The notes beneath the pieces are model-generated. The model made no database searches. It had not been told where the DNA came from and saw nothing but the letters and a program-made list of their open reading frames with translations. Shown in pieces: positions 1-64,000 of a DNA stretch of 64,000 nucleotides (position 1 is its first letter; each line of letters starts with the position of its first letter). The position numbers were made by a program, and so were the translations under genes. Origin of the DNA: Armatimonadota bacterium. GTDB lineage: Bacteria > Armatimonadota > Fimbriimonadia > Fimbriimonadales > Fimbriimonadaceae. The stretch lies in the NCBI GenBank assembly GCA_017303935.1, contig JAFLBD010000003.1:1-64000 (forward strand), read 5' to 3'.

Positions 1-158
1 AGATCAACGATAACCGAGAGATCGTGGGCGGATACAGGCTCGGTTCCACTACGTATTACAACACTCTCTACACCCCAGTCCCAGAACCTTCCGAGTTCGC
101 GGTGATGGGTGTTGGGATCGTCGGTCTGCTCCTGGCCCGAAGAAGAAAGAAGGGCTGA
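1..158 (+). CDS. C-terminal end of a HAF-repeat PEP-CTERM surface protein (partial)
   Basis: Only the last 51 codons are present, read from base 3 to a TGA at 156-158; the gene begins before the window. The fragment opens with a repeat-like stretch INDNREIVGGY, then the sorting tail: VPEPSE, a hydrophobic helix and the basic end ARRRKKG. This is the PEP-CTERM layout recognised by exosortase in diderm bacteria. The repeat and tail resemble the ends of two other proteins in the window (36527-37633 and 60490-61614), so it is probably a third HAF-repeat paralogue. No exosortase gene is seen here. The tail call is firm; the function of the missing part is unknown. Confidence 0.85.
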   Translation, partial: INDNREIVGGYRLGSTTYYNTLYTPVPEPSEFAVMGVGIVGLLLARRRKKG

Positions 159-211
159 TGCCCGTAAAGCTCCCAAAACGCAGGGCCGGAACCGCCGTCT
201 GAAAAGGGGAG

Positions 212-287
212 TGGTGGGCAGTGAGGGACTCGAACCCGCGACATCCTCGTTGTAAGCGAGGCGCTCTACCAGCTGAGCTAACCGCCC
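212..287 (-). tRNA. tRNA-Val (anticodon UAC)
   Basis: On the reverse strand a 76-nt cloverleaf runs from GGGCGGT to a template-encoded CCA. The acceptor stem pairs GGGCGGT with ACTGCCC (one G-U). The anticodon stem CCTCG/CGAGG encloses the loop CTTACAA, giving anticodon UAC, which reads GUA. The T-arm carries GGTTCGAGTCC. Confidence 0.97.
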
Positions 288-348
288 GGTAGTTCCGATT
301 ATTTTACTCAAGGAGTACAGAAATTTCTTGCCCTTCGGCCAGAAATGC

Positions 349-377
349 TTGACGAATCGCCATGACCCTGTTAAACT
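349..377 (+). promoter_or_regulatory. Sigma-70 type promoter of the amidase gene, apparently leaderless
   Basis: TTGACG (349-354), a 17-nt spacer and TAAACT (372-377). Transcription would start about 384-386, on or next to the ATG at 386, and no Shine-Dalgarno sequence is present. This supports the internal ATG at 386 over the ATG at 362, which lies inside the promoter. Confidence 0.6.
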
Positions 378-385
378 ACACAGTA

Positions 386-2059
386 ATGAAGAAGCTCCTG
401 CTCGGCATTGCGACATGGATGGTCGCCACCGCAGTTTGGGCAGAATCAGGCAGTCCAGTCACCGTCAATTACACTTTTTCGGAGACCGCCGTCACGGATG
501 CGAGGCGCATTGGAGACGACTGCTGGGTTCAGCGCGAATCTGTTACTCAATGGGGATGGAAGCTCTCGGCCGTTGGCCGCGATGCGACGATCTCTGCAGA
601 AGGGCGCACTCTGCGCGTTCCGATGCAAACACTGGACGGCAAAGTCTATCTAAACGCCACTGAGGCTTCTCGCCAATTGGGCGCAATCGCCGAATGGCAA
701 GAAGATTCTTACCGAATCCTCGGCGAAATCCGGTCCCTCGATTTTGTCGGAAGCTCGCTGCGCGTCAACGCGAGTATGTCGTTCCGGCTCAAGATGGACT
801 TGATTCCTTCTCCGAATCGGCTCGCGATCGATTTTTATGGCGTTCGGCTCAGTCCCCACGGCAACTTCAACTTTCCTCCTGGTGTCCGAGTTGGGATGTT
901 CAAGCCCGGAGTTTTCCGATTGGTGATCGAAGATCCCCGCGTGACTCTGCCAAAGACTTCCCGCCCAGGAACCATGCGCTGGCTGGATCTGAGCTTGGCT
1001 CCGTTCAAGTTTGTCGAAGACAGGGTGGTTGAGCCTACATTCAACAATCCGATCCGCACGAGTCAAACAAATCCCCCGCCATTGACTCCGGCAGATCAAA
1101 CCACGACCAACACTGGGACTTCGCCGATTCCCGCTCCGGTTCTGCCGACCAGTATTCTGCAGTCCTCCACCTTGAATGGCGTGAGTGACCGCGAAGAAGT
1201 CGTTCGGTTCGACTTTTCGAGCTTGGGCGGCGGAACCCCTGCGGTCAGCTACGAAACCGCAACCACCATCAATTTGACCTTCAAGTCGAAGATCACTACC
1301 GGATTTGATTTCGCCTCTCTCAAAGGCAAGCTGATGACCAGCGCCGAGATGACCACGCTCCCATCAGGTGCTGCGATCATCAAGGTCCGGACCGCATCGC
1401 CGATGGTGTTTGAGGTCAGCAGTTCTGCCAATGCGGTCGTCATGCGGCTGAAGAGGCCAAAGAACCAGGATGGGTCCTTGATCGGCAAGACGATCGTAAT
1501 TGACCCGGGCCACGGCGGCAATGACAGCGGCGCGACTTCTGGCAACGTTTATGAGAAGGCACTGACGCTCAGCATCGGGCTCCAGGTGACAGAGAAACTC
1601 ACAGATGCTGGTTTGAGCGTGATCATGACTCGCAAGTCGGATGTTCGCATCGCCCTGACCGAACGTGCAGATATCGCGAACCGCAGCCGAGCGACGCTTT
1701 TTGTGAGCATTCACATCAACTCGAGTGCGGTCAATAACAAGACTTCCGGCGGAATGACTTTCTACCACATGAAGGCTCCAGAAGGAATGTTGCTGGCAAA
1801 GTGCATCCAAGATCAGATCGCTGCCGTTAGCAAGCTTCCAAACCTAGGTACTTGGAGCGATTCACGAATCTATGCATCGGGGTTCAGCGTTCTACGTAAT
1901 ACAGAAATGCCAGCCGTGCTGATTGAGCTCGGATTCATCAATCATGAGCGAGATCGCGGCATGATGGTCAAACAAGATTGGCAAGAAAATATCGCTGAAG
2001 CGATTGTCAAAGGAATCAAGGTCTATTTAGGAAATGTCAAAGAAACAGCAAACCCGTAA
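386..2059 (+). CDS. N-acetylmuramoyl-L-alanine amidase (Amidase_3) with N-terminal AMIN-like domains
   Basis: A 557-residue secreted cell-wall hydrolase that would cut the lactyl-Ala bond of peptidoglycan. It begins with a signal peptide (MKKLLLGIATWMVATAVWA). An N-terminal region resembles the copper-amine-oxidase-N/AMIN type of wall-binding domain, followed by a Pro/Thr-rich linker around residues 225-260. The C-terminal third is a zinc amidase: DPGHGG (His376), YEK (Glu390), SIHIN (His443) and IELGF (Glu514) supply the ligands and catalytic Glu. The start at 386 is chosen from the promoter and the signal peptide. The GerMN gene overlaps its end by 26 bp in another frame, so the two are co-transcribed. 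Family assignment is secure; the physiological role (division or envelope remodelling) is inferred. Confidence 0.93.
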   Translation: MKKLLLGIATWMVATAVWAESGSPVTVNYTFSETAVTDARRIGDDCWVQRESVTQWGWKLSAVGRDATISAEGRTLRVPMQTLDGKVYLNATEASRQLGAIAEWQEDSYRILGEIRSLDFVGSSLRVNASMSFRLKMDLIPSPNRLAIDFYGVRLSPHGNFNFPPGVRVGMFKPGVFRLVIEDPRVTLPKTSRPGTMRWLDLSLAPFKFVEDRVVEPTFNNPIRTSQTNPPPLTPADQTTTNTGTSPIPAPVLPTSILQSSTLNGVSDREEVVRFDFSSLGGGTPAVSYETATTINLTFKSKITTGFDFASLKGKLMTSAEMTTLPSGAAIIKVRTASPMVFEVSSSANAVVMRLKRPKNQDGSLIGKTIVIDPGHGGNDSGATSGNVYEKALTLSIGLQVTEKLTDAGLSVIMTRKSDVRIALTERADIANRSRATLFVSIHINSSAVNNKTSGGMTFYHMKAPEGMLLAKCIQDQIAAVSKLPNLGTWSDSRIYASGFSVLRNTEMPAVLIELGFINHERDRGMMVKQDWQENIAEAIVKGIKVYLGNVKETANP

Positions 2060-2624
2060 GTCCCCGAACACTGGCATGTGGTTCTTGTTCGCCCTGGGTC
2101 TGGCGGCAACCGCTGGAGTAGGGGCGTATCTCAAGTCCAACCCTTCGGCGTCCATCCCTCCTAGCGAAATGCGAACCGATGAGGATCGAAAATCGGTGAA
2201 GGATGCACTGGACGGCAAACCCGCAGCGACGACCGATCGACGCGATGGCAAGGTTGAAGTGATCAAGCCGAAGCTCGATGACAAGGGTGAAGAACTGACC
2301 TACGACAAGTCGCACGAAGCGATTCCAGAAGGTCAGGATAAGGTCGTATTCGCGGTCAACCGCTTCTTGGAAGAATCGAAGATCGTCCCCGCGGGCGCAA
2401 AACTGGATTCGGTCGAAGTCAAGGATAAGATCGCGACTCTTAAGTTCAACGCCGCTTTCGACCGGACCTACGGTACAGAAGACGAGCGAGTTCTGGTGGA
2501 CGGGATCCTTCACACCGTTGGGCAGTTTGCCGAGATCGAGAAAGTACAGTTCACGATTGGCGGCGAACCGATGGAGACGCTCGGAAACATCGACCTCACG
2601 ACTCCACAGACGGTTCTGCGGTAG
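2034..2624 (+). CDS. GerMN-domain membrane-anchored protein
   Basis: 196 residues. After a short basic N-terminus there is one transmembrane helix (about residues 12-32, MWFLFALGLAATAGVGAYL), then a charged linker and a C-terminal GerMN-like domain (about 105-190), with the typical pattern VVFAVNRFLEE...VATLKFN..F...Y and a final IGGEPMETLG. GerMN domains are found in Bacillus GerM and in many envelope proteins of non-sporeformers, often next to amidases, as here. It overlaps the amidase by 26 bp and is probably translationally coupled to it. The domain call is good; its biochemical role is unknown. Confidence 0.8.
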   Translation: MSKKQQTRKSPNTGMWFLFALGLAATAGVGAYLKSNPSASIPPSEMRTDEDRKSVKDALDGKPAATTDRRDGKVEVIKPKLDDKGEELTYDKSHEAIPEGQDKVVFAVNRFLEESKIVPAGAKLDSVEVKDKIATLKFNAAFDRTYGTEDERVLVDGILHTVGQFAEIEKVQFTIGGEPMETLGNIDLTTPQTVLR

Positions 2625-3186
2625 GCGTTCTTCTCTTCTTGATAGCCTCGGCAACAGCAATGACTGCCGAGGCTATTGCTATTCCACATGTCCAACCGAA
2701 TACGACTTGCGTTGGATAGTGCACCCCGACAAAGACTCGGCTGATCCCGGTCAAGAACGCGATGATCGCCCAAGGCAAGCCCCATCGCCAGCCCATTGTC
2801 CACCAAAATACAGTTGCCACCGCTGCCATGTTTGCACTGTGCGCCGAGGCAGTTCCAAAGCTGGTGAGCTTCTCGACGCGCAGGATCACATCTGGAAGTT
2901 CGACACATGGCCGAAGCACTCGAAGCGATGCCTTGAAGATATCCGTGGTTTCGTTTGCCAGGGGAAAGGCAATGATCGTCAAAATCGCCGTTCGACGCGT
3001 CGACTTTTGCCAGACCAGGCCCAAAAACAGTAGGACCAAGAATATCCGCATCGGGAGCCACTTGGTACACTCGCTAAGACCTACAAAGAACGTCGATAAC
3101 GCATCGGGCCATCGATTTATCGCGTAAAAAATGGCATGGTCAATGGCGCGCATGGAGGAATTGAGAATACCGTGAACCTGACTCAA
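2596..3186 (-). CDS. PAP2-family membrane phosphatase with an altered third motif
   Basis: 196 residues with about five hydrophobic segments. PAP2 motifs can be followed in order: K-x6-RP as KASLRVLRP, the central motif as SFGTASAHSAN (variant of PSGH with the key His), and SR-x5-H as SRVFVGVHYP. The Asp that normally closes motif 3 (H-x3-D) is Gln here (HYPTQ), which may lower or change activity. Relatives dephosphorylate undecaprenyl diphosphate, phosphatidylglycerol phosphate or lipid A. The gene converges on the GerMN gene with a 29-bp overlap and diverges from the next gene, overlapping its 5' region. The substrate cannot be told from sequence. Met12 (3153) is an alternative start. Confidence 0.8.
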   Translation of the reverse strand: MSQVHGILNSSMRAIDHAIFYAINRWPDALSTFFVGLSECTKWLPMRIFLVLLFLGLVWQKSTRRTAILTIIAFPLANETTDIFKASLRVLRPCVELPDVILRVEKLTSFGTASAHSANMAAVATVFWWTMGWRWGLPWAIIAFLTGISRVFVGVHYPTQVVFGWTCGIAIASAVIAVAEAIKKRRTPTAEPSVES

Positions 3187-4935
3187 TTGAGAGCGGCGGC
3201 TCTAGGCGCAAGGATCGGAGCAACACTTGGCGCACCTCGCCGCGGTGAACGTGAGTTTAGGGCGATCAGCTTCTATGAACCGATTCCCTCCCGCATGGCG
3301 CCCGCCGATTTTCTGGATGCCTGGCTTGTCTGGCGGAATCACTTAAGCGAATCGCTTCCCCCGGAATGTATCGGTGATACTCGGTTGGAGCATTGGCAAT
3401 CTTGTCGGACAGAAGCGATATTTGGTGAGTCCAACCTCAGCGCTGGGTTGCGACCACCCATTTCTGGGCAGTTTGACAACCCATTGGGATCGTCGGGCAG
3501 TGCTTTGGCCAGATGTCTCTTCTGGGGACTCGCATTGCCGCCGGAGGAGGCTGGCGATTATGCTTGGTTTGACGCCTCTTGCGATCAGGGCCGAGATGTA
3601 GCCAAGGTCGCCTTCGCGATGGCACGAGCATGCTCGTCTATCGGCCTCATGCCTTGGCTTCGAGCTTTGATTGACGCTCTTGGCAACGATCAATCATTGA
3701 GATCGGTGGTGCAGATCGCCATGAACGGGGTGACTACCGGCGTTCCATTTGATACGTTTGCAAAATCGCTTGCCAGAACCGTGGATGACCCGGACGAATT
3801 CGGTCTGAAGTTCAATTTGGCGGTGATTGTCGCGAGTTTGTGCGAGGGCAAGGGTGAGTTTGACGCTTCCCTGCTTGCCTGCGCCTCTTGCGGCGGGGCT
3901 GCCGACACGAACTGCGCGATTGTCGGCGCGCTTTGTGCGCTATGGGCGGGATCTGTTCCGCTTGCGTGGACTGAGCCGCTGTCTGGCGATTACGTCGCCA
4001 CTGCTAGTCTGAAGAAGATTGATCCTCCTGCCAGTTGGGAAAGTTACGTCGATGCGATCTTCCCAACTGAGCCTCCAGAGATTGTAGAGGAGGCAACTCC
4101 AACGCCGATGCGGTCAATGCCAATGATCGCGCCGAACAGCTCAACATATTTCAACGATGACCTTCGCGTCACCACCGAATTCGTTGATTCTCCAGTCTCT
4201 GTTCAAGGGAAGTCCAATCAGATATTGCTCACGGTGCAAAATCTATCGCCATATCCGAGAATCATCGCGCCGATCTGGGACGTGGCACCCGGAGTTGAAC
4301 TCGCACACCGATTCATGTCGGTTTTGATCAAGCCAGGTTCAAAGCACCAATTCCCGATGGTCGTTTCGGGGCCGCCAAACCAAGACTTAGTGACGGTCCA
4401 AATCGGAGGGCTCAAGATTCCGATCAAGCTGCTGTCTTGTTTAGATTGGTATTCCTGCGGCCCGATGCCGAACTACGATGGTACTAGCTTCGAGAAGGTG
4501 TTTCGATGTGAAGATGTTCAGCGACTATCGGAGACCTTTGCGGGGCGAGGAGACCAAGGCGTCCGCTGGAAGCGGTTCACCGGTCAGAGTAACGCTGTCA
4601 ATGTCGAGCCACTGTTCCTAGGCGGTCCTGGCGTGGCCTACCTCTATGGAAAGTTCCGATTCGCCCAGCCCGGAGTCCACAAGATTGTCGTCGCCTCCAG
4701 TCCTGGAACGGTGGTCCGAGTGAATCGCAACATCGTCATCAAGTATCTCGATACGCATCAGCCGGTAGCGAGGCCCCGTCCACCATATGTCGCGGAGTTT
4801 CGCGCGGACGGCACCGTAGAAGTCATCATCAAAGTCATGCGGGATTTGGTCACTGTCCCTTGCTGTACGGTCTACTTCATCGGGCCAGATGGGCAAATCG
4901 CTCACCCGATTGAGTCTCTCCCGATGGAAGATTGA
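3172..4935 (+). CDS. ADP-ribosylglycohydrolase-like protein with a C-terminal all-beta region (degenerate)
   Basis: 587 residues from a GTG at 3172, which has GGAGGA 12 nt upstream; an ATG at 3136 is also in frame. Residues 1-310 follow the DraG/ARH helical fold: GATLGAPRRGE matches the family's GDALGAP motif, and CGGAADTNCAIVGAL matches GGDTDT-x-A-x-x-GA. Several Asp residues that bind the Mg pair are replaced, so hydrolase activity is doubtful. Residues 330-580 look beta-rich (YYxCGPMPNYDGTSFEK and PPxVxEF patterns) and may be a carbohydrate-binding or sandwich domain; I do not recognise the family. A small membrane protein follows after 6 bp. Confidence 0.6.
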   Translation: MNLTQLRAAALGARIGATLGAPRRGEREFRAISFYEPIPSRMAPADFLDAWLVWRNHLSESLPPECIGDTRLEHWQSCRTEAIFGESNLSAGLRPPISGQFDNPLGSSGSALARCLFWGLALPPEEAGDYAWFDASCDQGRDVAKVAFAMARACSSIGLMPWLRALIDALGNDQSLRSVVQIAMNGVTTGVPFDTFAKSLARTVDDPDEFGLKFNLAVIVASLCEGKGEFDASLLACASCGGAADTNCAIVGALCALWAGSVPLAWTEPLSGDYVATASLKKIDPPASWESYVDAIFPTEPPEIVEEATPTPMRSMPMIAPNSSTYFNDDLRVTTEFVDSPVSVQGKSNQILLTVQNLSPYPRIIAPIWDVAPGVELAHRFMSVLIKPGSKHQFPMVVSGPPNQDLVTVQIGGLKIPIKLLSCLDWYSCGPMPNYDGTSFEKVFRCEDVQRLSETFAGRGDQGVRWKRFTGQSNAVNVEPLFLGGPGVAYLYGKFRFAQPGVHKIVVASSPGTVVRVNRNIVIKYLDTHQPVARPRPPYVAEFRADGTVEVIIKVMRDLVTVPCCTVYFIGPDGQIAHPIESLPMED

Positions 4936-4941
4936 TCTGAA

Positions 4942-5232
4942 ATGTGGATCGTCCGGCAACCAGCAAGATGGATTTGGGGTTCGATGCTCTGGTTCATGCG
5001 GCGCGGGCCGGTCAAGCATTTGAGATTTCATTTTGTCGATTGGCTCCCAGAACGAAAGCGGGAGGGTGCCTGGACACATTTCCGGGAGCAAGAACGTTGG
5101 GCAAGAAAAAACGGCCTCACCCTGATCACCGTCGTGGTGGGGCTAGCCGAGCTGATTATTCTGTTGCAGTTAATGGGCGCGTTTGCTTATTGGATGGAAG
5201 CTCGGGGAATGTTTGTTGTCCCCGAGCGTTAA
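4942..5232 (+). CDS. Small membrane protein of unknown function
   Basis: 96 residues. The N-terminal half is rich in Trp and Arg (MWIVRQPARWIWGSMLWFMRR) and could be an amphipathic or membrane-hugging segment. One clear transmembrane helix lies at about 60-85 (LTLITVVVGLAELIILLQLMG). It starts 6 bp after the ADP-ribosylglycohydrolase-like gene and is probably in the same transcript. No family recognised. Confidence 0.6.
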   Translation: MWIVRQPARWIWGSMLWFMRRGPVKHLRFHFVDWLPERKREGAWTHFREQERWARKNGLTLITVVVGLAELIILLQLMGAFAYWMEARGMFVVPER

Positions 5233-5242
5233 TACCATCAAT

Positions 5243-5887
5243 TTATTCAGGAATAGCTTCTTCTAGTTCGACTTCAGCGGGTGCTTCTTCGACTTCGACG
5301 ATCTCAGCGACTTCCTTCGTCTTTGGTTTGGCAACTCGCTTGGTTTTGCCGCCAACTCCGAGTTCGGTGCCAGTTGCAGAGTCCATAAAGTTAGCCTTGA
5401 GCTTCACGCGTCGATTCAAATCACCACCGCTGACCGTGCTCCAGTTCGCGCGGTCGAGAGCCCATTGCCAGAGAATGTCTGTAGCCGCGTATTGAAACTC
5501 AACGCCGCCCTTGACGATTTCGCCAAGTAGGGTCTTTAGCGATTCGTTTGCGCCGAGAACCTTCTCGCCTTCTTCAAGGTTGCAGCTCAGTCCAACTTTG
5601 ATTTCAACCGGTTCTTCTTCCTGAGCTGCGAGTGCAGCCTTCGTCAGCTTCTTTCCGGTGTCTTGTTCTTGCTGAATCTGATTGAGTTCAACCGAGAGTG
5701 CCTTTGTGAACCGCTCGATATCGGTTGGATACTTAAAATCTTGTCCGTCGTAATGCGCGGTAGCGTATTTGCCGGTCAAAACCAATGCGATCGAAATCTG
5801 TGCCGCGTCGGTTTGCTGGAGCTTTGGATAGGCTTTGCGAACTTGCTCCTGTGTCGCTTCGGGTTTGGTAAGGTTACAGACGATCAA
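5243..5887 (-). CDS. Hypothetical soluble protein with acidic C-terminal tail
   Basis: 214 residues from a TTG start at 5887, supported by AAGGA 8 nt upstream. No signal peptide or membrane segment. Residues 1-110 look mixed alpha/beta, 110-165 mostly helical, then a basic stretch (KTKRVAKPKTK) followed by an Ala/Glu/Val-rich acidic tail of about 25 residues. Such Lys/Pro plus Glu/Ala tails are seen on ribosome- or nucleic-acid-associated proteins, but I do not recognise a domain. It converges with the gene ending at 5232 (10-bp gap) and diverges from the BMP lipoprotein gene. Confidence 0.55.
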   Translation of the reverse strand: MIVCNLTKPEATQEQVRKAYPKLQQTDAAQISIALVLTGKYATAHYDGQDFKYPTDIERFTKALSVELNQIQQEQDTGKKLTKAALAAQEEEPVEIKVGLSCNLEEGEKVLGANESLKTLLGEIVKGGVEFQYAATDILWQWALDRANWSTVSGGDLNRRVKLKANFMDSATGTELGVGGKTKRVAKPKTKEVAEIVEVEEAPAEVELEEAIPE

Positions 5888-5968
5888 ATCGATTTTCCTT
5901 GTGGGGTGGGGTTTTTCGCCGCATCGTAGAATGCGACATAATCAGGCAGTATACCTGGGAGAACCATT

Positions 5969-7042
5969 GTGAACATATTTAAAGCACTAATCCCGTTGAC
6001 TGTGGCCGCCTTGCTGGCTGGTTGCAACTCAAGTTCAACTTCGACAAACACATCGACCGACGACAAAGGTGCCGGCGCAACTGCGGGCGGCGAAGCTCCA
6101 AAGAAAACCCTCAAGGTAGGGATTCTTTTTGATAGCGGAGGACGCGGCGATAAATCCTTCAATGACAGCGCATGGGAAGGCATCGAGCGCGCGAAGGCTG
6201 AATTCAAAATCGAAGAAATCCAGCTTCAAAGCAAGAGCCAAGCCGACAACGAAGTGAGCTTGACCCAACTCGCAAGCCAGAATCCGGACATCGTTTTTGC
6301 GGTTGGTTTGACAATGCAAGACGCGGTCAACAACGTATCTCAGAAGTTCAAGAACGTCAAATTCGCGATCGTGGATGGTGACGCCAAGCAGGACAACGTC
6401 CGAATGCTCAAGTTCCGAGAAGAACAAGGCAGCTTCCTGGCTGGCTATCTCGCTGGTTTGATGACCACGACGAACAAGATCGGCTTTGTCGGCGGCATGG
6501 AAATTCCGCTCATCAAGAAGTTTGAATATGGATACTACGCCGGCGCGAAGATGGCGAACCCGAAGATCGAACTCCTGCCTTCGAAGTACACCGGAGACTG
6601 GAATAACAGCGACAAGGGTAAAGCCGCGGCCGCAACTTTGTTCTCTGCTGGCGCGGATATCGTGTACCACGCAGCTGGCCGGGCAGGATTAGGCGTCTTT
6701 GCCGCCGCCAAGGATGCGAAGAGGTTTGCGATTGGTGTGGATAGCCAACAAGATGACCTCGAGCCAAAGACGATCCTCACTTCGATGATCAAGCGTGTTG
6801 ACATGGCCGTGTATTCCACGATTAAAGACGTCTTGGATGACAAGTTCACTAGTGGCGAAAAGCTCTATGACGTGGCTTCAAGCGGAGTCGCGCTCAGCGA
6901 ATTCCCACACACGAAGGACATTATCGGCTCCGAGCGAATCGACAAGGTGGAAGCGATCAAGGCGAAGCTCGCAAGCGGAGACATCGTCGCTCCAGCGGAC
7001 AAGGATGCGTTCGACAAGTTCATCGCGAACCTACCTAAGTAA
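5969..7042 (+). CDS. BMP family (PnrA/Med-like) ABC transporter substrate-binding lipoprotein
   Basis: 357 residues starting at GTG 5969 (GGGAG 7 nt upstream). Lipoprotein signal with lipobox LLAGC, Cys19, then a Ser/Thr/Gly linker. The mature part follows the BMP fold: VGILFDSGGRGDKSFND near the N-terminus (the usual nucleoside-binding signature), FVGGMEIPLIKKFEYGY, ADIVYHAAGRAGLGVF and AIGVDSQQDD. Relatives bind purine nucleosides for an ABC importer; the permease and ATPase genes are not adjacent. CATAAT at 5937-5942 may be the -10 element. A strong terminator follows at 7061. Confidence 0.92.
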   Translation: MNIFKALIPLTVAALLAGCNSSSTSTNTSTDDKGAGATAGGEAPKKTLKVGILFDSGGRGDKSFNDSAWEGIERAKAEFKIEEIQLQSKSQADNEVSLTQLASQNPDIVFAVGLTMQDAVNNVSQKFKNVKFAIVDGDAKQDNVRMLKFREEQGSFLAGYLAGLMTTTNKIGFVGGMEIPLIKKFEYGYYAGAKMANPKIELLPSKYTGDWNNSDKGKAAAATLFSAGADIVYHAAGRAGLGVFAAAKDAKRFAIGVDSQQDDLEPKTILTSMIKRVDMAVYSTIKDVLDDKFTSGEKLYDVASSGVALSEFPHTKDIIGSERIDKVEAIKAKLASGDIVAPADKDAFDKFIANLPK

Positions 7043-7060
7043 GTTATCAGACAAATAGAA

Positions 7061-7094
7061 AATCCCCGGACCGTATGTGGTCCGGGGATTTTTT
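7061..7094 (+). terminator. Rho-independent terminator after the BMP gene
   Basis: A perfect 12-bp stem (AATCCCCGGACC / GGTCCGGGGATT) with loop GTATGT, followed by a T run. It also lies just beyond the 3' end of the convergent peroxiredoxin gene and may serve both. Confidence 0.93.
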
Positions 7095-7102
7095 GCTTTT
7101 GA

Positions 7103-7579
7103 TTAGAGTGAAGCTAGTGCTTCGTTGATGGCGCCGAAATCTGGAAGATCACCGGGAGTTGGAGTGACCTGTACATACCGAATCACGCCCTCTTTATCGA
7201 TGATGTATGCGGCGCGAAGACTGCTTGGTCCCATTCCTGCGAGGTCAGGAAGCACGACATCATAGGCTTCAATAGTTTTGTGGGTGTAGTCTGCCAACAG
7301 CTTGACCGTGATATTGTTCGCCTTGGCCCAAGCCGCTTGAGCAAACGCCGTATCGCCACTGATTCCATAGACGGCTGCGCCATCGGTCGGCAGACCAGCG
7401 AGACCGCTTGACACATCGCAGAATTCGGTTGTGCAGACTCCTGTGAATGCGCCAGGGAAAAACAGCAGGACGACGTTATCCTTCCCTTTGTGGTCCGCCA
7501 AATTTACTTCTTTCAGTTCGCCATCGATCATCCCCTTGAGGACGATGTTCGGAGCAGGTGTTCCAATAGCTAGTGCCAT
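7103..7579 (-). CDS. Peroxiredoxin (AhpC/TSA family, redoxin fold)
   Basis: 158 residues, cytoplasmic. The active-site signature P-x3-T-x2-C is present as PGAFTGVC with peroxidatic Cys49; Cys54 (TTEFC) could act as a resolving Cys. The rest follows the Prx fold, including a conserved Trp region (AAWAKANNI) and IDKEGVIRYVQV. It would reduce hydrogen peroxide or alkyl hydroperoxides with a thiol donor. The length fits the AhpE/Prx5-like subgroups better than the longer 2-Cys AhpC group. Start at ATG 7579. Confidence 0.92.
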   Translation of the reverse strand: MALAIGTPAPNIVLKGMIDGELKEVNLADHKGKDNVVLLFFPGAFTGVCTTEFCDVSSGLAGLPTDGAAVYGISGDTAFAQAAWAKANNITVKLLADYTHKTIEAYDVVLPDLAGMGPSSLRAAYIIDKEGVIRYVQVTPTPGDLPDFGAINEALASL

Positions 7580-7622
7580 ATCAATACTATTGTGTACGGT
7601 TTCAATACTTCCCTGCCAGCGA

Positions 7623-9968
7623 TCAGTTTGTACGCCTAGAGACGGTCAATTTTCCTGAAGCTGAGCTGGAGTAGTACGGAAGCTGTTCGGCAAAACTGGC
7701 GACCACTGGATAGATGCCCGTCGCCGTTCCGGACGGAATGGTGTAGCTTAATCTTGCCCATCCACGAGCATCAGTAGTTGCGCTTCCGGCCGAAACCCCA
7801 TTCACGGTGAACGCTACGGACTTCCCTGGTACAAAGCTACCGTCCTCAGTCAAAACTCTTGCGATCAAAGTCACTGCCGCTCCCGCACGACCAGAGGCAT
7901 TTAGAGCTTGTGCACCAGTATTGGTTGACCGGTAGAAGTTCGAGGATGCCGCCGTCGCAGGATTGCTCGCATCTCCAGAAAAACTGGCGTTCAGCGGGTA
8001 GGCACCGAGTGCTCCAGCAGTGACAGTCCAGTTCAAAGTCGCGGTTCCGGTGCTGTCTGTGGTGGCACTACCAAGCGCGTTACCGGAGACTGTGAAGCTG
8101 ATGATCTTGCCAACCAATGGCGCATTAGTATCGGAGCGCTTCAGATTCGCTGTGATGACGGCTGGGAATCCAACACGCCCGCTCGCATTTGGCAGCGTCA
8201 TGATCGTCGCCTGCGCCAGCGATAATCCAGTGGCGTTGGTTTTGTCCGCCATGACGAAATCGCTTGAATCAATCAGATTGTTCGCATTTCGGTCGTACCA
8301 GAGGTTCCCGACGATGCTGTATGTTCCGAGAGCGGCTGTGGTCGGCACGAGGAATGGTCGGGAGGTCACCTGATTGCCGTTAACCAAATTGACCTTTAGG
8401 TCATTCGCCGAATTTGTGATCGCAGTACCGGTGCCGTTGAAGTAGATCGCCGCTCCGAGCATGACACCATTCACTCCGTTCACCATCGTCACGTCGTAGT
8501 TGAGGGTCGTTGTCGCTCCGGGCGCAGTGCTGCTTGGGTTCGCTGTGAGGCTGTTGATCGTTGCCTTTCCGCCTTGGATCAATGTGTATGTCGGGTAATA
8601 AAGGCTTAGAATCTGAACCCAGTCTTTGGTCGCCTGACCGCTACTCGGTGCAGCGCTGGTACAAGCTTGTGAGCTGGATAGTCGCTTACCGGTTGCCCAG
8701 CGCGCACTTCCCCACTGGCAAAGCCCGCGGCCGTGACCGTTCGTCGAAAATCCTGCACAAACCGGATCGGCAATACAGGGCCAAGTAGATCCCGTGCCGG
8801 TGAAACCATCGCCACATCCTGCATTGTTGTTCTCCGCGGAATACTCGGACCGCGCCACCGCGCCGGTCGTCGTGGTCAACACATAAGCAGTCGTATCGAG
8901 AGCGGCTTGTGTTCCGTTCGCCGTGGTCGTTCCAGCGTAGACTTGGCAAGAAGTCGTGTCACAAATGTCGTAGGTGCTGGTGGCGGGCGAATAGACAAAG
9001 CTGATTCCATAACTTCGCACAGATACCGTTCCAGCGCGCAACGCGTTCATTCCGCCGGCGACATTCCCCCAACACGAATACCATTCCGAACCAACGACGC
9101 TGCCGACGTAGGTATCTAGTGCTACAACATCAACGCTAGTGCATGTCGTTCGGGTGGGGCAATTTCGGCCTACACGGATGTTCTTTGGCAACGCCGGTCC
9201 AACGGTTGACCGAGAACTCGCAATGGGTACGTTTGGCACTTGTCCGCAGGAATCGCAATCGGAGCGATCCATGAGTTGGGTCTCAGATCGTCGCCGAAGC
9301 GATGCCATATCCACCGATTCGAAATTCTTTGTCAGCGAAATGTTGACTCGAATATCGCCGCTGGGCCAGGTCTCAAAGTTTGAATAGTGCTGAGACGCGA
9401 GTCCATCCGCCTTGACATCCAGGCCGACTTTGGCAGGATCGCCGCTGACCGGCATATAGATAGAATAGAAGCCGCGCGCATTGGTGCGAACTTCGCCAAA
9501 GCTAGTAGAAACCACCGCATCTTTGATCGGGAGTCCGCTCTCGTCGTCCGTTACAAATCCGTAGACCAGATGCTTATCCTCGCGAGTTAGCCCACGTACG
9601 AAGGCGAGATCTACTTCTGGTGCACCTTCTTTGGGCTCTAAAAGGAACCGAATCGGAACAACCTTTGAATCAGTGACAAAGATAGAAGTCGCTGATGAGT
9701 CATAGGATTCTGACCCTACAGAAAGCCGCGCGGTGCCTTCCGGAACATTGACTTTGATTCTGCCTGCAGAGTCGACATAGTCTGTCGAAATTTGATAAGG
9801 CTCGCCGAGATCCGGCTCGACCAAAATCCACGATGGCCGGACGCCATAGCCGGTTTGGGAGTCGATAAATTGTAGTTGTATGGATGGAACGGGCTTTTGC
9901 AATAACCCAAATGCGGCCACTGCCACAAGCCCACCAAAGACAACTCCCAAAATGCCGCGCGCGAACAT
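7623..9968 (-). CDS. Secreted SpoIID/LytB-domain protein with N-terminal regulatory and C-terminal Ig-like domains
   Basis: 781 residues. N-terminal signal or anchor helix (GILGVVFGGLVAVAAFGLL). Residues about 30-210 look like beta-sandwich repeats including a carboxypeptidase-regulatory-like segment (VYGFVTDDESGLPIKDAVV). Residues about 270-460 contain a SpoIID/LytB domain: DVVALDTYVGSVVGSEW, ALRAGTVSVRSYGI and the closing GHGRGLCQWGSARW. SpoIID proteins are lytic transglycosylases acting on denuded glycan, or enhancers of amidases. The C-terminal 300 residues hold at least two bacterial Ig-like repeats with the G-SATTDSTGTATL / GSATTDARGWARL pattern. Known sporulation neighbours are absent, so a wall-remodelling role is more likely than sporulation. 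Confidence 0.85.
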   Translation of the reverse strand: MFARGILGVVFGGLVAVAAFGLLQKPVPSIQLQFIDSQTGYGVRPSWILVEPDLGEPYQISTDYVDSAGRIKVNVPEGTARLSVGSESYDSSATSIFVTDSKVVPIRFLLEPKEGAPEVDLAFVRGLTREDKHLVYGFVTDDESGLPIKDAVVSTSFGEVRTNARGFYSIYMPVSGDPAKVGLDVKADGLASQHYSNFETWPSGDIRVNISLTKNFESVDMASLRRRSETQLMDRSDCDSCGQVPNVPIASSRSTVGPALPKNIRVGRNCPTRTTCTSVDVVALDTYVGSVVGSEWYSCWGNVAGGMNALRAGTVSVRSYGISFVYSPATSTYDICDTTSCQVYAGTTTANGTQAALDTTAYVLTTTTGAVARSEYSAENNNAGCGDGFTGTGSTWPCIADPVCAGFSTNGHGRGLCQWGSARWATGKRLSSSQACTSAAPSSGQATKDWVQILSLYYPTYTLIQGGKATINSLTANPSSTAPGATTTLNYDVTMVNGVNGVMLGAAIYFNGTGTAITNSANDLKVNLVNGNQVTSRPFLVPTTAALGTYSIVGNLWYDRNANNLIDSSDFVMADKTNATGLSLAQATIMTLPNASGRVGFPAVITANLKRSDTNAPLVGKIISFTVSGNALGSATTDSTGTATLNWTVTAGALGAYPLNASFSGDASNPATAASSNFYRSTNTGAQALNASGRAGAAVTLIARVLTEDGSFVPGKSVAFTVNGVSAGSATTDARGWARLSYTIPSGTATGIYPVVASFAEQLPYYSSSASGKLTVSRRTN

Positions 9969-10020
9969 ATCAGGGGTATCTTACGCCATTTTTACGCAGA
10001 TTCCAACCGAGGAAATGCCG

Positions 10021-11349
10021 TTATGCAAGAACCTTTTTGAGTTCGGCGGCGAATCGGTCGATCTGTGCAGCGGTTCGGGTCTCGGTGCAACAAACCAGGA
10101 TGCAATTTTCCATCCCGTGATAATCCTTACCAAGCGGATATCCAGCCATGATTCCCGCCTCAATCAGCTTCGATTGGACCATTTCGGCGTTCTTGCCAAG
10201 ATCAAGCACGAATTCACAGAAGGACTTGTTGGCAAATTTGAGTTTTGCACCGGCTTCCGTCAACTTCTTGATCGCGTATTGAGTGTTGCGCACGCTCGTT
10301 TCAGCGATTGAGGTCAGACCGTTCTTACCCAGCGCGCACATATAGACTGTGCTGGCGAGGGCCATCAATGCTTCATTGGTGCAGATGTTGCTGGTCGCCT
10401 TTTCGCGCCGGATATCTTGCTCTCGGGTCCGAAGAGTCATGACAAAACCTGGATTGCCGTCGTGATCATTCGTTCGGCCGACGATTCTGCCGGGAATTCT
10501 GCGCACGTGCTCCGTCTTCGTGGCGAAGAACCCAACGAGTGGTCCGCCAAAACCCATTGCGACTCCGAGCGGTTGACCTTCGCCAACCACGATATCAGCG
10601 CCGAAGTCTCCTGGCGGCTTCATCAGCGCGCAGGCGACCGGATCACTGACCACCACCATCATCGCGCCTGACTCATCGCAAGCAGCGCGCAACTTAGCGA
10701 GATCTTCCACGCTGCCAAAGAAGTTCGGCGTCTGCACGATCACGCATGCGGCGTCTTCCAAATTGGAGTAATCCGTCGTCAATCCGTTGGTGTTGGAAAT
10801 CTCCACCACATCTAGACCCTGCGCCCAGCAGTAGGTCCGCAGAACCATTCGATAGTTTGGATGCACCGCATCCGAAACCACGATCTTGTTGCGATTCTTG
10901 ATTCCGTGGCATAGCAGAGCGGCTTCTGCCATAGCGGTCGAACCGTCGTACATCGATGCGTTTGCCAGGTCCATGCCGTACAACTCTGCGACCATCGTCT
11001 GGAATTCATAGATCGTCTGGAGGTAGCCCTGGCTCATTTCGGGCTGGTAAGGCGTGTAAGCCGTTAAGAATTCGCCACGACTGATGATCGCGCCCACGCT
11101 TGCTGGGATAAACCGCTCGTACAGCCCCGCGCCAAGGTACCAGTCGAGCTTTGTTGCGTCTTGATTCTGCGAAGCGAGGTTGCCCAGATGCTTTGCGAGC
11201 GCATATTCATCCATCGCGCTCGGCACTTTGAGCTCACCCTTGAACTTCAAAGCTTCAGGGATATCACCAAAGAGTTCGTCAATCGACTTCGCGCCGATTG
11301 TCGCCAGCATTTCCTGGACGTCGACTTCTGAGTGCGGGATGTATGGCAT
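10021..11349 (-). CDS. gcvPA: Glycine dehydrogenase (decarboxylating) subunit 1
   Basis: 442 residues, the usual length of the N-terminal half of split P-protein. It carries YIPHSEVDVQEML at the start, the typical AYTPYQPEMSQG segment and FGGPLVGFFA. It decarboxylates glycine and passes the aminomethyl group to GcvH, together with subunit 2, which binds PLP and is not in this window. gcvH lies directly upstream on the same strand (15-bp gap), so the two form a partial glycine cleavage operon; gcvT is also absent. Confidence 0.95.
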   Translation of the reverse strand: MPYIPHSEVDVQEMLATIGAKSIDELFGDIPEALKFKGELKVPSAMDEYALAKHLGNLASQNQDATKLDWYLGAGLYERFIPASVGAIISRGEFLTAYTPYQPEMSQGYLQTIYEFQTMVAELYGMDLANASMYDGSTAMAEAALLCHGIKNRNKIVVSDAVHPNYRMVLRTYCWAQGLDVVEISNTNGLTTDYSNLEDAACVIVQTPNFFGSVEDLAKLRAACDESGAMMVVVSDPVACALMKPPGDFGADIVVGEGQPLGVAMGFGGPLVGFFATKTEHVRRIPGRIVGRTNDHDGNPGFVMTLRTREQDIRREKATSNICTNEALMALASTVYMCALGKNGLTSIAETSVRNTQYAIKKLTEAGAKLKFANKSFCEFVLDLGKNAEMVQSKLIEAGIMAGYPLGKDYHGMENCILVCCTETRTAAQIDRFAAELKKVLA

Positions 11350-11364
11350 GGAGATTGAAAAAAG

Positions 11365-11733
11365 TTATAGAGTCGCTTCGTAATCTGCTGGGCTCAGCAA
11401 ACCGTCGGTGTTGCCGTCAAATTTGATCTTGACCAACCATCCACCATTGTATGGATCGTTGTTGACGAGTTCGCTCTGACTTCCGAGTGCTTCGTTCTTT
11501 TCGACCACTTCGCCAGCTACTGGAGCATAGACATCGCTAACGGTTTTGACACTCTCGATCGTGCCAAATGAATCGCCGGTAGCGAGCACGCGGCCGGCTT
11601 CAGGAAGATCAAGGAAAACGATGTCGCCGAGTTCGCTCTGAGCGTGATCAGTGATGCCAATGGTGGCGATATCGCCATCGACGCGCACCCATTCGTGCGA
11701 TTTTGTGTACTTGAGATCGGTTGGAACGTTCAC
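11365..11733 (-). CDS. gcvH: Glycine cleavage system H protein
   Basis: 122 residues, standard length. The lipoyl-lysine motif is intact: GTIESVKTVSDVYAP with Lys63 as the lipoylation site. It shuttles the aminomethyl group between P and T proteins. ATAGGAG lies 11 nt upstream of the ATG, a good ribosome site. First gene of the gcvH-gcvPA pair. I looked for a glycine riboswitch in 11734-11831 and see no recognisable tandem aptamer. Confidence 0.96.
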   Translation of the reverse strand: MNVPTDLKYTKSHEWVRVDGDIATIGITDHAQSELGDIVFLDLPEAGRVLATGDSFGTIESVKTVSDVYAPVAGEVVEKNEALGSQSELVNNDPYNGGWLVKIKFDGNTDGLLSPADYEATL

Positions 11734-11831
11734 GTTAAATTTGGACTCCTATGCCCCAAATTGTACCTACGCAACCCGCCGTCCTATGGTGCGACTCTCA
11801 CCTGCCCATGAGATTCTTTTTGCAAGAAACC

Positions 11832-11858
11832 TAAAGTTCTTCCACATATCTCCGAAAA
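11832..11858 (+). promoter_or_regulatory. Sigma-28 (FliA/SigD) type promoter of the flagellin gene
   Basis: TAAA at 11832-11835, a 15-nt spacer and TCCGAAAA at 11851-11858. This matches the SigD/FliA consensus (TAAA-N15-GCCGATAT) at most positions, including the central CCGA. It lies about 60 nt before the flagellin start. Confidence 0.7.
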
Positions 11859-11876
11859 TTCCTCACAGGTAATTGC

Positions 11877-11895
11877 GAGATTTGTAAAAAATCTC
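11877..11895 (+). promoter_or_regulatory. 5'-UTR hairpin of the flagellin mRNA
   Basis: GAGATTT and AAATCTC form a 7-bp perfect stem with a 5-nt loop, between the sigma-28 type promoter and the start codon. It could stabilise the transcript or regulate translation; no family is recognised. Confidence 0.4.
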
Positions 11896-11919
11896 TGCAC
11901 TAAGGATGGAAAACCTCGC

Positions 11920-13371
11920 ATGAGTCTGCGAATCAACACAAATATTCACGCATTGGGTGCTCTCAGGAGTTTGGGCAACACCATGGATCAATATCAGCTT
12001 TCTATTCAGAAGCTGAGCACTGGCCTACGAATCAACAGCGCGGGTGATGACCCAGCTGGACTGATCATTAGCGAAAGTCTGCGAACGCAGGTTCTCGGCA
12101 TTGATCAAGCGACGCGAAATGCACAAGACGCGGTCAACATGACGAAAACCGCTGAAGCTGCACTCGGCGAAGTTCAGACCCTGATCCGAAACATGCGGTC
12201 GATCGCTGTCCACTCGGCAAACACTGCCGTTGTTGACGCCACGATGTTGCAAGCCAATCAATCGCAGATTCGAAACGCACTCCAATCGATTAACCGAATT
12301 GCAGAGCAAACGAGCTGGGGCACCAAGAAACTTCTTGATGGAACCGCTGGTGCACAAGCCAACGTGACTCGCGCTTCCGATATTGGAAGCATCTACGTTG
12401 GCGGCACTTTCAACGGCGACTCGGTGGCAACTGGTGCGATCACGATGCAAAAGGTGACTGCCGCAGAGCGAGCAATCGTCACTCTTGGCGGTACTTTCAC
12501 GAACTCATCCACGATCATTACCACTTCCGGCAATTTTGTGATCAACGGCTACAGCTTCTCTACCGACGGAACAGAGTCGGTCCAGAGCTTGGTATCCAAG
12601 ATCAATGCGATGTCGAACACCACTGGTGTTACCGCGCAAGTCACCGGTTCGGGACCTGTCAGCATTGCTCTCAGCTCGACAACATTCGGATTGAACTCGG
12701 CAATCAACTACTTTGATCCGGGCCGAGTGCTCCACAACGCATCTTCTGCCCAGGATACAGGTCTCAACGGCGTGTACAACGTCACGATTCCAACCACGAA
12801 TGGTATCGCAACCGTCCAATTCACCGGTGGTCAAGGTCCTGGCGTCAGTGGACTGCAACTTTCCGATAGTTGGGGCAACACTATCAGCGTTACCGAACAG
12901 GGTAACAGCGGCCTCGCTTCTGCTACTCAGGTCGGTGTCATGACCGCAGGCTCGGTCCAATTCCACATCGGTGCAGGAAGTAACCAATCGGTCGCCTTCT
13001 CGATGCCAAACGTGTATTCGAACCGACTTGGAACAGGTGTTGTTTCTGGCAAGGCACTCGATAATATCGACGTCACCAGTCAACAAGGCGCACAAGATGC
13101 GATCAAGATCATTGATCAAGCAGTGGTCCAGTTGGCTCAATGGCGCGGCGACATCGGCGCCTTCCAAGTCAACTTCTTGGAATCGACTGTCCGATCGCTT
13201 GGCGTGGCCAAAGAAAATATCCAGGCTTCTGAATCCCAGATTAGAGATGTGGACATGGCTCAAGAAATGACCAACTACACTCGGCTGCAGATTCTCCAGC
13301 AAAGCGGCATGTCGATGCTGGCGCAAGCTAATCAGGCACCACAGAGCGTCCTTTCACTGTTACAACGATAG
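11920..13371 (+). CDS. Flagellin
   Basis: 483 residues. Both conserved flagellin ends are present: N-terminal SLRINTNIHALGALRSL through LSTGLRINSAGDDPAGL and AAEAALGEVQTLI, and C-terminal SQIRDVDMAQEMTNYT followed by QILQQSGMSMLAQANQ and a terminal LLQR. These form the D0/D1 coiled coils of the filament. The middle (about 150-370) is the variable surface domain, rich in Thr, Ser and Gly. No other flagellar gene is near, so this is a stand-alone late-class gene, fitting its sigma-28 type promoter. A terminator follows at 13392. Confidence 0.97.
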   Translation: MSLRINTNIHALGALRSLGNTMDQYQLSIQKLSTGLRINSAGDDPAGLIISESLRTQVLGIDQATRNAQDAVNMTKTAEAALGEVQTLIRNMRSIAVHSANTAVVDATMLQANQSQIRNALQSINRIAEQTSWGTKKLLDGTAGAQANVTRASDIGSIYVGGTFNGDSVATGAITMQKVTAAERAIVTLGGTFTNSSTIITTSGNFVINGYSFSTDGTESVQSLVSKINAMSNTTGVTAQVTGSGPVSIALSSTTFGLNSAINYFDPGRVLHNASSAQDTGLNGVYNVTIPTTNGIATVQFTGGQGPGVSGLQLSDSWGNTISVTEQGNSGLASATQVGVMTAGSVQFHIGAGSNQSVAFSMPNVYSNRLGTGVVSGKALDNIDVTSQQGAQDAIKIIDQAVVQLAQWRGDIGAFQVNFLESTVRSLGVAKENIQASESQIRDVDMAQEMTNYTRLQILQQSGMSMLAQANQAPQSVLSLLQR

Positions 13372-13391
13372 ACTCGATAGTATCAAAATTC

Positions 13392-13424
13392 GCGGAGTAG
13401 CTTCGGCTGCTCCGCTTTTTTTTT
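13392..13424 (+). terminator. Rho-independent terminator after flagellin
   Basis: Stem GCGGAGTAGC / GCTGCTCCGC closed by a TTCG tetraloop, followed by nine T residues. Confidence 0.93.
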
Positions 13425-13447
13425 GGCGAGCCGATCGACTTTGCCGC

Positions 13448-13453
13448 CATAAT
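13448..13453 (+). promoter_or_regulatory. Probable -10 element (CATAAT) of parA, leaderless arrangement
   Basis: CATAAT ends 10 nt before the GTG start of parA and no Shine-Dalgarno is present. hisS and the class II aldolase have the same hexamer at nearly the same distance. Confidence 0.4.
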
Positions 13454-13463
13454 CCAATTCGCT

Positions 13464-14234
13464 GTGACCATTTGGGGCGTTGTCAATCAAAAAGGAGGCG
13501 TGGGCAAAACAACCACGGCGGTAAATTTTGCTGCTGGATTGGCTGCTCGAGGCCTTCGGACCTTGCTGGTTGACGCCGATCCACAAGGCAACGCAACGTC
13601 AGGTCTCGGAGTCGAGAAATCGACCATCAAGCTCACCTTATTCGATGTATTTGAGCGCGTGATCGATGATCCAGAGGGCACCCCGCTCCCCGACGAATCG
13701 ATCATCAAAGTGAAGGAGAATCTTCACCTGATTCCGGCCACTCTAGACCTTGCTGGTGCCGAGCCGATTTTGCTCAACGCAGTCGGAAAGGAGCTCATTC
13801 TCCGTGACGCTTTGGCAAAAGTCGAAGGCGAATATGACTGGATTATTCTGGACGCGCCGCCGAGCCTCGGGATTTTGACCGTCAACATTCTCGCTGCATG
13901 CGACGCTGTGTTGGTCCCGATGCAGTGCGAATTCTACGCGCTTGAAGGTCTGAGTCAGCTCATTAAGACAATCGACGTTGTGAAGCGACGCATCAACCCG
14001 AAGCTCGGCATTGCCAAAGTTGTCATGACCATGTATGACCCTCGAAACAAGCTCACCCAGCAAGTAGAAGAGGAAGTGAAGCAGTTCTTTGGTGACAAAG
14101 TTTCAAGCGTGAAGATTCCGCGCAATGTAAGATTGAGCGAAGCCCCAGGTTTTGGCACTCCAGCGGTCGAACTGTTCCCTGATTCTAAGGGTGCCGAGGC
14201 CTATATGAAATTTATTGAGGAAGTGATTGGATGA
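13464..14234 (+). CDS. parA: Chromosome partitioning ATPase ParA/Soj
   Basis: 256 residues from a GTG start. Deviant Walker A KGGVGKTT near residue 10, followed by VDADPQGNATSGLG and later DAPPSLGILTVN (Walker B region). It begins almost at the Walker motif, as in the short Soj type without an N-terminal DNA-binding domain. With ParB it positions chromosome origins. parB overlaps by 4 bp (ATGA). No parS-like 16-bp palindrome or dnaA/gidA neighbours were recognised here, so the replication origin is not obviously in this window. Confidence 0.95.
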   Translation: MTIWGVVNQKGGVGKTTTAVNFAAGLAARGLRTLLVDADPQGNATSGLGVEKSTIKLTLFDVFERVIDDPEGTPLPDESIIKVKENLHLIPATLDLAGAEPILLNAVGKELILRDALAKVEGEYDWIILDAPPSLGILTVNILAACDAVLVPMQCEFYALEGLSQLIKTIDVVKRRINPKLGIAKVVMTMYDPRNKLTQQVEEEVKQFFGDKVSSVKIPRNVRLSEAPGFGTPAVELFPDSKGAEAYMKFIEEVIG

Positions 14235-15082
14235 GACGTGCATTAGGAAAAGGACTAGCCCAACTGCTCGGCGAGCAAACCGACAACCAGCCAAACGAGC
14301 TGGAACTTAGCGTCATTTTCCCGAACCCAGATCAGCCACGAAAGGTGTTCGATGAAGACGCTTTGCAGGAGCTCGCGGACTCGATCAAGCTCGTCGGATT
14401 GTTGCAGCCGATCGTCGTCCGACCGATCGGCGAAGATAAATATCAGATCATCGCCGGTGAGCGGCGTTGGCGAGCATCACGAATTGCTGGCCTCGAAACT
14501 GTCCCCGTGTTGGTCCGAGCAACTCAGGACGACCTCACGCTTCAGCTCGCGTTGATCGAGAACGTTCAGCGTGAAGACATTTCTTCGATTGAAGCTGCAA
14601 TTGCTTACAAGAAGCTGATTGACGACTTTGAAATGACGCAGGATCAGGTGGCGCAAAAGGTCGGAAAATCGCGAGTCTCCGTTTCGAACACCCTACGCCT
14701 CTTGCGCCTTCCGACAGAAGTTCAAGAAGCAATCCTTGGGAATCTGATCACAGAGGGGCACGCGCGCGCACTCTTGATGTGCGAAAGCGAAAAGGCACTT
14801 CAGGACTTGTTCTACAAGATCGTGGATGAAGGACTATCCGTCCGCGAATCGGAGCGGCGGGCTAGAGCGACTCAGGCTGAAAAGCCGGCAGTTGCCAAGC
14901 CAAAAGCAAAGGCCGTCGTCCAGATGGATCCAAACTACGTCGTGCTAGAAGAAGCGATCAGCACCTATTTTGGCGCGCCAACGAAGATTGAACGCGGAGC
15001 CAAAGGCGGCAAGCTTCATATCGAATACTTCTCCGAAGATGATCTCGAGAGAATTTTAGAAATCCTCGGCATTCAGATTTGA
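14231..15082 (+). CDS. parB: Chromosome partitioning protein ParB/Spo0J
   Basis: 283 residues. The N-terminal CTPase/ParB domain carries RKVFDEDALQELADSI, LLQPIVVRP and the GERRWRAS motif (box II), then ALIENVQREDISSIEAA. A helix-turn-helix follows (TQDQVAQKVGKSRVSVSN), then a C-terminal dimerisation region ending GKLHIEYFSEDDLERILE. It would bind parS and spread as a CTP clamp, partnering ParA. Overlaps parA by 4 bp at its start and the next gene by 4 bp at its end. Confidence 0.96.
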   Translation: MRRALGKGLAQLLGEQTDNQPNELELSVIFPNPDQPRKVFDEDALQELADSIKLVGLLQPIVVRPIGEDKYQIIAGERRWRASRIAGLETVPVLVRATQDDLTLQLALIENVQREDISSIEAAIAYKKLIDDFEMTQDQVAQKVGKSRVSVSNTLRLLRLPTEVQEAILGNLITEGHARALLMCESEKALQDLFYKIVDEGLSVRESERRARATQAEKPAVAKPKAKAVVQMDPNYVVLEEAISTYFGAPTKIERGAKGGKLHIEYFSEDDLERILEILGIQI

Positions 15083-15708
15083 GCTCAATCGTCCTGCGAC
15101 AGATGGAAGAGGCGGACATCCCAGCCGTTGTGGGGTTACAGCGCGCGTGCTTCCCAGAACCGTTCCCGGAAGATCTTCTTTGGCAAGAGTCCCACTTGCA
15201 TGCGCATCTCTCACGGTTTCCAGAGGGTCAGTTTGTCATTGAATCCTCGGGGTTGGTCGTGGCAAGCAGCAGTTCGTTGATCATCAGCGAATCCAACTGG
15301 ACCGCGCATTTGCCTTGGGAAGAAACAGTCGGAGGATTTATGTTCGCCAACCATGACCCATCTGGTACGACTTTGTACGGCGCTGATATCAGCGTTCAGC
15401 CGGACTACCGGCGATTGGGACTAGGAAGGAGGCTCTATCAAGCGCGGTTTGATCTCGTTACTCAACTCGGATTAGCCCGGTACGGCACTGCCTGCCGGTT
15501 GCCGGACGCGAGCAAGTTTGTAGAGCAGCATGGAGGAGATATTCAGGGTTATGTGGCCGCAGTTGAACGAGGCGAGACTGTTGATCGTACGCTGAGTCCG
15601 TTGCTACGATACGGCCTAAGACTCTCTGCTGTGATCGAGGACTATATGGACGACGCCGAGTCTCTGGATTCAGCGGCGGTGCTGGAGTGGACGCCAACCA
15701 CAGCGTGA
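15079..15708 (+). CDS. GNAT-family N-acetyltransferase
   Basis: 209 residues from a TTG at 15079 that overlaps the parB stop (TTGA), indicating translational coupling. The GNAT core includes DIPAVVGLQRACFPEPF at the N-terminus and the acetyl-CoA loop as YRRLGLGRRLY around residues 113-123. The substrate is unknown; proteins of this type are often annotated as carbon-nitrogen hydrolase-associated or generic GNATs. Its 3' end overlaps the convergent MerC-like gene by 67 bp. Confidence 0.8.
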   Translation: MSSIVLRQMEEADIPAVVGLQRACFPEPFPEDLLWQESHLHAHLSRFPEGQFVIESSGLVVASSSSLIISESNWTAHLPWEETVGGFMFANHDPSGTTLYGADISVQPDYRRLGLGRRLYQARFDLVTQLGLARYGTACRLPDASKFVEQHGGDIQGYVAAVERGETVDRTLSPLLRYGLRLSAVIEDYMDDAESLDSAAVLEWTPTTA

Positions 15709-16127
15709 TCGCACTTCCCTACGCGGTGCATCTTGACCGAATTGATGATGTGAAACGTGACCAGGAGGGTCGCGCCAATCACCGACAAAATCACACCTTG
15801 GACCGGTTCTGCGTGAGTCTCACCATGATGATGAACATGGCTTTGATGGAAGAATAAGTGCCGGCACACCAAACATGCGAAACCGATCGCGAAAAAGGCC
15901 GAAGGCCACCATTGTCGATGCTTGCGGATTCCCTGATAAATCGCAAAGAGCCCAGCGAGCAGAGTCAAACTAAAGAATGCGAACTCGGTCGTGGGGTTGG
16001 CTAGGTAGGTCGCACCGAGTGCGGAAATGAGACCAAACGCCATTCCAGTGAGCACGCAGTGAACAGCGCACAGCAGGCTCGAAGCGGCTCCAATCGCATC
16101 CCAATTGATCTGTCGAGCTAGCCGCAT
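15642..16127 (-). CDS. MerC-domain membrane protein (heavy-metal transport family)
   Basis: 161 residues with about four transmembrane helices. The MerC hallmark is at the N-terminus: a helix with LLCAVHCVLTG, a C-x2-H-C metal site. A His-rich loop (HSHVHHHGETHAE) lies at about 100-112. MerC proteins move Hg(II), but chromosomal copies without other mer genes are often linked to zinc homeostasis; no mer operon is present here. The palindromic operator just upstream would fit control by a Fur-family zinc regulator. Substrate inferred, not shown. Confidence 0.78.
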   Translation of the reverse strand: MRLARQINWDAIGAASSLLCAVHCVLTGMAFGLISALGATYLANPTTEFAFFSLTLLAGLFAIYQGIRKHRQWWPSAFFAIGFACLVCRHLFFHQSHVHHHGETHAEPVQGVILSVIGATLLVTFHIINSVKMHRVGKCDHAVVGVHSSTAAESRDSASSI

Positions 16128-16135
16128 ACATTCAG

Positions 16136-16157
16136 TATTGCATATTTATTGCAATAA
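16136..16157 (-). promoter_or_regulatory. Palindromic operator (Zur-like) in the merC-like promoter
   Basis: Inverted repeat TATTGCA (16136-16142) and TGCAATA (16150-16156) with a 7-nt centre; the right arm is inside a perfect 12-bp palindrome TTATTGCAATAA (16146-16157). It is immediately upstream of the MerC-like ATG and overlaps its probable -10 (AATACT), and also faces the divergent aldolase gene. AT-rich TGCAA-type palindromes are typical Fur/Zur boxes; identity of the regulator is inferred. Confidence 0.5.
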
Positions 16158-16175
16158 GTAAGCATTGTTTTTGAC

Positions 16176-16181
16176 CATAAT
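16176..16181 (+). promoter_or_regulatory. Probable -10 element (CATAAT) of the class II aldolase gene
   Basis: CATAAT ends 9 nt before the ATG at 16191, with no Shine-Dalgarno between them. Same arrangement as parA and hisS. Confidence 0.4.
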
Positions 16182-16190
16182 CGGGACGTA

Positions 16191-16835
16191 ATGGCAACGG
16201 ATGAACTGGTTTTGCGGGCGAGCTTTTGCGAAGTCTGCCGATGGATGTGGCAAAGGGGCCTCATCGGTTCCGTGGAGGGCAACCTCACTGCACGATTGGA
16301 CGCGGACCGTCTGTTGATAACGCCAAAGGGAAAGCATAAAGGAACCCTGAAGCCGAATGACATGGTGGTGATCGACCTAGAAGGCAAAGCTCTTGGAGGC
16401 GGTACTCCGAGTTCTGAAGTCAAGTTGCACCTTGAAGTCTATGCACAGCGGCCCGACTGCAGCGCAGCCATTCACGCCCATCCTCCGATTGCAACGGGCT
16501 TTGCGCTGGCACACGAAACGATCCCGGACAATTTGCTTCCTGAAGCTGCGGTATTCCTGGGCTCGGTCGCTTTGGTTCCGTTTGCAATGCCCGGCACCGA
16601 TGCCACTAGGGACGCCATTAGGCCTTTGCTAGATGACCATAAGACCTTCTTGCTTGCCAACCATGGAGCGCTGGTGCTCGGGACTGACATCTACGATGCA
16701 TTTGCCCGGATGGAAACGCTCGAACGAGTGGCGACTGTCGTATACAACTCTCATTTGATTGGCAACCCGGTGTCGCTGCCACAAAGAGACTTCCAGGCGC
16801 TTCTCGAAAATTCCCTCAGCGGTAAATTGGGTTAG
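16191..16835 (+). CDS. Class II aldolase/adducin family protein (fuculose-phosphate aldolase-like)
   Basis: 214 residues, the normal length of L-fuculose-1-phosphate or ribulose-5-phosphate epimerase type aldolases. Zinc-binding His pair in HAHPP (around residue 95), a further His in LLANHGALVLG, and the N-terminal substrate loop GNLTARLD...ITPKGKHKG. It would perform a zinc-dependent retro-aldol cleavage of a phosphorylated sugar, or a related step such as methylthioribulose-phosphate dehydration. No sugar operon surrounds it, so the substrate is open. Confidence 0.85.
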   Translation: MATDELVLRASFCEVCRWMWQRGLIGSVEGNLTARLDADRLLITPKGKHKGTLKPNDMVVIDLEGKALGGGTPSSEVKLHLEVYAQRPDCSAAIHAHPPIATGFALAHETIPDNLLPEAAVFLGSVALVPFAMPGTDATRDAIRPLLDDHKTFLLANHGALVLGTDIYDAFARMETLERVATVVYNSHLIGNPVSLPQRDFQALLENSLSGKLG

Positions 16836-16846
16836 GCTCGTCGCGC

Positions 16847-16852
16847 CATAAT
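16847..16852 (+). promoter_or_regulatory. Probable -10 element (CATAAT) of hisS
   Basis: CATAAT ends 10 nt before the hisS ATG at 16863, without a Shine-Dalgarno; suggests a leaderless hisS transcript. Confidence 0.4.
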
Positions 16853-16862
16853 ATTCATTCCG

Positions 16863-18113
16863 ATGAAATTCAAGGCTCAGCGCGGTACTCATGACGTCCT
16901 CCCTACTCAATCAGGGCTATGGAGGCATGTTGAGTCTCGATTTTCTGAGGTCGCTGCGCGCTATGGCTACAACGAGATTCGAACTCCGGTGTTTGAAGAC
17001 ACCGAGCTTTTTAAGCGAACGAGCGGCGATACCAGTGAAGTCGTCACGAAGCAGATGTTCCAGTTCACCGATAAAGGTGGGCGCGACATTGCGCTGAAGG
17101 CAGAAGGCACCGCACCAGTTGTCAGAAGCTACCTTGAGCACCACCTTGGTGAAACAGGTGCCGTGACCAAGCTGTGGTATTGCACCCCGGTTTTCCGGCA
17201 TGAACGCCCACAGTTCTTGCGCTATCGGCAGCACCACCAATTCGGCATTGAGTGTATTGGCAGCGCACTGCCCGACGCCGATGTTGAAGTAATCGAACTT
17301 GCGATCATGTTCTTGCGCGATCTTGGGTTGACACACCTCAAGGTCCAACTGAATTCGATCGGACGTGCGGAAACTCGAGAGCGATACCGTGAAGTCGTCC
17401 TCAGCCACGGCGCGTCCTATCTTGCAGACCTCGACGATGAATCCCAGCAGCGTGCGCTAAAGAATCCTCTCCGGTTGTTGGACAGCAAAGACCCGAAAGC
17501 AGTCGAAGTATTCCAAAACGTGCCGAGCATTCTGGATTCGCTGGAAGACGATTCAAAGGCGCATTTTGAGATGGTGCAAGCAGGTTTGACCGAAGCGGGC
17601 ATTCCTTTTGAACTCAAGCCGACGATCGTGCGCGGATTGGATTACTACTCGGATACAGTTTTTGAGATCGAGTCTTCGGACCTTGGAGCCCAAACAGCCA
17701 TGTGCGGCGGGGGCAGATACGATGGCCTGATTGGTCTGTTGGGCGGGCCGCCGACTCCTGCAGTCGGATTCGGCATGGGAATCGAACGGCTGATTCATAT
17801 CCTCGAATCAAACGCCAAGGTTCCCGAGATCAAGGGTCTCGATGTCTATGTCGTCGCCGCAAGTAGCGAGTTTCAACCGAACGCGCGTGCCCTCGCACGA
17901 AAACTCCGATCAGAGGGCATTAGAACCGAGGTTGATTTGGCTAGCAAGAGTTTGAAGGGCCAAATGAAGCAAGCTGACAAATCAGGAGCGAAGTACGCGG
18001 CGATTCTTGGCGCAGACGAGATTGCGGCTAGCACAATCACTCTTCGAACCCTATCCGATAGTTCTCAACAATCGCTTACCTTTGACCAATTGGTTAATTT
18101 CTTGCGATCATGA
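16863..18113 (+). CDS. hisS: Histidyl-tRNA synthetase
   Basis: 416 residues, class II synthetase. N-terminal RGTHDVLP, motif 2 as VFRHERPQFLRYRQHHQFG, the histidine-specific loop VRGLDYYSDTVFE (HisA motif) and motif 3 as GFGMGIERL. The C-terminal anticodon-binding domain runs from about 325 on (DVYVVAASSEFQPNA). It charges tRNA-His. The following gene overlaps its stop by 4 bp, making a three-gene unit with a porin-like and a J-like gene. Confidence 0.97.
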   Translation: MKFKAQRGTHDVLPTQSGLWRHVESRFSEVAARYGYNEIRTPVFEDTELFKRTSGDTSEVVTKQMFQFTDKGGRDIALKAEGTAPVVRSYLEHHLGETGAVTKLWYCTPVFRHERPQFLRYRQHHQFGIECIGSALPDADVEVIELAIMFLRDLGLTHLKVQLNSIGRAETRERYREVVLSHGASYLADLDDESQQRALKNPLRLLDSKDPKAVEVFQNVPSILDSLEDDSKAHFEMVQAGLTEAGIPFELKPTIVRGLDYYSDTVFEIESSDLGAQTAMCGGGRYDGLIGLLGGPPTPAVGFGMGIERLIHILESNAKVPEIKGLDVYVVAASSEFQPNARALARKLRSEGIRTEVDLASKSLKGQMKQADKSGAKYAAILGADEIAASTITLRTLSDSSQQSLTFDQLVNFLRS

Positions 18114-18979
18114 AATCGTTACTTTCGATTGCAACTCTTGGCTGCGCGGCGATGGGACTTGCCCAGGCGCCAGATGTCAGCATCGTCACGGATATTCGGT
18201 GGCAAGCTGTGCTGGGCGGAGGGACAAGCCGAGCGCTCTTGTACGACACCCTCGGTCGGCACAGCACCGTTACTTTGCAACTCGAAACCGAAGCAGGATT
18301 TCTGATCCGAATCTGCGAGAGATTCCAGCGAATCCGTGGTCAATCAACGGAAAACCAACTCGAGTTTGCCACGTTAGAACTTCCCTACTTCTGGAGGGTT
18401 GGCTGGGTGGACGTAACATTTGGCAAGCGTCGATTGATCCGAGAATATGGAATGGGTGGCGCGGTGACGACAAACCTTCTCCTTGACAATTTGCCGATCG
18501 AGATCGCGGCAATCGACAACGGCGAACGACGTGCCAGGGGTGTCATCGGCCGGCTAGGAGGAAAGCTGGGAGTGAGCTTCGCCTCAGGGAATCATTTTGG
18601 AGCCGGCAGTTCGTCGCTCTGCCCAATTCGGCTGCCAGAAGATGGCACAGGGATCGGTCGAGGCTACCAGCTGATTTTAGGAGCAGACGCATCAGCGAGC
18701 GCTGGCCCATGGCACATTTCTGCCGAGTATGCCGGATTGCGGCGTGGTCAAACCTCAAATGACCACGACGAAGATGTCGTGGATTTGGAGTTCACCAATG
18801 GAATGGAGTTTAAGGGCAGCTTGCTAAGGGTCGGATTTGCTCGAGCTTTTGGCGCGCAGACCAATCACTTTCGATTTGAGATCGAAAGCCCGATCAACGA
18901 AAAGTCCTCGATCACATTTAGCTCCCGATGGGACAAAGGCCGGCCAACGGTACAATTTGGCACACACATAAGGTTTTAG
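18110..18979 (+). CDS. Outer membrane beta-barrel-like protein
   Basis: 289 residues with a signal peptide (MKSLLSIATLGCAAMGLAQA). The mature protein is rich in alternating hydrophobic/polar strands (FRFEIESPINEKSSITFSSRW) and ends in Phe (HIRF), the usual last residue of outer membrane barrels. No specific family recognised. It overlaps hisS by 4 bp and is followed directly by the J-like gene, an odd operon arrangement for a housekeeping synthetase. Confidence 0.6.
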   Translation: MKSLLSIATLGCAAMGLAQAPDVSIVTDIRWQAVLGGGTSRALLYDTLGRHSTVTLQLETEAGFLIRICERFQRIRGQSTENQLEFATLELPYFWRVGWVDVTFGKRRLIREYGMGGAVTTNLLLDNLPIEIAAIDNGERRARGVIGRLGGKLGVSFASGNHFGAGSSSLCPIRLPEDGTGIGRGYQLILGADASASAGPWHISAEYAGLRRGQTSNDHDEDVVDLEFTNGMEFKGSLLRVGFARAFGAQTNHFRFEIESPINEKSSITFSSRWDKGRPTVQFGTHIRF

Positions 18980-19381
18980 ATGAGCGGCGAATTCAAGCGA
19001 GCATTCAATATTGCGCAGGGCTACATTTCGAAAGAATGGGAGCGAATAACTGCGGTCGAGCGAGAGGATGCAATCCAGGAGCTAGATATTCCCGCGCAAG
19101 TTCGAGGCAGGGAGGAAGACACCTTGCTGCCGCAAAACGTGGTTCGTGACGCTGCTCACGCCCGACGAGTGCTTGATGTAAGCGAATCCGCCACATTCGA
19201 CGATGTGCAAACTGCCTACAAGAAACTGTGCGAATTGAGCGATCCTGCTCAGTTTGGTTCTGGAACTCAAGAATTCATTCGCGCGAGACGAATCCAGCGG
19301 AGCATTCACCAAGCGTACAAGATTCTGAGCGAGGAGTTCTCGATCACCGAGAGACGGTTCAAATCGCTCGAAATCGATTGA
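18980..19381 (+). CDS. J-domain-like protein lacking the HPD motif
   Basis: 133 residues, soluble. Residues about 55-120 resemble a J domain: ARRVLDVSESATFDDVQTAY, KKLCELSDPAQF, then a helix ending IHQAYKILSEEF. The HPD tripeptide that stimulates Hsp70 ATPase is replaced by SDP, so it is probably a J-like scaffold rather than an active DnaJ co-chaperone. It begins one base after the stop of the barrel protein (TAG-ATG) and belongs to the hisS operon. Confidence 0.65.
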   Translation: MSGEFKRAFNIAQGYISKEWERITAVEREDAIQELDIPAQVRGREEDTLLPQNVVRDAAHARRVLDVSESATFDDVQTAYKKLCELSDPAQFGSGTQEFIRARRIQRSIHQAYKILSEEFSITERRFKSLEID

Positions 19382-20320
19382 TTACTTCTTGAACATCGCC
19401 TTCGCGATGAACCACATATTCGCCGGTCGTTCAGCCAACCTGCGCGAGAAGTAGGGGTACCACATGTCGCCGTACGGCACGTAGACGCGGACGTTGTACC
19501 CTTCGGCCAATAGCCCGTCTTGAAGATCTCGCCGGATGCCGTACAGCATCTGGAATTCAAACCGCTCCTTTCCAATGTTGTTGGCGCTTGCAAATTCCTT
19601 CACGGCATTGATAATGGATTCGTCGTGAGTCGCGATAGCGGGATAATTTCCTTTCTCAAGGAGCATCTTGGCCATCTCAACATACTTTGCGTCAACGGTG
19701 GATTTTTCTGGGAATGCAACCGATTCTGGCTCTAAGTAGGCACCTTTGACAACGCGGATGCGAATTCCCTCGTCAATCATGAACTTCGTGTCGTCGATTG
19801 AGCGCTTCAGATAGCTCTGTAGAACGGTGCCGGTGTTTTTATGATCCGCGAACACTCGAGAGACCATTGCGATCGTGCGCTCGGTGTACTCGCTCGCTTC
19901 CATGTCCACACGGACAAAGGTATCCGACTTCTCGCCGAGCTTTAGCACCTCGCGGTAATTCTCCTCAGCCCATGTGGGATCAATGTCCAGACCGCATTGC
20001 GTCAACTTGATCGAGATATTGATCCTGTCACGGTGCTTGCTTCCGGCGATCGCAGAGATGATCTCGCGATACATCTCGCAGGCATGAACGGCCTCTTCCC
20101 GGGTTTTGGTGTTCTCGCCCAGATAGTCCAGCGAGACGCCCAAACCACGTGCGGCGAGCCCTTCTGCAACCTGCATGGCCTCGGCGAGCGTATCACCTGC
20201 GATAAACCGCCGCACAACGGGTCGGAATAGAAATGACTTGCGAACCAGCTTTTCGACCGGCTTGAGCGCAGATGCTTTGAGAATAAATGTACGACCGAAC
20301 GCCATTGTTGGAAGTCCCAA
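19382..20320 (-). CDS. Proline dehydrogenase (monofunctional)
   Basis: 312 residues, typical for stand-alone FAD-dependent proline dehydrogenases. FAD and substrate motifs of the beta-alpha barrel are visible: SLDYLGENTKTREEA, ISIKLTQCGLDID, IRVVKGAYLEPESVAF, ATHDE, and the C-terminal VRVYVPYGDMWYPYFSRRLAER, with the Arg pair that binds the proline carboxylate. It oxidises proline to pyrroline-5-carboxylate. The matching P5C dehydrogenase is not adjacent. Ends 1 bp from the J-like gene on the other strand. Confidence 0.95.
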   Translation of the reverse strand: MGLPTMAFGRTFILKASALKPVEKLVRKSFLFRPVVRRFIAGDTLAEAMQVAEGLAARGLGVSLDYLGENTKTREEAVHACEMYREIISAIAGSKHRDRINISIKLTQCGLDIDPTWAEENYREVLKLGEKSDTFVRVDMEASEYTERTIAMVSRVFADHKNTGTVLQSYLKRSIDDTKFMIDEGIRIRVVKGAYLEPESVAFPEKSTVDAKYVEMAKMLLEKGNYPAIATHDESIINAVKEFASANNIGKERFEFQMLYGIRRDLQDGLLAEGYNVRVYVPYGDMWYPYFSRRLAERPANMWFIAKAMFKK

Positions 20321-20411
20321 GCAAATTGTATCCCGATCAGGCGAATCACCGTTTACTCCGGTGTACTTGCGGGGATTTAGGTACCCTGATTGCAGTTCCG
20401 CGTCATCGCTA

Positions 20412-21221
20412 ATGTCAGAAGGAAAAGCCCGATACCGAGCCGTATTTGTCTCAGATATTCATCTGGGATCGGTTTCTTGCAAATCCGAAGCGATCCAGAA
20501 GTTCATGCAGCAGTGCGACTGCGAATATCTCTATCTCGTGGGCGACATCATCGACATGTGGGTGAGCCGGCGCAAAGGGAAATGGCAGCAATCCCACTCA
20601 AACGTTGTCCGGTCGATTTTGGGGAAAGCCAAGTACGGAACGAAGGTTTATCTGACCCCTGGGAACCACGACGCTGAATTTCGACGAATGAACGGCCTCG
20701 ATTTTGGAAACATCTTCATCGACCACCAGTTCACGCACACGACATTGCAGGATAAAAAGCTCCTGATCATCCACGGAGATTATCTGGATCGAAGTGTCAC
20801 CACGTTGAAGCCTCTGGCGGTCATGGGCGCATGGCTCCACGAGGGGATGTCGAACGTCAACATAGTCACCAACAAAATCCGCACCAAGCTCGGCAAGAAG
20901 CCCAGTGACTTTAGTTCGAACGCAAAAAAGCGCGTGAAGTCCTTCATTCGATACTTCACCAACTTTGAGGATCGAATCTGTGTCGATGCAAAGAATGGCG
21001 GGTTTGACGGAGTGGTTTGCGGACATATCCACCGACCTGCGTTCGAAATCAACGACGAAGCCGGAATCATGTACATCAACACCGGCGACTGGATGGATCA
21101 CTGCACGGCAATGGTCGAACACCAGGACGGCCGACTCGAAATGCTCAAATGGTGTCCCGCTTCTGAGTCGCTCCAACGAGCCTCAACGTCTCTAACTTCT
21201 GCGGGTCGCGAGTTACTCTAG
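20412..21221 (+). CDS. UDP-2,3-diacylglucosamine hydrolase-like metallophosphoesterase (LpxH type)
   Basis: 269 residues from ATG 20412; the long in-frame upstream extension lies inside the divergent proline dehydrogenase and is not likely coding. Calcineurin-type metal motifs in order: SDIHLG, GDIIDMW, GNHD, IIHGDYLD and GHIHRP. The family hydrolyses UDP-2,3-diacylglucosamine to lipid X in lipid A synthesis; many paralogues of similar length have other phosphoesters. The following membrane protein and glycosyltransferase genes point to an envelope-lipid role. Confidence 0.82.
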   Translation: MSEGKARYRAVFVSDIHLGSVSCKSEAIQKFMQQCDCEYLYLVGDIIDMWVSRRKGKWQQSHSNVVRSILGKAKYGTKVYLTPGNHDAEFRRMNGLDFGNIFIDHQFTHTTLQDKKLLIIHGDYLDRSVTTLKPLAVMGAWLHEGMSNVNIVTNKIRTKLGKKPSDFSSNAKKRVKSFIRYFTNFEDRICVDAKNGGFDGVVCGHIHRPAFEINDEAGIMYINTGDWMDHCTAMVEHQDGRLEMLKWCPASESLQRASTSLTSAGRELL

Positions 21222-21231
21222 ATCGTCAATC

Positions 21232-22074
21232 ATGCTGGTTGCTTTTATTAAGTGGTATCTCACATTTAGAGGGTTTGAGCGCTCGGGCGCGTTCTATCGC
21301 GCCATCGGGATCCCGGCAGTGGACCGCGTTTTAGCCAGAGCATTTGGTGAGGCACCCGTCGAGCCCTACGCCCCAAACCTAGAAGCGAACGAAGCGAGCC
21401 TTCGGACAAAGCTCTTTGGTGGGCTGTATGCCGAGATCAATAACATGATGTGCAACCTCATTTATTTGGGGATGGCGATCATCTGCTTTGTCACTGGATA
21501 TCAATTTTTGGCTTGGTGGTCGATCGCAATTGGCAGCACACACTTCATCGTCGTGTTAATCGAGAGGTACAAGCGGCTATTAATCCTCGAGTGGCTCGAA
21601 CATCCGGAAGCGCTGACTGCACCAGAACTTGAAGTTGAAGTTGCCTATCCAAGAACCGAGAAAGAGCTTCGACACTTTTACTTCCAACCCAAGCCATTCG
21701 AATCTGACAAGCTTTTTGCCGCACTCGGCGTAAATTGGTTCCGGCACTTCGTCTTTTGGTTGACCAATCTTGGCGGGGTTGTCGCGGACGAGGAGACCAA
21801 GAAGCATGAACCGCATCGACTGACGGGCGGCTCAATCCTGGCACTGGATGCTTTCGAGAAGAAAACACGGACGAGCGAAACCGTCCACCTGATCGGAATT
21901 CTCCAGCACCTGCCGTACCTCATCGTCTTCGTGTACACCCATTTCTGGTTTGGCCTGCTCTATTTCGCGGGCATGGCCTACCTCAACATTTTCAGCATCC
22001 TATTACAGCGACAGCATCGATTGCGAGTCTTTAAGATTCTCATGAAGCGGGCGCAACGAACACCAAAATCATGA
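21232..22074 (+). CDS. Integral membrane protein, C-terminus similar to CrtO-type acyltransferases
   Basis: 280 residues with about four transmembrane segments: a helical pair at 70-105 and another near 220-260. The C-terminal part (HLPYLIVFVYTHFW...YLNIFSILLQRQHRLR) recalls the glycosyl-diaponeurosporenoate acyltransferase (CrtO) family, where a conserved Tyr/Asn-x3-LLQR-x-x-R motif ends the protein. That match is from memory and moderate. Placed 10 bp after the LpxH-like gene and overlapping the GT28 gene by 4 bp, it likely works in glycolipid or envelope lipid synthesis. Confidence 0.55.
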   Translation: MLVAFIKWYLTFRGFERSGAFYRAIGIPAVDRVLARAFGEAPVEPYAPNLEANEASLRTKLFGGLYAEINNMMCNLIYLGMAIICFVTGYQFLAWWSIAIGSTHFIVVLIERYKRLLILEWLEHPEALTAPELEVEVAYPRTEKELRHFYFQPKPFESDKLFAALGVNWFRHFVFWLTNLGGVVADEETKKHEPHRLTGGSILALDAFEKKTRTSETVHLIGILQHLPYLIVFVYTHFWFGLLYFAGMAYLNIFSILLQRQHRLRVFKILMKRAQRTPKS

Positions 22075-23216
22075 AGGTACTCATTCTTTCGGCCAGTACA
22101 GGCAACGGGCACATCAGTGCGGCAAAAGCTCTCGACGCGGTTTGCAAATCCAAGGGCATCGAAGTGATGACCGTAGACGCGCTGAAATACACACCGCGTG
22201 CGTTCCAGCTCTGGTACGGCGGAGGATACGAGATGGTGGTTCGCCGATCTCCGCAGAGCTGGGGCATGCTGTACAAGGTTAGTGATGAACCCAATATGCC
22301 GTACAAAGTCCAGACCAAAATGGACTACGGCTTTTTGGCGAGGCTGAAGAAGCTGTTTGCGGAATTTCAACCGGATTGGGTGATTTGCACTCACTCGTTA
22401 CCGCAGCCCCGGCTGGCTCAACTGCGGGAAGAGTTTGGCTTTAAGATGGCGATCGTCGTCACCGACCTCTATCCACACCTGATGTGGTTGCGTGGCGAGC
22501 CGGACTACTACTTCGTCCCCAGCGAATGGTCAATGCAGATTCTCAACGAACGCAAGTCAGAGAGCAGGGGAATCACCACCGTCACAGGGATTCCGATCCA
22601 TCCAGTGTTTTCGAAGCAGTTCACTGAAGAAGAAATTGTCGCCTCCACACAACGTCAGCCTGGCGTACCGATGATCACGATCACCAGCGGCGGTATTGGC
22701 GGCGGGCCATTCGGCACCGCACTACGTTCGTTGCTCTCGCTCGACATGCCCGTGCACCTGGAAGTGATCTGTGGCCGAAACGAAGCTCGGCGAAAAGATA
22801 TCGCCAAAATGCTGCACAAGCTTCCCTACACGAGCAAAATTGTGGCGAAGGTGCGGGGTCACATCACGCAAGAAGAGATGGCGATTCGAATGCAAGCCAG
22901 CGAGTTCTTAATCACTAAACCAGGTGGGTTGACCACTAGTGAGTGCCTCGCCGTGGGTTGCCCGATGCTGGTGTACCATCCATTTTTGATTCCCGGGCAA
23001 GAAGAAGGAAATGCAGAGTTCTTGGTTCAAGAAGGGGCTGGCGTCGAAGCGAGCACGCCACTTGAACTTGTTCAGACTGTGCGCCAGCTGCTAGCCGATC
23101 CGGCCAAGCTCGCCGACATGCACGCAAAGGCAAAGTCTTTCGGAAAACCGGCCGCAGCGAACGACATCATTGAAAAGCTGATTGAACTCGGTCCAAACTG
23201 GGAGCGTAACGCTTAG
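22071..23216 (+). CDS. Processive diacylglycerol glycosyltransferase-like protein (MGDG synthase/UgtP family, GT28)
   Basis: 381 residues. N-terminal ILSASTGNGHISAAKAL matches the MGDG synthase domain and the acceptor-binding loop; the C-terminal half has the GT28 donor site: ITSGGIGGGPFGTALRSLL, ITKPGGLTTSECLAVG and PGQEEGNAEFL. Relatives transfer glucose or galactose to diacylglycerol to make membrane glycolipids; MurG is more distant. It overlaps the preceding membrane protein by 4 bp. Its 3' end overlaps a convergent membrane protein gene by 50 bp. Confidence 0.9.
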   Translation: MKVLILSASTGNGHISAAKALDAVCKSKGIEVMTVDALKYTPRAFQLWYGGGYEMVVRRSPQSWGMLYKVSDEPNMPYKVQTKMDYGFLARLKKLFAEFQPDWVICTHSLPQPRLAQLREEFGFKMAIVVTDLYPHLMWLRGEPDYYFVPSEWSMQILNERKSESRGITTVTGIPIHPVFSKQFTEEEIVASTQRQPGVPMITITSGGIGGGPFGTALRSLLSLDMPVHLEVICGRNEARRKDIAKMLHKLPYTSKIVAKVRGHITQEEMAIRMQASEFLITKPGGLTTSECLAVGCPMLVYHPFLIPGQEEGNAEFLVQEGAGVEASTPLELVQTVRQLLADPAKLADMHAKAKSFGKPAAANDIIEKLIELGPNWERNA

Positions 23217-23895
23217 CCAACAACCTGGAGTGCTTTTCAAAGAGATCGCCCATCAACCTCAAACTGGTGGACTGGATCAAGAGCGCCTCGGTAATACTCA
23301 CAATCAAGCTAACCGGTACATAGCGGAGCACTTGTGGAAACCACATGTGGCCCATCCATTCCACACCCTTCGCAATCGGGAATAGCAAGATATTCATCAC
23401 GACTGCGATCTGGATCGACTTCCACTGCATAGGCAATAGGTCGTGGAGCATCCCGTTCCACATCTTGACAAAGCCGTGGTATCGCTTGGCGTAGAAAGAC
23501 TTGTTTGTGACATACCAAACGGCTTGGAAGGCCACCAAACCGAGGATGTTGGCAAGCCCAACACCGGTGTAAATTCCCAGAATCACGTTGCCGCTGGACA
23601 CCTGCACCGCATAGCCAATATATGGCCCGATGCTCGCGAACAACGCTCCGACTACGTATGTTGCAAAGAACTTGCCCCGGATCGCATGGCGCAGGCTGGC
23701 TTCATCGCTCGCCCGGTCCAACTGCCACATCTTCAACCCGGCCTTAGCGCTTTTAAGGTCCTCGACGAGTTTGCGAACGTGATACTTAGGCGATAGGTAG
23801 CGGCTAATTCGAAGTCTTGCGACCTTTTTCCGAAGGGCATTGTGCCGTGCACGACGCTTGGGGCAATGGGTTTTCGTTTCCATGTTTTGCGTCAT
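23167..23895 (-). CDS. Integral membrane protein of unknown function
   Basis: 242 residues. The first 70 residues are strongly basic (PKRRARHNALRKKVARLR), followed by about four hydrophobic helices (ATYVVGALFASIGPYIGY, VILGIYTGVGLANILGLVAF, SIQIAVVMNILLFPIA, VPVSLIVSITEALLIQ). No family recognised. Its 3' end overlaps the end of the glycosyltransferase gene by 50 bp, so both coding ends are constrained. ATG 23883 is an alternative start. Confidence 0.65.
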   Translation of the reverse strand: MTQNMETKTHCPKRRARHNALRKKVARLRISRYLSPKYHVRKLVEDLKSAKAGLKMWQLDRASDEASLRHAIRGKFFATYVVGALFASIGPYIGYAVQVSSGNVILGIYTGVGLANILGLVAFQAVWYVTNKSFYAKRYHGFVKMWNGMLHDLLPMQWKSIQIAVVMNILLFPIAKGVEWMGHMWFPQVLRYVPVSLIVSITEALLIQSTSLRLMGDLFEKHSRLLAKRYAPSLDRVQSAFQ

Positions 23896-23910
23896 GCAGA
23901 CCTGTTCTTC

Positions 23911-25158
23911 TTACGCCAAGAATGGCATCGTTGACACCAAATTGCCTTGGATAAAGGTGGCGACCACATCAGGCCCCGGCATAGTGTACGCGAGTTCTTC
24001 ATACCGAGTGGCATCCCAGATCACAAAATCTGCGTCCTTTCCGACTTCGATACTTCCCTTGCGATCAGCGAGATCGAGGGACACGGCAGGGTTGATTGTG
24101 GAAGCGACGAGGGCTTGTGCAGGTGAAATCCCCATCCGGCGACAAGAAAGTGCCATCACAAACGCCATACTTGTCACGGGTGAACTTCCCGGGTTGAAGT
24201 CCGTCGCCAAGCAGATCGGAAGTTCGTGCGCAACCATCGCCCTTGCGTCAGGGTACTTTTCCAATCCAAGTCCGAGCACTGATCCTGGAAGCAAGACCGG
24301 GAAGACTCCTGCTTGCTTCATGGCTTGAATTCCAGCAAGATTCGTTTGCTCCAAATGATCCGCTGAAACCGCGCCGACTTCCGCAGCAAACCCGGCACCA
24401 TCTCCATCGGTGAGTTGATCGACATGCAACCTAAGCATTAGTCCAGCGTCCTTGGCCGCTTCAAGGTATGGCATCAACTCTCGCTTCGAGAAGTACTTCT
24501 CTTCGACGAACGCATCTGCATAGTCTGCAAGTGGCGCGCACTCCGGCAAAATCACACTCACCAAATGGTTAACATACTGCTCGGGACTGGACCACTCTTC
24601 CGGGCAAGCATGGGCGCCTAGCAAGGTGAATTTGAAGTTCTCGCTACCAAATTGGGCAGCAGCAGCTCTGGCTGCTCGTAGACTCCGCGCCTCGGAATCG
24701 GCGCATTGTCCATAGCCAGACTTGATTTCGATGGTTGTCGTGCCGTGGTTGATCAATCGCTGAATATTCTTTCTAGCAACTTCAGTCAGTTCGGATTCGC
24801 TAAGTTCTCTAGTGCAACGAATGGTGGACTTGATCCCACCGCCAGATGCTGCAATTTCCTGATAGCTCTTCCCTTCGCATCGCCACCCAAACTCATCGAT
24901 TCGGTCTCCGCCGAAGACACAATGTGTGTGGCAATCGACCAATCCAGGCGTGACAAGTCGCCCACCAGCATCAATAGAGTCTACGCACTGTGGGACATCT
25001 TCAGACTTCCCCACCCAAACGATCTGGCCATCTTCGACGACAAATGCCCCGTTGCTGATCGTATGAACTTCGCTAAGTGCGCCACCAGTTCGCGGCCCCT
25101 TCGCCCCAGAAAGGGTCACCAACTGGCGACAATTCACCACGGAATAACGGGAGGGCAT
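23911..25158 (-). CDS. hutI: Imidazolonepropionase
   Basis: 415 residues from ATG 25158, which overlaps the hutG stop (TGATG); an in-frame ATG at 25167 is less likely. Amidohydrolase fold with metal motif VDCHTHCVFGGDR, later HVDQLTDGDGAGFA and ATDFNPGSSPV. It hydrolyses imidazolone-5-propionate to N-formimidoyl-L-glutamate, the third step of histidine degradation. Last gene of the hutHUGI operon. Confidence 0.96.
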   Translation of the reverse strand: MPSRYSVVNCRQLVTLSGAKGPRTGGALSEVHTISNGAFVVEDGQIVWVGKSEDVPQCVDSIDAGGRLVTPGLVDCHTHCVFGGDRIDEFGWRCEGKSYQEIAASGGGIKSTIRCTRELSESELTEVARKNIQRLINHGTTTIEIKSGYGQCADSEARSLRAARAAAAQFGSENFKFTLLGAHACPEEWSSPEQYVNHLVSVILPECAPLADYADAFVEEKYFSKRELMPYLEAAKDAGLMLRLHVDQLTDGDGAGFAAEVGAVSADHLEQTNLAGIQAMKQAGVFPVLLPGSVLGLGLEKYPDARAMVAHELPICLATDFNPGSSPVTSMAFVMALSCRRMGISPAQALVASTINPAVSLDLADRKGSIEVGKDADFVIWDATRYEELAYTMPGPDVVATFIQGNLVSTMPFLA

Positions 25159-26066
25159 CACCGGCAACTGACACCTGATAAGAAACTAAGCAATATCGAT
25201 GCGGCAGCGAGCTGAGTGACCCGATTTTGATCCAAGCTAGGATCGAGTTCGACGAGATCAAGTGCTCGAACACGTGGGTTGCGACCTACTTCAAATGCGA
25301 ACTTCTTTGCTTGCCAAGGCAGAATCCCTCCGGGCCGCGCTCCAGGTGCTCCTGGACACCATCCACGATCGAGAACATCAATATCAAAATCGACATAAAT
25401 GGTGTGGATGTCTGGCCCAAAAAACCGATCAATCTCGTCGATCGTCTGCGCGAAAGGCTGTTCATGAATCTGGTCCGCAAGGATCATCTTCATCCCTTCT
25501 TGCCGTGCAATTTTCGCGTAATCCTTAGAATTTGCAAAGCTCTGGATTCCGACTTGCAAGATGTTCTGACCTGGAAGTCCGTCTTCTAAGAGCGCGCGCA
25601 CAGGATTCCCGTTATGGTAACCATGCCCAAGATCCCGCAAGTCGAAGTGAGCATCAAAAGTGAGTAATCCGATGCCCTCAAGAGGTTCGCCGAGCGCATG
25701 AACTCCTGGCCTCGTGATGCTGTTATCGCCACCAAGGAGCACCAAGGCAGCATTCGGCTTGGCAAGGCTGTTTAACCATTTGGTGAGTTCCTCTCTAACT
25801 TCGTCAAGGGTACGATCTTTGACCTCAAGGTCACCAAAATCCTGGATTGATAGTTCTGAAAGGTCTTGCTCATGGGCAAGATCGTATGGGCTAAACAGCG
25901 CGAGAGACTCTCGAATAGCTGCCGGTGACAGGTGGCAATTCCCAGGAGTAATAGAGGCATTGCACGGTATTCCGACGACGCCCACATCGAACTCATTCGA
26001 ATCCTTATCTGAGCGCAAAAGCGTCGACGCTCTGGGCCAGTGCGGATCATCAAACAACTTTGCCAT
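25158..26066 (-). CDS. hutG: Formimidoylglutamase (arginase/agmatinase family)
   Basis: 302 residues. Ureohydrolase metal motifs: GGDNS, DAHFDLRD and DFDIDVLDR. The first motif is normally GGDHS; the His that ligates Mn is Asn here, a substitution also known in some members of the family. It would hydrolyse N-formimidoylglutamate to glutamate plus formamide, completing the pathway. Placed between hutU (11-bp gap) and hutI (1-bp overlap), which makes the assignment safer than sequence alone. Confidence 0.9.
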   Translation of the reverse strand: MAKLFDDPHWPRASTLLRSDKDSNEFDVGVVGIPCNASITPGNCHLSPAAIRESLALFSPYDLAHEQDLSELSIQDFGDLEVKDRTLDEVREELTKWLNSLAKPNAALVLLGGDNSITRPGVHALGEPLEGIGLLTFDAHFDLRDLGHGYHNGNPVRALLEDGLPGQNILQVGIQSFANSKDYAKIARQEGMKMILADQIHEQPFAQTIDEIDRFFGPDIHTIYVDFDIDVLDRGWCPGAPGARPGGILPWQAKKFAFEVGRNPRVRALDLVELDPSLDQNRVTQLAAASILLSFLSGVSCR

Positions 26067-26077
26067 AGCTTCTCTGC

Positions 26078-27712
26078 TTATGGAATCTGGATATCGGAGC
26101 CAGCCGCGAAGTCAGCCGCTTCTTGATAACCAGCATCGAAGTGGCGTGCGACACCCATGCCAGGATCGGTGGTGAGCACCCTTTGTAGTCGGTCGTCCAT
26201 TTCAGGCGTGCCATCGGCAACGACAACCATCCCTGAATGCTGCGAGTATCCGATGCCCACTCCACCGCCATTGTGCAGTGAGACCCATGACGCGCCTGCG
26301 GCAACGTTCACCATCGCGTTTAGCAAAGGCCAGTCCGCCACACAGTCCGAACCATCGCGCATCGCCTCAGTTTCTCGGTTTGGTGAGGCGACGGAACCGC
26401 AGTCAAGGTGGTCGCGGCCAATGACGATCGGCGCAGACACCTCGCCATCGCGTACCAATTTGTTGAGTGCGAGGCCAAACTTCGCTCTTTCGCCATAGCC
26501 TAACCAGCAAATTCGAGCGGGCAACCCCTGGAACTGAATCCGATCTTTGGCGAAGTTCAGCCACCGGTGGAGCCTTTGGTTATCCGGGAACATCTCCAGC
26601 GCGAGGGCATCGGTTCTGGCTATGTCTGCCGGATCGCCGCTCAGAGCCACCCATCGGAACGGACCCTTCCCTTCACAGAAGAGCGGGCGGATGTACTCCG
26701 GCACGAATCCCGGAATATCGAAAGCGTTGGAGACCCCGGCATCGACAGCGTTCGCACGAATATTGTTGCCATAGTCAAACGCGATGCTTCCCATTTTCTG
26801 CAGATCGAGCATCGCCTGAACGTGGATGCCCATCGACTCAACGGACTTCTTCACATAAGTTTCAGGGTCCGATTGGCGCAGGCGTTCGGCCTCGGCAAGG
26901 CTCATGCCTGCAGGCACATAACCATTGAGCGGGTCGTGTGCGCTGGTCTGGTCCGTGAGGACGTCAGGGACAATCCCTCGCTTGACCATCTCCGGCAGGA
27001 TTTCGGCGCAATTACCGACCAAACCCACACTGATCGGCTGGCGATCTTTCACCATTTCCAAGGCTTCGTCGAGCGAATACGCAATCTTGTCGCAATACCG
27101 AGTTTCGAGGCGTTTCAGAATTCGAGATTCGTCCACATCGATTCCGATGAACGATGCGCCAGCAAGGCAAGCGGCAAGTGGTTGTGCGCCGCCCATGCCT
27201 CCCATTCCGCCCGAAACCGCGAGCTTGCCCTCAAGCGAGCCGCCAAAATGCCGTTCGGCACAGGCCATAAACGTCTCGAAGGTGCCTTGGACGATGCCTT
27301 GCGAGCCGATGTAGATCCATGATCCGGCGGTCATTTGGCCGTACATCATCAGTCCCTTCTTTTCGAGGTCCCTAAAGACATCCCAATTCGACCACTTCCC
27401 AACTAGGTTTGAGTTTGCGAGCAACACCCGAGGCGAGTACTTATGGGTTTTGAAAACGGCAACCGGTTTTCCAGATTGGATCAGAAGGGTTTCGTCGTCT
27501 TCAAGCTCTTTGAGCGCCTTGACGATACGTTCGAAAGATTCCCAGTTGCGCGCAGCTTTGCCAGTTCCGCCATAGACCACAAGGTCTTGAGGGCGCTCGG
27601 CCACCTCTGGGTCAAGATTGTTCATCAGCATGCGCAAGGCCGCTTCTTGTTGCCAACCTTTGCAGTTTAACTTCGAGCCTCTGGGAGCTCGGATTGGGGT
27701 GAAGGTATTCAT
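26078..27712 (-). CDS. hutU: Urocanate hydratase
   Basis: 544 residues, standard length. Hallmarks include [25 protein letters not shown] at the N-terminus (shown in part), [13 protein letters not shown], the NAD-binding [24 protein letters not shown], and the catalytic-loop region [17 protein letters not shown] with its conserved Cys. It converts urocanate to imidazolone propionate. 15 bp downstream of hutH and 11 bp upstream of hutG. Confidence 0.97.
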
Positions 27713-27727
27713 GCGATTCTCGTAAGT

Positions 27728-29257
27728 TTATACGCCAAATTCAGCGATCAGGTCGTTAAAGTAAAGGTCTCCATTCAACAAGGCTTGTCGAACCATTTCG
27801 ATATCGTGCCCAAATGCGCGATCGGTTTCTGTCGGCGGCACGATGTGGCGGACTCGGTTGTAGGCGGTTTGAACTTGTTTTGCGGGCAGCAGCGGCTTGC
27901 GGAATTCGAGCCCTTGACACGCCATCACGAGTTCACAGGCCACCACTTGAGCGAACAATTCGACGATCTTATCGAACTTGATTGCGCTCGTCATACCCAT
28001 GCTCACGTGATCCTCTTTGCCAGCGCTGGTCGGGCTGTTGTCGATGCAAGCCGGGTGTGCCAGAACTCTGGCTTCGTTGAGCGCGGCCACAGCGGCGACG
28101 TGTGCGATCATGTAACCGGATTCGAGGCCAGCATTGGGTGCCAAAAATGGTGGAAGTCCGTCGCTGGCGTCGGCATTCACCAATCGATCCATCCGTCGTT
28201 CTGTGATGCTCATCGCCATAACGATAGCGATGGCAAGCTGGTCTAGCGCGAGCGCCAGTGGCGCACCGTGGAAATTCCCGCCAGAGATCAATTCGGCTTC
28301 ATCGGCAAAAACCAACGGATTATCGGTCGCTGCTCCTGACTCGTTGCTTAGCACTTCTTCGGTAGAACGAAGTGCCGTTAGGACCGGCCCATAGACTTGA
28401 GGGGTGCACCGGAGAGAGTAGGCGTCTTGCACCCGGGGGTCGTTTTCTTTGTGCGACTCTCGAATTTGGGAATCCGCCAGAAGGTCCCTAAGAATTTCTG
28501 CAATTTGAACCTGACCTTGATGCTGACGAATGGTATGCACGCGCTCATCGAACGCGACTGGTGTGCCCATTAGAGCTTCGATGCTTGTCGCGGTCGACAC
28601 CAGCATTGCTCCAAACACTCTATGTGCTTTGCTTAGGGCCAAGTTGCCAACTGCGCCAATCGCTTGCGTCCCATTGAGCAGAGAAAGTCCTTCCTTCGCT
28701 TCAAGTTGAAGTGGAGCGAGACCAACTTGCGAGAGCGCATCATTCCCGCCTACCCACGCGCCGGAGCCGACTTTTGCGCTGCCCTCTCCGATCGCAACCA
28801 ACGCAAGATGCGCCAGGGGGGCGAGGTCACCCGATGCTCCAACCGAACCTCGAAGTGGTACATAGGCTGTGACCTGCCTATTGAGCATCTCGATCAAGAT
28901 GTCAGCGCACTCCGGCCTCGCGCCAGAGAATCCCTTAGCGAGAACATTCGCGCGAAGCAACGTCAGAGCTCGGGATTGTGCAACCGACATTGGCTCGCCG
29001 AAACCACAAGCGTGACTTCGCACCAGATTGAGCTGGAGCTCTCCCAGCTTTTCGTGGGGGATGGCAACGTCAGAGAGTCGTCCGAATCCGGTATTGACCC
29101 CGTAGGCGACCTTCCCTTGTGCGATGATATCGTCGACGACCCTACGTGATCGATGCATCGCTTCCCGCGCCTTTGGGCTCAGCGAAACCGGCTCAAGATC
29201 AACCGCAACAGACTCTATTTCGGCAAGCGTCAGTGGTTGCCCCGAGAGTTCAATCAT
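27728..29257 (-). CDS. hutH: Histidine ammonia-lyase
   Basis: 509 residues, standard length. The tripeptide that forms the MIO cofactor, Ala141-Ser142-Gly143, sits in RGSVGASGDLAPLAH. Also YGVNTGFGRL, SLLNGTQAIGA and the C-terminal DNSPTSAGKEDHVSMG. It deaminates histidine to urocanate. First gene of the hut operon; TACCCT 7 nt before the ATG may be its -10. No hutC-type regulator is in the window. Confidence 0.97.
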   Translation of the reverse strand: MIELSGQPLTLAEIESVAVDLEPVSLSPKAREAMHRSRRVVDDIIAQGKVAYGVNTGFGRLSDVAIPHEKLGELQLNLVRSHACGFGEPMSVAQSRALTLLRANVLAKGFSGARPECADILIEMLNRQVTAYVPLRGSVGASGDLAPLAHLALVAIGEGSAKVGSGAWVGGNDALSQVGLAPLQLEAKEGLSLLNGTQAIGAVGNLALSKAHRVFGAMLVSTATSIEALMGTPVAFDERVHTIRQHQGQVQIAEILRDLLADSQIRESHKENDPRVQDAYSLRCTPQVYGPVLTALRSTEEVLSNESGAATDNPLVFADEAELISGGNFHGAPLALALDQLAIAIVMAMSITERRMDRLVNADASDGLPPFLAPNAGLESGYMIAHVAAVAALNEARVLAHPACIDNSPTSAGKEDHVSMGMTSAIKFDKIVELFAQVVACELVMACQGLEFRKPLLPAKQVQTAYNRVRHIVPPTETDRAFGHDIEMVRQALLNGDLYFNDLIAEFGV

Positions 29258-29293
29258 ATGCTTAAGGGTACCTCGGACCGCTATAAAACGAAC

Positions 29294-29322
29294 CTAGCCC
29301 GGCTCGAATTGAGCCGGGCTAG
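29294..29322 (-). terminator. Terminator after the dockerin-tailed surface protein gene
   Basis: A perfect 12-bp stem CTAGCCCGGCTC / GAGCCGGGCTAG with a 5-nt loop. On the reverse strand it is followed by GTTCGTTTT, a modest U tract. It separates the surface protein gene from the hutH promoter. Confidence 0.75.
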
Positions 29323-29346
29323 AATTCTGCTTGACTAAGTTAGTTC

Positions 29347-31290
29347 TTAGTTGTCGCCTTCGCCGAAGTTGCCAACTACGATGTCGAAGTCGCTTGCGCC
29401 TACTTCACCGTCGTTGTCGCAGTCTTCTGGACCAGTGTTACCGAATGCGGCAACCACTGCGTCGAAGTCTGTCGATCCAACTTCGCCATCTTGATCGATG
29501 TCGCCGTTCATGCAGCTTGCATCTTGTCCGGTCAAGTTGCTACCACCGGTGAAGGAGATAGTCTTGGCCAAGAACGTGCCGCCCTTGAACTTCAGAGTAA
29601 CCGAACCAGTCATCGAGCTTGGAAGGTTGATGCTGTATGCTCCACCCATGTCGCCGTCGACAGTTACCGAACCGCTTGCGTTATCAACGCCGTTAGTTGC
29701 AGTCCATGCGATGGTTTCGTTGCCGAGACCGTTGAGGGTGTCTTGGAGTTCCAAGTTACCAGCAACGCTGTAGCCGCCAACGATGTTCGAGCTGAACTTC
29801 AACTTTGCATCGTTTCGAACAGTGGTGCTACCAACGAAGTTAAATCCGTCAGAAGCTGTGATGTTGTACGAACCGACTGCGAGGTAGTAAGTACCTGCAG
29901 GCAAGCCAGCACGGTGCCATCCTCGTCGGATGTGGCTAGCAGAGTCGGTACCAGCGAAAGGTACTGCTGCTCGTGGGTTGGCGGTGTCACCAATCGAGAT
30001 GAATGGGAAGAAGCCAGGTCCGCTGTCGTCGTCTGCGATCATGATGTAGCCATCATTTCGGAAGAGTACGAATTCGAGGTCTTCGTATGTGGTGTCGCCA
30101 TCAGCATAGTCAGCCCAGATATCGATGTAGCTACCAGCAGAAGTTGCAGCCGAAGGAATCGAGAACTTGTACCACTTAGCTTCGCTTGCTGCAAATGCGC
30201 CCATCGAAACAGTCAACGGAGTTGCTTCTGGAGCAGTTGTCGCGTTGATATCGCCGAGGTCAGTTGCAGTTGGAGCAGTTGCACCAGCGTAAGCTGTGCC
30301 AGTAGTCGTACCGAGAACGATGTCGCTGATGACAGCGTCGTTAGCGGCTGCAAGTCGATCGTTCGAAGTATAGACTTCGTAGCTCCATTGCGAACCGGCA
30401 GGAATCGTCAAACCATTGAAGGTCGATCCGAGGCTACCAAGAACGGCAGGGATTGCAGTTGGCAAGGTGACTTGCTGTGGAGCCATACCGTATGCAGTTC
30501 GAGTTGCAAATGCAAGCGTAACAGGAGCAGTCCAGTTAGTACCCGAAGTCGAGAGCTGAACGTCAGCGTTGTAAGTTGGGTACGCACTGTTCTTCAATCG
30601 AACGCGGACATCCGACTGCAACACTGCGGTTCCACCAGCGGAGCTCAAAGTACCGCCAATCACTTGGATCGTGTTACCCATCACATAGCTCGTTGCAACT
30701 GTGCTCAAAGTACCGCTGGAGTTACCTGCATCACCAACGATACCGGCAACGTTCTGCGAACCCGCGATAGTCAATGTTTCGACTGCAGGTGGGACTGCGT
30801 TCAATGTGAAGTTCAAGTTAGTGATTTCACTCTCTGGCAAACCAGCAGTTCCGTCATTAACGCCTTCGTAGAATTCGACGCTCCAAGTGGTCGCCGCTGC
30901 GATGGCAGCATTGCCCAATGTGCTTGCGTATGCATTTCGAGTTACCGGTGCTGCAAGAGATACAGTTGTGTAAACAGCAGCAACGGTGTGTGGCTGTGCA
31001 TCAATGTACAACGTTGGTGCAGCCGAGTTTCGAATTCGCATTCGAGCTTCCGACTGATAAGTGCCAGACATCACCGAAGTCATGTCACAGGTGTTGTAAG
31101 TTACGGTGCCGCCAAGAATATATCCGGTAGCCACTGGCGAAACTCCAGAAGCGATGTAGTTGTCAACGTCACCAACCGTGTCGATGGTGTTGACTGGACC
31201 TGCAAAGTTGAAGGTCGATTGAGCGTTGGCCACAGCCGAAACGCCAACCAAAAGCACGCCGAGCGCGCTGTACATAGTTCTCTTAGTCAT
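29347..31290 (-). CDS. Large secreted surface protein with duplicated N-terminal domain, PPC-like domain and dockerin-like tail
   Basis: 647 residues with a signal peptide (MYSALGVLLVGVSAVANAQ). Residues about 25-165 and 175-335 look like two copies of one beta-rich domain (each with R[MV]R[IL][RK]NSA-P-TY and W-[SV]-[VY]-E-[FV]-Y). Residues 340-500 resemble a pre-peptidase C-terminal-like sandwich (SEAKWYKFSIP, AGLPAGTYYLAVGSY). After an Ig-like stretch come two EF-type dockerin-like repeats (NGDIDQDGEVGSTDFD and DCDNDGEVGASDFD). No LPXTG or PEP-CTERM tail. Own promoter and terminator flank it, so it is monocistronic and probably abundant. Function unknown; cohesins are not seen. Confidence 0.85.
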   Translation of the reverse strand: MTKRTMYSALGVLLVGVSAVANAQSTFNFAGPVNTIDTVGDVDNYIASGVSPVATGYILGGTVTYNTCDMTSVMSGTYQSEARMRIRNSAAPTLYIDAQPHTVAAVYTTVSLAAPVTRNAYASTLGNAAIAAATTWSVEFYEGVNDGTAGLPESEITNLNFTLNAVPPAVETLTIAGSQNVAGIVGDAGNSSGTLSTVATSYVMGNTIQVIGGTLSSAGGTAVLQSDVRVRLKNSAYPTYNADVQLSTSGTNWTAPVTLAFATRTAYGMAPQQVTLPTAIPAVLGSLGSTFNGLTIPAGSQWSYEVYTSNDRLAAANDAVISDIVLGTTTGTAYAGATAPTATDLGDINATTAPEATPLTVSMGAFAASEAKWYKFSIPSAATSAGSYIDIWADYADGDTTYEDLEFVLFRNDGYIMIADDDSGPGFFPFISIGDTANPRAAVPFAGTDSASHIRRGWHRAGLPAGTYYLAVGSYNITASDGFNFVGSTTVRNDAKLKFSSNIVGGYSVAGNLELQDTLNGLGNETIAWTATNGVDNASGSVTVDGDMGGAYSINLPSSMTGSVTLKFKGGTFLAKTISFTGGSNLTGQDASCMNGDIDQDGEVGSTDFDAVVAAFGNTGPEDCDNDGEVGASDFDIVVGNFGEGDN

Positions 31291-31307
31291 AAGAATCCAC
31301 TCCTCTA

Positions 31308-31336
31308 ATTTTAAGACGTACTTACCCCCAAATCAA
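31308..31336 (-). promoter_or_regulatory. Sigma-70 promoter of the dockerin-tailed surface protein
   Basis: On the reverse strand TTGATT, a 17-nt spacer and TAAAAT. AGAGGAG at 31300-31306 is a strong ribosome site 10 nt before the ATG at 31290. Confidence 0.6.
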
Positions 31337-31425
31337 AGAGGTCTGTAAGGTCTGTCTGTATTTTAGTGCAGACTTTGCGCCAAAACAAAGGGCAACCCAC
31401 AAATATTGAAACTCTCGTAAAATTA

Positions 31426-31470
31426 CCAGTGACGATTTCGAACCTGGGTGAGTTCAACACACGTCACTGG
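31426..31470 (-). terminator. Possible terminator after the DUF1854 gene
   Basis: Nine-base inverted repeat CCAGTGACG / CGTCACTGG enclosing 27 nt that can form a second small stem, followed on the reverse strand by TAATTTTA. It lies just beyond the DUF1854 stop. The large loop makes the call tentative. Confidence 0.4.
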
Positions 31471-31477
31471 CAACTCT

Positions 31478-31963
31478 TTAAACAATCGTCTCGATGTACT
31501 CCCGACTCTTCAGATCGAGGGCATTCACATCAGGAATTTCGAATCGATTTCCATCGATATCGACCAACAAGAGATGACTTGGTCCCATCCATTGGGCGTT
31601 CTCCTGGAGGCTCTGAGCGACGAAGTCTCGTTCTCCGCGTTCGGTGATCACCGTCCAATAGGTGGATCCGTACTCAACTTTCGCATGCAGAATCTTGTGG
31701 ATCGTCGAAGTGAGATACCGTCGGCTAAGCTCCGCTTCGAGTGCGAGCCTCGAATCTCCTTCAACGTCCTCCAGACTCTGGAACATAATAAGCTCTTCGC
31801 CCTTTGCGTTCAATAATCCGAGGTTCTTGCCTGGATGGCTCAATGGCGCAGCCCATTTGGGCTCTACCATCACCACACTATATTCCTGATCAACAGTCAT
31901 CCGGAACTGGTCACGCGGCGCGTGAAATAGCTTCACGGACTTTGGATCAATAGTTTTGCTCAC
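31478..31963 (-). CDS. DUF1854 family protein paired with an ABC exporter
   Basis: 161 residues, soluble, beta-rich with conserved blocks (VSKWAAPLS-like PKWAAPLSHPGKN, LGLLNAKGEELIMF, ELSRRYLTSTIHKI, STYWTVITERGERDF). This is the DUF1854 pattern, a family recurrently encoded beside ABC exporters. Here it begins 6 bp after the exporter gene on the same strand, so it is probably a partner or regulator of that transporter. Biochemical role unknown. Confidence 0.75.
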   Translation of the reverse strand: MSKTIDPKSVKLFHAPRDQFRMTVDQEYSVVMVEPKWAAPLSHPGKNLGLLNAKGEELIMFQSLEDVEGDSRLALEAELSRRYLTSTIHKILHAKVEYGSTYWTVITERGERDFVAQSLQENAQWMGPSHLLLVDIDGNRFEIPDVNALDLKSREYIETIV

Positions 31964-31968
31964 GTTGT

Positions 31969-34143
31969 TTATGCCTCCTCCGCATATGCGTAGCCGACGA
32001 TTTCTTGAACCTTGCTTTGGGTCTGCACAAGGTTATAGAATTCGCCTTTCTTTTCCATCAGCTCTTCATGGGTGCCAATCTCGACGATTTTTCCTCGATC
32101 CAGCACAATCAAGCGGTCTGCATTTCGCAAGGTCGACAGTCGGTGCGCAATCGCAAATGTCGTTCGGCCATTGACGAGATGTTGAATCGCTTCTTGAATC
32201 TGCTTCTCTGTTTCGACATCAACGCTCGAAGTCGCTTCATCCAGAATCAGAATCCGAGGATCATGAAGAATCGCACGGGCAATACTCACCCGCTGACGCT
32301 CGCCACCACTCAGCTTCGAGCCGCGCTCGCCCACCATCGTGTCATAGCCGTCCGGCTTCTGCATGATGAAGTTGTGTGCGTTGGCCGCCCTTGAAGCAGC
32401 AATGATCTCCTCAATGCTCGCATCCGCCTTACCGTAAGCGATGTTCTCCGCAATCGTCCCATTAAAGAGGAATGGTTCCTGAAGAACAATCCCAATTTGC
32501 TCGCGAAGACACTGCAGGTCGATGTCGCGATAATCCACGCCATCGATCGCAATCGAACCTGAGTCCGGCTCATAAAACCGCGCAATGAGGTTGATCGTCG
32601 TGCTCTTGCCGGCACCACTCTTACCCACCAATCCGATCATCTCACCCGGTTTGGCGGTGAAGCAGATGTCCTTAAGGACAGGGTTCGACTTGTCGTATCC
32701 AAACCGAACGTTGTTGAAGGTCACTTCTCCCTTGATCGTCGGCTTGTAGTCAGCCTTCGAAGCGTATTTCTCCTTCTCCATGTCGATGATTTCGAAGATT
32801 CGATCTGCGCCCGCCATCGCTCGGCTAAACCAGTTATTGATTGCCGCAAACCATTGGAGGGGACCGTACACCAGCGCGAGATAAGCCTGGATTCGCAAGA
32901 ATTCTCCCAGAGTCAGCTCGCGCCGAAACACCATCGAACCGCCTACGAGCCAGAGAATCAGGTTCCCCATCGAGGTGAAGAACATCATCGCGCCGAAGAT
33001 CGTGTACCAGCGCGAATCGGCATCGAGGCCGCTCTGCCTCAACTCTGTATTGCGTTGCTGGAACTTCGCAAACTCGTGATCTTCCTTCGCAAACGCCTTG
33101 ACGACTCGAATTCCGTTTAGCGATTCGTTGAGGTGAATGTGGAACCTTGCCCACTTCTGACCGGTGCGATAGAACATCTGCACCATCGGCTTCCAGAACT
33201 TCACACCGATGCCAACAATGATCGGAATCGGAGCAAGGATACAGAGCGCCAAGAACCAATTGGTGTAGAACAAAAACGCGCTCACACCGATCAGCATTAG
33301 GCCGTTCATCATGAAGTACGGGATGCCTTCGATCAGGAAGTTCCAAACGCGGTCGGTGTCCGTAGTCACGCGCGCACTGATGGCCCCAACTTGCTTCTTA
33401 TCGAAGTAGTTGAGCTGCAAGAACTCAACCGCACGATAGACGCTGCTTCGCAAGTCCGCAGCGACGTGAGCTGCGAGATACGCCACTTGCCGATCTCGAA
33501 TCACGTTGACCGTCGAAGAACAGATGACGATGCACAGCCAGCCGATCATGCATTGAATCAGCAGGTCGTAATTCTTGGCAGGGTTTAGGACTTCGTCAAC
33601 GATCTTGCCTTGGAGCATCGGTGGCACCAAGCTGAGCAAGGTCGTGGTCAGCGCAAGCAACGCCAGCGCAACTGCTCGGAACCGATACGGCACCATGTAC
33701 CGCGCGATTCGAAGCAGCGTCTGACTACGATTGATACAGACGGGACAAAGCCCATCGACCTCCGGCAAGAGCCGTTGGCACTTATCGCAATGGGTCTTGA
33801 CCGGCTTGAGGTTGATTGAAAACTCGTCACCCTTAGCGAGTTGCTCGATCCCCCGAGCAGCTTCGCTGAACCTGGCGGCAAGGGTGTGCGTGTACCTCGC
33901 GACCGCGAGCTTTTCGCCGGTCTTGGTGGTGATCTCAAGCCTTCCACCACCAACGACGGGTTCATTTCTCGCATGAAAGATGTCTGCAATCGGGATTGTC
34001 TCGACCGGAACACCCGATCGATCAATGATCTTCAGTTCATCCTTGGTGACTTCGAGCAGTTGATGACCGTAATTGCCGTTTTCCAGCAAATCGGTCTGAA
34101 GACGTATTAAGGGGTCCGGACTCGCCGGTTCAATAGCATTCAT
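31969..34143 (-). CDS. ABC exporter (fused permease and ATPase) with an N-terminal zinc-ribbon-like region
   Basis: 724 residues from ATG 34143; an in-frame TTG at 34176 is less likely. Residues about 15-130 form a soluble domain related in pattern to DUF1854 (LLEVTKDELKIID), followed by a C-x2-C...C-x2-C ribbon (CDKC, CPVC). Then comes a six-helix permease and an ATPase with Walker A GKSGAGKST, Q-loop VLQEPFLFNG, signature LSGGERQRVS and Walker B ILILDEATSSVD. It is a half-transporter that should dimerise and export a lipid, peptide or drug-like substrate. The downstream DUF1854 gene is its partner. Confidence 0.9.
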   Translation of the reverse strand: MNAIEPASPDPLIRLQTDLLENGNYGHQLLEVTKDELKIIDRSGVPVETIPIADIFHARNEPVVGGGRLEITTKTGEKLAVARYTHTLAARFSEAARGIEQLAKGDEFSINLKPVKTHCDKCQRLLPEVDGLCPVCINRSQTLLRIARYMVPYRFRAVALALLALTTTLLSLVPPMLQGKIVDEVLNPAKNYDLLIQCMIGWLCIVICSSTVNVIRDRQVAYLAAHVAADLRSSVYRAVEFLQLNYFDKKQVGAISARVTTDTDRVWNFLIEGIPYFMMNGLMLIGVSAFLFYTNWFLALCILAPIPIIVGIGVKFWKPMVQMFYRTGQKWARFHIHLNESLNGIRVVKAFAKEDHEFAKFQQRNTELRQSGLDADSRWYTIFGAMMFFTSMGNLILWLVGGSMVFRRELTLGEFLRIQAYLALVYGPLQWFAAINNWFSRAMAGADRIFEIIDMEKEKYASKADYKPTIKGEVTFNNVRFGYDKSNPVLKDICFTAKPGEMIGLVGKSGAGKSTTINLIARFYEPDSGSIAIDGVDYRDIDLQCLREQIGIVLQEPFLFNGTIAENIAYGKADASIEEIIAASRAANAHNFIMQKPDGYDTMVGERGSKLSGGERQRVSIARAILHDPRILILDEATSSVDVETEKQIQEAIQHLVNGRTTFAIAHRLSTLRNADRLIVLDRGKIVEIGTHEELMEKKGEFYNLVQTQSKVQEIVGYAYAEEA

Positions 34144-34330
34144 GATGAGTAAAAATTTGGAAAGGTCTGGGCGCAAACGTTGGCGACGTCAGCGCGAGAA
34201 GAGTCCTTGGCCACAGTTGGCCGAATGAGTCAATGCTTGCCCACGGTGATTTGTGGTGGCGGTTTGTGCGGGCAGGCAAAATGAAACTTATCGATACGCG
34301 GACATCAAGATTAACTCAGACCTAGCGCAG

Positions 34331-34359
34331 TTGTCAAGCCGCAGGGTCAAAGGTACTCT
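34331..34359 (+). promoter_or_regulatory. Sigma-70 promoter of the pyruvyl transferase gene
   Basis: TTGTCA (34331-34336), 17-nt spacer, TACTCT (34354-34359). Transcription should start near 34366, which excludes the GTG at 34253 and supports the TTG at 34373 as the start. Confidence 0.6.
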
Positions 34360-34372
34360 GCACACAGAAGCT

Positions 34373-35482
34373 TTGAAGATTTCAGTTTTGAACTACACCG
34401 GGCATCGCGCGAATTGGGGATCACGGGCGACCAGCGAAAATCTGCTCGAAGACCTAAGGTCTGTATTCGGGAGCGATGCAGAGTTCCATTTGGTGCCACT
34501 ACTGAGCTCCGGATGGAAGGACCGTGCGGTCGAACTGATTTGGGGCAAGCGGATTCACGCCGCACTCCGAGGAACCCGATTGCCGGGCGATTGGCTCAAG
34601 TCAGCGGCGCGAGTCATCTACGGCGCGCACCTGGATCAGGTTCAGAAAGCAGACATCGTCGTGTTTCAGAGCGAAGGCACCATGAACGGCCAGAAGTTCT
34701 CAACTGGCGATCGGCTGCTATTGCTTCCCTATTTGGCGGCGACGGTCCTGGACAAGCCAGTGTTGGCGATTAATGGTTCGGTCGAGCCAATCGTCCCCGA
34801 GTTTGAATCCGCGATTCGCCATGTGTTCCAGCAGTTCCGGTACGTCGCGGCAAGGGAGCCAGTATCCAAGGAGTATCTCAACAAAATTGGAGTCAACGCG
34901 TCGTGCTTGCCAGATTCAGCTTTCGATGTCCGGCCTTCGACCAGTGAGCATGCGCCCTGCGATCCATACATCTGTCTATCTGGCTCAGCGATTCTGCGCA
35001 ATGTGAACTACGAGGCGTTCTTTGATGCCGTCATAGAATGGGCATCTTCCAATGGAATTGCGGTCGTCACGCTGCTTTCTGGCCCTGCCGACCAAAAGTG
35101 CTTCGGAGAGAAGCCAGGAGTGACCCGGATCCAGACAGAAGCCACCCCAAGCGAAGTCGCAGCCGTCATCGAAGGCGCAAAGCTCCTCATCAGCGGTCGA
35201 TACCACATGAACATTTTCGCGGCGGCGGTCCACACGCCGTTTATCTCCTTGCCATCAGGCAGCCACAAGACCGATGGGTTACTGGAGATTCTCGGCAACG
35301 CGGTACCGTCGTGCACGTTTGACGATCTCGGGGCGATTCGGTCCACGCTCAATCAAGTCCTCCGGGATCGAGACGCCATTTCCGCAAAGCTCGCAGCAGG
35401 GATGCAGGCGATCCAGTCGCTGCGAGCAGAAGGTCTTCAGAATCTCAAAGCCAGCTTTAGCCGTTCAGAACCTGCCGAATGA
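34373..35482 (+). CDS. Polysaccharide pyruvyl transferase family protein
   Basis: 369 residues from the TTG at 34373, giving an N-terminus LKISVLNYTGHRANWGSRAT that begins directly with the family's first strand; a promoter just upstream supports this start. Later motifs: VVFQSEGTMNG, PVLAINGSVEP, the ISGRYHMNIFAAA segment, with the conserved R-x-H, and FISLPSGSHKTDGLLE. The family moves pyruvate from PEP onto sugars of exopolysaccharides or wall polymers, or modifies GDP-sugars. No polysaccharide cluster surrounds it. Its end overlaps the convergent reductase gene by 26 bp. Confidence 0.82.
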   Translation: MKISVLNYTGHRANWGSRATSENLLEDLRSVFGSDAEFHLVPLLSSGWKDRAVELIWGKRIHAALRGTRLPGDWLKSAARVIYGAHLDQVQKADIVVFQSEGTMNGQKFSTGDRLLLLPYLAATVLDKPVLAINGSVEPIVPEFESAIRHVFQQFRYVAAREPVSKEYLNKIGVNASCLPDSAFDVRPSTSEHAPCDPYICLSGSAILRNVNYEAFFDAVIEWASSNGIAVVTLLSGPADQKCFGEKPGVTRIQTEATPSEVAAVIEGAKLLISGRYHMNIFAAAVHTPFISLPSGSHKTDGLLEILGNAVPSCTFDDLGAIRSTLNQVLRDRDAISAKLAAGMQAIQSLRAEGLQNLKASFSRSEPAE

Positions 35483-36437
35483 ACGCCACGTCCTCCGAGG
35501 AGAGCGTACGACCATCAGCGGCGAGATTGCACCGAACTTGGTTGGCATTTCTGAATCCAGGGATGGCGCAGCAGACATTCGGCATCGCCAAAACATAGTT
35601 GATCGCCATCGAGGCCAAGTCTTCGATCGACGAACCAAACCGCTCTTTTAACGTTGCGAGCTTCGGCTTGAGCTTTCGCAAGTTCTCGGTGCCAAAGGTC
35701 TCCTTGTTTTTGCGATAATCGCCATCTTCGAACGCAGGAGGATTCTCAGGATCGAACTTGTCGAGCAACAATCCCTGAGCCAATGGGCTAAAGGCGACAA
35801 AGCTCAGCTCGTGTTCGGTCATCAGCTTCTGCAGCGGCGAGTCTTCTTTGATGAACTCGTCGGCCAAGGCGTGTCCCCAGCTTTGCAAGACAACCGGTTT
35901 GACCACAGGCACAGCTCGGGCGAAATCCTCGACCGAATACGCGGACTGCCCCGCAAATCGGACCTTCCCTTCTTCGATCAAGCGATGCATGGTTTCGGCA
36001 GCGGCTTCGAGATACTTCCCATTCTCGCCGAAGTTCCCGTGGTGGAAGTAATACAGGTCGATGTACTCACGCTTCAGATTGATCAGTGATTGCTCGCACT
36101 GATGTCGGATGTGTGCGGGCTCATAAGCGTGTTCAGCGGTTCCGGCAAAGTGCCCAATCTTGGTGGCGATGATCAGCGACTTGTTGTCGATTCCCAGGTT
36201 CGCTAGACATCGGGCGAGCATGCGCTCGGCGCGTCCGTTGCCATAAACGTCCGCGTTGTCAAAGTGGTTGACTCCGGCGTCAATGCCGAGTTTGATGGCT
36301 TGCTGAACCTCGGCTTCATCGACATTCGCCCATCCGTTTGGAACGCCGTTGACAAAGTTCAGTCCCCCCATGGTCCAGCAACCGAGGCTGATTTCCGAAA
36401 CTTCAAGGCCCGACTTCCCGAGCGCGCGCATCTTCAT
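35457..36437 (-). CDS. Aldo/keto reductase
   Basis: 326 residues from ATG 36437, with GGAG 6 nt upstream; a longer in-frame start at 36473 is less likely. NADPH-dependent AKR barrel: the N-terminal LGKSGLEVSEISLG, the catalytic Asp/Tyr region FDNADVYGNGRAE, Lys in IIATKIGHF, His in YYFHHGN, and the C-terminal CAIPGFRNANQV for NADP binding. Substrate unknown; relatives include sugar and aldehyde reductases (YhdN/IolS type). Confidence 0.92.
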   Translation of the reverse strand: MKMRALGKSGLEVSEISLGCWTMGGLNFVNGVPNGWANVDEAEVQQAIKLGIDAGVNHFDNADVYGNGRAERMLARCLANLGIDNKSLIIATKIGHFAGTAEHAYEPAHIRHQCEQSLINLKREYIDLYYFHHGNFGENGKYLEAAAETMHRLIEEGKVRFAGQSAYSVEDFARAVPVVKPVVLQSWGHALADEFIKEDSPLQKLMTEHELSFVAFSPLAQGLLLDKFDPENPPAFEDGDYRKNKETFGTENLRKLKPKLATLKERFGSSIEDLASMAINYVLAMPNVCCAIPGFRNANQVRCNLAADGRTLSSEDVAFIRQVLNG

Positions 36438-36526
36438 GGCTCCATGGTACCGGGCGAGGCGCGTGCCAGACATCCTCCCGCCACAGGTTCATTGGCGCTG
36501 AACAAATGGCGGGAAGATCGATTTTC

Positions 36527-37633
36527 CTACGATTGGGTTCGCTTTCGTCGCCGGAGTGCGACGCCCACCAACCCAACTCCAAGAACGATCAGTTCAGATG
36601 GCTCCGGCACTGGGGTGAGGAGTAGATTCTGCTTGTAGACGTTTCCAAAGTAACCGGTTGCAATGATCTCTCTTCTGTTGTTGAACCCAGTAATTGCGAT
36701 TCGTCCATTTTGAATATTTGTAATGGAATTCGAAAAATCGACCATTCCGGTCGATTGTGACCAGAAGTACTGGCGAATGACCCCATTTTCATAACCGGTC
36801 ACGACTACTTCACCATTGTCATTGATAAAGCTAGTCTCACCAAGTGGAGACGGAATTGGATCACGAGTTCCGATATCGATTTTCTGAATTAACTGTCCAG
36901 AAGCGTTCCAGATTGCCAAGAATCTTCGGGTGGAATTGCTGATGACTCCGCTGATCATTCCGCTGGAATTGATGCTGCTGGCGACGCCAAAGTGACCAGC
37001 CAAAGCAAGGCCCGTATAGCTTCCATCGGGATTCCACCGAATCGGATTGAAATTTACACAACCTACAATCGTTCCAGCTTCATCAATGTCCCTGGCAAGG
37101 TTATAACCGTCCCAGTACCCCGGATCAAGGAGTGAGCTACTCGTCGGTGAATATCGGATGGCGTTTCCAGTTCCGCCAGACCCGCCATTTCCAAACCACT
37201 CCGCCCAACCTACTGCGGTATGGGCATTGTTCATGGCAAATGACTCGAACCAATAGTTCTGTCCATTGTCCTGCACCATCAGGTCGGTCATTCCCACGCC
37301 TGGAGTCCAATAACCAACTTTAGTACGGCCAGAACCAGGAATCGGATTTCCATAAACAACCACATCGCCAGCTTCATTAATGCCACCTGACGTGAAATTC
37401 GTGTGCTGGTGAACTGAAGGTGTTGCAGTTACAATCTGTCCGTTAGTATTAATCCTGAAAAGGCTTTGGGTATTTCTACCGTCGGCAGAAATCTGACCTG
37501 CATTGTTTATCCCAGTAAAGCGGAGTTCTGATTCGCCTGGTGCTGTCACTTCCCGCATTGACCATGTGAGTGCAGAAGAGTGCGAACTTAAAAGGCTCAG
37601 AGCAAAAAAAACTGACACAATCTTAGTCTTCAT
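36527..37633 (-). CDS. HAF-repeat PEP-CTERM surface protein (copy 1)
   Basis: About 368 residues from ATG 37633 (GGAGG 8 nt upstream; ATG 37636 also possible). Signal peptide KIVSVFFALSLLSSHSSA. The body has at least seven HAF-type repeats, e.g. TGINNAGQISA, GINEAGDVVVYG, MNNAHTAVGWA, SINSSGMISGV, FINDNGEVVVTG and FNNRREIIATG, likely a beta-propeller. It ends in VPEPSELIVLGVG and a basic RRRKRTQS, the exosortase sorting signal. It overlaps the upstream GH5 gene by 11-14 bp and is translationally coupled to it. A paralogue with the same organisation is at 60490-61614. Confidence 0.88.
   Translation of the reverse strand: MKTKIVSVFFALSLLSSHSSALTWSMREVTAPGESELRFTGINNAGQISADGRNTQSLFRINTNGQIVTATPSVHQHTNFTSGGINEAGDVVVYGNPIPGSGRTKVGYWTPGVGMTDLMVQDNGQNYWFESFAMNNAHTAVGWAEWFGNGGSGGTGNAIRYSPTSSSLLDPGYWDGYNLARDIDEAGTIVGCVNFNPIRWNPDGSYTGLALAGHFGVASSINSSGMISGVISNSTRRFLAIWNASGQLIQKIDIGTRDPIPSPLGETSFINDNGEVVVTGYENGVIRQYFWSQSTGMVDFSNSITNIQNGRIAITGFNNRREIIATGYFGNVYKQNLLLTPVPEPSELIVLGVGLVGVALRRRKRTQS
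36542..36629. repeat. Long repeat A, copy 1 (PEP-CTERM coding end)
   Basis: 88 bp that match 60517-60604 with 7 mismatches. It encodes the shared sorting tail of the two HAF proteins. Conservation at the DNA level exceeds that of the rest of the two genes. Confidence 0.85.
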
Positions 37634-39293
37634 CATTTGGACCTCCGGGGCGACTATCACCAAAAAGTGCACTGATATTTTGCTCTGAAAACAGCTCCGG
37701 GTCATTCCTCGTCTCACTCCGGCTATAGATGGGTTGCGTCGGATAGTTGGGTAGCCAGAAATTCTCCAGGTGAACACCCCTCTTTGTCATGCCCCAAGTT
37801 CCGGTGTAGCCAAAGATCGTCCATCCGGAATTCATGCTCTCTAGACTTGTACGAATGTCATAGAGCCATTTATCTCGCATTTCTTCAGGAATTCCCCGTA
37901 ATTGTGCAGTAATTTCGGTGTCCTCATATTCAAACCCGAGACCAGTTGGATGGATGGCACCGACTTCGGTTGCGAGCATTGCGGTCCCTTCATACTGTGC
38001 CTGCCAAGTTGTCATGTATGGCAAGGCTCTAATCCTCGTAATCTGGTCTCCCGTCTCCCAGATGTTATCTAGGTAGAAGAAACTCGAATGGAAAACGAGA
38101 TCATCATAATAGTCCCTGCGCTTAAGGTATTCCTTTCCAGGTTCATGAGTGTATCTAAAAGGAAGATAAGGATGGTATGCGTAAATCAGCCTGCGGCTCC
38201 AACCCACTTGCCCTCCGATTCCTGTCATGTCCGCTGCGACAAAAGGTGAAAATTGGAAAGTTGGATCAGACTGTGCCGTACCGCGGCGTTGGAGGCCATA
38301 ACTATCAACAAGGTTAGTCAAGGTCGAAACGATAACCCTGGAATCTGCCGGGTTGACCCTTGAATAGATTGCCTTGATGGTTTGTGCTTGGATGGCCTTC
38401 CAATTCGCCAGTTGATCGAACAGCCAAGTCTTGTAGGTAGGATTGTCATGCGCAAAAGTTACGCCGACTGAATACTTTGGTCCATAGTGAGAATCTTTGA
38501 ATTGCCCCCAAAAGTTGACCATTGGTTCATTCAAAATCTCGAAATGAATCCCCTTGAAAACATTTTGACCAGCGACATATTTAGGGTTGCTCGAAATTTC
38601 GAGATGGGTTTTAAGTTCAGCTAAGAACGAGTCCCAAAACTTTGGTAACGGATGGTTCGAGGTTATCAGACTGGGAATGGAATTAGATGTGCAAAAGTTC
38701 TCCAAATACGTTCCAGTAGGTGAAGGTGTTGTACCCGATTCGCCCACCCATGCATCGTTCCAATGGACCTCAGATACGGCCCATGGATGGCAGTCGATAA
38801 TGACATCCAGTCCCTGAACTTGCGCATCGATGATGTCAGTTGCTAGCGCATTAAAACTGTCCTGTGCCTTGATTTTGTAACCAACTGGCCATAATATTGA
38901 GAAGCCAGTATCGGTTGCACCGCGGATAAACTCATAATTTGGATCGACTTGGCCAGTTTGATCTTTTGCACCAAATGCAATGGGAGAAATTGGAATCCGC
39001 ACATGATCGAACCCTTGTTGCGCGATGTATTCGAAGTCAAAACCTAGTAGCATGCTGCTAAGGCGTCGCATGTCGTAACACGGCCTACCCATTTTATATT
39101 CCCAGTCGGCTTGGTAAATGCCGTCCAGGTTAATACCATGACGCAAATGCACTGGCAATGGGTCGGTGTAGGTCTCGTCGTATTCTGTTTCACCTGGATT
39201 TTCAGGAGGGCTCCCTTGCCCATACGAAACAGACGCCAACGAACTGAAGAACATGGCTGATGCCAAAAGTGAGAGTGACTTGAACGAATTCAT
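37623..39293 (-). CDS. Secreted glycoside hydrolase family 5 (cellulase-like) protein, copy 1
   Basis: 556 residues with signal peptide MNSFKSLSLLASAMFFSSL...YGQG. GH5 landmarks: GFDHVRIPISP near strand 3, VQGLDVIIDCHPW, the acid/base Glu in HFEILNEPMVNFWG, the His/Tyr pair in LIYAYHPYLPF, and the nucleophile Glu in MLATEVGAIHP, then a Trp-containing WTIFGYTGTWG. It likely cleaves a beta-linked glucan or mannan outside the cytoplasm. No anchor of its own; the overlapping downstream gene encodes a PEP-CTERM protein. The first 85 bp are identical to those of copy 2 at 61604-63292. Confidence 0.9.
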   Translation of the reverse strand: MNSFKSLSLLASAMFFSSLASVSYGQGSPPENPGETEYDETYTDPLPVHLRHGINLDGIYQADWEYKMGRPCYDMRRLSSMLLGFDFEYIAQQGFDHVRIPISPIAFGAKDQTGQVDPNYEFIRGATDTGFSILWPVGYKIKAQDSFNALATDIIDAQVQGLDVIIDCHPWAVSEVHWNDAWVGESGTTPSPTGTYLENFCTSNSIPSLITSNHPLPKFWDSFLAELKTHLEISSNPKYVAGQNVFKGIHFEILNEPMVNFWGQFKDSHYGPKYSVGVTFAHDNPTYKTWLFDQLANWKAIQAQTIKAIYSRVNPADSRVIVSTLTNLVDSYGLQRRGTAQSDPTFQFSPFVAADMTGIGGQVGWSRRLIYAYHPYLPFRYTHEPGKEYLKRRDYYDDLVFHSSFFYLDNIWETGDQITRIRALPYMTTWQAQYEGTAMLATEVGAIHPTGLGFEYEDTEITAQLRGIPEEMRDKWLYDIRTSLESMNSGWTIFGYTGTWGMTKRGVHLENFWLPNYPTQPIYSRSETRNDPELFSEQNISALFGDSRPGGPNDED

Positions 39294-39298
39294 TACAT
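39214..39298. repeat. Long repeat B, copy 1 (signal-peptide coding region of GH5)
   Basis: 85 bp identical to 63213-63297. It covers the coding sequence of the signal peptide and the bases just before the start codon. Similarity continues further upstream in weaker form (CTCAGTATAA region). Confidence 0.92.
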
Positions 39299-39477
39299 AA
39301 CCTCAGTTCTCAGTATAAGACGAAACTGCCAGTCACGCAACAAATTTTGTGCCGAAATGCAAAACAGCATGAAAATTAATACCTGCGCGTACCCATTAGC
39401 CAGGAGATGATCATTTTCCAACGAGGGCGTGAACCGAACAGTTATGCGACCCGAGACCCACTCATCCAGCATCCGGC

Positions 39478-39483
39478 TAAACT
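39478..39483 (+). promoter_or_regulatory. Probable -10 element (TAAACT) of the phosphoesterase/propeller gene
   Basis: TAAACT ends 5 nt before the ATG at 39489, the same hexamer that precedes the amidase, pgk and trmD starts. No Shine-Dalgarno is present. Confidence 0.4.
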
Positions 39484-39488
39484 AGGGC

Positions 39489-41489
39489 ATGGCACTCACC
39501 CGCCGCCAGTTCATTGTCGGAGCGTCGGCGCTCACTCTCGCTCCAACAAAGATCTTTGCCCAGCCGAAATCCAAAACAATGCGCGTGGTGTTCTTTTCGG
39601 ACACCCATGTTGCGCTCAATCGCAACGTCAATGAGTGCGCAAAAATGCTCGGTGAGATCGTCGAGCTAAAACCGGACCTCGTAATCAACGGCGGCGACGT
39701 CACCGATTACGGGTGGCGCGGCGAATACACCAATTATCGCGCCATAACGCAGGGGTTGCCGTTCAAAATCCACCACGTCCCGGGCAATCATGATGTGCGG
39801 TGGTCGCCTTTTGGCCCGCAAATCTATAAAGAGTTTGTGGACCAGCCGTTTTCCGTGTTCGAGCGCGAAGGAGTTTGGTTTGTGTTGCTGGACAGCACAG
39901 TGCCGCTCAGCCATTGGGGGCATTATGAGGCGGTTCAGCTGGATTGGTTGAGCGAAAAGCTCGCCAGCATCGGGCCTCTTGCGCCGGTGGTCGTGTGTAC
40001 GCATCATTGGGTCGGGCGCGATTCGCTGATGGTGGACAACGAGATGACGCTCCGGGCGTTGTTCCGAAATTCAAACGTCGTGCTCTGGCTGAACGGCCAC
40101 GGGCATCAAGATATCGAATGGAAAACCGACGGAATCCCCTCGCTCATGAACAAGGGGCTGTACCAACTTTCGTATTCGGTGCTGGATTTCGATCTAGAGC
40201 ATGAATCAATGATCGTCAAGCGGCGATCCGCCGAAAATCCACAAACCAAGACCATCGTTTCGCAGTCGCTGAAGCCGCGTTCGGCGGTCGTGCTGCCGGA
40301 TTTTGTGGGGCCTTTTGACACAGAGTCGTTCACTCATGTACGGCTTGACCGTGGTAATTGGACCCCTTCCGCAGACTGGAAGCTGCCTTCCCTCATTTCT
40401 GGGACGCACACCTTGCAATATCGGCTGAAGGAGTTAGGCACCGAGATCGAATTCCCAATGTTCGAGCAGAGGACCAACTCTGCGTTGGTTCCGCTGGCAG
40501 ACCGGACATTGCCGGGAGGCGTGATGTCGCATTTGCGCGCCGAAGACGATGGTTTGTTTGTCAGCCAAATGGATGGGAGCGTGATGAAGCTCGATCGGCG
40601 GACACTGCGGACGCTCTGGCACTCTAAAACCGAAGGATATTGCCACTCGACCCCGCTGGTGACCGAAAAATTGGTGATTGTGGGGAGCGCAGACGGGCAT
40701 TTGTATGGGTTTGGCCGCCGGAACGGGGTGCAAGTCTGGCGCAAGAAGCTCGGGTTCCCTGTTTACAGCTCGGCAACTCTCGCGGGTTCGCGGCTTTTCC
40801 TGGCGGGTGCCGGAGCGTTTTACTGTTTGAACGTAGAAACCGGCGAAACGATCTGGAAAACGCCGATGCCCGAGAGCAATACTGCCTTTGCCCAGTCGGT
40901 GGCTTGTACCGATGGCGAGCGATTCTATGCGGGGTGCTGGGATAGCGCGATGGTGGCGCTAGATGTCGAGACGGGCGCCGTGGTTTGGCGCGAACTGTGT
41001 CAACCAAAGACCTTTGCGTTCAGCCCTGCGATCTCGAGCCCTTGCCTGCATCAGGATTCTGTGTTCGTTGCCGCGAATGGCAACGGGCTTTTCCGGTTCG
41101 AATGCTCGACAGGCCGGAAACATTGGGAAATTGAAAGTCCGGGTGAGAAATATGGCCACTCTTCTCCGGCAGTGACCCGCGAAGGCCACATCGTTGTCGG
41201 ATGTTTGGGCGACAAAGGCCAAGTCCGCTGCGTGGATTTGGCTGGCAAGGAGCTTTGGATGGTCGAAACGGGTGCCACGATCTACGACTCTTCCCCGTTT
41301 GTGGATGGGAGCCACGCGTTTATCGGCTCGGTGGACGGCACTCTCTCGATGATCCACACCGCATCGGGAAAGTTGGTGGACCAATATCGCGTGGGGACGG
41401 GGCATCTGCTCTCGACTCCCGTTGCAAAGGACGGCGTGGTCTATGCTTGCGGGCTGGATGGGCGCATGGTGGCACTTCGCTATGCCTGA
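39489..41489 (+). CDS. Tat-exported metallophosphoesterase fused to a PQQ-like beta-propeller
   Basis: 666 residues. Twin-arginine signal (LTRRQFIVGASALTLAP). Residues 35-240 are a calcineurin-type phosphoesterase: FFSDTHV, NGGDVTDYG, PGNHDVRW, VVCTHHW and LNGHGHQD. After a linker, residues 345-660 hold PQQ/BamB-like propeller repeats with the W-motif (RTLWHSKTEG, VQVWRKKLGF, ETIWKTPMP, AVVWRELC, KELWMVETGA). Tat export implies folding and metal loading in the cytoplasm. It may sense or process a phosphoester in the periplasm. The next gene overlaps by 8 bp. Confidence 0.88.
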   Translation: MALTRRQFIVGASALTLAPTKIFAQPKSKTMRVVFFSDTHVALNRNVNECAKMLGEIVELKPDLVINGGDVTDYGWRGEYTNYRAITQGLPFKIHHVPGNHDVRWSPFGPQIYKEFVDQPFSVFEREGVWFVLLDSTVPLSHWGHYEAVQLDWLSEKLASIGPLAPVVVCTHHWVGRDSLMVDNEMTLRALFRNSNVVLWLNGHGHQDIEWKTDGIPSLMNKGLYQLSYSVLDFDLEHESMIVKRRSAENPQTKTIVSQSLKPRSAVVLPDFVGPFDTESFTHVRLDRGNWTPSADWKLPSLISGTHTLQYRLKELGTEIEFPMFEQRTNSALVPLADRTLPGGVMSHLRAEDDGLFVSQMDGSVMKLDRRTLRTLWHSKTEGYCHSTPLVTEKLVIVGSADGHLYGFGRRNGVQVWRKKLGFPVYSSATLAGSRLFLAGAGAFYCLNVETGETIWKTPMPESNTAFAQSVACTDGERFYAGCWDSAMVALDVETGAVVWRELCQPKTFAFSPAISSPCLHQDSVFVAANGNGLFRFECSTGRKHWEIESPGEKYGHSSPAVTREGHIVVGCLGDKGQVRCVDLAGKELWMVETGATIYDSSPFVDGSHAFIGSVDGTLSMIHTASGKLVDQYRVGTGHLLSTPVAKDGVVYACGLDGRMVALRYA

Positions 41490-41949
41490 TTTGTTTTGGG
41501 ATCCATCGGATTCGGCTGGGCTTCTGGCATTCCGGGAGCTGGTTGAGGAATATCAGTTGGAACTTGGGGTTGATCTGTGCTTTCAGGGGTTCCAGGAGGA
41601 GATGGCTGGCCTGCCGGGTGCATATTCCCCGCCGCTTGGCGCGATTTTGCTCCTGAAAGACGGGGCAACTTGGATTGGATGCGGTGCCATCCGCCCGTTA
41701 TCGCCGGGAGTGTGCGAGATCAAGCGGATGTATCTGCGGCCTGCGTTTAGAAGTCAGGGCTTTGGCACGGGTTTGATGCAAGAACTGTTGAACCGTGCAA
41801 AGGAGTTGGGGCATCACTCGGTGCGGCTGGATACTTTGCGGCGATTGACTCCGGCCTTGGCGCTATACACGAGGTTTGGGTTCAACGAGATCGAAGCTTA
41901 CAACTATAATCCGGAAGACGATATCGTGTATATGGAGCGCGGGCTGTAA
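41482..41949 (+). CDS. GNAT-family N-acetyltransferase
   Basis: 155 residues from ATG 41482, which overlaps the previous stop by 8 bp; the longer in-frame start at 41422 is inside the propeller gene. The GNAT core is clear: CEIKRMYLRPAFRSQGFGTGL (acetyl-CoA loop, shown in part), then LDTLRRLTPALALYTRFGF. The substrate is unknown; the R/Q-x-x-G-x-G/A loop is intact. Confidence 0.86.
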   Translation: MPDLFWDPSDSAGLLAFRELVEEYQLELGVDLCFQGFQEEMAGLPGAYSPPLGAILLLKDGATWIGCGAIRPLSPGVCEIKRMYLRPAFRSQGFGTGLMQELLNRAKELGHHSVRLDTLRRLTPALALYTRFGFNEIEAYNYNPEDDIVYMERGL

Positions 41950-41973
41950 ATCATTCATAATCCAAGTCGCGAT

Positions 41974-42675
41974 ATGCTGGTTGTCAAAGGAATCAATGTT
42001 TTTTATGGCGCGATTCAGGCGCTGCGCGAACTGAGCCTCGAAGTGAATCAGGGCGAGATCGTGGCGATCATTGGCTCGAACGGCGCTGGTAAGTCCACGC
42101 TGATGCGAAGTCTGAGCGGTTTGATCAAACCTCGGGCGGGCAGCATCGAATTCATGGGACAACCGATCCATGAACTCCCCGCTAATGAGATTGTCAAGCT
42201 GGGAATCAGCCAATCTCCGGAAGGGCGCAAGATTTTTACCAATATGTCCGTGCATGAGAACCTGCAAATCGGCAGCACGATCCGGACGGACAACGAAATC
42301 GCCAGTGATATGGAAAAGGTGCTGGACCGATTCCCTCGTCTTCGAGAAAGATTCAAGCAAAACGCGGGCACTTTGAGCGGAGGTGAGCAACAGATGCTCG
42401 CGATTGGCCGCGCTTTGATGAGTCGCCCGAAGTTGCTGCTGTTGGATGAACCGAGCATGGGCCTCGCTCCGAACTTGGTGGCGGAGATCTTTAACATCAT
42501 CACCGATCTGAAGAAAGAAGGCGTGACCATTTTGGTCGTGGAGCAAAATGCGCACAAGGCACTTTCGATTGCTGACCGCGCTTATGTGCTTGAGACTGGG
42601 AATATCGTGCTCACAGGCACCGGTCAAGAACTTTTGGCGAGTCCAAAGGTGAAGGAAGCGTATTTAGGCGGTTGA
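41974..42675 (+). CDS. livF: ABC transporter ATP-binding protein, LivF type
   Basis: 233 residues, the normal length for LivF. Walker A GSNGAGKST, LivF-specific QSPEGRKIFTNMSVHENL, signature LSGGEQQMLAIGRALM and Walker B LLLLDEPSMGLAP, ending ELLASPKVKEAYLGG. The family energises branched-chain amino acid or urea uptake. The partner genes (livG, livH, livM, livK) are absent nearby, and it is coupled to rimI instead (TGATG overlap). An upstream CATAAT (41956-41961) may be its -10. Confidence 0.9.
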   Translation: MLVVKGINVFYGAIQALRELSLEVNQGEIVAIIGSNGAGKSTLMRSLSGLIKPRAGSIEFMGQPIHELPANEIVKLGISQSPEGRKIFTNMSVHENLQIGSTIRTDNEIASDMEKVLDRFPRLRERFKQNAGTLSGGEQQMLAIGRALMSRPKLLLLDEPSMGLAPNLVAEIFNIITDLKKEGVTILVVEQNAHKALSIADRAYVLETGNIVLTGTGQELLASPKVKEAYLGG

Positions 42676-43127
42676 TGGAGTTTGTTCCGCTTTCATTTGA
42701 GCTCATTCCGGCGATTTTAGAGATCGAAAAGACTTCGCAAGGGGCGCCTTGGTCCGAGAAGTCCTTCACAAACGAGCTCAAGAATCCACATTCATACTTT
42801 TTGGTCGCGCTTGAGCGGCAGAATGTCATCGGTTATGGCGGTGTGTGGCTGATTCAAGACGAAGCCCACGTCACAACGATCACGGTGAGCCAAGATCATC
42901 GGCGCAAGGGGATCGGCAAGCAGTTGATGCACGAGCTGATCAAAGGATCGATGGAGCGCAAGGCGAATTGTATGACACTCGAAGTAAGAGTGAGCAACGA
43001 ACCCGCGATACGGCTGTACGATTCGCTTGGATTTGCGCGCGCGGCGGTCAGAAAGAACTACTATCCCGACAATCAAGAGGACGCCTACATCATGTGGCTG
43101 TATGACCTCAGCGAGGCCAAGATTTGA
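42675..43127 (+). CDS. rimI: Ribosomal protein S18 alanine N-acetyltransferase
   Basis: 150 residues from ATG 42675, overlapping the livF stop by 1 nt. RimI signature: EIEKTSQGAPWSEKSF near the N-terminus, VTTITVSQDHRRKGIGKQL (acetyl-CoA loop), EVRVSNEPAIRLYDSLGF and the end NYYPDNQEDAYIMW. It acetylates the N-terminal Ala of S18. As in many bacteria it sits beside tsaD. Confidence 0.93.
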   Translation: MEFVPLSFELIPAILEIEKTSQGAPWSEKSFTNELKNPHSYFLVALERQNVIGYGGVWLIQDEAHVTTITVSQDHRRKGIGKQLMHELIKGSMERKANCMTLEVRVSNEPAIRLYDSLGFARAAVRKNYYPDNQEDAYIMWLYDLSEAKI

Positions 43128-44131
43128 TCCAGTTTTTTGACGCACCGGTACTTGGGATCGAGTCGAGTTGCGACGAGACCAGCGCTGCCGTGACGGTTGG
43201 CAGCAAAGTTCTTTCTAATGTTGTTTCGAGCCAAGCCGATTTGCACCGTAAGTATGGTGGCGTGATTCCCGAACTCGCGAGCCGGGCCCACGTTGAGGCG
43301 ATGATCCCCGTCATTACGGAAGCGCTGCAAACGGCAAACATGTCGATTGGCGATATCGGTGCGATTGCGGTCACCAATCGTCCTGGATTGATCGGCGCAC
43401 TTTCGGTGGGGGTCAGCGCTTCCAAGGCTTTGGCTTGGGCGCACAAAATTCCATTGATCGGGGTTCACCACTTGGAAGGACATTTGTTGAGCGTTTTCGC
43501 CAATCAAGACGTGCCACCAAAGCTGCCCTCGATTGCATTGATCGTTTCTGGCGGGCATACCGAAGTTGTCTTTGTTTCGGGAATCGGCGAATACAAGATT
43601 CTCGTCGAAACGCTCGACGATGCTGCAGGCGAAGCGTTTGACAAGAGCGCTCGGCTGCTTGGCTTGCCTTCTGCTTCGGGGATTGAGGTCCAACGCGCGG
43701 CGATGGGCGCAAATCCAAAGCGATACAGCTTGCCGATCGCGCTTCCTGGCGACGATGCCCATTTTAGCTTCAGCGGCCTGAAGACGGCGGTTCTTCGATT
43801 GGTCGAACGCGAGGGAGAATCGCTGAACAAGAACGATGCCGCCGCTAGTGTGCAGCACGCAATTGTCGAGGCATTGGTTGCTAAGACCATTCGAGCCGCA
43901 CAGTCCGTAGGATGTCACTCGATTTGGGTGGTTGGTGGCGTCTCCGCCAACGAATCCCTTCGAACCAAGATGAAATCCGCCTGCGATTCAATCGGCGCAT
44001 CGCTCTTTGTGCCTGACTTCCAGTTCTGTACAGACAACGCGGCAATGATTGCTCTGGCGGGCTCTGCTCGATTGGCGAAAGGCGATCGAAGCGATTTTGA
44101 TCTGGACTGTCTTCCGAACAGTCCCCTCTAA
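43124..44131 (+). CDS. tsaD: tRNA N6-adenosine threonylcarbamoyltransferase
   Basis: 335 residues from a TTG overlapping the rimI stop (TTGA). Family motifs: LGIESSCDETSAAV, GGVIPELASRAHVEA, the Fe-binding HHLEGHLLS, SGGHTEVV and DDAAGEAFDK, and GGVSANESLR. It transfers the threonylcarbamoyl group to A37 of ANN-decoding tRNAs, with TsaB and TsaE, which are not in this window. A bidirectional terminator follows. Confidence 0.97.
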   Translation: MIQFFDAPVLGIESSCDETSAAVTVGSKVLSNVVSSQADLHRKYGGVIPELASRAHVEAMIPVITEALQTANMSIGDIGAIAVTNRPGLIGALSVGVSASKALAWAHKIPLIGVHHLEGHLLSVFANQDVPPKLPSIALIVSGGHTEVVFVSGIGEYKILVETLDDAAGEAFDKSARLLGLPSASGIEVQRAAMGANPKRYSLPIALPGDDAHFSFSGLKTAVLRLVEREGESLNKNDAAASVQHAIVEALVAKTIRAAQSVGCHSIWVVGGVSANESLRTKMKSACDSIGASLFVPDFQFCTDNAAMIALAGSARLAKGDRSDFDLDCLPNSPL

Positions 44132-44135
44132 AGAA

Positions 44136-44168
44136 AAATTGCCCACCTCGGATTGAGGTGGGCAATTT
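44136..44168. terminator. Bidirectional terminator between tsaD and the small membrane protein
   Basis: A 14-bp stem AAATTGCCCACCTC / GAGGTGGGCAATTT with a 5-nt loop; A-rich on one side and T-rich on the other, so it can act on both converging transcripts. Confidence 0.9.
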
Positions 44169-44185
44169 ATTTCAATTCACTTTGC

Positions 44186-44398
44186 TTATTGCAAGCTCGG
44201 ATCTTTGAAGTTTGGATCGTTTGAAGGTGGGTTCAATGGCAATCCGGATTCCTTGTTGGTGTTATCCTCAAGTGATCCGACGGCCTTTTCTTGTCCAGCT
44301 TCGCCAGCAGCACCTGACTTCGCGAACATGAAAATTGCGCCCGCGATGGCAACTACTGCCAGCACGGCATAAACAACCAGTTTCTTCTTATCGTCCAT
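44186..44398 (-). CDS. Small single-span membrane protein
   Basis: 70 residues: a basic start (MDDKKK), one transmembrane helix (LVVYAVLAVVAIAGAIFMFA), then a hydrophilic tail rich in Asn/Pro/Asp. Its ATG overlaps the stop of the upstream prepilin-like gene by 1 nt (TAATG), so the pair is translationally coupled. Function unknown; may help secrete or anchor the prepilin-like protein. Confidence 0.7.
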   Translation of the reverse strand: MDDKKKLVVYAVLAVVAIAGAIFMFAKSGAAGEAGQEKAVGSLEDNTNKESGLPLNPPSNDPNFKDPSLQ

Positions 44399-45225
44399 TA
44401 GTTCTTAAAGTCTTCGCTGTAGTGAACAAGGTTCTTTGCCTTGTTGGTCACGGCCAGACTTGGATTGGTCACCCAGAGTGGATCCATGATTCTGTTCTGA
44501 GCCATGCTCTTGACGTGGCCGTCAGCAAAACCCCAGTTCGATTGGCCCATGTAACCACCGATTGCGCCTCGACCATTGCCCGAACCACACGCATAAGTGA
44601 TGTAGCTTGGATAAACGGGCCAGCTTCGAAGGTTGGCACTGTAGTATCGGTACCAGCTTCGAAGGTTCCAGGACGAGCTAGTCATCCAGAGTCCGTAAAC
44701 GTGGATGGTGTCTGCTGGAGCACCGACGGTGCTTGTGTTAACCGATTCCGAAACCAAGACGCCTGTATCGTTGGTCAGACCGTGCAGACCAAACGTGTGG
44801 GTCATGCTCGTTTCGGCTGGGTTATTGTCGTTTCCTTTGAAGGTGAACGAGTAGCTGATCTTCGAACCGATAGCTGCAGTTGTGCCGCAAATCTCGCGGT
44901 TGAATCCGTCGTTTGGAGCTTGCCAAACATCTTGACTCTTGACGTACGGTTGCAAAACGTCTTCTGGGCCGATAGCTTGGTTGACGTTCGTAGTCACGCG
45001 CGGACCCATCTGGAGCATGTGATAGGTCTCGTCGTTGTCGCCAACGTACATCAGCGAGCCCAAAACGAGCTGCTTCATGTTGTTGAGATCCTGAGTCTTC
45101 TTGGCGGCATTTCGCGCCTGAGCGAACACAGGGAAAAGAATCGCGGCGAGGATCGCAATGATGGCGATCACCACCAGCAATTCAATAAGGGTAAATCCTC
45201 TGCGATTGATGTTTCGACTATGCAT
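44398..45225 (-). CDS. Prepilin-like secreted protein (DUF1559-type layout)
   Basis: 275 residues from ATG 45225. N-terminal class III prepilin signal: [21 protein letters not shown], cleaved after Gly with Phe at +1 and Glu at +5, continuing into a hydrophobic helix. The C-terminal part has a [11 protein letters not shown] motif like the DG motif of DUF1559/H-x9-DG proteins, though the leading His is missing. Processed by a prepilin peptidase and probably part of a pseudopilus or surface fibre. Such proteins occur in large numbers in Planctomycetota and Armatimonadota. Confidence 0.9.
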
Positions 45226-45343
45226 TGAGAAACAATTCCTTGAATATTGCTGTGGCACACGAATGCACCAACGTCATTGTATCCAACAATTGGGCAAACT
45301 GTGCGGATTCAAAGCAACTTAAAGCGCAACCATCCGAAACCGG

Positions 45344-45349
45344 TAAACT
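45344..45349 (+). promoter_or_regulatory. Probable -10 element (TAAACT) of pgk
   Basis: TAAACT ends 9 nt before the ATG at 45359 with no Shine-Dalgarno; it favours that ATG over the in-frame TTG at 45350. Confidence 0.4.
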
Positions 45350-45358
45350 TTGCATGCC

Positions 45359-46534
45359 ATGTCATTCAACAAACTCGGTGTGGATTCTCTCGATGCAGGC
45401 GGCAAAAGAGTCCTTGTTCGATGCGACTTTAACGTTCCTCTAGAAGCCGGGAGCATCTCGGATGATCGCCGGATTGTCGAGAGTCTTCCAACGATCAAAA
45501 TCCTCATCGCTAAAGGCGCGAAGGTGATTTTGTGCTCGCACCTTGGAAGGCCAAAGGGAGTCTCGCCAGAATTTAGCCTGGCACCCGTGGCTGCACGGCT
45601 GACCGAGTTGCTTGGCAAGCCAGTTCCGCTTGCGCCTGATTGTGTTGGCGATTCCGTCGCGGCGATGGTAGGCGGAATGAACAATGGCGACGTTTTACTT
45701 TTGGAAAATGTACGGTTCCATCCAGAGGAGGAGGCGAACGATCCGGCTTTCGCGGCTTCCCTCGCCAGCCTTGCAGACTGCTATGTCAACGATGCGTTCG
45801 GTACTGCTCACCGAGCACACGCCAGCACCGAAGGCGTTGCTCACATCATTCCAGGTGTAGCTGGCAAGCTGATCGAAAAAGAGATTGAATACCTCGGCAA
45901 GGCGCTGGACAATCCAAAGCGGCCGTTTGTCGCAATCTTGGGCGGAGCAAAGGTGAAGGACAAGATCCCGGTGATCCAGAATCTGCTCGGCAAGGTTGAC
46001 AAGTTCATCATCGGTGGTGGCATGGCTTTCACGTTCCTTAAAGCTCAGGGCCACGCAATCGGCAAATCACTTTTTGATGAGTCCAATTTCGAATTCTGCA
46101 AGGACCTTTTGGCAAACCACTCCGACAAAATTGCCCTACCAAGCGATGTCCTCGTGACGGCCGAGCTTAGCGAATCCGCTACTCCGAAAGATGTCGCCGT
46201 GAACGCAATCCCTTCGGACATGCTCGGCGCGGATATCGGCCCTCAATCCGTTTTGGAATTCTCACAGATCATCTCTGAGGCTGGAACAGTGATCTGGAAC
46301 GGCCCAATGGGTGTATTCGAGATGAAGCCGTTTGAGATCGGCACTAAAGCTATCGCAGAAGCCCTCGCACGGTCTGGCGCAGTCACGATCGTCGGTGGTG
46401 GTGATAGCGCTGCCGCCATCGAACAATTTGGATGCGCAGACAAGGTCACACACGTGAGCACCGGCGGTGGAGCATCGCTCGAGTTCTTGGAAGGCAAGAC
46501 ATTGCCCGGCATCGCAATCTTGCAAGACGCCTAA
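45359..46534 (+). CDS. pgk: Phosphoglycerate kinase
   Basis: 391 residues, standard length. [15 protein letters not shown], the SHLGRPKG substrate loop, [29 protein letters not shown]-like [15 protein letters not shown], and the C-terminal nucleotide loop [15 protein letters not shown] with [14 protein letters not shown]. It transfers phosphate between 1,3-bisphosphoglycerate and ADP in glycolysis. gap and tpi are not adjacent. Confidence 0.98.
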
Positions 46535-46546
46535 TTCTCTTCGCCG

Positions 46547-46996
46547 ATGAACTTCTTGGCACGGGTGGATTTGGACTTCGTTTCGTACGAGGGATCAGAC
46601 CACCCGGCAGTTCTTTTGAGGCTATTGCAGGTTTGCCGCGACCACGGTTTCAAGGTTCATTTTTTCATCACAAGTCGGACCTTGCGGGCATTTCCGGCCG
46701 CGGCTGAAGCGATCCTAAACGAAGGGCATCACCTGGATTGGTGGAAGGTCAGTGGCCAAACGAAGGCTGATGAACTCTTTGCGAGGCATGGGATTAAGCC
46801 TGAGTTCTCCCTACTTGACGAAGAGATCACGCAATTCGATGGCAATCTCGTTGGAGCCGAAATTGCCCACGCAGTCACCTTGCATGATTTAACGCAAAAC
46901 GACCCGAGACTGAGAGACTGGACTGCACGAGTCCAAGCGGCTGTCAGCTCGGGTCGAAAGATGGTGACTCTGCGCGATTTAGCTCGCGACGTTTGA
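46547..46996 (+). CDS. Truncated polysaccharide-deacetylase-like protein
   Basis: 149 residues. The first 60 residues resemble the start of a NodB/polysaccharide deacetylase barrel: VDLDFVSYEGSDHPAVLLRLL, GFKVHFFITSRTLRAFP, and AILNEGHHLDWW in the place of the usual EGHEIGNH. The metal-binding and catalytic residues of the family are not all present and the protein is half the normal length, so an enzyme activity is doubtful. It starts 13 bp after pgk and ends overlapping the convergent dehydrogenase gene by 18 bp. Confidence 0.55.
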   Translation: MNFLARVDLDFVSYEGSDHPAVLLRLLQVCRDHGFKVHFFITSRTLRAFPAAAEAILNEGHHLDWWKVSGQTKADELFARHGIKPEFSLLDEEITQFDGNLVGAEIAHAVTLHDLTQNDPRLRDWTARVQAAVSSGRKMVTLRDLARDV

Positions 46997-47992
46997 AATC
47001 ACTTCGGACTTGTACTCGTTGGTACTTGCCTTTCCGCCGAGATCGATGGTCAAGCACTTTCCGTCGGCGCAGACTCGCATCACGCTCGTCGAAATCTTGT
47101 TCGCGATATCGTGCTCGCCGAGGTGACGCAGCATCATCACCGCGCTCAACAGGAGTGCCGTTGGATTCGCGACGCCCTTTCCAGCGATATCCGGCGCCGA
47201 GCCATGAACGGCTTCAAACACCGCGCAATCCACGCCGATATTCGCCCCAGGAGCGAGGCCGAGCCCACCGGTCAATCCAGCGCATAGGTCCGAAATGATG
47301 TCCCCATAAAGGTTTTCGGTGATCATCACATCGAACTGCTCTGGACGGGTCACCAACTGCATGCAGCAGTTGTCTACGATGATATCGTCGCATTCGATCT
47401 GCGGGAATTCCTTCGCGACCTTGTAGAAAACGTCCAAAAAGAGGCCATCGGCGAGCTTCATAATGTTCGCTTTGTGGACGGCTGTGGCTCGCTTTCGACC
47501 TTGTTCAACGGCCATTTGCAAGCCATATCGAACCAATCGCTCGCTACCTTGACGTGTGATCAACTTGATCGCCTGAGCGATGTCTGGGTGCGGCATGAAC
47601 TCGATGCCGGCATAAAGGTCCTCGGTGTTTTCTCGGACGATGATGATGTCCACGTCTCGATTGCTAAACGGAGTCTCGACGCCCGGGAGCATTCGGCAAG
47701 GCCGGACGTTGGCAAACAGGTCAAGCTTCTTGCGCAGCGTCACGTTCGCGCTGGCGTGACCACCACCCTTTGGAGTTGTGGTTGGGCCCTTCAGCGCGGT
47801 ACCGATTTCACGGATCCCGTTGATCGTGGCTTCTGGAACCGGTCCAAGACCCTTTTCTACTGCGCCAAGTCCCGCCTCAAAAAACACCCATTCGGCGTCG
47901 AATCCAGCAGCTTCAAGAATATTTATCGTGGCTTCGGTGATCTCAGGGCCAATGCCATCTCCAGGAACAACGGCGATTCGATGTTTGCTCAT
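46979..47992 (-). CDS. NAD-dependent isocitrate dehydrogenase (isocitrate/isopropylmalate dehydrogenase family)
   Basis: 337 residues. GDGIGPEITEA, the substrate loop TTTPKGGGHASANVTLRK, RPCRMLPGVETPF, IIVRENTEDLYAGIE, the catalytic Lys in VHKANIMKLAD and the NAD-type EAVHGSAPDIAGKGVANPTA. The presence of the Ser/Ala-x-Asn loop and ENTEDLYAGIE favours isocitrate over isopropylmalate; homoisocitrate dehydrogenases are close relatives. It supplies 2-oxoglutarate in the TCA cycle. Confidence 0.88.
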   Translation of the reverse strand: MSKHRIAVVPGDGIGPEITEATINILEAAGFDAEWVFFEAGLGAVEKGLGPVPEATINGIREIGTALKGPTTTPKGGGHASANVTLRKKLDLFANVRPCRMLPGVETPFSNRDVDIIIVRENTEDLYAGIEFMPHPDIAQAIKLITRQGSERLVRYGLQMAVEQGRKRATAVHKANIMKLADGLFLDVFYKVAKEFPQIECDDIIVDNCCMQLVTRPEQFDVMITENLYGDIISDLCAGLTGGLGLAPGANIGVDCAVFEAVHGSAPDIAGKGVANPTALLLSAVMMLRHLGEHDIANKISTSVMRVCADGKCLTIDLGGKASTNEYKSEVISNVAS

Positions 47993-48037
47993 ACCCTTCT
48001 ATTTTGGTCTTTTCTAGAAATTTCTGTCGGGAAACGT

Positions 48038-48066
48038 AACTGTTAACGCAAACATTCGTTACAGTT
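48038..48066 (+). promoter_or_regulatory. Imperfect inverted repeat upstream of the Ser/Gly-rich protein gene
   Basis: AACTGTTAACG (48038-48048) and CGTTACAGTT (48057-48066) form an inverted repeat with one unpaired base and an 8-nt centre. It ends just before the GGAG ribosome site and could be an operator or an mRNA hairpin. Confidence 0.3.
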
Positions 48067-48080
48067 TGTATAGGAGTCAG

Positions 48081-49175
48081 ATGAAAATGACCAAAAACAC
48101 ATTGTTGGTTCTGTCGATGGTTCTCGGACTTTCGGCATCGAGTTTTGGAGATGATGGTCTCTTAGGTGGAGGCAACGGCGGTGGATCGGGAGGCGGCTCT
48201 TCGGTCAGTTCCAGTGGAGGGAGTTCCAGCGGTTCTGGAAGTGGCGGAGGTCACTCTAGCGGCTCAAGCAACGGTGGCGGCCGCGGACAATCCAGCGGCG
48301 GAGGAAGAAGTTCGTCAAGTTCTTCCTCGTCCGATTCTTCGCGACAAACTTCTAACTCGTCGAACCAAGCACAGATGGTTCATTCCAGCCGAAGCGGCCG
48401 CGTGAACTATCGTTCAAACAACAACGTTCAGCGAACTTCGCGAACCGATAATCCGATTATCGTTTCTTCGGCGCCATCCCGACAGCCGAGCGGTAACCGG
48501 GATAGTCGAGGTGGTTCGTACCAAGGTTCGGTCCGGCACCAAGCGGGACGCGAAGACGACAACTACACTCGAGATCGCTATCGAAGCGGCTATTACCAAT
48601 ACGGCAATAGCTGGTGCGATGACAACTTCTACTATCCGTATTATTCGTTCAATTGGAATAGCGACCGATGCGCCGTCTCGCCTTGGTACAGCTACACCAA
48701 CCTCCCGCCATACATCAACATTAGCCGGGTCCGGCTCGGTGGGAATTGCATCGATGTCGATGATTGGCGATCCTATCGCTACGATTCGCGATACAAGCCA
48801 GACACCAGAGACTGGGACTACGGCCTATGGGACGCATGCTACGACCTCGAACGAACGTTCCTGAGAGGCGATATACGCAGGTTTGGCGACCTCCTCGAGC
48901 ACACCAACTGGGTTCTGATCGATTCACCAAATGGTGAAAGATATCAGATTCACCGCAACGACATGATCGACATGATGGCGGACTTGGTTTACTCGACGCG
49001 AACAACTGGAATCCGTTTCAGCCGAGTCGAATATGATCGACAATACGCCAGAGTCGTGATTCAGCACACATTTGAAGATGCATGGCGGCGACGTCAGACC
49101 ACCTATCTCAACTTTGTGTTGATCCAGGACGGTAGAGGATACGAGTTGCTGGAATTCGGCACCGACTATCGCTAA
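48081..49175 (+). CDS. Secreted Ser/Gly-rich protein with a C-terminal NTF2-like domain
   Basis: 364 residues from ATG 48081 (GGAG 6 nt upstream). Signal peptide (TLLVLSMVLGLSASSFG), then about 90 residues almost only Gly and Ser, a basic Arg/Asn/Ser-rich stretch, and a Tyr/Trp-rich middle (YRSGYYQYGNSW, YYPYYSFNWNSDRC). The last 120 residues (WDACYDLERTFLRGDIRRFGDLLEH..., FSRVEYDRQYARVVIQHTFED) look like an NTF2-like alpha+beta domain. Such low-complexity surface proteins may act in adhesion; function unknown. Confidence 0.7.
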   Translation: MKMTKNTLLVLSMVLGLSASSFGDDGLLGGGNGGGSGGGSSVSSSGGSSSGSGSGGGHSSGSSNGGGRGQSSGGGRSSSSSSSSDSSRQTSNSSNQAQMVHSSRSGRVNYRSNNNVQRTSRTDNPIIVSSAPSRQPSGNRDSRGGSYQGSVRHQAGREDDNYTRDRYRSGYYQYGNSWCDDNFYYPYYSFNWNSDRCAVSPWYSYTNLPPYINISRVRLGGNCIDVDDWRSYRYDSRYKPDTRDWDYGLWDACYDLERTFLRGDIRRFGDLLEHTNWVLIDSPNGERYQIHRNDMIDMMADLVYSTRTTGIRFSRVEYDRQYARVVIQHTFEDAWRRRQTTYLNFVLIQDGRGYELLEFGTDYR

Positions 49176-49202
49176 GACTTCACCACTCCCAAAGAAAGCC
49201 AG

Positions 49203-49235
49203 AAGCGGGCCGGCACTTTGCCGGCCTTCGCTTTT
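49203..49235 (+). terminator. Rho-independent terminator before trmD
   Basis: Stem GGCCGGCA / TGCCGGCC with loop CTT, extended by AAGCG / CGCTT around a TT bulge and followed by TTTT. The -35 of the trmD promoter appears to lie inside this hairpin. Confidence 0.85.
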
Positions 49236-49239
49236 GTTC

Positions 49240-49245
49240 TAAACT
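49240..49245 (+). promoter_or_regulatory. Probable -10 element (TAAACT) of trmD
   Basis: TAAACT ends 10 nt before the ATG at 49256; TTGCCG at 49218-49223 is a possible -35 with a 16-nt spacer. No Shine-Dalgarno is present. Confidence 0.45.
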
Positions 49246-49255
49246 CTGGGTTCAA

Positions 49256-49963
49256 ATGCGAATCGACTTTGTGACTTTGTTCCCGGAGATGGTGCTTGGT
49301 GCGTTGGACCACAGCATGATCTCTCGGGCGCAACAGCAAGGCATCGTCGAATTCGGAACGAGCAATCCACGAGATTTCGCTACAGATAATCACCACACAG
49401 TCGATGACAGCCCTTATGGTGGCGGTCCGGGAATGGTCATTCGGGCGGATGTGGTCGGGCTAGCGATTGACAGTCTCTCACCAACCCCGGAGACAACGAT
49501 CATCGCGCTAGAGCCGTGGGGCAAGCGGTTCACTCAGCAGGTAGCCAGAAGACTTTCGAAATCTGATCACTTGGTGTTTCTTTGCGGCCACTATGAAGGG
49601 ATCGACGCCCGCGTGGCAGAGCATTACAACTGTGAAGTCCTGAGCCTGGGAGATTTCATCTTGACCGGTGGCGAACCTGCCGCAATCACGATGACCGACA
49701 GCATCGTCAGGCTCTTGCCCGGAGTACTTGGCGATCAGGAAAGCTTGGAGACAGATAGCCACTCTGGAGGACTGCTCAGCTATCCGCAATACACCCGTCC
49801 GGCCGAGTGGCGAGGGTTGACTCCTCCCGAAGTCTTGAAGTCCGGTGATCATAAGAAAATCGAAACATGGCGCCGAAAGTGGGCGCTGGAAATTACTAGG
49901 AAAAACCGACCTGATCTTTTCTCGTTGGCGGCACTAGAACCAAAGGATATTGATCTGCTATAA
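49256..49963 (+). CDS. trmD: tRNA (guanine37-N1)-methyltransferase
   Basis: 235 residues, standard length. The knotted SPOUT fold is marked by [11 protein letters not shown] at the start, [39 protein letters not shown] and the [12 protein letters not shown] region ending [16 protein letters not shown]. It methylates G37 of tRNAs reading CNN and some other codons. It precedes rplS, a common order; rimM and rpsP are not upstream here. Confidence 0.97.
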
Positions 49964-49964
49964 T
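49956..49964 (+). promoter_or_regulatory. Extended -10 promoter for rplS
   Basis: TGCTATAAT: a perfect TATAAT at 49959-49964 preceded by TG in the extended -10 position, overlapping the trmD stop codon. It would give rplS-lepB a second promoter with a leader of about 60 nt. Confidence 0.5.
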
Positions 49965-50031
49965 CTGGGTTCGCGTCTGGCGATTCCCGCCTCGCGAGCA
50001 AGATTTGAATCTGAAAGGGCAAGAACCGAAC

Positions 50032-50382
50032 ATGAACAAGCAAGCGATTTTGAACAGTGTGGCGGCCCCACACATGAAGGCTGAGTTGCCAGAGTTTCGA
50101 CCTGGAGACACTGTCCGCGTCCACCAAAAAGTCCGTGAAGGCGACAAGTTCCGAATTCAGGTTTTCGAAGGTCTGATCATTGCTATGCGCAACGGCGGCA
50201 TTTCGGAAAGCATCGTTGTTCGAAAGATGAGCAACGGCGTGGGTGTGGAGCGAAGCTTCCCAATCCACTCGCCAAACGTAGACAAGTTCGAAGTGATTCG
50301 GCACGGTAAAGTTCGCCGCGCCAAGCTCTATTACCTCCGAGATCGCGTGGGTAAGGCTGCTCGAATCGCCGAACGCCGCTAA
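50032..50382 (+). CDS. rplS: 50S ribosomal protein L19
   Basis: 116 residues, the standard length, from ATG 50032; an in-frame TTG at 50005 would add nine residues not typical of L19. Conserved [43 protein letters not shown] and the end [20 protein letters not shown]. lepB follows with a 1-nt overlap. Confidence 0.97.
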
Positions 50383-51242
50383 TGGGTTTCGATTCTTCCC
50401 TTTTCCTAGCGCAAACTGCAAAGCCAAATTCGGCTTTGCAGTTTGTTGATAACCTGGCTCGCACTCCGCTGAGTCAGGTTTTGATCTTTATCGTGGCCTG
50501 CACCGTGCTCCGCTCGTTGCTGTACCCGATCATCATGAAGACTCCACCGTTCAAACGAACTGGATTCTTTAGCGCATTCAAGTTCGCCAATGAGGGTTTG
50601 GATGCATTGGTATACGCCGGCGGCATCGTCTTCTTGCTGATTCGCCCGTTCGTCCTCCAGACGTTTTTTATCCCATCGGAGTCGATGGAGAAAACGCTGC
50701 TCATCGGTGACTTTATCGTCGCCAACAAATTTATTTACCGCGTCTCTGAGCCACAATCAGGCGACATCGTTGTGTTCCGCCCACCAGCTCGAGGGTTGCT
50801 CCCGGGCTCCGGCCAAACCGACTATATCAAGCGGTTGATCGGCACTCCTGGCCAAGTAATCGAAATTCGAAATGGCAAGCTTTTCCGAAATGGCGTGAAA
50901 CAAAACGAGGTCTATACGGTCAACGGTGACGCCGAATACGACTTCAAGCTTGTCAACGACAAGGGCAACTTCATCCCACTGCTGATCAATCCGATGACCG
51001 GTTTGGTGAACTCAGAGATGACTTGCGAAGACTATCACGTCGAGCCCGATGACACCGAGCGACAACGCTATTTGATGTCGTTGCCGCCTGCAGCAATCCC
51101 CGCCGGAAGATTCTTGATGATGGGTGACAATCGAAACCGTTCGTTCGATGGTCGCGCTTGGGGACTTGTGGATCGCCGCAACCTGATTGGTCGCAGCGAA
51201 TTCATCTTCATCCCGTTCCCGAGAGTCCGAATCACTCGTTAG
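50382..51242 (+). CDS. lepB: Signal peptidase I
   Basis: 286 residues. Two hydrophobic segments near the N-terminus, then the catalytic Ser101 in SESME and Lys150 in DYIKRLIG, and the box E motif GDNRNRSFDGRAWG. It removes signal peptides in the cytoplasmic membrane. A longer insert (about residues 170-230) separates the Lys box from box E, as in many Gram-negative type enzymes. Its TAATG start overlap with rplS indicates coupling; it converges with the next gene with 4 bp overlap. Confidence 0.96.
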   Translation: MGFDSSLFLAQTAKPNSALQFVDNLARTPLSQVLIFIVACTVLRSLLYPIIMKTPPFKRTGFFSAFKFANEGLDALVYAGGIVFLLIRPFVLQTFFIPSESMEKTLLIGDFIVANKFIYRVSEPQSGDIVVFRPPARGLLPGSGQTDYIKRLIGTPGQVIEIRNGKLFRNGVKQNEVYTVNGDAEYDFKLVNDKGNFIPLLINPMTGLVNSEMTCEDYHVEPDDTERQRYLMSLPPAAIPAGRFLMMGDNRNRSFDGRAWGLVDRRNLIGRSEFIFIPFPRVRITR

Positions 51243-52345
51243 AGCTCATCGGACAATCCGTAGTTTGCGACAATACAATCAAAGTCGCTTGATCCCACTT
51301 CAAGGTCCCTGTCGATATCGCCAGGGACCAAATTGTTTACGTTGGTGCTACTCTGCCCAAAGTTCGCCACTACGATATCGAAGTCCGTAGAACCGATCTC
51401 GTGGTCGCCATCCACATCCCCATTCACAAGTTGCACTGGTCCGGCCGAGTTTTCAGTACTCACGTCCAAAGTTCGAGCGCGTTGCAACCAAGTCGTCTTT
51501 TGCAGAAGCAACCGGAATGATCCTGCGGGCTGACTCGTTGGGACACTGAATTGACCGTTCGGACGGATGACCATTGAACCTGATTCGATCGGTGCTCCGC
51601 CACTCAGAGGGACGATCTTAATGTTCACGCTTTGACCTGCGATGGGCAACGTATCGCACTCTAGGTTCAAAGTTCCATCGATCGCGCGAACTCTGGCGAT
51701 GTGCTGGATTGATCGGAGCTCCACTCGAAGAGCAGTGATGTTAAATGGACCAATCGTGCCAGATACTGTGCCCATGATCACATTGACGAAATTGACGGCA
51801 TCGCCACCGGTGTAAACGCCACGATTACGAGTCCGACCTTGGAGCAATGGCCTCGCGATAGAGTTCGTGTATTCAAAATTCGAACGAAGGCTTCCCTGCA
51901 CGCGGACGTTGTTGACCACGAGATTCACGGCAACCGGAGTGCCGTTGTAATCGACCGAAGTCTGAATCGGATATCCGCCGGTCTGGCTGAAAGTTTGATC
52001 AAACGTCCAGGTGGCCACTTGACCGCTGCTCGTTCCATTCGCGGTGACCAGAAGCGGCGGCAATGTTGGATTCAAATTTTGAACGTTCAGCACAAAGCTG
52101 AGCGAACCAGGGGTCTTTGAGTAAATCGCTTCGTCGCTGCCGGCGTTACCGGTGAACACGAGCGGGATGAAACCAGATGAAGCTCGGTAAGTGATCGCCA
52201 TGTCCACTTGGGTGTCTGGCGCGGGCAAATTGTCGCCTATACCGAACGAGAAATCTGATGCCGCAATAAATTTGTCAATCTGCGCATGAGCGGCTCCAGG
52301 AAGACAGGCCAGCGTGACGGCAAAAGCCAACAATCCAAACTTCAT
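51239..52345 (-). CDS. Secreted surface protein with dockerin-like tail
   Basis: About 368 residues from ATG 52345; ATG 52351 is also possible. Signal peptide KFGLLAFAVTLACLPGAAHA. The middle is beta-rich with no recognised family. The tail has two calcium-loop repeats: NGDVDGDHEIGSTDFD, then GDIDRDLEVGSSDFD, each followed by IVANFG / IVANYG. The same tail pattern ends the unrelated protein at 29347-31290. No membrane anchor. Probably a structural or binding protein at the cell surface. Confidence 0.78.
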   Translation of the reverse strand: MKFGLLAFAVTLACLPGAAHAQIDKFIAASDFSFGIGDNLPAPDTQVDMAITYRASSGFIPLVFTGNAGSDEAIYSKTPGSLSFVLNVQNLNPTLPPLLVTANGTSSGQVATWTFDQTFSQTGGYPIQTSVDYNGTPVAVNLVVNNVRVQGSLRSNFEYTNSIARPLLQGRTRNRGVYTGGDAVNFVNVIMGTVSGTIGPFNITALRVELRSIQHIARVRAIDGTLNLECDTLPIAGQSVNIKIVPLSGGAPIESGSMVIRPNGQFSVPTSQPAGSFRLLLQKTTWLQRARTLDVSTENSAGPVQLVNGDVDGDHEIGSTDFDIVVANFGQSSTNVNNLVPGDIDRDLEVGSSDFDCIVANYGLSDEL

Positions 52346-52394
52346 TGCCATAGCATAAACCAATTTTCAAGAATCTGTATGCTCTCCCTGATTT

Positions 52395-52530
52395 CTATGG
52401 CATACTGATTCGGTCTTTGAACCGCCCAGCAATGGTGCGGGGCAGGGGAAGTCCGGTGAGATTCCGGCGCTGTGCCGCAGCGGTAATGTTGGGAAAACCC
52501 AGCGAGTCCGAATGCCTGCTCTCAAAGCAA
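52395..52530 (+). promoter_or_regulatory. Cobalamin (adenosylcobalamin) riboswitch
   Basis: The conserved core is present: GGGGAAGTCCGGTGAGATTCC, then GCGCTGTGCCGCAGCGGTAA (B12 box region) and GAGTCCGAATGCCTGCT. The ATTCGG at the 5' side pairs with CCGAAT, and GGC at 52399 with GCC at 52514. It is placed about 115 nt before the TTG start of the prepilin-like gene, on the same strand. No strong terminator is seen between, so it probably controls translation of the first gene. Downstream genes should be repressed by B12. Confidence 0.93.
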
Positions 52531-52644
52531 ATGAACGACTGGATTTTCGGTTCACGAGCATGAACTGGCATCAAGAGATCGCCTTTTTGGCGAACTTCCT
52601 TTGCCCTTTTTGCTCCCCCTGAATCCTATCGATTTGGAGCAAAC

Positions 52645-53322
52645 TTGAAACAAGCAGGGCGCGGATTTACTTTGATCGAGCTACTGATGGTGATCGCCAT
52701 CATTCTGGTACTCGCGGCGCTCCTCTTCCCTGTCTTTGCGAAAGCCAAATCGGCGGCGCTCAAAACTCAATGCACCTCACAGATTCGTCAGCTTGGAATC
52801 TCCTGGCATCTGTATGCGGATGACTACGACGATCAATCCGTTCCTTCCTACTACCCTTCGCCACTGACTGGGATGGAGATCGCCTGGGACTTTTCGGATG
52901 GCAACCAACCTGGCCTGCTGTTTCCCTACACAAAATCGGGCCTGATCGCTAAATGCCCTTCATTCATGGGTGAATCGTGGTCGAGACAGTACACCGGATA
53001 CGCGCTGAACGCCTCGTATATTGGGGGCGACTTTTGGTCGGGGATCGATCCTGCGATCAGGTCGCAAATCTCTTCACCCAGCGAAACGGTCCTGTTCGCA
53101 GATGCTGGATTTGGGCAACCAGTTCGTGCAAACAATTATCTCCGGTCGCCTTCAGATTCCTTGTTCGTTGCTGGGAAAGTTCACTTTCGTCATAACGGGT
53201 TCGCAAATCTCGTCTGGGTTGACGGTCATGCGTCGAGCTGGTCCAAGCGTTTCAAAACTGCCGAATATGAGTCCGTTGTTGGATCCATTTCAGAAGGGGA
53301 CGAACTCTATGACCTGGACTAG
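52645..53322 (+). CDS. Prepilin-like secreted protein with H-x9-DG motif (B12-riboswitch gene 1)
   Basis: 225 residues from a TTG start with GGAG 5 nt upstream. Prepilin signal [20 protein letters not shown], cleaved after Gly. The C-terminal region carries H-N-G-F-A-N-L-V-W-V-D-G, a clean H-x9-DG motif as in DUF1559-type proteins. Between lie Tyr- and Ser-rich segments (YYPSPLTG, SWSRQYTGY). It is the first gene of the operon under the cobalamin riboswitch, so it should be made when B12 is scarce. Function in B12 capture is inferred, not shown. Confidence 0.88.
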   Translation: MKQAGRGFTLIELLMVIAIILVLAALLFPVFAKAKSAALKTQCTSQIRQLGISWHLYADDYDDQSVPSYYPSPLTGMEIAWDFSDGNQPGLLFPYTKSGLIAKCPSFMGESWSRQYTGYALNASYIGGDFWSGIDPAIRSQISSPSETVLFADAGFGQPVRANNYLRSPSDSLFVAGKVHFRHNGFANLVWVDGHASSWSKRFKTAEYESVVGSISEGDELYDLD

Positions 53323-54103
53323 ATTTTTGCCACTTCTGATGCTCGCGCCATCTTCGGCGCAAGGAGTCGATTGGTACGCGAGCACTGTTGTTAGCTATTC
53401 GAACCTAGGCGTGGGGATTTATGGCGATCCGACTGCAGCACTGGGGCAACCAACCCGGTGGGTGCGGGATACAGTTAACGGCGGAGCGAATCAGCAGGTT
53501 TTCCCCTCCCCAGGCTACGCACCTTGGAACGTAGGGCCAAACTCAGAGCCTCTTGTGGTGACGATAAAGCCTGGTGGGCAACTGACTTTGGCGTTCACCA
53601 CTGCGATTCAAGACACCCCCGGGAATTGGTACGGATATGACTTTATCGTGTTTGGGAATTCCATCTTGGCGACAAATCAGACTGTCACCGCTAGTTCCAA
53701 CTTCGATCAATTGTTGGTGTTATCGGGTCCGGACTTTCTCGAGCCGATGCAAGTCAGCGTCAGTCCGAATGGGCTGCAATGGTACAGCTATCCGGTGACG
53801 AATTCGACCGGCGCCGACAGCCTCTGGCCAACGCTCGCCTTCAATCCATCGGACGGGACACCGACCGATTTCACCAAACCCATACGTCCAACGTTATCGC
53901 GTTCGGCCTATTCCGGCCAGAGCCTGAACTCGCTTTGCGCGGCATATCTCGGAAGCGGTGGCGGCACGGCTTTCGATCTGCGGCCCTCTGGGTTTAGAAG
54001 CATCAAATACATTCGCATCACTGGTAACTCTGGCGAGGTAGACGCGATCGCGCGTGTATCTCGCGGAGTCACCCCCGTCCAAACCCAAATTTCAATTGAC
54101 TAA
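53309..54103 (+). CDS. Secreted surface protein (B12-riboswitch gene 2)
   Basis: 264 residues from ATG 53309, overlapping gene 1 by 14 bp (AAGGGG 9 nt upstream). Signal peptide (TRFLPLLMLAPSSAQG). The mature part has WYGYDFIVFGNSIL, EPMQVSVSPNGLQWYSYP, GGGTAFDLRP and FRSIKYIRITGNSGEVDAIA. This pattern recalls cell-surface proteins with a discoidin-like or glycan-binding sandwich that I have seen beside B12-regulated loci in other phyla; that association is from memory. No anchor of its own. Confidence 0.7.
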   Translation: MTWTRFLPLLMLAPSSAQGVDWYASTVVSYSNLGVGIYGDPTAALGQPTRWVRDTVNGGANQQVFPSPGYAPWNVGPNSEPLVVTIKPGGQLTLAFTTAIQDTPGNWYGYDFIVFGNSILATNQTVTASSNFDQLLVLSGPDFLEPMQVSVSPNGLQWYSYPVTNSTGADSLWPTLAFNPSDGTPTDFTKPIRPTLSRSAYSGQSLNSLCAAYLGSGGGTAFDLRPSGFRSIKYIRITGNSGEVDAIARVSRGVTPVQTQISID

Positions 54104-54655
54104 ATGAAAACTCTCTCACTATCTCTCCTTGTCGTCCTTGCCGCGACTAGCCATGCCATCAGCTTCGATGATCTTCAAGTTTGGGCAGGATCAGGATCAA
54201 ACCGCGCGATGATCGTCATTGACTTTGCAGATGGCCAAACGACCAGCTCTTTCGCTTGGGGATATCGCTGGAATGGCACTGCGACGGGCGAAGATGCTTT
54301 GCGGGCAATTGTGAACATCGACCCGCTTCTCACTGCGAGTTATGACGACTTTGGATCTTTTGGATTTGCAGTCAACACCATAACTTATGGATCACGTACA
54401 GGCGCATACGATGTCAACTCCGGGCGATATTGGAGCTATTGGAATTCCCCAACGACGAATCTCAATTGGAGCTTCGCGAGTACAGGAATGTCGAGCCGAC
54501 AACTGCTTGATGGCAATATTGACGGTTGGAGCTTTAGCGCGCCAAATTGGAACGCTTCAGCGCCTTCGAACCCTATTGCAGCAGTGCCAGAACCGATGAC
54601 GTTGCTTGGTCTAGCAATAGGCCTTGCTACTCTTCGGAAGGCGCGTCGGCGATAA
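54104..54655 (+). CDS. PEP-CTERM surface protein (B12-riboswitch gene 3)
   Basis: 183 residues starting directly after the stop of gene 2. Signal peptide (LSLSLLVVLAATSHA). The body opens FDDLQVWAGSGSNRAMIVIDF and continues FAWGYRWNGTATGEDALRAIV, a conserved block that resembles a family encoded near B12-regulated genes elsewhere. Trp- and Tyr-rich throughout. It ends VPEPMTLLGLAIG...RKARRR, an exosortase sorting tail, so it would be tethered to the outer surface. Candidate B12 binder; untested. Confidence 0.75.
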   Translation: MKTLSLSLLVVLAATSHAISFDDLQVWAGSGSNRAMIVIDFADGQTTSSFAWGYRWNGTATGEDALRAIVNIDPLLTASYDDFGSFGFAVNTITYGSRTGAYDVNSGRYWSYWNSPTTNLNWSFASTGMSSRQLLDGNIDGWSFSAPNWNASAPSNPIAAVPEPMTLLGLAIGLATLRKARRR

Positions 54656-55106
54656 AAATCCCCGCATACTCTTCTGAATCCTCGACGATCTCTGCGTTTA
54701 CAGGAGAGTCAAATATTCGAGTCCAAAACTCTTCGACCTCGGCTTCGTCTCGTAGGATCCGGTCGTAGCTTTCGGTGAAAAATGGCGGGAATCTCTCGCC
54801 AGATTTCTTGATGATCTCCTTTCCGGCTTTGGTCTTAGCGCGTTCGATGATCTCGCTCAGCTCGTAGTTCTCGCCTTTGGCTGAAGCCTCAACGGTGAAG
54901 ATCATTTCCGTGACTTCCGGGAGCACGCAGCAGATGATCAGGTTCCAGCGCCGCCCGTTCGGACGCAAAAGTTGTCGTAGGAGAAGGTTGACTTCCGTCT
55001 CGTTCAGGGGTCGGCGGTGACGGAATGTCGCGTAATACTGCACGTCATCCGCGCGCCAATGGGGCAACTTCCCTCTCCAAATCTTGAAGTTCTGCCACCG
55101 ACTCAT
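54627..55106 (-). CDS. REP-associated tyrosine transposase-like protein without HUH motif
   Basis: 159 residues, the size of a RAYT (Y1 transposase of the IS200/IS605 kind). Collinear features: KLPHWRADDVQYYATFRHRRPL matches the family start, WNLIICCVLPEVTEMIF sits where MPNHVHLL carries HUH, and ESYDRILRDEAEVEEFWTRI with the SPVNAEIVE helix matches the Tyr-bearing end (Tyr112). The two His are replaced (P-E-V-T-E), so nicking should be lost. The gene overlaps the glnB stop by 4 bp and overlaps the convergent PEP-CTERM gene by 29 bp, suggesting a domesticated partner of PII. Confidence 0.7.
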   Translation of the reverse strand: MSRWQNFKIWRGKLPHWRADDVQYYATFRHRRPLNETEVNLLLRQLLRPNGRRWNLIICCVLPEVTEMIFTVEASAKGENYELSEIIERAKTKAGKEIIKKSGERFPPFFTESYDRILRDEAEVEEFWTRIFDSPVNAEIVEDSEEYAGIFIADAPSEE

Positions 55107-55444
55107 TGAATCGCGGCTTCGCCTCTCTCGCCTGTACGAATTCGAATCACGTCCTGAACATCAGAGATGAAGATTTTCCCGTCACCGATTTCACCGGTTT
55201 GCGACGATTGGCAAATGGCCTCGATCGCAGCATCCACCAATTCGTCCGGAACCACAACTGTGATTCTAAGCTTCGGGATCAGATTCTGAGCATAAGTACT
55301 TCCACGATACAGGTCAGTCTGACCTTGCTGACGGCCGTACCCTTTTACCGTCTCAACGGTGAGCGCATACACTTGCGCGTCTTCCAGTGCTTGTTTGACG
55401 CTCTCGAGCGCGTTACTCCGCAGATAGGCTTCGATCTTCTTCAT
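55103..55444 (-). CDS. glnB: Nitrogen regulatory protein PII
   Basis: 113 residues. N-terminal MKKIEAYLRSNALESVKQAL, the T-loop with RQQGQTDLYRGSTYAQNLIPK, retaining Tyr51 for uridylylation, and the two PII signature blocks (LRITVVVPDELVD, GDGKIFISDVQDVIRIRTGERGE). It senses 2-oxoglutarate and ATP/ADP. glnA and amtB are not adjacent; instead it is coupled by a 4-bp overlap to the decayed transposase-like gene. Confidence 0.96.
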   Translation of the reverse strand: MKKIEAYLRSNALESVKQALEDAQVYALTVETVKGYGRQQGQTDLYRGSTYAQNLIPKLRITVVVPDELVDAAIEAICQSSQTGEIGDGKIFISDVQDVIRIRTGERGEAAIQ

Positions 55445-55508
55445 AATCGCTTTTGTTGAAGTTTACTAAGGTTCAATCATCTCTGCCGACCTCCTCGATC
55501 ATTTGTCC

Positions 55509-56726
55509 ATGTTCACAGCACTTAGATCAGAAAATTTGATTCGAATCGGCGCGCTGGTTTCGGTTTCTGGTGCGATCGCGGGAGTTGCCATGCCTCATGC
55601 CGGCTGGGTCTTGATTCCGAGCATCGCTGGATTAGTCCTGGTCGGGGTTGGTTTGGTTCGGTTCGAGAGAGAGAGGGTCCGAATCGCCGCTGAAGCTAGA
55701 GATGCGCAAAGCCAAAAGAACCTGCTCGAAGAATTGGTGATGGGGCAGGACGCAGCGTTGTTCGTTTGTGAACCGGACGCCTCGGTGCGGTTTGCCAACA
55801 AGCGCGCAAGAGACACTTTCCGCTTCGATAATCCGGTTGGCTCACCGATTTTGAAGGTCACCTTATCCCACGAGATATCGGAACTCATTTCGCGGGCGAT
55901 CGGGCAACAGGAGCCGATTTTGGAAGAGATTGGGATTCGAACTGACGAGGACAGAATCTTCCTGGTAAAAGCTTGGCACCGCCCTGAGAATACGCAGGAA
56001 ATCTTTCTCTCGCTGATCGACATGACGCAAATCAAGCGGCTTGAACGCGTCCGCTCGGATTTTGTCGCCAATGTCTCACACGAATTGCGGACGCCGCTCA
56101 CTAACATACGCGCGATGAACGAGATTCTTGCTGAATCAGAGCCCGAAGAGCGAGAACTGTTCCAGCGTTACCTCGGCTCCAGTATCCGCGAAGTCGATCG
56201 GCTCACTCGAATCGTGGAAGACCTGCTGACCTTGAGCCTTGCCGAGCGTGGCAAATTGACTTCGGAGATTTGTGATCTGACCGCTATTGTCGAAGCAACA
56301 GTCGCTCAATTAGAGCCCAAAGCGAAATCAAAGGGGCTCACAATCAGCAAGTCGATCCAGCCTGCCATCGAAGTCAACGGTAATCCAAGCCAGCTCGCGC
56401 AAATCGTTTTCAACCTTGTCGACAACGCAATCAATTACACGAAAGAAGGATCGATTCGGATTGAGCTGAACACGGAAAGTAACTTAGCAAAGCTCTCGAT
56501 CCAGGATTCCGGAATCGGGATTCCAAGCGAAGATCAACCCCGGGTGTTCGAGCGCTTCTACCGAGTGGACAAAAGCCGTTCGAAAGAAACCGGCGGAACG
56601 GGCCTAGGCTTAAGCATCGTCAAGCACTTGGTCGAAACACACGGTGGGCAGATTGAACTCCAAAGTGCGCTCAACCAAGGCAGCACTTTCACCATTTGGT
56701 TAAACCTTAGCGAACCCGAGTCGTAA
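55509..56726 (+). CDS. PhoR-like sensor histidine kinase (orphan)
   Basis: 405 residues from ATG 55509. Two transmembrane segments at the N-terminus with almost no loop between (GALVSVSGAIAGVAM, GWVLIPSIAGLVLVGVGLV), a PAS-like domain (about 65-165), HisKA with the phospho-acceptor in FVANVSHELRTPLTN, and HATPase with N box NLVDNAINYTKEG, GIGIPSEDQ and GTGLGLSIVKHLV. The lack of a periplasmic sensor loop resembles PhoR. No response regulator gene lies beside it. It runs toward the GHL10 gene on the other strand, with 20 bp overlap. Confidence 0.92.
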   Translation: MFTALRSENLIRIGALVSVSGAIAGVAMPHAGWVLIPSIAGLVLVGVGLVRFERERVRIAAEARDAQSQKNLLEELVMGQDAALFVCEPDASVRFANKRARDTFRFDNPVGSPILKVTLSHEISELISRAIGQQEPILEEIGIRTDEDRIFLVKAWHRPENTQEIFLSLIDMTQIKRLERVRSDFVANVSHELRTPLTNIRAMNEILAESEPEERELFQRYLGSSIREVDRLTRIVEDLLTLSLAERGKLTSEICDLTAIVEATVAQLEPKAKSKGLTISKSIQPAIEVNGNPSQLAQIVFNLVDNAINYTKEGSIRIELNTESNLAKLSIQDSGIGIPSEDQPRVFERFYRVDKSRSKETGGTGLGLSIVKHLVETHGGQIELQSALNQGSTFTIWLNLSEPES

Positions 56727-58296
56727 GAACTGAAGGGTCAAACACGCGTGTGGCGTAGGCGGATTGGTTACCTGATTTGTCGACGGCGGCGACTCCAATC
56801 GCTCGCAATGAGCCGCTCGCAGACTTGATATTCACTACTGTGCTCAGTGTCGAACTTGGAACTACCGAATGACTCCAAGTAGTGCCGACAAGGGTACTGA
56901 TCAAGTACCACCTAGCCGCATCGCTACCGCCCGGCAAACTCCATGTGAAGAGGTGCTGAGAACTGGACTTACTGTAGCTCAGAATCGGACGAGCCGGTGC
57001 TGCGTTGTCGAGCCAAGCGGAAGCCGGGATCAAAGCGTCCGTTGAATATAAACCGTTCGCCAGGAGGGTCTTCAGACTCTGTGTATCGTCACGAATCACT
57101 TTCGCGCTGTAGTGCACGTTTCCGGTCGCTCCCGGCGTGTTCCGAGTCACGGAAATCTGGTCGATGATCTCCTGCGCGGGCCATGTGTTGCCAATCAGCT
57201 GACTGGTGTAGTTCGATGCCCAAACATGCCGCCCTTGCGTATTTTGCGACACCCACCAGTTCAACAACGAGCCATAAGGCTGACCCGTCGATGAAATTTT
57301 CCAATAAAGCTGCGGCGCGAGAAAGTCCACCCAACCGTTGTTTAGCCAAAGTTTGCTGTCTGCATAAAGCTCCGCATAGGAGTTCAGCCCGGTAACCCCT
57401 GCCGGATTCCCCGGTTGCCAAATTCCAAACGGCCCGATCCCGAACAGGCATTGAGGTTTGGCGGCCTTGATGCTTGTGTAGATGTCGTAGACGAAGTCGT
57501 TGACGTTCTTTCGCCGCCAGTTCGACAGAGTCAGACCTCCGCCATACAGCGCGAAGCTGGAAGTATCTGGAAAGGCGTAAAGTCCGTTCGGATAGGGATA
57601 GAAGTAGTCGTCAAACACCAAACCGTCGATGTCGTAACGATTGACGATGTCCATGATGACCGCTTTACTGTGCGCGGCAGATGCAGGCTCGCCTGGATCA
57701 AGCCAGTACTGATCGGCACCGGAAGAGTTCTCGTAAAGCTTGACAACGCTCGGCCGAGAGCGATACGAATGAAGCGGATGGACGTACGCCGTCGATGAAG
57801 TCGTGGCCGTATCCACCCATCCTGTGCCTGGTGGCGGCGAAAAACTCGGCACGTTCACGATCATGCGATATGGGTTGACCCAAGCATAGAGTTGCATGCC
57901 GCGCTGCCGCGCCGCGACGATCCATTCCGCAAGTGGATCGTAAGTTCCGGTCGGAGCCAGCCCCTGCCGCCCGGTCAGATAGTACGACCATGGTTCTAGC
58001 GTGGACGGGTACATCGCATCGCCAGCCGACCGAACCTGCAGGAAGACGCAATTCATGTTGGCGGCAGCCATGCCATCCAAAATTGCGTTCATCTGCGTTC
58101 GTTGGGAAGCGATCGAAGTCGTGGTAGTTCCGCGAGTCGTCGGCCAATCAATGCCGTAAACCGATGCGACCCAAGCAGCCCGCATCTCACGCTGGACCGA
58201 GGGGATCGAAATTTGAGGGTTGTTGATCATGGCCAAGTTCTGGGCCATGACGCTGCCCGCGCACATGAGCGTGCCGGCTACCATCAACTCTCTCAT
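56707..58296 (-). CDS. GHL10/DUF187-type glycosidase with C-terminal Fn3-like domain (paralogue 1)
   Basis: 529 residues from ATG 58296 (a G-rich ribosome site 7 nt upstream; ATG 58302 also possible). Signal peptide RELMVAGTLMCAGSVMA. The catalytic domain shows REMRAAWVASVYGIDWP, VFLQVRSAGDAMYPS, LYAWVNPYRM, YDIDGLVFDDYFYPYP and GIGPFGIW, the glycosyl-hydrolase-like 10 barrel. The last 90 residues (PARPILSYSKSSSQHLFTW) look like a fibronectin-III-type domain. Probably acts on peptidoglycan-like or surface glycans. Tandem with a shorter paralogue just upstream. Confidence 0.88.
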   Translation of the reverse strand: MRELMVAGTLMCAGSVMAQNLAMINNPQISIPSVQREMRAAWVASVYGIDWPTTRGTTTTSIASQRTQMNAILDGMAAANMNCVFLQVRSAGDAMYPSTLEPWSYYLTGRQGLAPTGTYDPLAEWIVAARQRGMQLYAWVNPYRMIVNVPSFSPPPGTGWVDTATTSSTAYVHPLHSYRSRPSVVKLYENSSGADQYWLDPGEPASAAHSKAVIMDIVNRYDIDGLVFDDYFYPYPNGLYAFPDTSSFALYGGGLTLSNWRRKNVNDFVYDIYTSIKAAKPQCLFGIGPFGIWQPGNPAGVTGLNSYAELYADSKLWLNNGWVDFLAPQLYWKISSTGQPYGSLLNWWVSQNTQGRHVWASNYTSQLIGNTWPAQEIIDQISVTRNTPGATGNVHYSAKVIRDDTQSLKTLLANGLYSTDALIPASAWLDNAAPARPILSYSKSSSQHLFTWSLPGGSDAARWYLISTLVGTTWSHSVVPSSTLSTVVNIKSASGSLRAIGVAAVDKSGNQSAYATRVFDPSVLTTRVR

Positions 58297-58333
58297 TTTC
58301 ATTCCCCCCATGATACGATAGTTTCCCCTCCGA

Positions 58334-59755
58334 TTACGGTGCAATCGGCTTCAAACTCGAACAGTTTCCAGACCGATCTACCGCAAAAACCGCAATATCG
58401 CTGGACTTCACGCCGGTTGGAACTGCACGCACTGCCTTCTCCGCCGCGAACACGTCTACGACCTTCCAAGTTCCTCCAGTGCGAACGGCGATGCCGTAGT
58501 AGCGATCGTCAGGAGCGTGTTCGCCGAACAGGATTCCGGTCGGTTTGATGGTGAAACTTGGTGCCGACGGGCGCATCTGATCGTTCCAGGGAGATGCGGG
58601 AACAAGTGCATGTTCCTTATATGCCCCGGACTTCAGAGCGGCATTGATGTTCTTGTAGTTGTTGGTGAACGACTTCATGCTGAAGTGGATCGCTCCGGTG
58701 GCGGTGCTCTTGCTGATCAAGCCAAGTTGACGGACGACCTGGTCCACTTCCCAAGCCTCGCCGACGCGTCCGGTGTACAAACCAGGCCAAAGATGGCGCT
58801 GCTGCTTGTTGTTATCCTCCCAGAATTTGAGCAACACCGGGAAGCTCTGCGCGGTTTGTTCGATCGGCCAGTAGAGTTGAGGAGCGTAGTAGTCGCACCA
58901 ACCGTTCTGCCACCACTTCAGAGCGTCTGCCGAAAGATCTTCATACTGATCTACCCCGGCCGTGATTCCCTTTGGTACGCCGGGTCGAGCGATTCCAAAC
59001 GGCGAGATTCCGAACTTCACCCAAGGCTTTTTCGCCTTGATGCCCTTGTAGACCCGCTCGATAAAGTCGTCAACGTTCTTTCGGCGCCAATCGCTCTTGC
59101 CTAGCGTTCCGCCGCGCTTTTGATACGCCTGATAAGTTGCATCATCCGGGAACGGGACCACCTTTCCAGATTCGCGCACAGGATACGGATAGAAATAGTC
59201 GTCGATGTGCATCCCGTCGATGTCGTACCGCGAGAGCACATCCATGAACACATCGTAGCTGCGATTCTGGATCGTCCGAGAACCTGGATCCATCCACAGA
59301 TAGCCGCCGTAGCTGTAAACCGCTTCAGGGTGAGTCTTGGAGATATGGTTTGCGGCCATGTCGGCCTTCTGAACCGGGTGCTTGGCGCGATAGGGATTGA
59401 ACCAAACATGCACTTCGATCCCCCGTGAGTGAGCTTCTTTCACGACGAATTGAAGAGGGTCGTAGCTAGGGCCCTTCCCGCTTGTACCGCTCAGGTAATA
59501 GCTCCAAGGCTCGATCTTGCTGCGATAAAACGAATCTGCCGATGGCCGAATTTGGAAGATCACCGCGTTCATGTTGAGATCTTCCAAAGTGTCCAGAATC
59601 TTGATCATCTCGGACCGTTGGGTGTCTTCCGAAAGCCCGGGCTTACTTGGCCAGTCGATGTTGTCCACGGTGGCGACCCATGCAGCGCGGAACTCGCGAG
59701 GTGGTTGAAAATCCAAGGGCGCACCCAAGACGCTCATAGCGAGGAGACTCAGCAT
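58334..59755 (-). CDS. GHL10/DUF187-type glycosidase (paralogue 2)
   Basis: 473 residues. Signal peptide MLSLLAMSVLGAPL. The same landmarks as the downstream paralogue: REFRAAWVATVDNIDWPS, VIFQIRPSADSFYRS, VHVWFNPYRAK, YDIDGMHIDDYFYPYP and GISPFGIARP. The C-terminal end is a shorter sandwich (TIKPTGILFGEHAP...AIRTGGTWKVVDVF-like). The two genes are 37 bp apart and likely arose by tandem duplication. The LmeA-like gene is transcribed divergently. Confidence 0.87.
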   Translation of the reverse strand: MLSLLAMSVLGAPLDFQPPREFRAAWVATVDNIDWPSKPGLSEDTQRSEMIKILDTLEDLNMNAVIFQIRPSADSFYRSKIEPWSYYLSGTSGKGPSYDPLQFVVKEAHSRGIEVHVWFNPYRAKHPVQKADMAANHISKTHPEAVYSYGGYLWMDPGSRTIQNRSYDVFMDVLSRYDIDGMHIDDYFYPYPVRESGKVVPFPDDATYQAYQKRGGTLGKSDWRRKNVDDFIERVYKGIKAKKPWVKFGISPFGIARPGVPKGITAGVDQYEDLSADALKWWQNGWCDYYAPQLYWPIEQTAQSFPVLLKFWEDNNKQQRHLWPGLYTGRVGEAWEVDQVVRQLGLISKSTATGAIHFSMKSFTNNYKNINAALKSGAYKEHALVPASPWNDQMRPSAPSFTIKPTGILFGEHAPDDRYYGIAVRTGGTWKVVDVFAAEKAVRAVPTGVKSSDIAVFAVDRSGNCSSLKPIAP

Positions 59756-59807
59756 AAGATTTAGGACGCTCGAAATCGCGCGATCATCTCTGCCAAAATC
59801 TGAAATC

Positions 59808-60311
59808 GTGGACGCGGAATTCTCACTTCTTCATCTGGCGGTGCTCGGGCACGGGCTAAAACTCCCCAACGGCATGGTCATTGACGAAGTGGAGATTCAG
59901 GCTGACCGTCTCGCCATCGTGGATCAGAAACCGAAATTCGAGACTCCCGCGACCACCATCGTCCGGATCAGTCCGGAGTCGCTGCAGACGTTCATCGCGT
60001 CGCAACTCCCAGCGATGGTTCGCGACCCACAAGTGCGGTTTCATGACGGCAAGATTCTGGTCAGCGCTTCGGTCAAAGTTCTCGTTGAAATTTCTGCCAC
60101 AGCCACGCTCAGCCTGGTGATTCAGGATCAAAAGAAGTTGCTGGTTGAACTGATCGATGTCGATAAGCCCGGCCCTGTGCGAGGCATTCTAGAAAATCAA
60201 TTGGATGCCGTTAATCCGGTGTTTGATGCCAAAGACTTGCCCCTTGATTTGAAGCTGGAACGCGTTGCGATAGGCAAGAATATCGAGATATTCGCGACCG
60301 CCACCGCATAG
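59808..60311 (+). CDS. LmeA/DUF2993-like phospholipid-binding protein
   Basis: 167 residues from a GTG. Pattern of DUF2993: a short start, LKLPNGMVIDEVEIQADRLAI, then RISPESLQTFIASQL, VRFHDGKILVSASVKVLVEISATA and a final KLERVAIGKNIEIFATA. Related LmeA proteins bind lipids in the mycobacterial periplasm. No clear signal peptide is seen here, which is odd for the family, so the start or the assignment may be off. Divergent from the GHL10 pair with 52 bp between. Confidence 0.55.
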   Translation: MDAEFSLLHLAVLGHGLKLPNGMVIDEVEIQADRLAIVDQKPKFETPATTIVRISPESLQTFIASQLPAMVRDPQVRFHDGKILVSASVKVLVEISATATLSLVIQDQKKLLVELIDVDKPGPVRGILENQLDAVNPVFDAKDLPLDLKLERVAIGKNIEIFATATA

Positions 60312-60338
60312 CGTTTGAGGTATCTTTACCATTCCGCT

Positions 60339-60423
60339 GGGCGAGTGGCGAAATTGGTATACGCGCCAGATTTAGGTTCTGGTACTGCGAGGTGTGTGGG
60401 TTCGAGTCCCACCTTGCCCACCA
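60339..60423 (+). tRNA. tRNA-Leu (anticodon UAG)
   Basis: An 85-nt cloverleaf with a long variable arm typical of tRNA-Leu. Acceptor GGGCGAG pairs with CTTGCCC, with the CCA encoded. Anticodon stem CCAGA/TCTGG encloses TTTAGGT, giving UAG, which reads CUA. A T run follows at 60425-60430. Confidence 0.97.
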
Positions 60424-60489
60424 CTTTTTTCTTGGTTCTCCGCTAGTGCGAATGCCATATTCGCGATGGGCAAGGTTTCTAATCGGCCC

Positions 60490-61614
60490 CTATGCTCGCC
60501 GATTTTCTGATAGCTTCTTTCGTCGCCGTAGTGCGATGCCCACCAACCCAACTCCGAGAACGATCAGTTCAGATGGCTCCGGCACTGGAGTAAGGAGCAG
60601 GTTCGATTTGAGATTATTGCCGTAGATTCCGTATGCGATGATTTCTCTTCGATTGTTGATTCCCATCATTGTGAGAATTCCACCACCTGTATTAGTGATC
60701 GAAGATGTGATATCTAGCAGACCGGTTGACTGTGACCAGAAGTATTGGCGTACAACTCCATTTCTCGTTACGGAAACCACGACATCACCATTATCATTGA
60801 TGAAGCTCTTCTCGGAAAGGACATGCGGAATGGTCGGTCGATCCCCTATGAAGATTTTGTGAAGGAGTTGTCCCGACGTGTTCCAAATGGCGAGGTGTTT
60901 GCCAGCAGAATCATTCAATGTCCCACTGATGAGCCCGCTGGAATTGATGCTGCTGGCAGAGCCATACGTGTTCGGCTGTGCCAGTGAAACATAGCTTCCA
61001 TCCGGCCTCCACATAATCGGATTTAGGTTTACACAACCTACGATGTTGCCAGAATCATCAATGTCTCTGGCGATATTATCGCCGTCCCAATAGCCTGGGT
61101 TTAGCGTACCGCCGCTGGTAGGAGAGAACGCCATCGCCATACCGGAGGGAACTGAACTATCCGGCCCTCCATATTGTGCCCAACCCACGGCGACATGCGA
61201 ACTGTTCATGTTGAATGTGTCCAATTGATACCAAGCTGGTTCAGTCGAGACTAAGCTAGTTGCACCAACTCCTGGTGTCCAGTATCCAATGGGAGTGCCA
61301 TTCACTGTATCCAGCGGTGAACCGTTAATTACGACCTCACCCGCTTCGCTGATGCCGCCGACCCTGGCATATCGGTAGCCAATACTATTAGCTGTTGCAG
61401 ATTCAACCTGGCCGTTCACGTTTACACGGTGAACACTATTGACCGTATAGTTGAGATTACTACTGTGAACAGCCATTTGCCCCGCGTTGTTTATACCGGT
61501 CACAGTGATGTTCGTTTGCCCTGGCAGAGTCACCTCACGCATTGACCAAGTCAATGCATATGAGCAACTTGATGCAAGAACAATCCCAATGGGCAATATT
61601 CGTTTAATCATCAT
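60490..61614 (-). CDS. HAF-repeat PEP-CTERM surface protein (copy 2)
   Basis: About 374 residues from ATG 61614 (ATG 61611 or 61620 also possible). Signal peptide KRILPIGIVLASSCSYA. HAF repeats such as TGINNAGQMAV, GISEAGEVVING, MNSSHVAVGWA, DIDDSGNIVGC, SINSSGLISGT, FINDNGDVVVSV and INNRREIIAYG. It ends VPEPSELIVLGVG and RRRKKLSENRRA, the sorting tail, 88 bp of which match copy 1. It overlaps the GH5 gene upstream, the same arrangement as the first module. Confidence 0.87.
   Translation of the reverse strand: MMIKRILPIGIVLASSCSYALTWSMREVTLPGQTNITVTGINNAGQMAVHSSNLNYTVNSVHRVNVNGQVESATANSIGYRYARVGGISEAGEVVINGSPLDTVNGTPIGYWTPGVGATSLVSTEPAWYQLDTFNMNSSHVAVGWAQYGGPDSSVPSGMAMAFSPTSGGTLNPGYWDGDNIARDIDDSGNIVGCVNLNPIMWRPDGSYVSLAQPNTYGSASSINSSGLISGTLNDSAGKHLAIWNTSGQLLHKIFIGDRPTIPHVLSEKSFINDNGDVVVSVTRNGVVRQYFWSQSTGLLDITSSITNTGGGILTMMGINNRREIIAYGIYGNNLKSNLLLTPVPEPSELIVLGVGLVGIALRRRKKLSENRRA
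60517..60604. repeat. Long repeat A, copy 2
   Basis: 88 bp matching 36542-36629 with 7 mismatches; same orientation, about 24 kb apart. Confidence 0.85.
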
Positions 61615-63292
61615 TACCATCACTTGGTCTGGTGTCACTAAAGAGAGCTTGAATCATCATCGGATGAATTACTCCGCCGCCATTTCGGGTTAGGCTACGG
61701 TGATATATTGGGTTTTCGTTGAGATTAAACCGCTCAAGATATACAAACCTGCCAGTCACGCCCCATGTACTGGTATATCCAAAGACTGTCCATGCAGAGT
61801 TGTGAGCCTCCATTAGAGTACGCAAGTCATAGTGCCATTTGTATCGTTGCCAGTCGTCGACGTCCAGCGTAGTAGGATTTGTGGGTACAGGGTCCGGTTC
61901 TGCGTACGGGTCTCCGTCCCGCTTGATGACCCCGAATTCCGTGGCGATAATTGCTGGGTTATCGTATGCACCGACCCAATCAAACATATAAGGCATCGCC
62001 TTCGTCCTCGTGCTGGAGTTCTCGCTTTCCAGGATATTGTCCCGGTAGAAGAATGAAGTATGGGGCGCAACAAAATTGTCACCGTAATCCCGCTTTTTTA
62101 AATACTCTGGGGCGATTCCGGCTATCGGTTCTTTGTGCGTGTATTTGAATGGCAAATACGGATGATAGGCATAAATCAGTCTTCGGCTGTAACTTTCTGG
62201 ACACCCAATCGCCGTCATTTCACTGGGGCTGTATGGTGTAAATTGGTACGTCGGCGTTCCCTGTACATTCGGAAACTTTTCAGTCAGACCAAAGCTATCA
62301 ACAAGATTCGTAAGAGTCGACACAATAATACGGCTACCTTCCGGGTCAACTTCGGTGTATATGGCCTTTATTGCCTGAGCTTGTATAGCTTTCCAATTGG
62401 CCAACTGATCAAACATCCACTGCTTGTGAATCGCAAGACTAGGAGGCGAATTAGTTGCTCCTTCCGAATATCGGGGGCCATATTGATTTTCACTGATTTG
62501 CCCCCAAAAATTCACCATCGGTTCATTCAAGGCTTCAAAGTGAATGCCCTGAAACACATTTCCTCCGCAGAGCGGATTTTCAAGAACGTCTAGATGAATT
62601 CTAAGTTCCGCCAAGAATGAGGACCAAAACTTCGGTAGCGGATGATTTTGAGTGATCGGAATTGGCAAGGGGCCATCGGTGCAAAAATTTTCTAAGAAAG
62701 TCCCCGATGGTGGCTTCGTGGTTCCAGCACCGCCTTTCCACTCATAATCGTAGTGCGCTTGAGACACTAGCCAAGGATGGCAATCCAAAATGACATCTAG
62801 TCCTTGGGCTTGTGCCGCAATGATGTCGGCGGCAAGAGCCTCGAAATTCTCTTGGGCATTGATATGATATCCAACTGGCCAATTACCGGGGCTAAAGGAT
62901 GGATTGGAAGCCTCTCTCTTAAATATGAAACTTGGCTCGACTTTGCCCGTTTGGTCATGGACTCCGAAAGCCACTGGTGAAATCGGAATCCGAACATGCT
63001 CAAAACCAGCAAGACGAAGCTTGACAAAGTCTGCCTCTATGAGTAAGTCATCTAGTCGGCGCTCGTCGTAGCATGGTCGCCCCAGCATGTATGCCCAATC
63101 TGCCTGATACACGCCGTCAAGATTTACGCCATAGCGTAAATACTTGGGAATGGGATCAGTGCAACTTAGCTCATTCAACTCAGTTTCACCCGGTGGGTCG
63201 CCCGGAGGATTACCTTGCCCATACGAAACAGACGCCAACGAACTGAAGAACATGGCTGATGCCAAAAGTGAGAGTGACTTGAACGAATTCAT
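61604..63292 (-). CDS. Secreted glycoside hydrolase family 5 protein, copy 2
   Basis: 562 residues from ATG 63292; a longer in-frame start at 63364 is unlikely, because the 85-bp repeat starts the protein at the same Met as copy 1. Signal peptide identical to copy 1. GH5 landmarks: GFEHVRIPISPVAFG, GLDVILDCHPW, HFEALNEPMVNFWG (acid/base Glu), LIYAYHPYLPFKYTH, IIATEFGVIKRDG (nucleophile Glu) and WTVFGYTSTWG. The mature sequence differs clearly from copy 1, with several insertions. The HAF PEP-CTERM gene overlaps its end. Confidence 0.9.
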   Translation of the reverse strand: MNSFKSLSLLASAMFFSSLASVSYGQGNPPGDPPGETELNELSCTDPIPKYLRYGVNLDGVYQADWAYMLGRPCYDERRLDDLLIEADFVKLRLAGFEHVRIPISPVAFGVHDQTGKVEPSFIFKREASNPSFSPGNWPVGYHINAQENFEALAADIIAAQAQGLDVILDCHPWLVSQAHYDYEWKGGAGTTKPPSGTFLENFCTDGPLPIPITQNHPLPKFWSSFLAELRIHLDVLENPLCGGNVFQGIHFEALNEPMVNFWGQISENQYGPRYSEGATNSPPSLAIHKQWMFDQLANWKAIQAQAIKAIYTEVDPEGSRIIVSTLTNLVDSFGLTEKFPNVQGTPTYQFTPYSPSEMTAIGCPESYSRRLIYAYHPYLPFKYTHKEPIAGIAPEYLKKRDYGDNFVAPHTSFFYRDNILESENSSTRTKAMPYMFDWVGAYDNPAIIATEFGVIKRDGDPYAEPDPVPTNPTTLDVDDWQRYKWHYDLRTLMEAHNSAWTVFGYTSTWGVTGRFVYLERFNLNENPIYHRSLTRNGGGVIHPMMIQALFSDTRPSDGNDD

Positions 63293-63297
63293 TACAT
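63213..63297. repeat. Long repeat B, copy 2
   Basis: 85 bp identical to 39214-39298, coding the GH5 signal peptide and the bases just before its start codon. Confidence 0.92.
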
Positions 63298-63395
63298 TGC
63301 CTCTGATCTCAGTATAAAACGATTCTCTCAGAAACACAACAAGAATCGTGCCGATTCTCGCCAAATGAGAAATTACGTGCGAGCCAGAGCGGGGG

Positions 63396-64000
63396 TTAGC
63401 GTTCTAGCGGGCAGAACAACTGAAGCGTGCCGATTTTCTGGTAACCGAGCCGTGGATACAGCTTGGCGCCGGTGGTGTTTGCCAACAAGATGCTGGAGCG
63501 TTCTCCCGCTTCTTGCGCGTCAAAGAGCAATTGGCACATGAGATCGGTGGCGTAACCCTTGCGCCGTTCTTCGCCGACCACGTAGAGGTCCGAAACCCAA
63601 TGATCTGGCCCAACAGGAACCTTCATCACGGAGGCGACCTCCCGGAAATGGTGCCAAATTCGATATCGGGTTCCGATGGGCGGCCTGGGTTCCAAATGCT
63701 TTGGAAACTGCGGTCCTTCCCATTCCACTTGGTCGCCGGTCAGCCTTTCGACCTCGGAAGAATAGCGCAGCGGTGGAATCGACTCTAGGTCATGAACGAA
63801 AAACAGTTCGTGGAGCATCGCGCGGTACCCCGATTGTTTGAATCTTCGACGTATGTCCTCAAAATCCTCATCGTTGGAATGGACATAAGAGAGGAAGTGG
63901 AAGGCGGGGTGAGAAGCTCGGACTCGTTCAATCGCTTCTTCGGGGGAGATTCCCCACGCCACGATCTCAGTCTTACGGACGGTCCTTCGCACGGGATCAT
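63396..64000 (-). CDS. GNAT-family N-acetyltransferase (N-terminal end may lie outside the window)
   Basis: At least 198 residues. The reading frame stays open to the window edge; the nearest start inside is a GTG at 63992, so the true start may be outside. The GNAT core is at about 125-190: SDLYVVGEERRKGYATDLM (acetyl-CoA loop) and ILLANTTGAKLYPRLGYQKIG. The N-terminal 110 residues contain SHPAFHFLSYVHSN and a helical stretch, an extra domain or divergent GNAT half. Substrate unknown. Confidence 0.78.
   Translation of the reverse strand, partial: DPVRRTVRKTEIVAWGISPEEAIERVRASHPAFHFLSYVHSNDEDFEDIRRRFKQSGYRAMLHELFFVHDLESIPPLRYSSEVERLTGDQVEWEGPQFPKHLEPRPPIGTRYRIWHHFREVASVMKVPVGPDHWVSDLYVVGEERRKGYATDLMCQLLFDAQEAGERSSILLANTTGAKLYPRLGYQKIGTLQLFCPLER

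Follow-up and report, generated by a model that had tools for sequence, protein, structure and literature searches.

A predicted nuclease-dead protein derived from REP-associated tyrosine transposases, encoded next to glnB, is a core gene in a family of Armatimonadota

Organisation of the glnB locus

The analysed window, a 64,000-nucleotide stretch of an Armatimonadota genome, contains a PII gene directly followed by an ORF whose product is related to REP-associated tyrosine transposases (RAYTs). The following features were distinguished:

55103-55444, minus strand: glnB, encoding a 113-aa PII protein (Pfam P-II match at E = 3.6e-27); canonical T-loop, GRQQGQTDLYRG..Y; B-loop, TGEIGDGKIF; C-loop, RIRTGE
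54627-55106, minus strand: 159-aa ORF, the RAYT-derived gene, predicted to be nuclease-dead and a core gene throughout the family
55103-55106, minus strand: 4-bp stop/start overlap ATGA, read directly, composed of the glnB TGA and the ATG of the RAYT-derived gene

The initial annotation had described a 4-bp overlap of the two reading frames, and both ORFs were indeed found at the expected positions, sharing the ATGA. The same overlap is present at loci L088, L098, L100 and L124. Within the window, a histidine kinase gene is transcribed divergently from glnB, while the genes located past the 159-aa ORF have the opposite orientation. An Rfam scan of positions 53500-57000 gave no match. The glnB gene adjoining the RAYT-derived gene encodes the only PII protein of the window genome with a canonical T-loop; a second PII-like gene (G000:C2:896499; L183:6452-6838) lacks the canonical T-loop tyrosine region.

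The ORF beside the RAYT-derived gene (54104-54655) ends in an arginine-rich tail resembling a PEP-type anchor (VPEPMTLLGLAIGLATLRKARRR). Near-identical repeats at window positions 36563 and 60538 and at locus L178 (G000:C3, ~378011) resemble the coding end of PEP-type C-terminal anchors with an arginine-rich tail.

Descent from RAYTs

The 159-aa protein descends from RAYTs, and by membership tests it is not a functional RAYT. It matches the NCBIfam model NF047646 (REP_Tyr_transpos) with E = 5.1e-6 and 26.4 bits, below the curated cut-off of 80 bits; by this comparison the protein is a homologue of the modelled family but not a member under the curators' rule. The same model also recognises 27 of the 36 orthologs examined, the best of them with E = 8.7e-12. 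When the family profile was compared with PDB sequences, TnpA_REP (4er8) ranked first, with a collinear alignment and E = 0.04.

A structural model predicted from the single sequence was poor (pLDDT 51), and an AlphaFold model based on the alignment of the 36 orthologs was used instead (pLDDT 85, pTM 0.79; the N-terminal 17 residues are uncertain). Its best PDB match by Foldseek is again 4er8 (E = 1.9e-6), which is also ranked first by VIA-align (Z 13.8, rmsd 3.2, 138 residues). The collinearity with RAYTs proposed in the initial annotation is thus borne out beyond chance by the NF047646 matches and by the first rank of 4er8 in both profile and fold searches, and the structure prediction suggested there as a check returned a Y1-transposase fold. 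Like TnpA_REP of E. coli, the protein has this predicted fold with the same order of elements, an ESYDRIxRD block and the lysine of helix alpha3, and it is encoded by a single-copy chromosomal gene; the LPHW/TF start is shared with the nearest-relative RAYTs.

The IS200, IS608 and ISDra2 transposases share the Y1 fold, but they score clearly below 4er8 (Z ~10) and are thus more distant than TnpA_REP. Pfam Y1_Tnp (PF01797), the model of IS200/IS605 TnpA proteins, has no match in the window genome and none among the 36 members, and the RAYT-derived family lacks the catalytic motif of these enzymes. Pfam as a whole gave no meaningful match to the family, and PHROGs gave one weak match, to a single member. 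In an unrooted tree the RAYT-derived family forms one side of a branch with 100/100 support, the canonical RAYTs being on the other. The shared fold alone does not give the function.

Loss of the catalytic residues

Motifs were compared in an alignment of 62 family sequences with their 16 nearest outside relatives. Two sites are of particular importance:

54906-54920, minus strand: former HUH site, residues 63-67 PEVTE (P-D-H-V-H, PDHVH, in relatives)
54717-54719, minus strand: codon of R130, at the position of the catalytic tyrosine (YxxxNP in relatives), from the alignment with relatives

Both histidines of the HUH site are present in 16/16 relatives. In the family the first (position 65) is replaced by K, Q, A, R or V and the second (position 67) mostly by E or D (57/62 orthologs), while position 66 is T or S in 62/62. 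No P-x-H-x-H motif was found in any of the 64 family loci. The catalytic tyrosine, likewise present in all 16 relatives, is R130 in the window protein and A, E, S, R or Q in its orthologs, and the Asn of YxxxNP (position 134; N in 16/16 relatives) is S in the window protein and mostly S among the 62 orthologs. The helix that carried the tyrosine is still present. The earlier description of a replaced His-x-His site and of a Tyr helix therefore holds for the HUH site and for the helix as such, but not for its tyrosine.

Both motifs, HuH and Y, are common to members of the superfamily, in which the YxxxNP asparagine (E. coli N119) contributes to metal binding (PMC6006769). The loss of HUH, Tyr and Asn excludes, at the level of sequence, cleavage by the known mechanism, and the RAYT-derived protein is predicted to be unable to cut DNA or to form a tyrosine-DNA bond in this way. 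Since T/S66 and E/D67 are conserved while positions 65 and 130 drift, the former HUH pocket may have a new use. Its remodelling into another active site, with metal- or ligand-dependent chemistry, is nevertheless very improbable: no conserved candidate nucleophile takes the place of the tyrosine, and the T/S66-E/D67 pair may be just structural.

Conservation and selection

The taxonomic family to which the window belongs is represented by 85 genomes, and a family-alignment search detected the RAYT-derived gene in 80 of them, each time with at least 103 bits. It is present in all 32 genera and, in one copy each, in 70/70 genomes that are at least 90% complete; the five genomes without it are 68-89% complete. 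When 24 other genomes of the order were searched with the single sequence, the only match was weak (E = 1.3e-6) and corresponded to a canonical RAYT. Across 151 sampled genomes of the phylum, the best matches outside the family did not exceed 98.7 bits; ten of these were fetched, and the eight that were readable all have the HUH motif. Canonical Y1_Tnp genes are scattered across many genomes of the family, and the window genome has none.

The gene evolves under purifying selection, with dN/dS of 0.03-0.18 in eight close pairs (0.04-0.35 in more distant pairs with computable dS, where dS is near saturation and the values are unreliable). The gene is conserved across the family and is neither unique to this strain nor decaying. 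Loss of both catalytic motifs is what would be expected of a decaying transposase remnant, but this reading carries next to no weight against such dN/dS values, residues invariant in the 62 orthologs and presence in every genome of at least 90% completeness; a pseudogene is ruled out by the dN/dS values and by universality in the family. Family-wide retention suggests that the cell uses the gene for something other than transposition.

Linkage to PII and dnaK

PII was found in 71 of the 85 family genomes, and the 14 without it all keep the RAYT-derived gene. By hand tally of the 80 gene-bearing genomes, 43 (~17 genera) have glnB upstream in the same orientation at a distance of no more than ~1.1 kb, 23 encode PII only elsewhere, and 14 have no PII. 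At the 64 loci of the genome collection, PII is located upstream in 33, within 110 bp in 24 of these. Gene ends overlap or touch in 9/64 loci, four of the ATGA and five of the TGATG type; the ATGA overlap is limited to close relatives, and the other linked genomes have a TGATG junction, a short gap or a distance of up to ~1 kb. The linkage is interrupted inside three genera (g4, g15 and g20), and loci L109, L136 and L139 retain histidine kinase, gene, DUF1800 and DUF1501 in this order and lack glnB alone. The ancestral order looks like histidine kinase - glnB - gene - (DUF1800 - DUF1501) - dnaK.

The tally and the locus orders indicate that the linkage is old and far above chance, yet not needed for keeping the gene. 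Similar glnB pairs, for which a search had been proposed, therefore exist well beyond this strain, but the claim of a fixed partner of PII fails, the gene being more conserved than PII itself. A dedicated PII partner or effector, translationally coupled and controlled by direct PII contact, would account for the recurrent linkage, for the overlapping or touching ends and for the presence of the sole canonical T-loop PII of the window genome at this site. We consider it distinctly unlikely in view of the genomes in which PII is absent or encoded only elsewhere, the breaks within three genera and the loss of glnB alone from an otherwise intact order; moreover, in one PII-less pair (L095/L097, G015/G091 by contig coordinates) the gene is under purifying selection, with dN/dS of 0.096. 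Its basic job is independent of PII, and co-expression with PII is likely at loci with an overlap or only a short distance between glnB and the gene. This corrects the idea of a PII partner, which would have misdirected experiments.

The dnaK gene adjoins the RAYT-derived gene in 16/64 loci. Inverted repeats resembling HAIR (TTGAGT...ACTCAAG) were found between the two genes at L087, L102, L103, L111, L112, L133 and other loci. They fit the HspR HAIR operator pattern, CTTGAGT-N7-ACTCAAG, which suggests HspR control of dnaK in this family. These conserved repeats were also considered as a binding target of the RAYT-derived protein, and this was rejected, as the HAIR pattern is read as ordinary dnaK control.

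Retained surface and charge

Three segments correspond to the parts of RAYTs relevant to DNA contact:

55002-55106, minus strand: N-terminal block NF.IWRG.LPHWRAD..YY.TFRHRR, residues 1-35 (alignment and charge)
54798-54860, minus strand: helix 83-103, counterpart of the TnpA_REP DNA-binding helix alpha3 (alignment and model; role of alpha3, PMC8266576)
54747-54773, minus strand: ESYDRILRD, residues 112-120 (HMMER alignment with TnpA_REP; PMC8266576)

Residues common to the family and its relatives are P15, H16, W17, Y24, T27, F28, R29, K91, E112, S113, D115, R116, I117, R119 and D120. Lysine K91, within helix 83-103, is present in 61/62 orthologs and 16/16 relatives. In the N-terminal block, LPHW/TF is kept from RAYTs, while NF..W and RAD are family-specific: N6, F7, W10, R18 and A19 are conserved in the 62 orthologs only, not in the 16 relatives. 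In the HMMER alignment, D115 and R119, the latter invariant, correspond to positions 100 and 104 in TnpA_REP of E. coli. These positions, together with Q95, contact the GTAG and are relatively conserved in two TnpA_REP groups, whereas the stem contacts are made by helix alpha3 (PMC8266576). Q95 itself is not kept in the RAYT-derived family.

The mean net charge of the N-terminal block is +4.9, compared with +3.5 in canonical RAYTs, and that of helix 83-103 is +3.4 compared with +3.6. In contrast, residues 121-150 carry -8.3 in the family and -3.8 in canonical RAYTs, and the mean pI of the whole protein is 6.0 as against 8.2 in relatives (5.2 for the window member). This acidic C-terminal part and the new conserved N-terminal NF..W and HWRAD elements set the family apart from TnpA_REP. 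The acidity of the whole protein may point to weakened or lost binding of nucleic acids, and the retained residues could be structural.

Such a loss of binding is assumed if the protein is a protein-protein adaptor, related to nitrogen control, chaperones or translation, in which the NF..W/HWRAD block and the acidic C-terminal part serve as interaction surfaces. The residues conserved in this family only, the low pI and the presence of glnB and dnaK among the neighbours fit an adaptor. We hold it to be unlikely, because charge and key residues are preserved in the segments that correspond to the DNA-contacting elements of TnpA_REP; besides, dnaK is preceded by a promoter region of its own, which contains a HAIR-like repeat, so its adjacency may be passive.

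Search for REP-like hairpins

No dispersed family of REP-like or GTAG-tagged hairpins was found in the 464 kb (18%) sampled from the ~2.56 Mb window genome, and in the same sample GTAG hairpins were not enriched over control tetramers. In this the sampled part of the genome differs from TnpA_REP-type systems with their REP populations, which weighs against a hairpin-binding role. Outside the window, about ten C-rich hairpins with variable loops are clustered locally at G000:C3:244000-289000 (L171-L173). These repeats have the form CCCCCTCAT-N-ATGAGGGGGG, several being followed by TTAGGGG; genome-wide, just four sites show the strict form. As the cluster is local, these hairpins were rejected as a dispersed REP family.

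Proposed function

The reading we favour, with a probability of about 0.5, is that of a domesticated RAYT which would have lost catalysis, kept its hairpin-gripping surface and bind without cutting; binding of this kind is inferred from the retained GTAG-contact residues and basic charge. The ligand would be a folded single strand (an ssDNA hairpin, possibly RNA), held by the basic N-terminal strand, helix 83-103 and the ESYDRIxRD block. Because neither cutting nor a tyrosine-DNA bond is possible by the known mechanism, the protein would act by occupancy, as a regulator, a structure chaperone or an accessory factor of replication or transcription. PII would probably be made together with it at overlapping or closely spaced loci, the basic job being done without PII.

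Nuclease-dead TnpB-like repressors (TldR) are RNA-guided and transposon-derived. The analogy is that of a transposon nucleic-acid enzyme deprived of catalysis and turned into a binder; however, TldR proteins belong to an unrelated family and are RNA-guided, while no guide RNA is suspected here. More tentatively, the nuclease-dead RAYT may be a lineage-wide core gene whose product recognises a specific cellular hairpin without cutting it, a TnpA counterpart of the nuclease-dead TnpB regulators; in some members of the family, co-expression with PII would have been added to this role.

Bertels, Gallie and Rainey are said to have proposed, in 2017, domesticated RAYTs retained by their hosts. The genes described here are likewise host-retained RAYT derivatives, but both HUH and Tyr are gone from them, whereas the proposed domesticated RAYTs keep both, as far as PMC6006769 and PMC8266576 show. 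A literature search that reached few subscription journals found neither an inactive lineage-wide RAYT nor a link between RAYTs and PII. Why bacteria retain single-copy RAYTs for so long is an open question, and the described RAYTs keep their catalytic residues (PMC6006769, PMC8266576). Here catalysis has been removed and the rest kept as a core gene, which makes any binding role separable from transposition and opens the question to direct tests on one protein that lacks the catalytic residues.

Canonical RAYTs within host genes

Canonical HUH RAYTs were also observed in frame and without stop codons inside long host ORFs, in an intein-like placement. One lies within a valyl-tRNA synthetase-type ORF (L155:1599-5102) and another within an ORF for the carbamoyl-phosphate synthase large chain (L070:4080-6443). 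Three are located, apparently at the same site, inside a DUF1156-type DNA methylase: L153:2671-6006 (Chloroflexi), L161:5227-7806 (Bacteroidota) and L187 (Armatimonadota). The peptides flanking in-frame RAYTs, TRGTGVPPV and EHRRDACAT, may represent translated REP arms.
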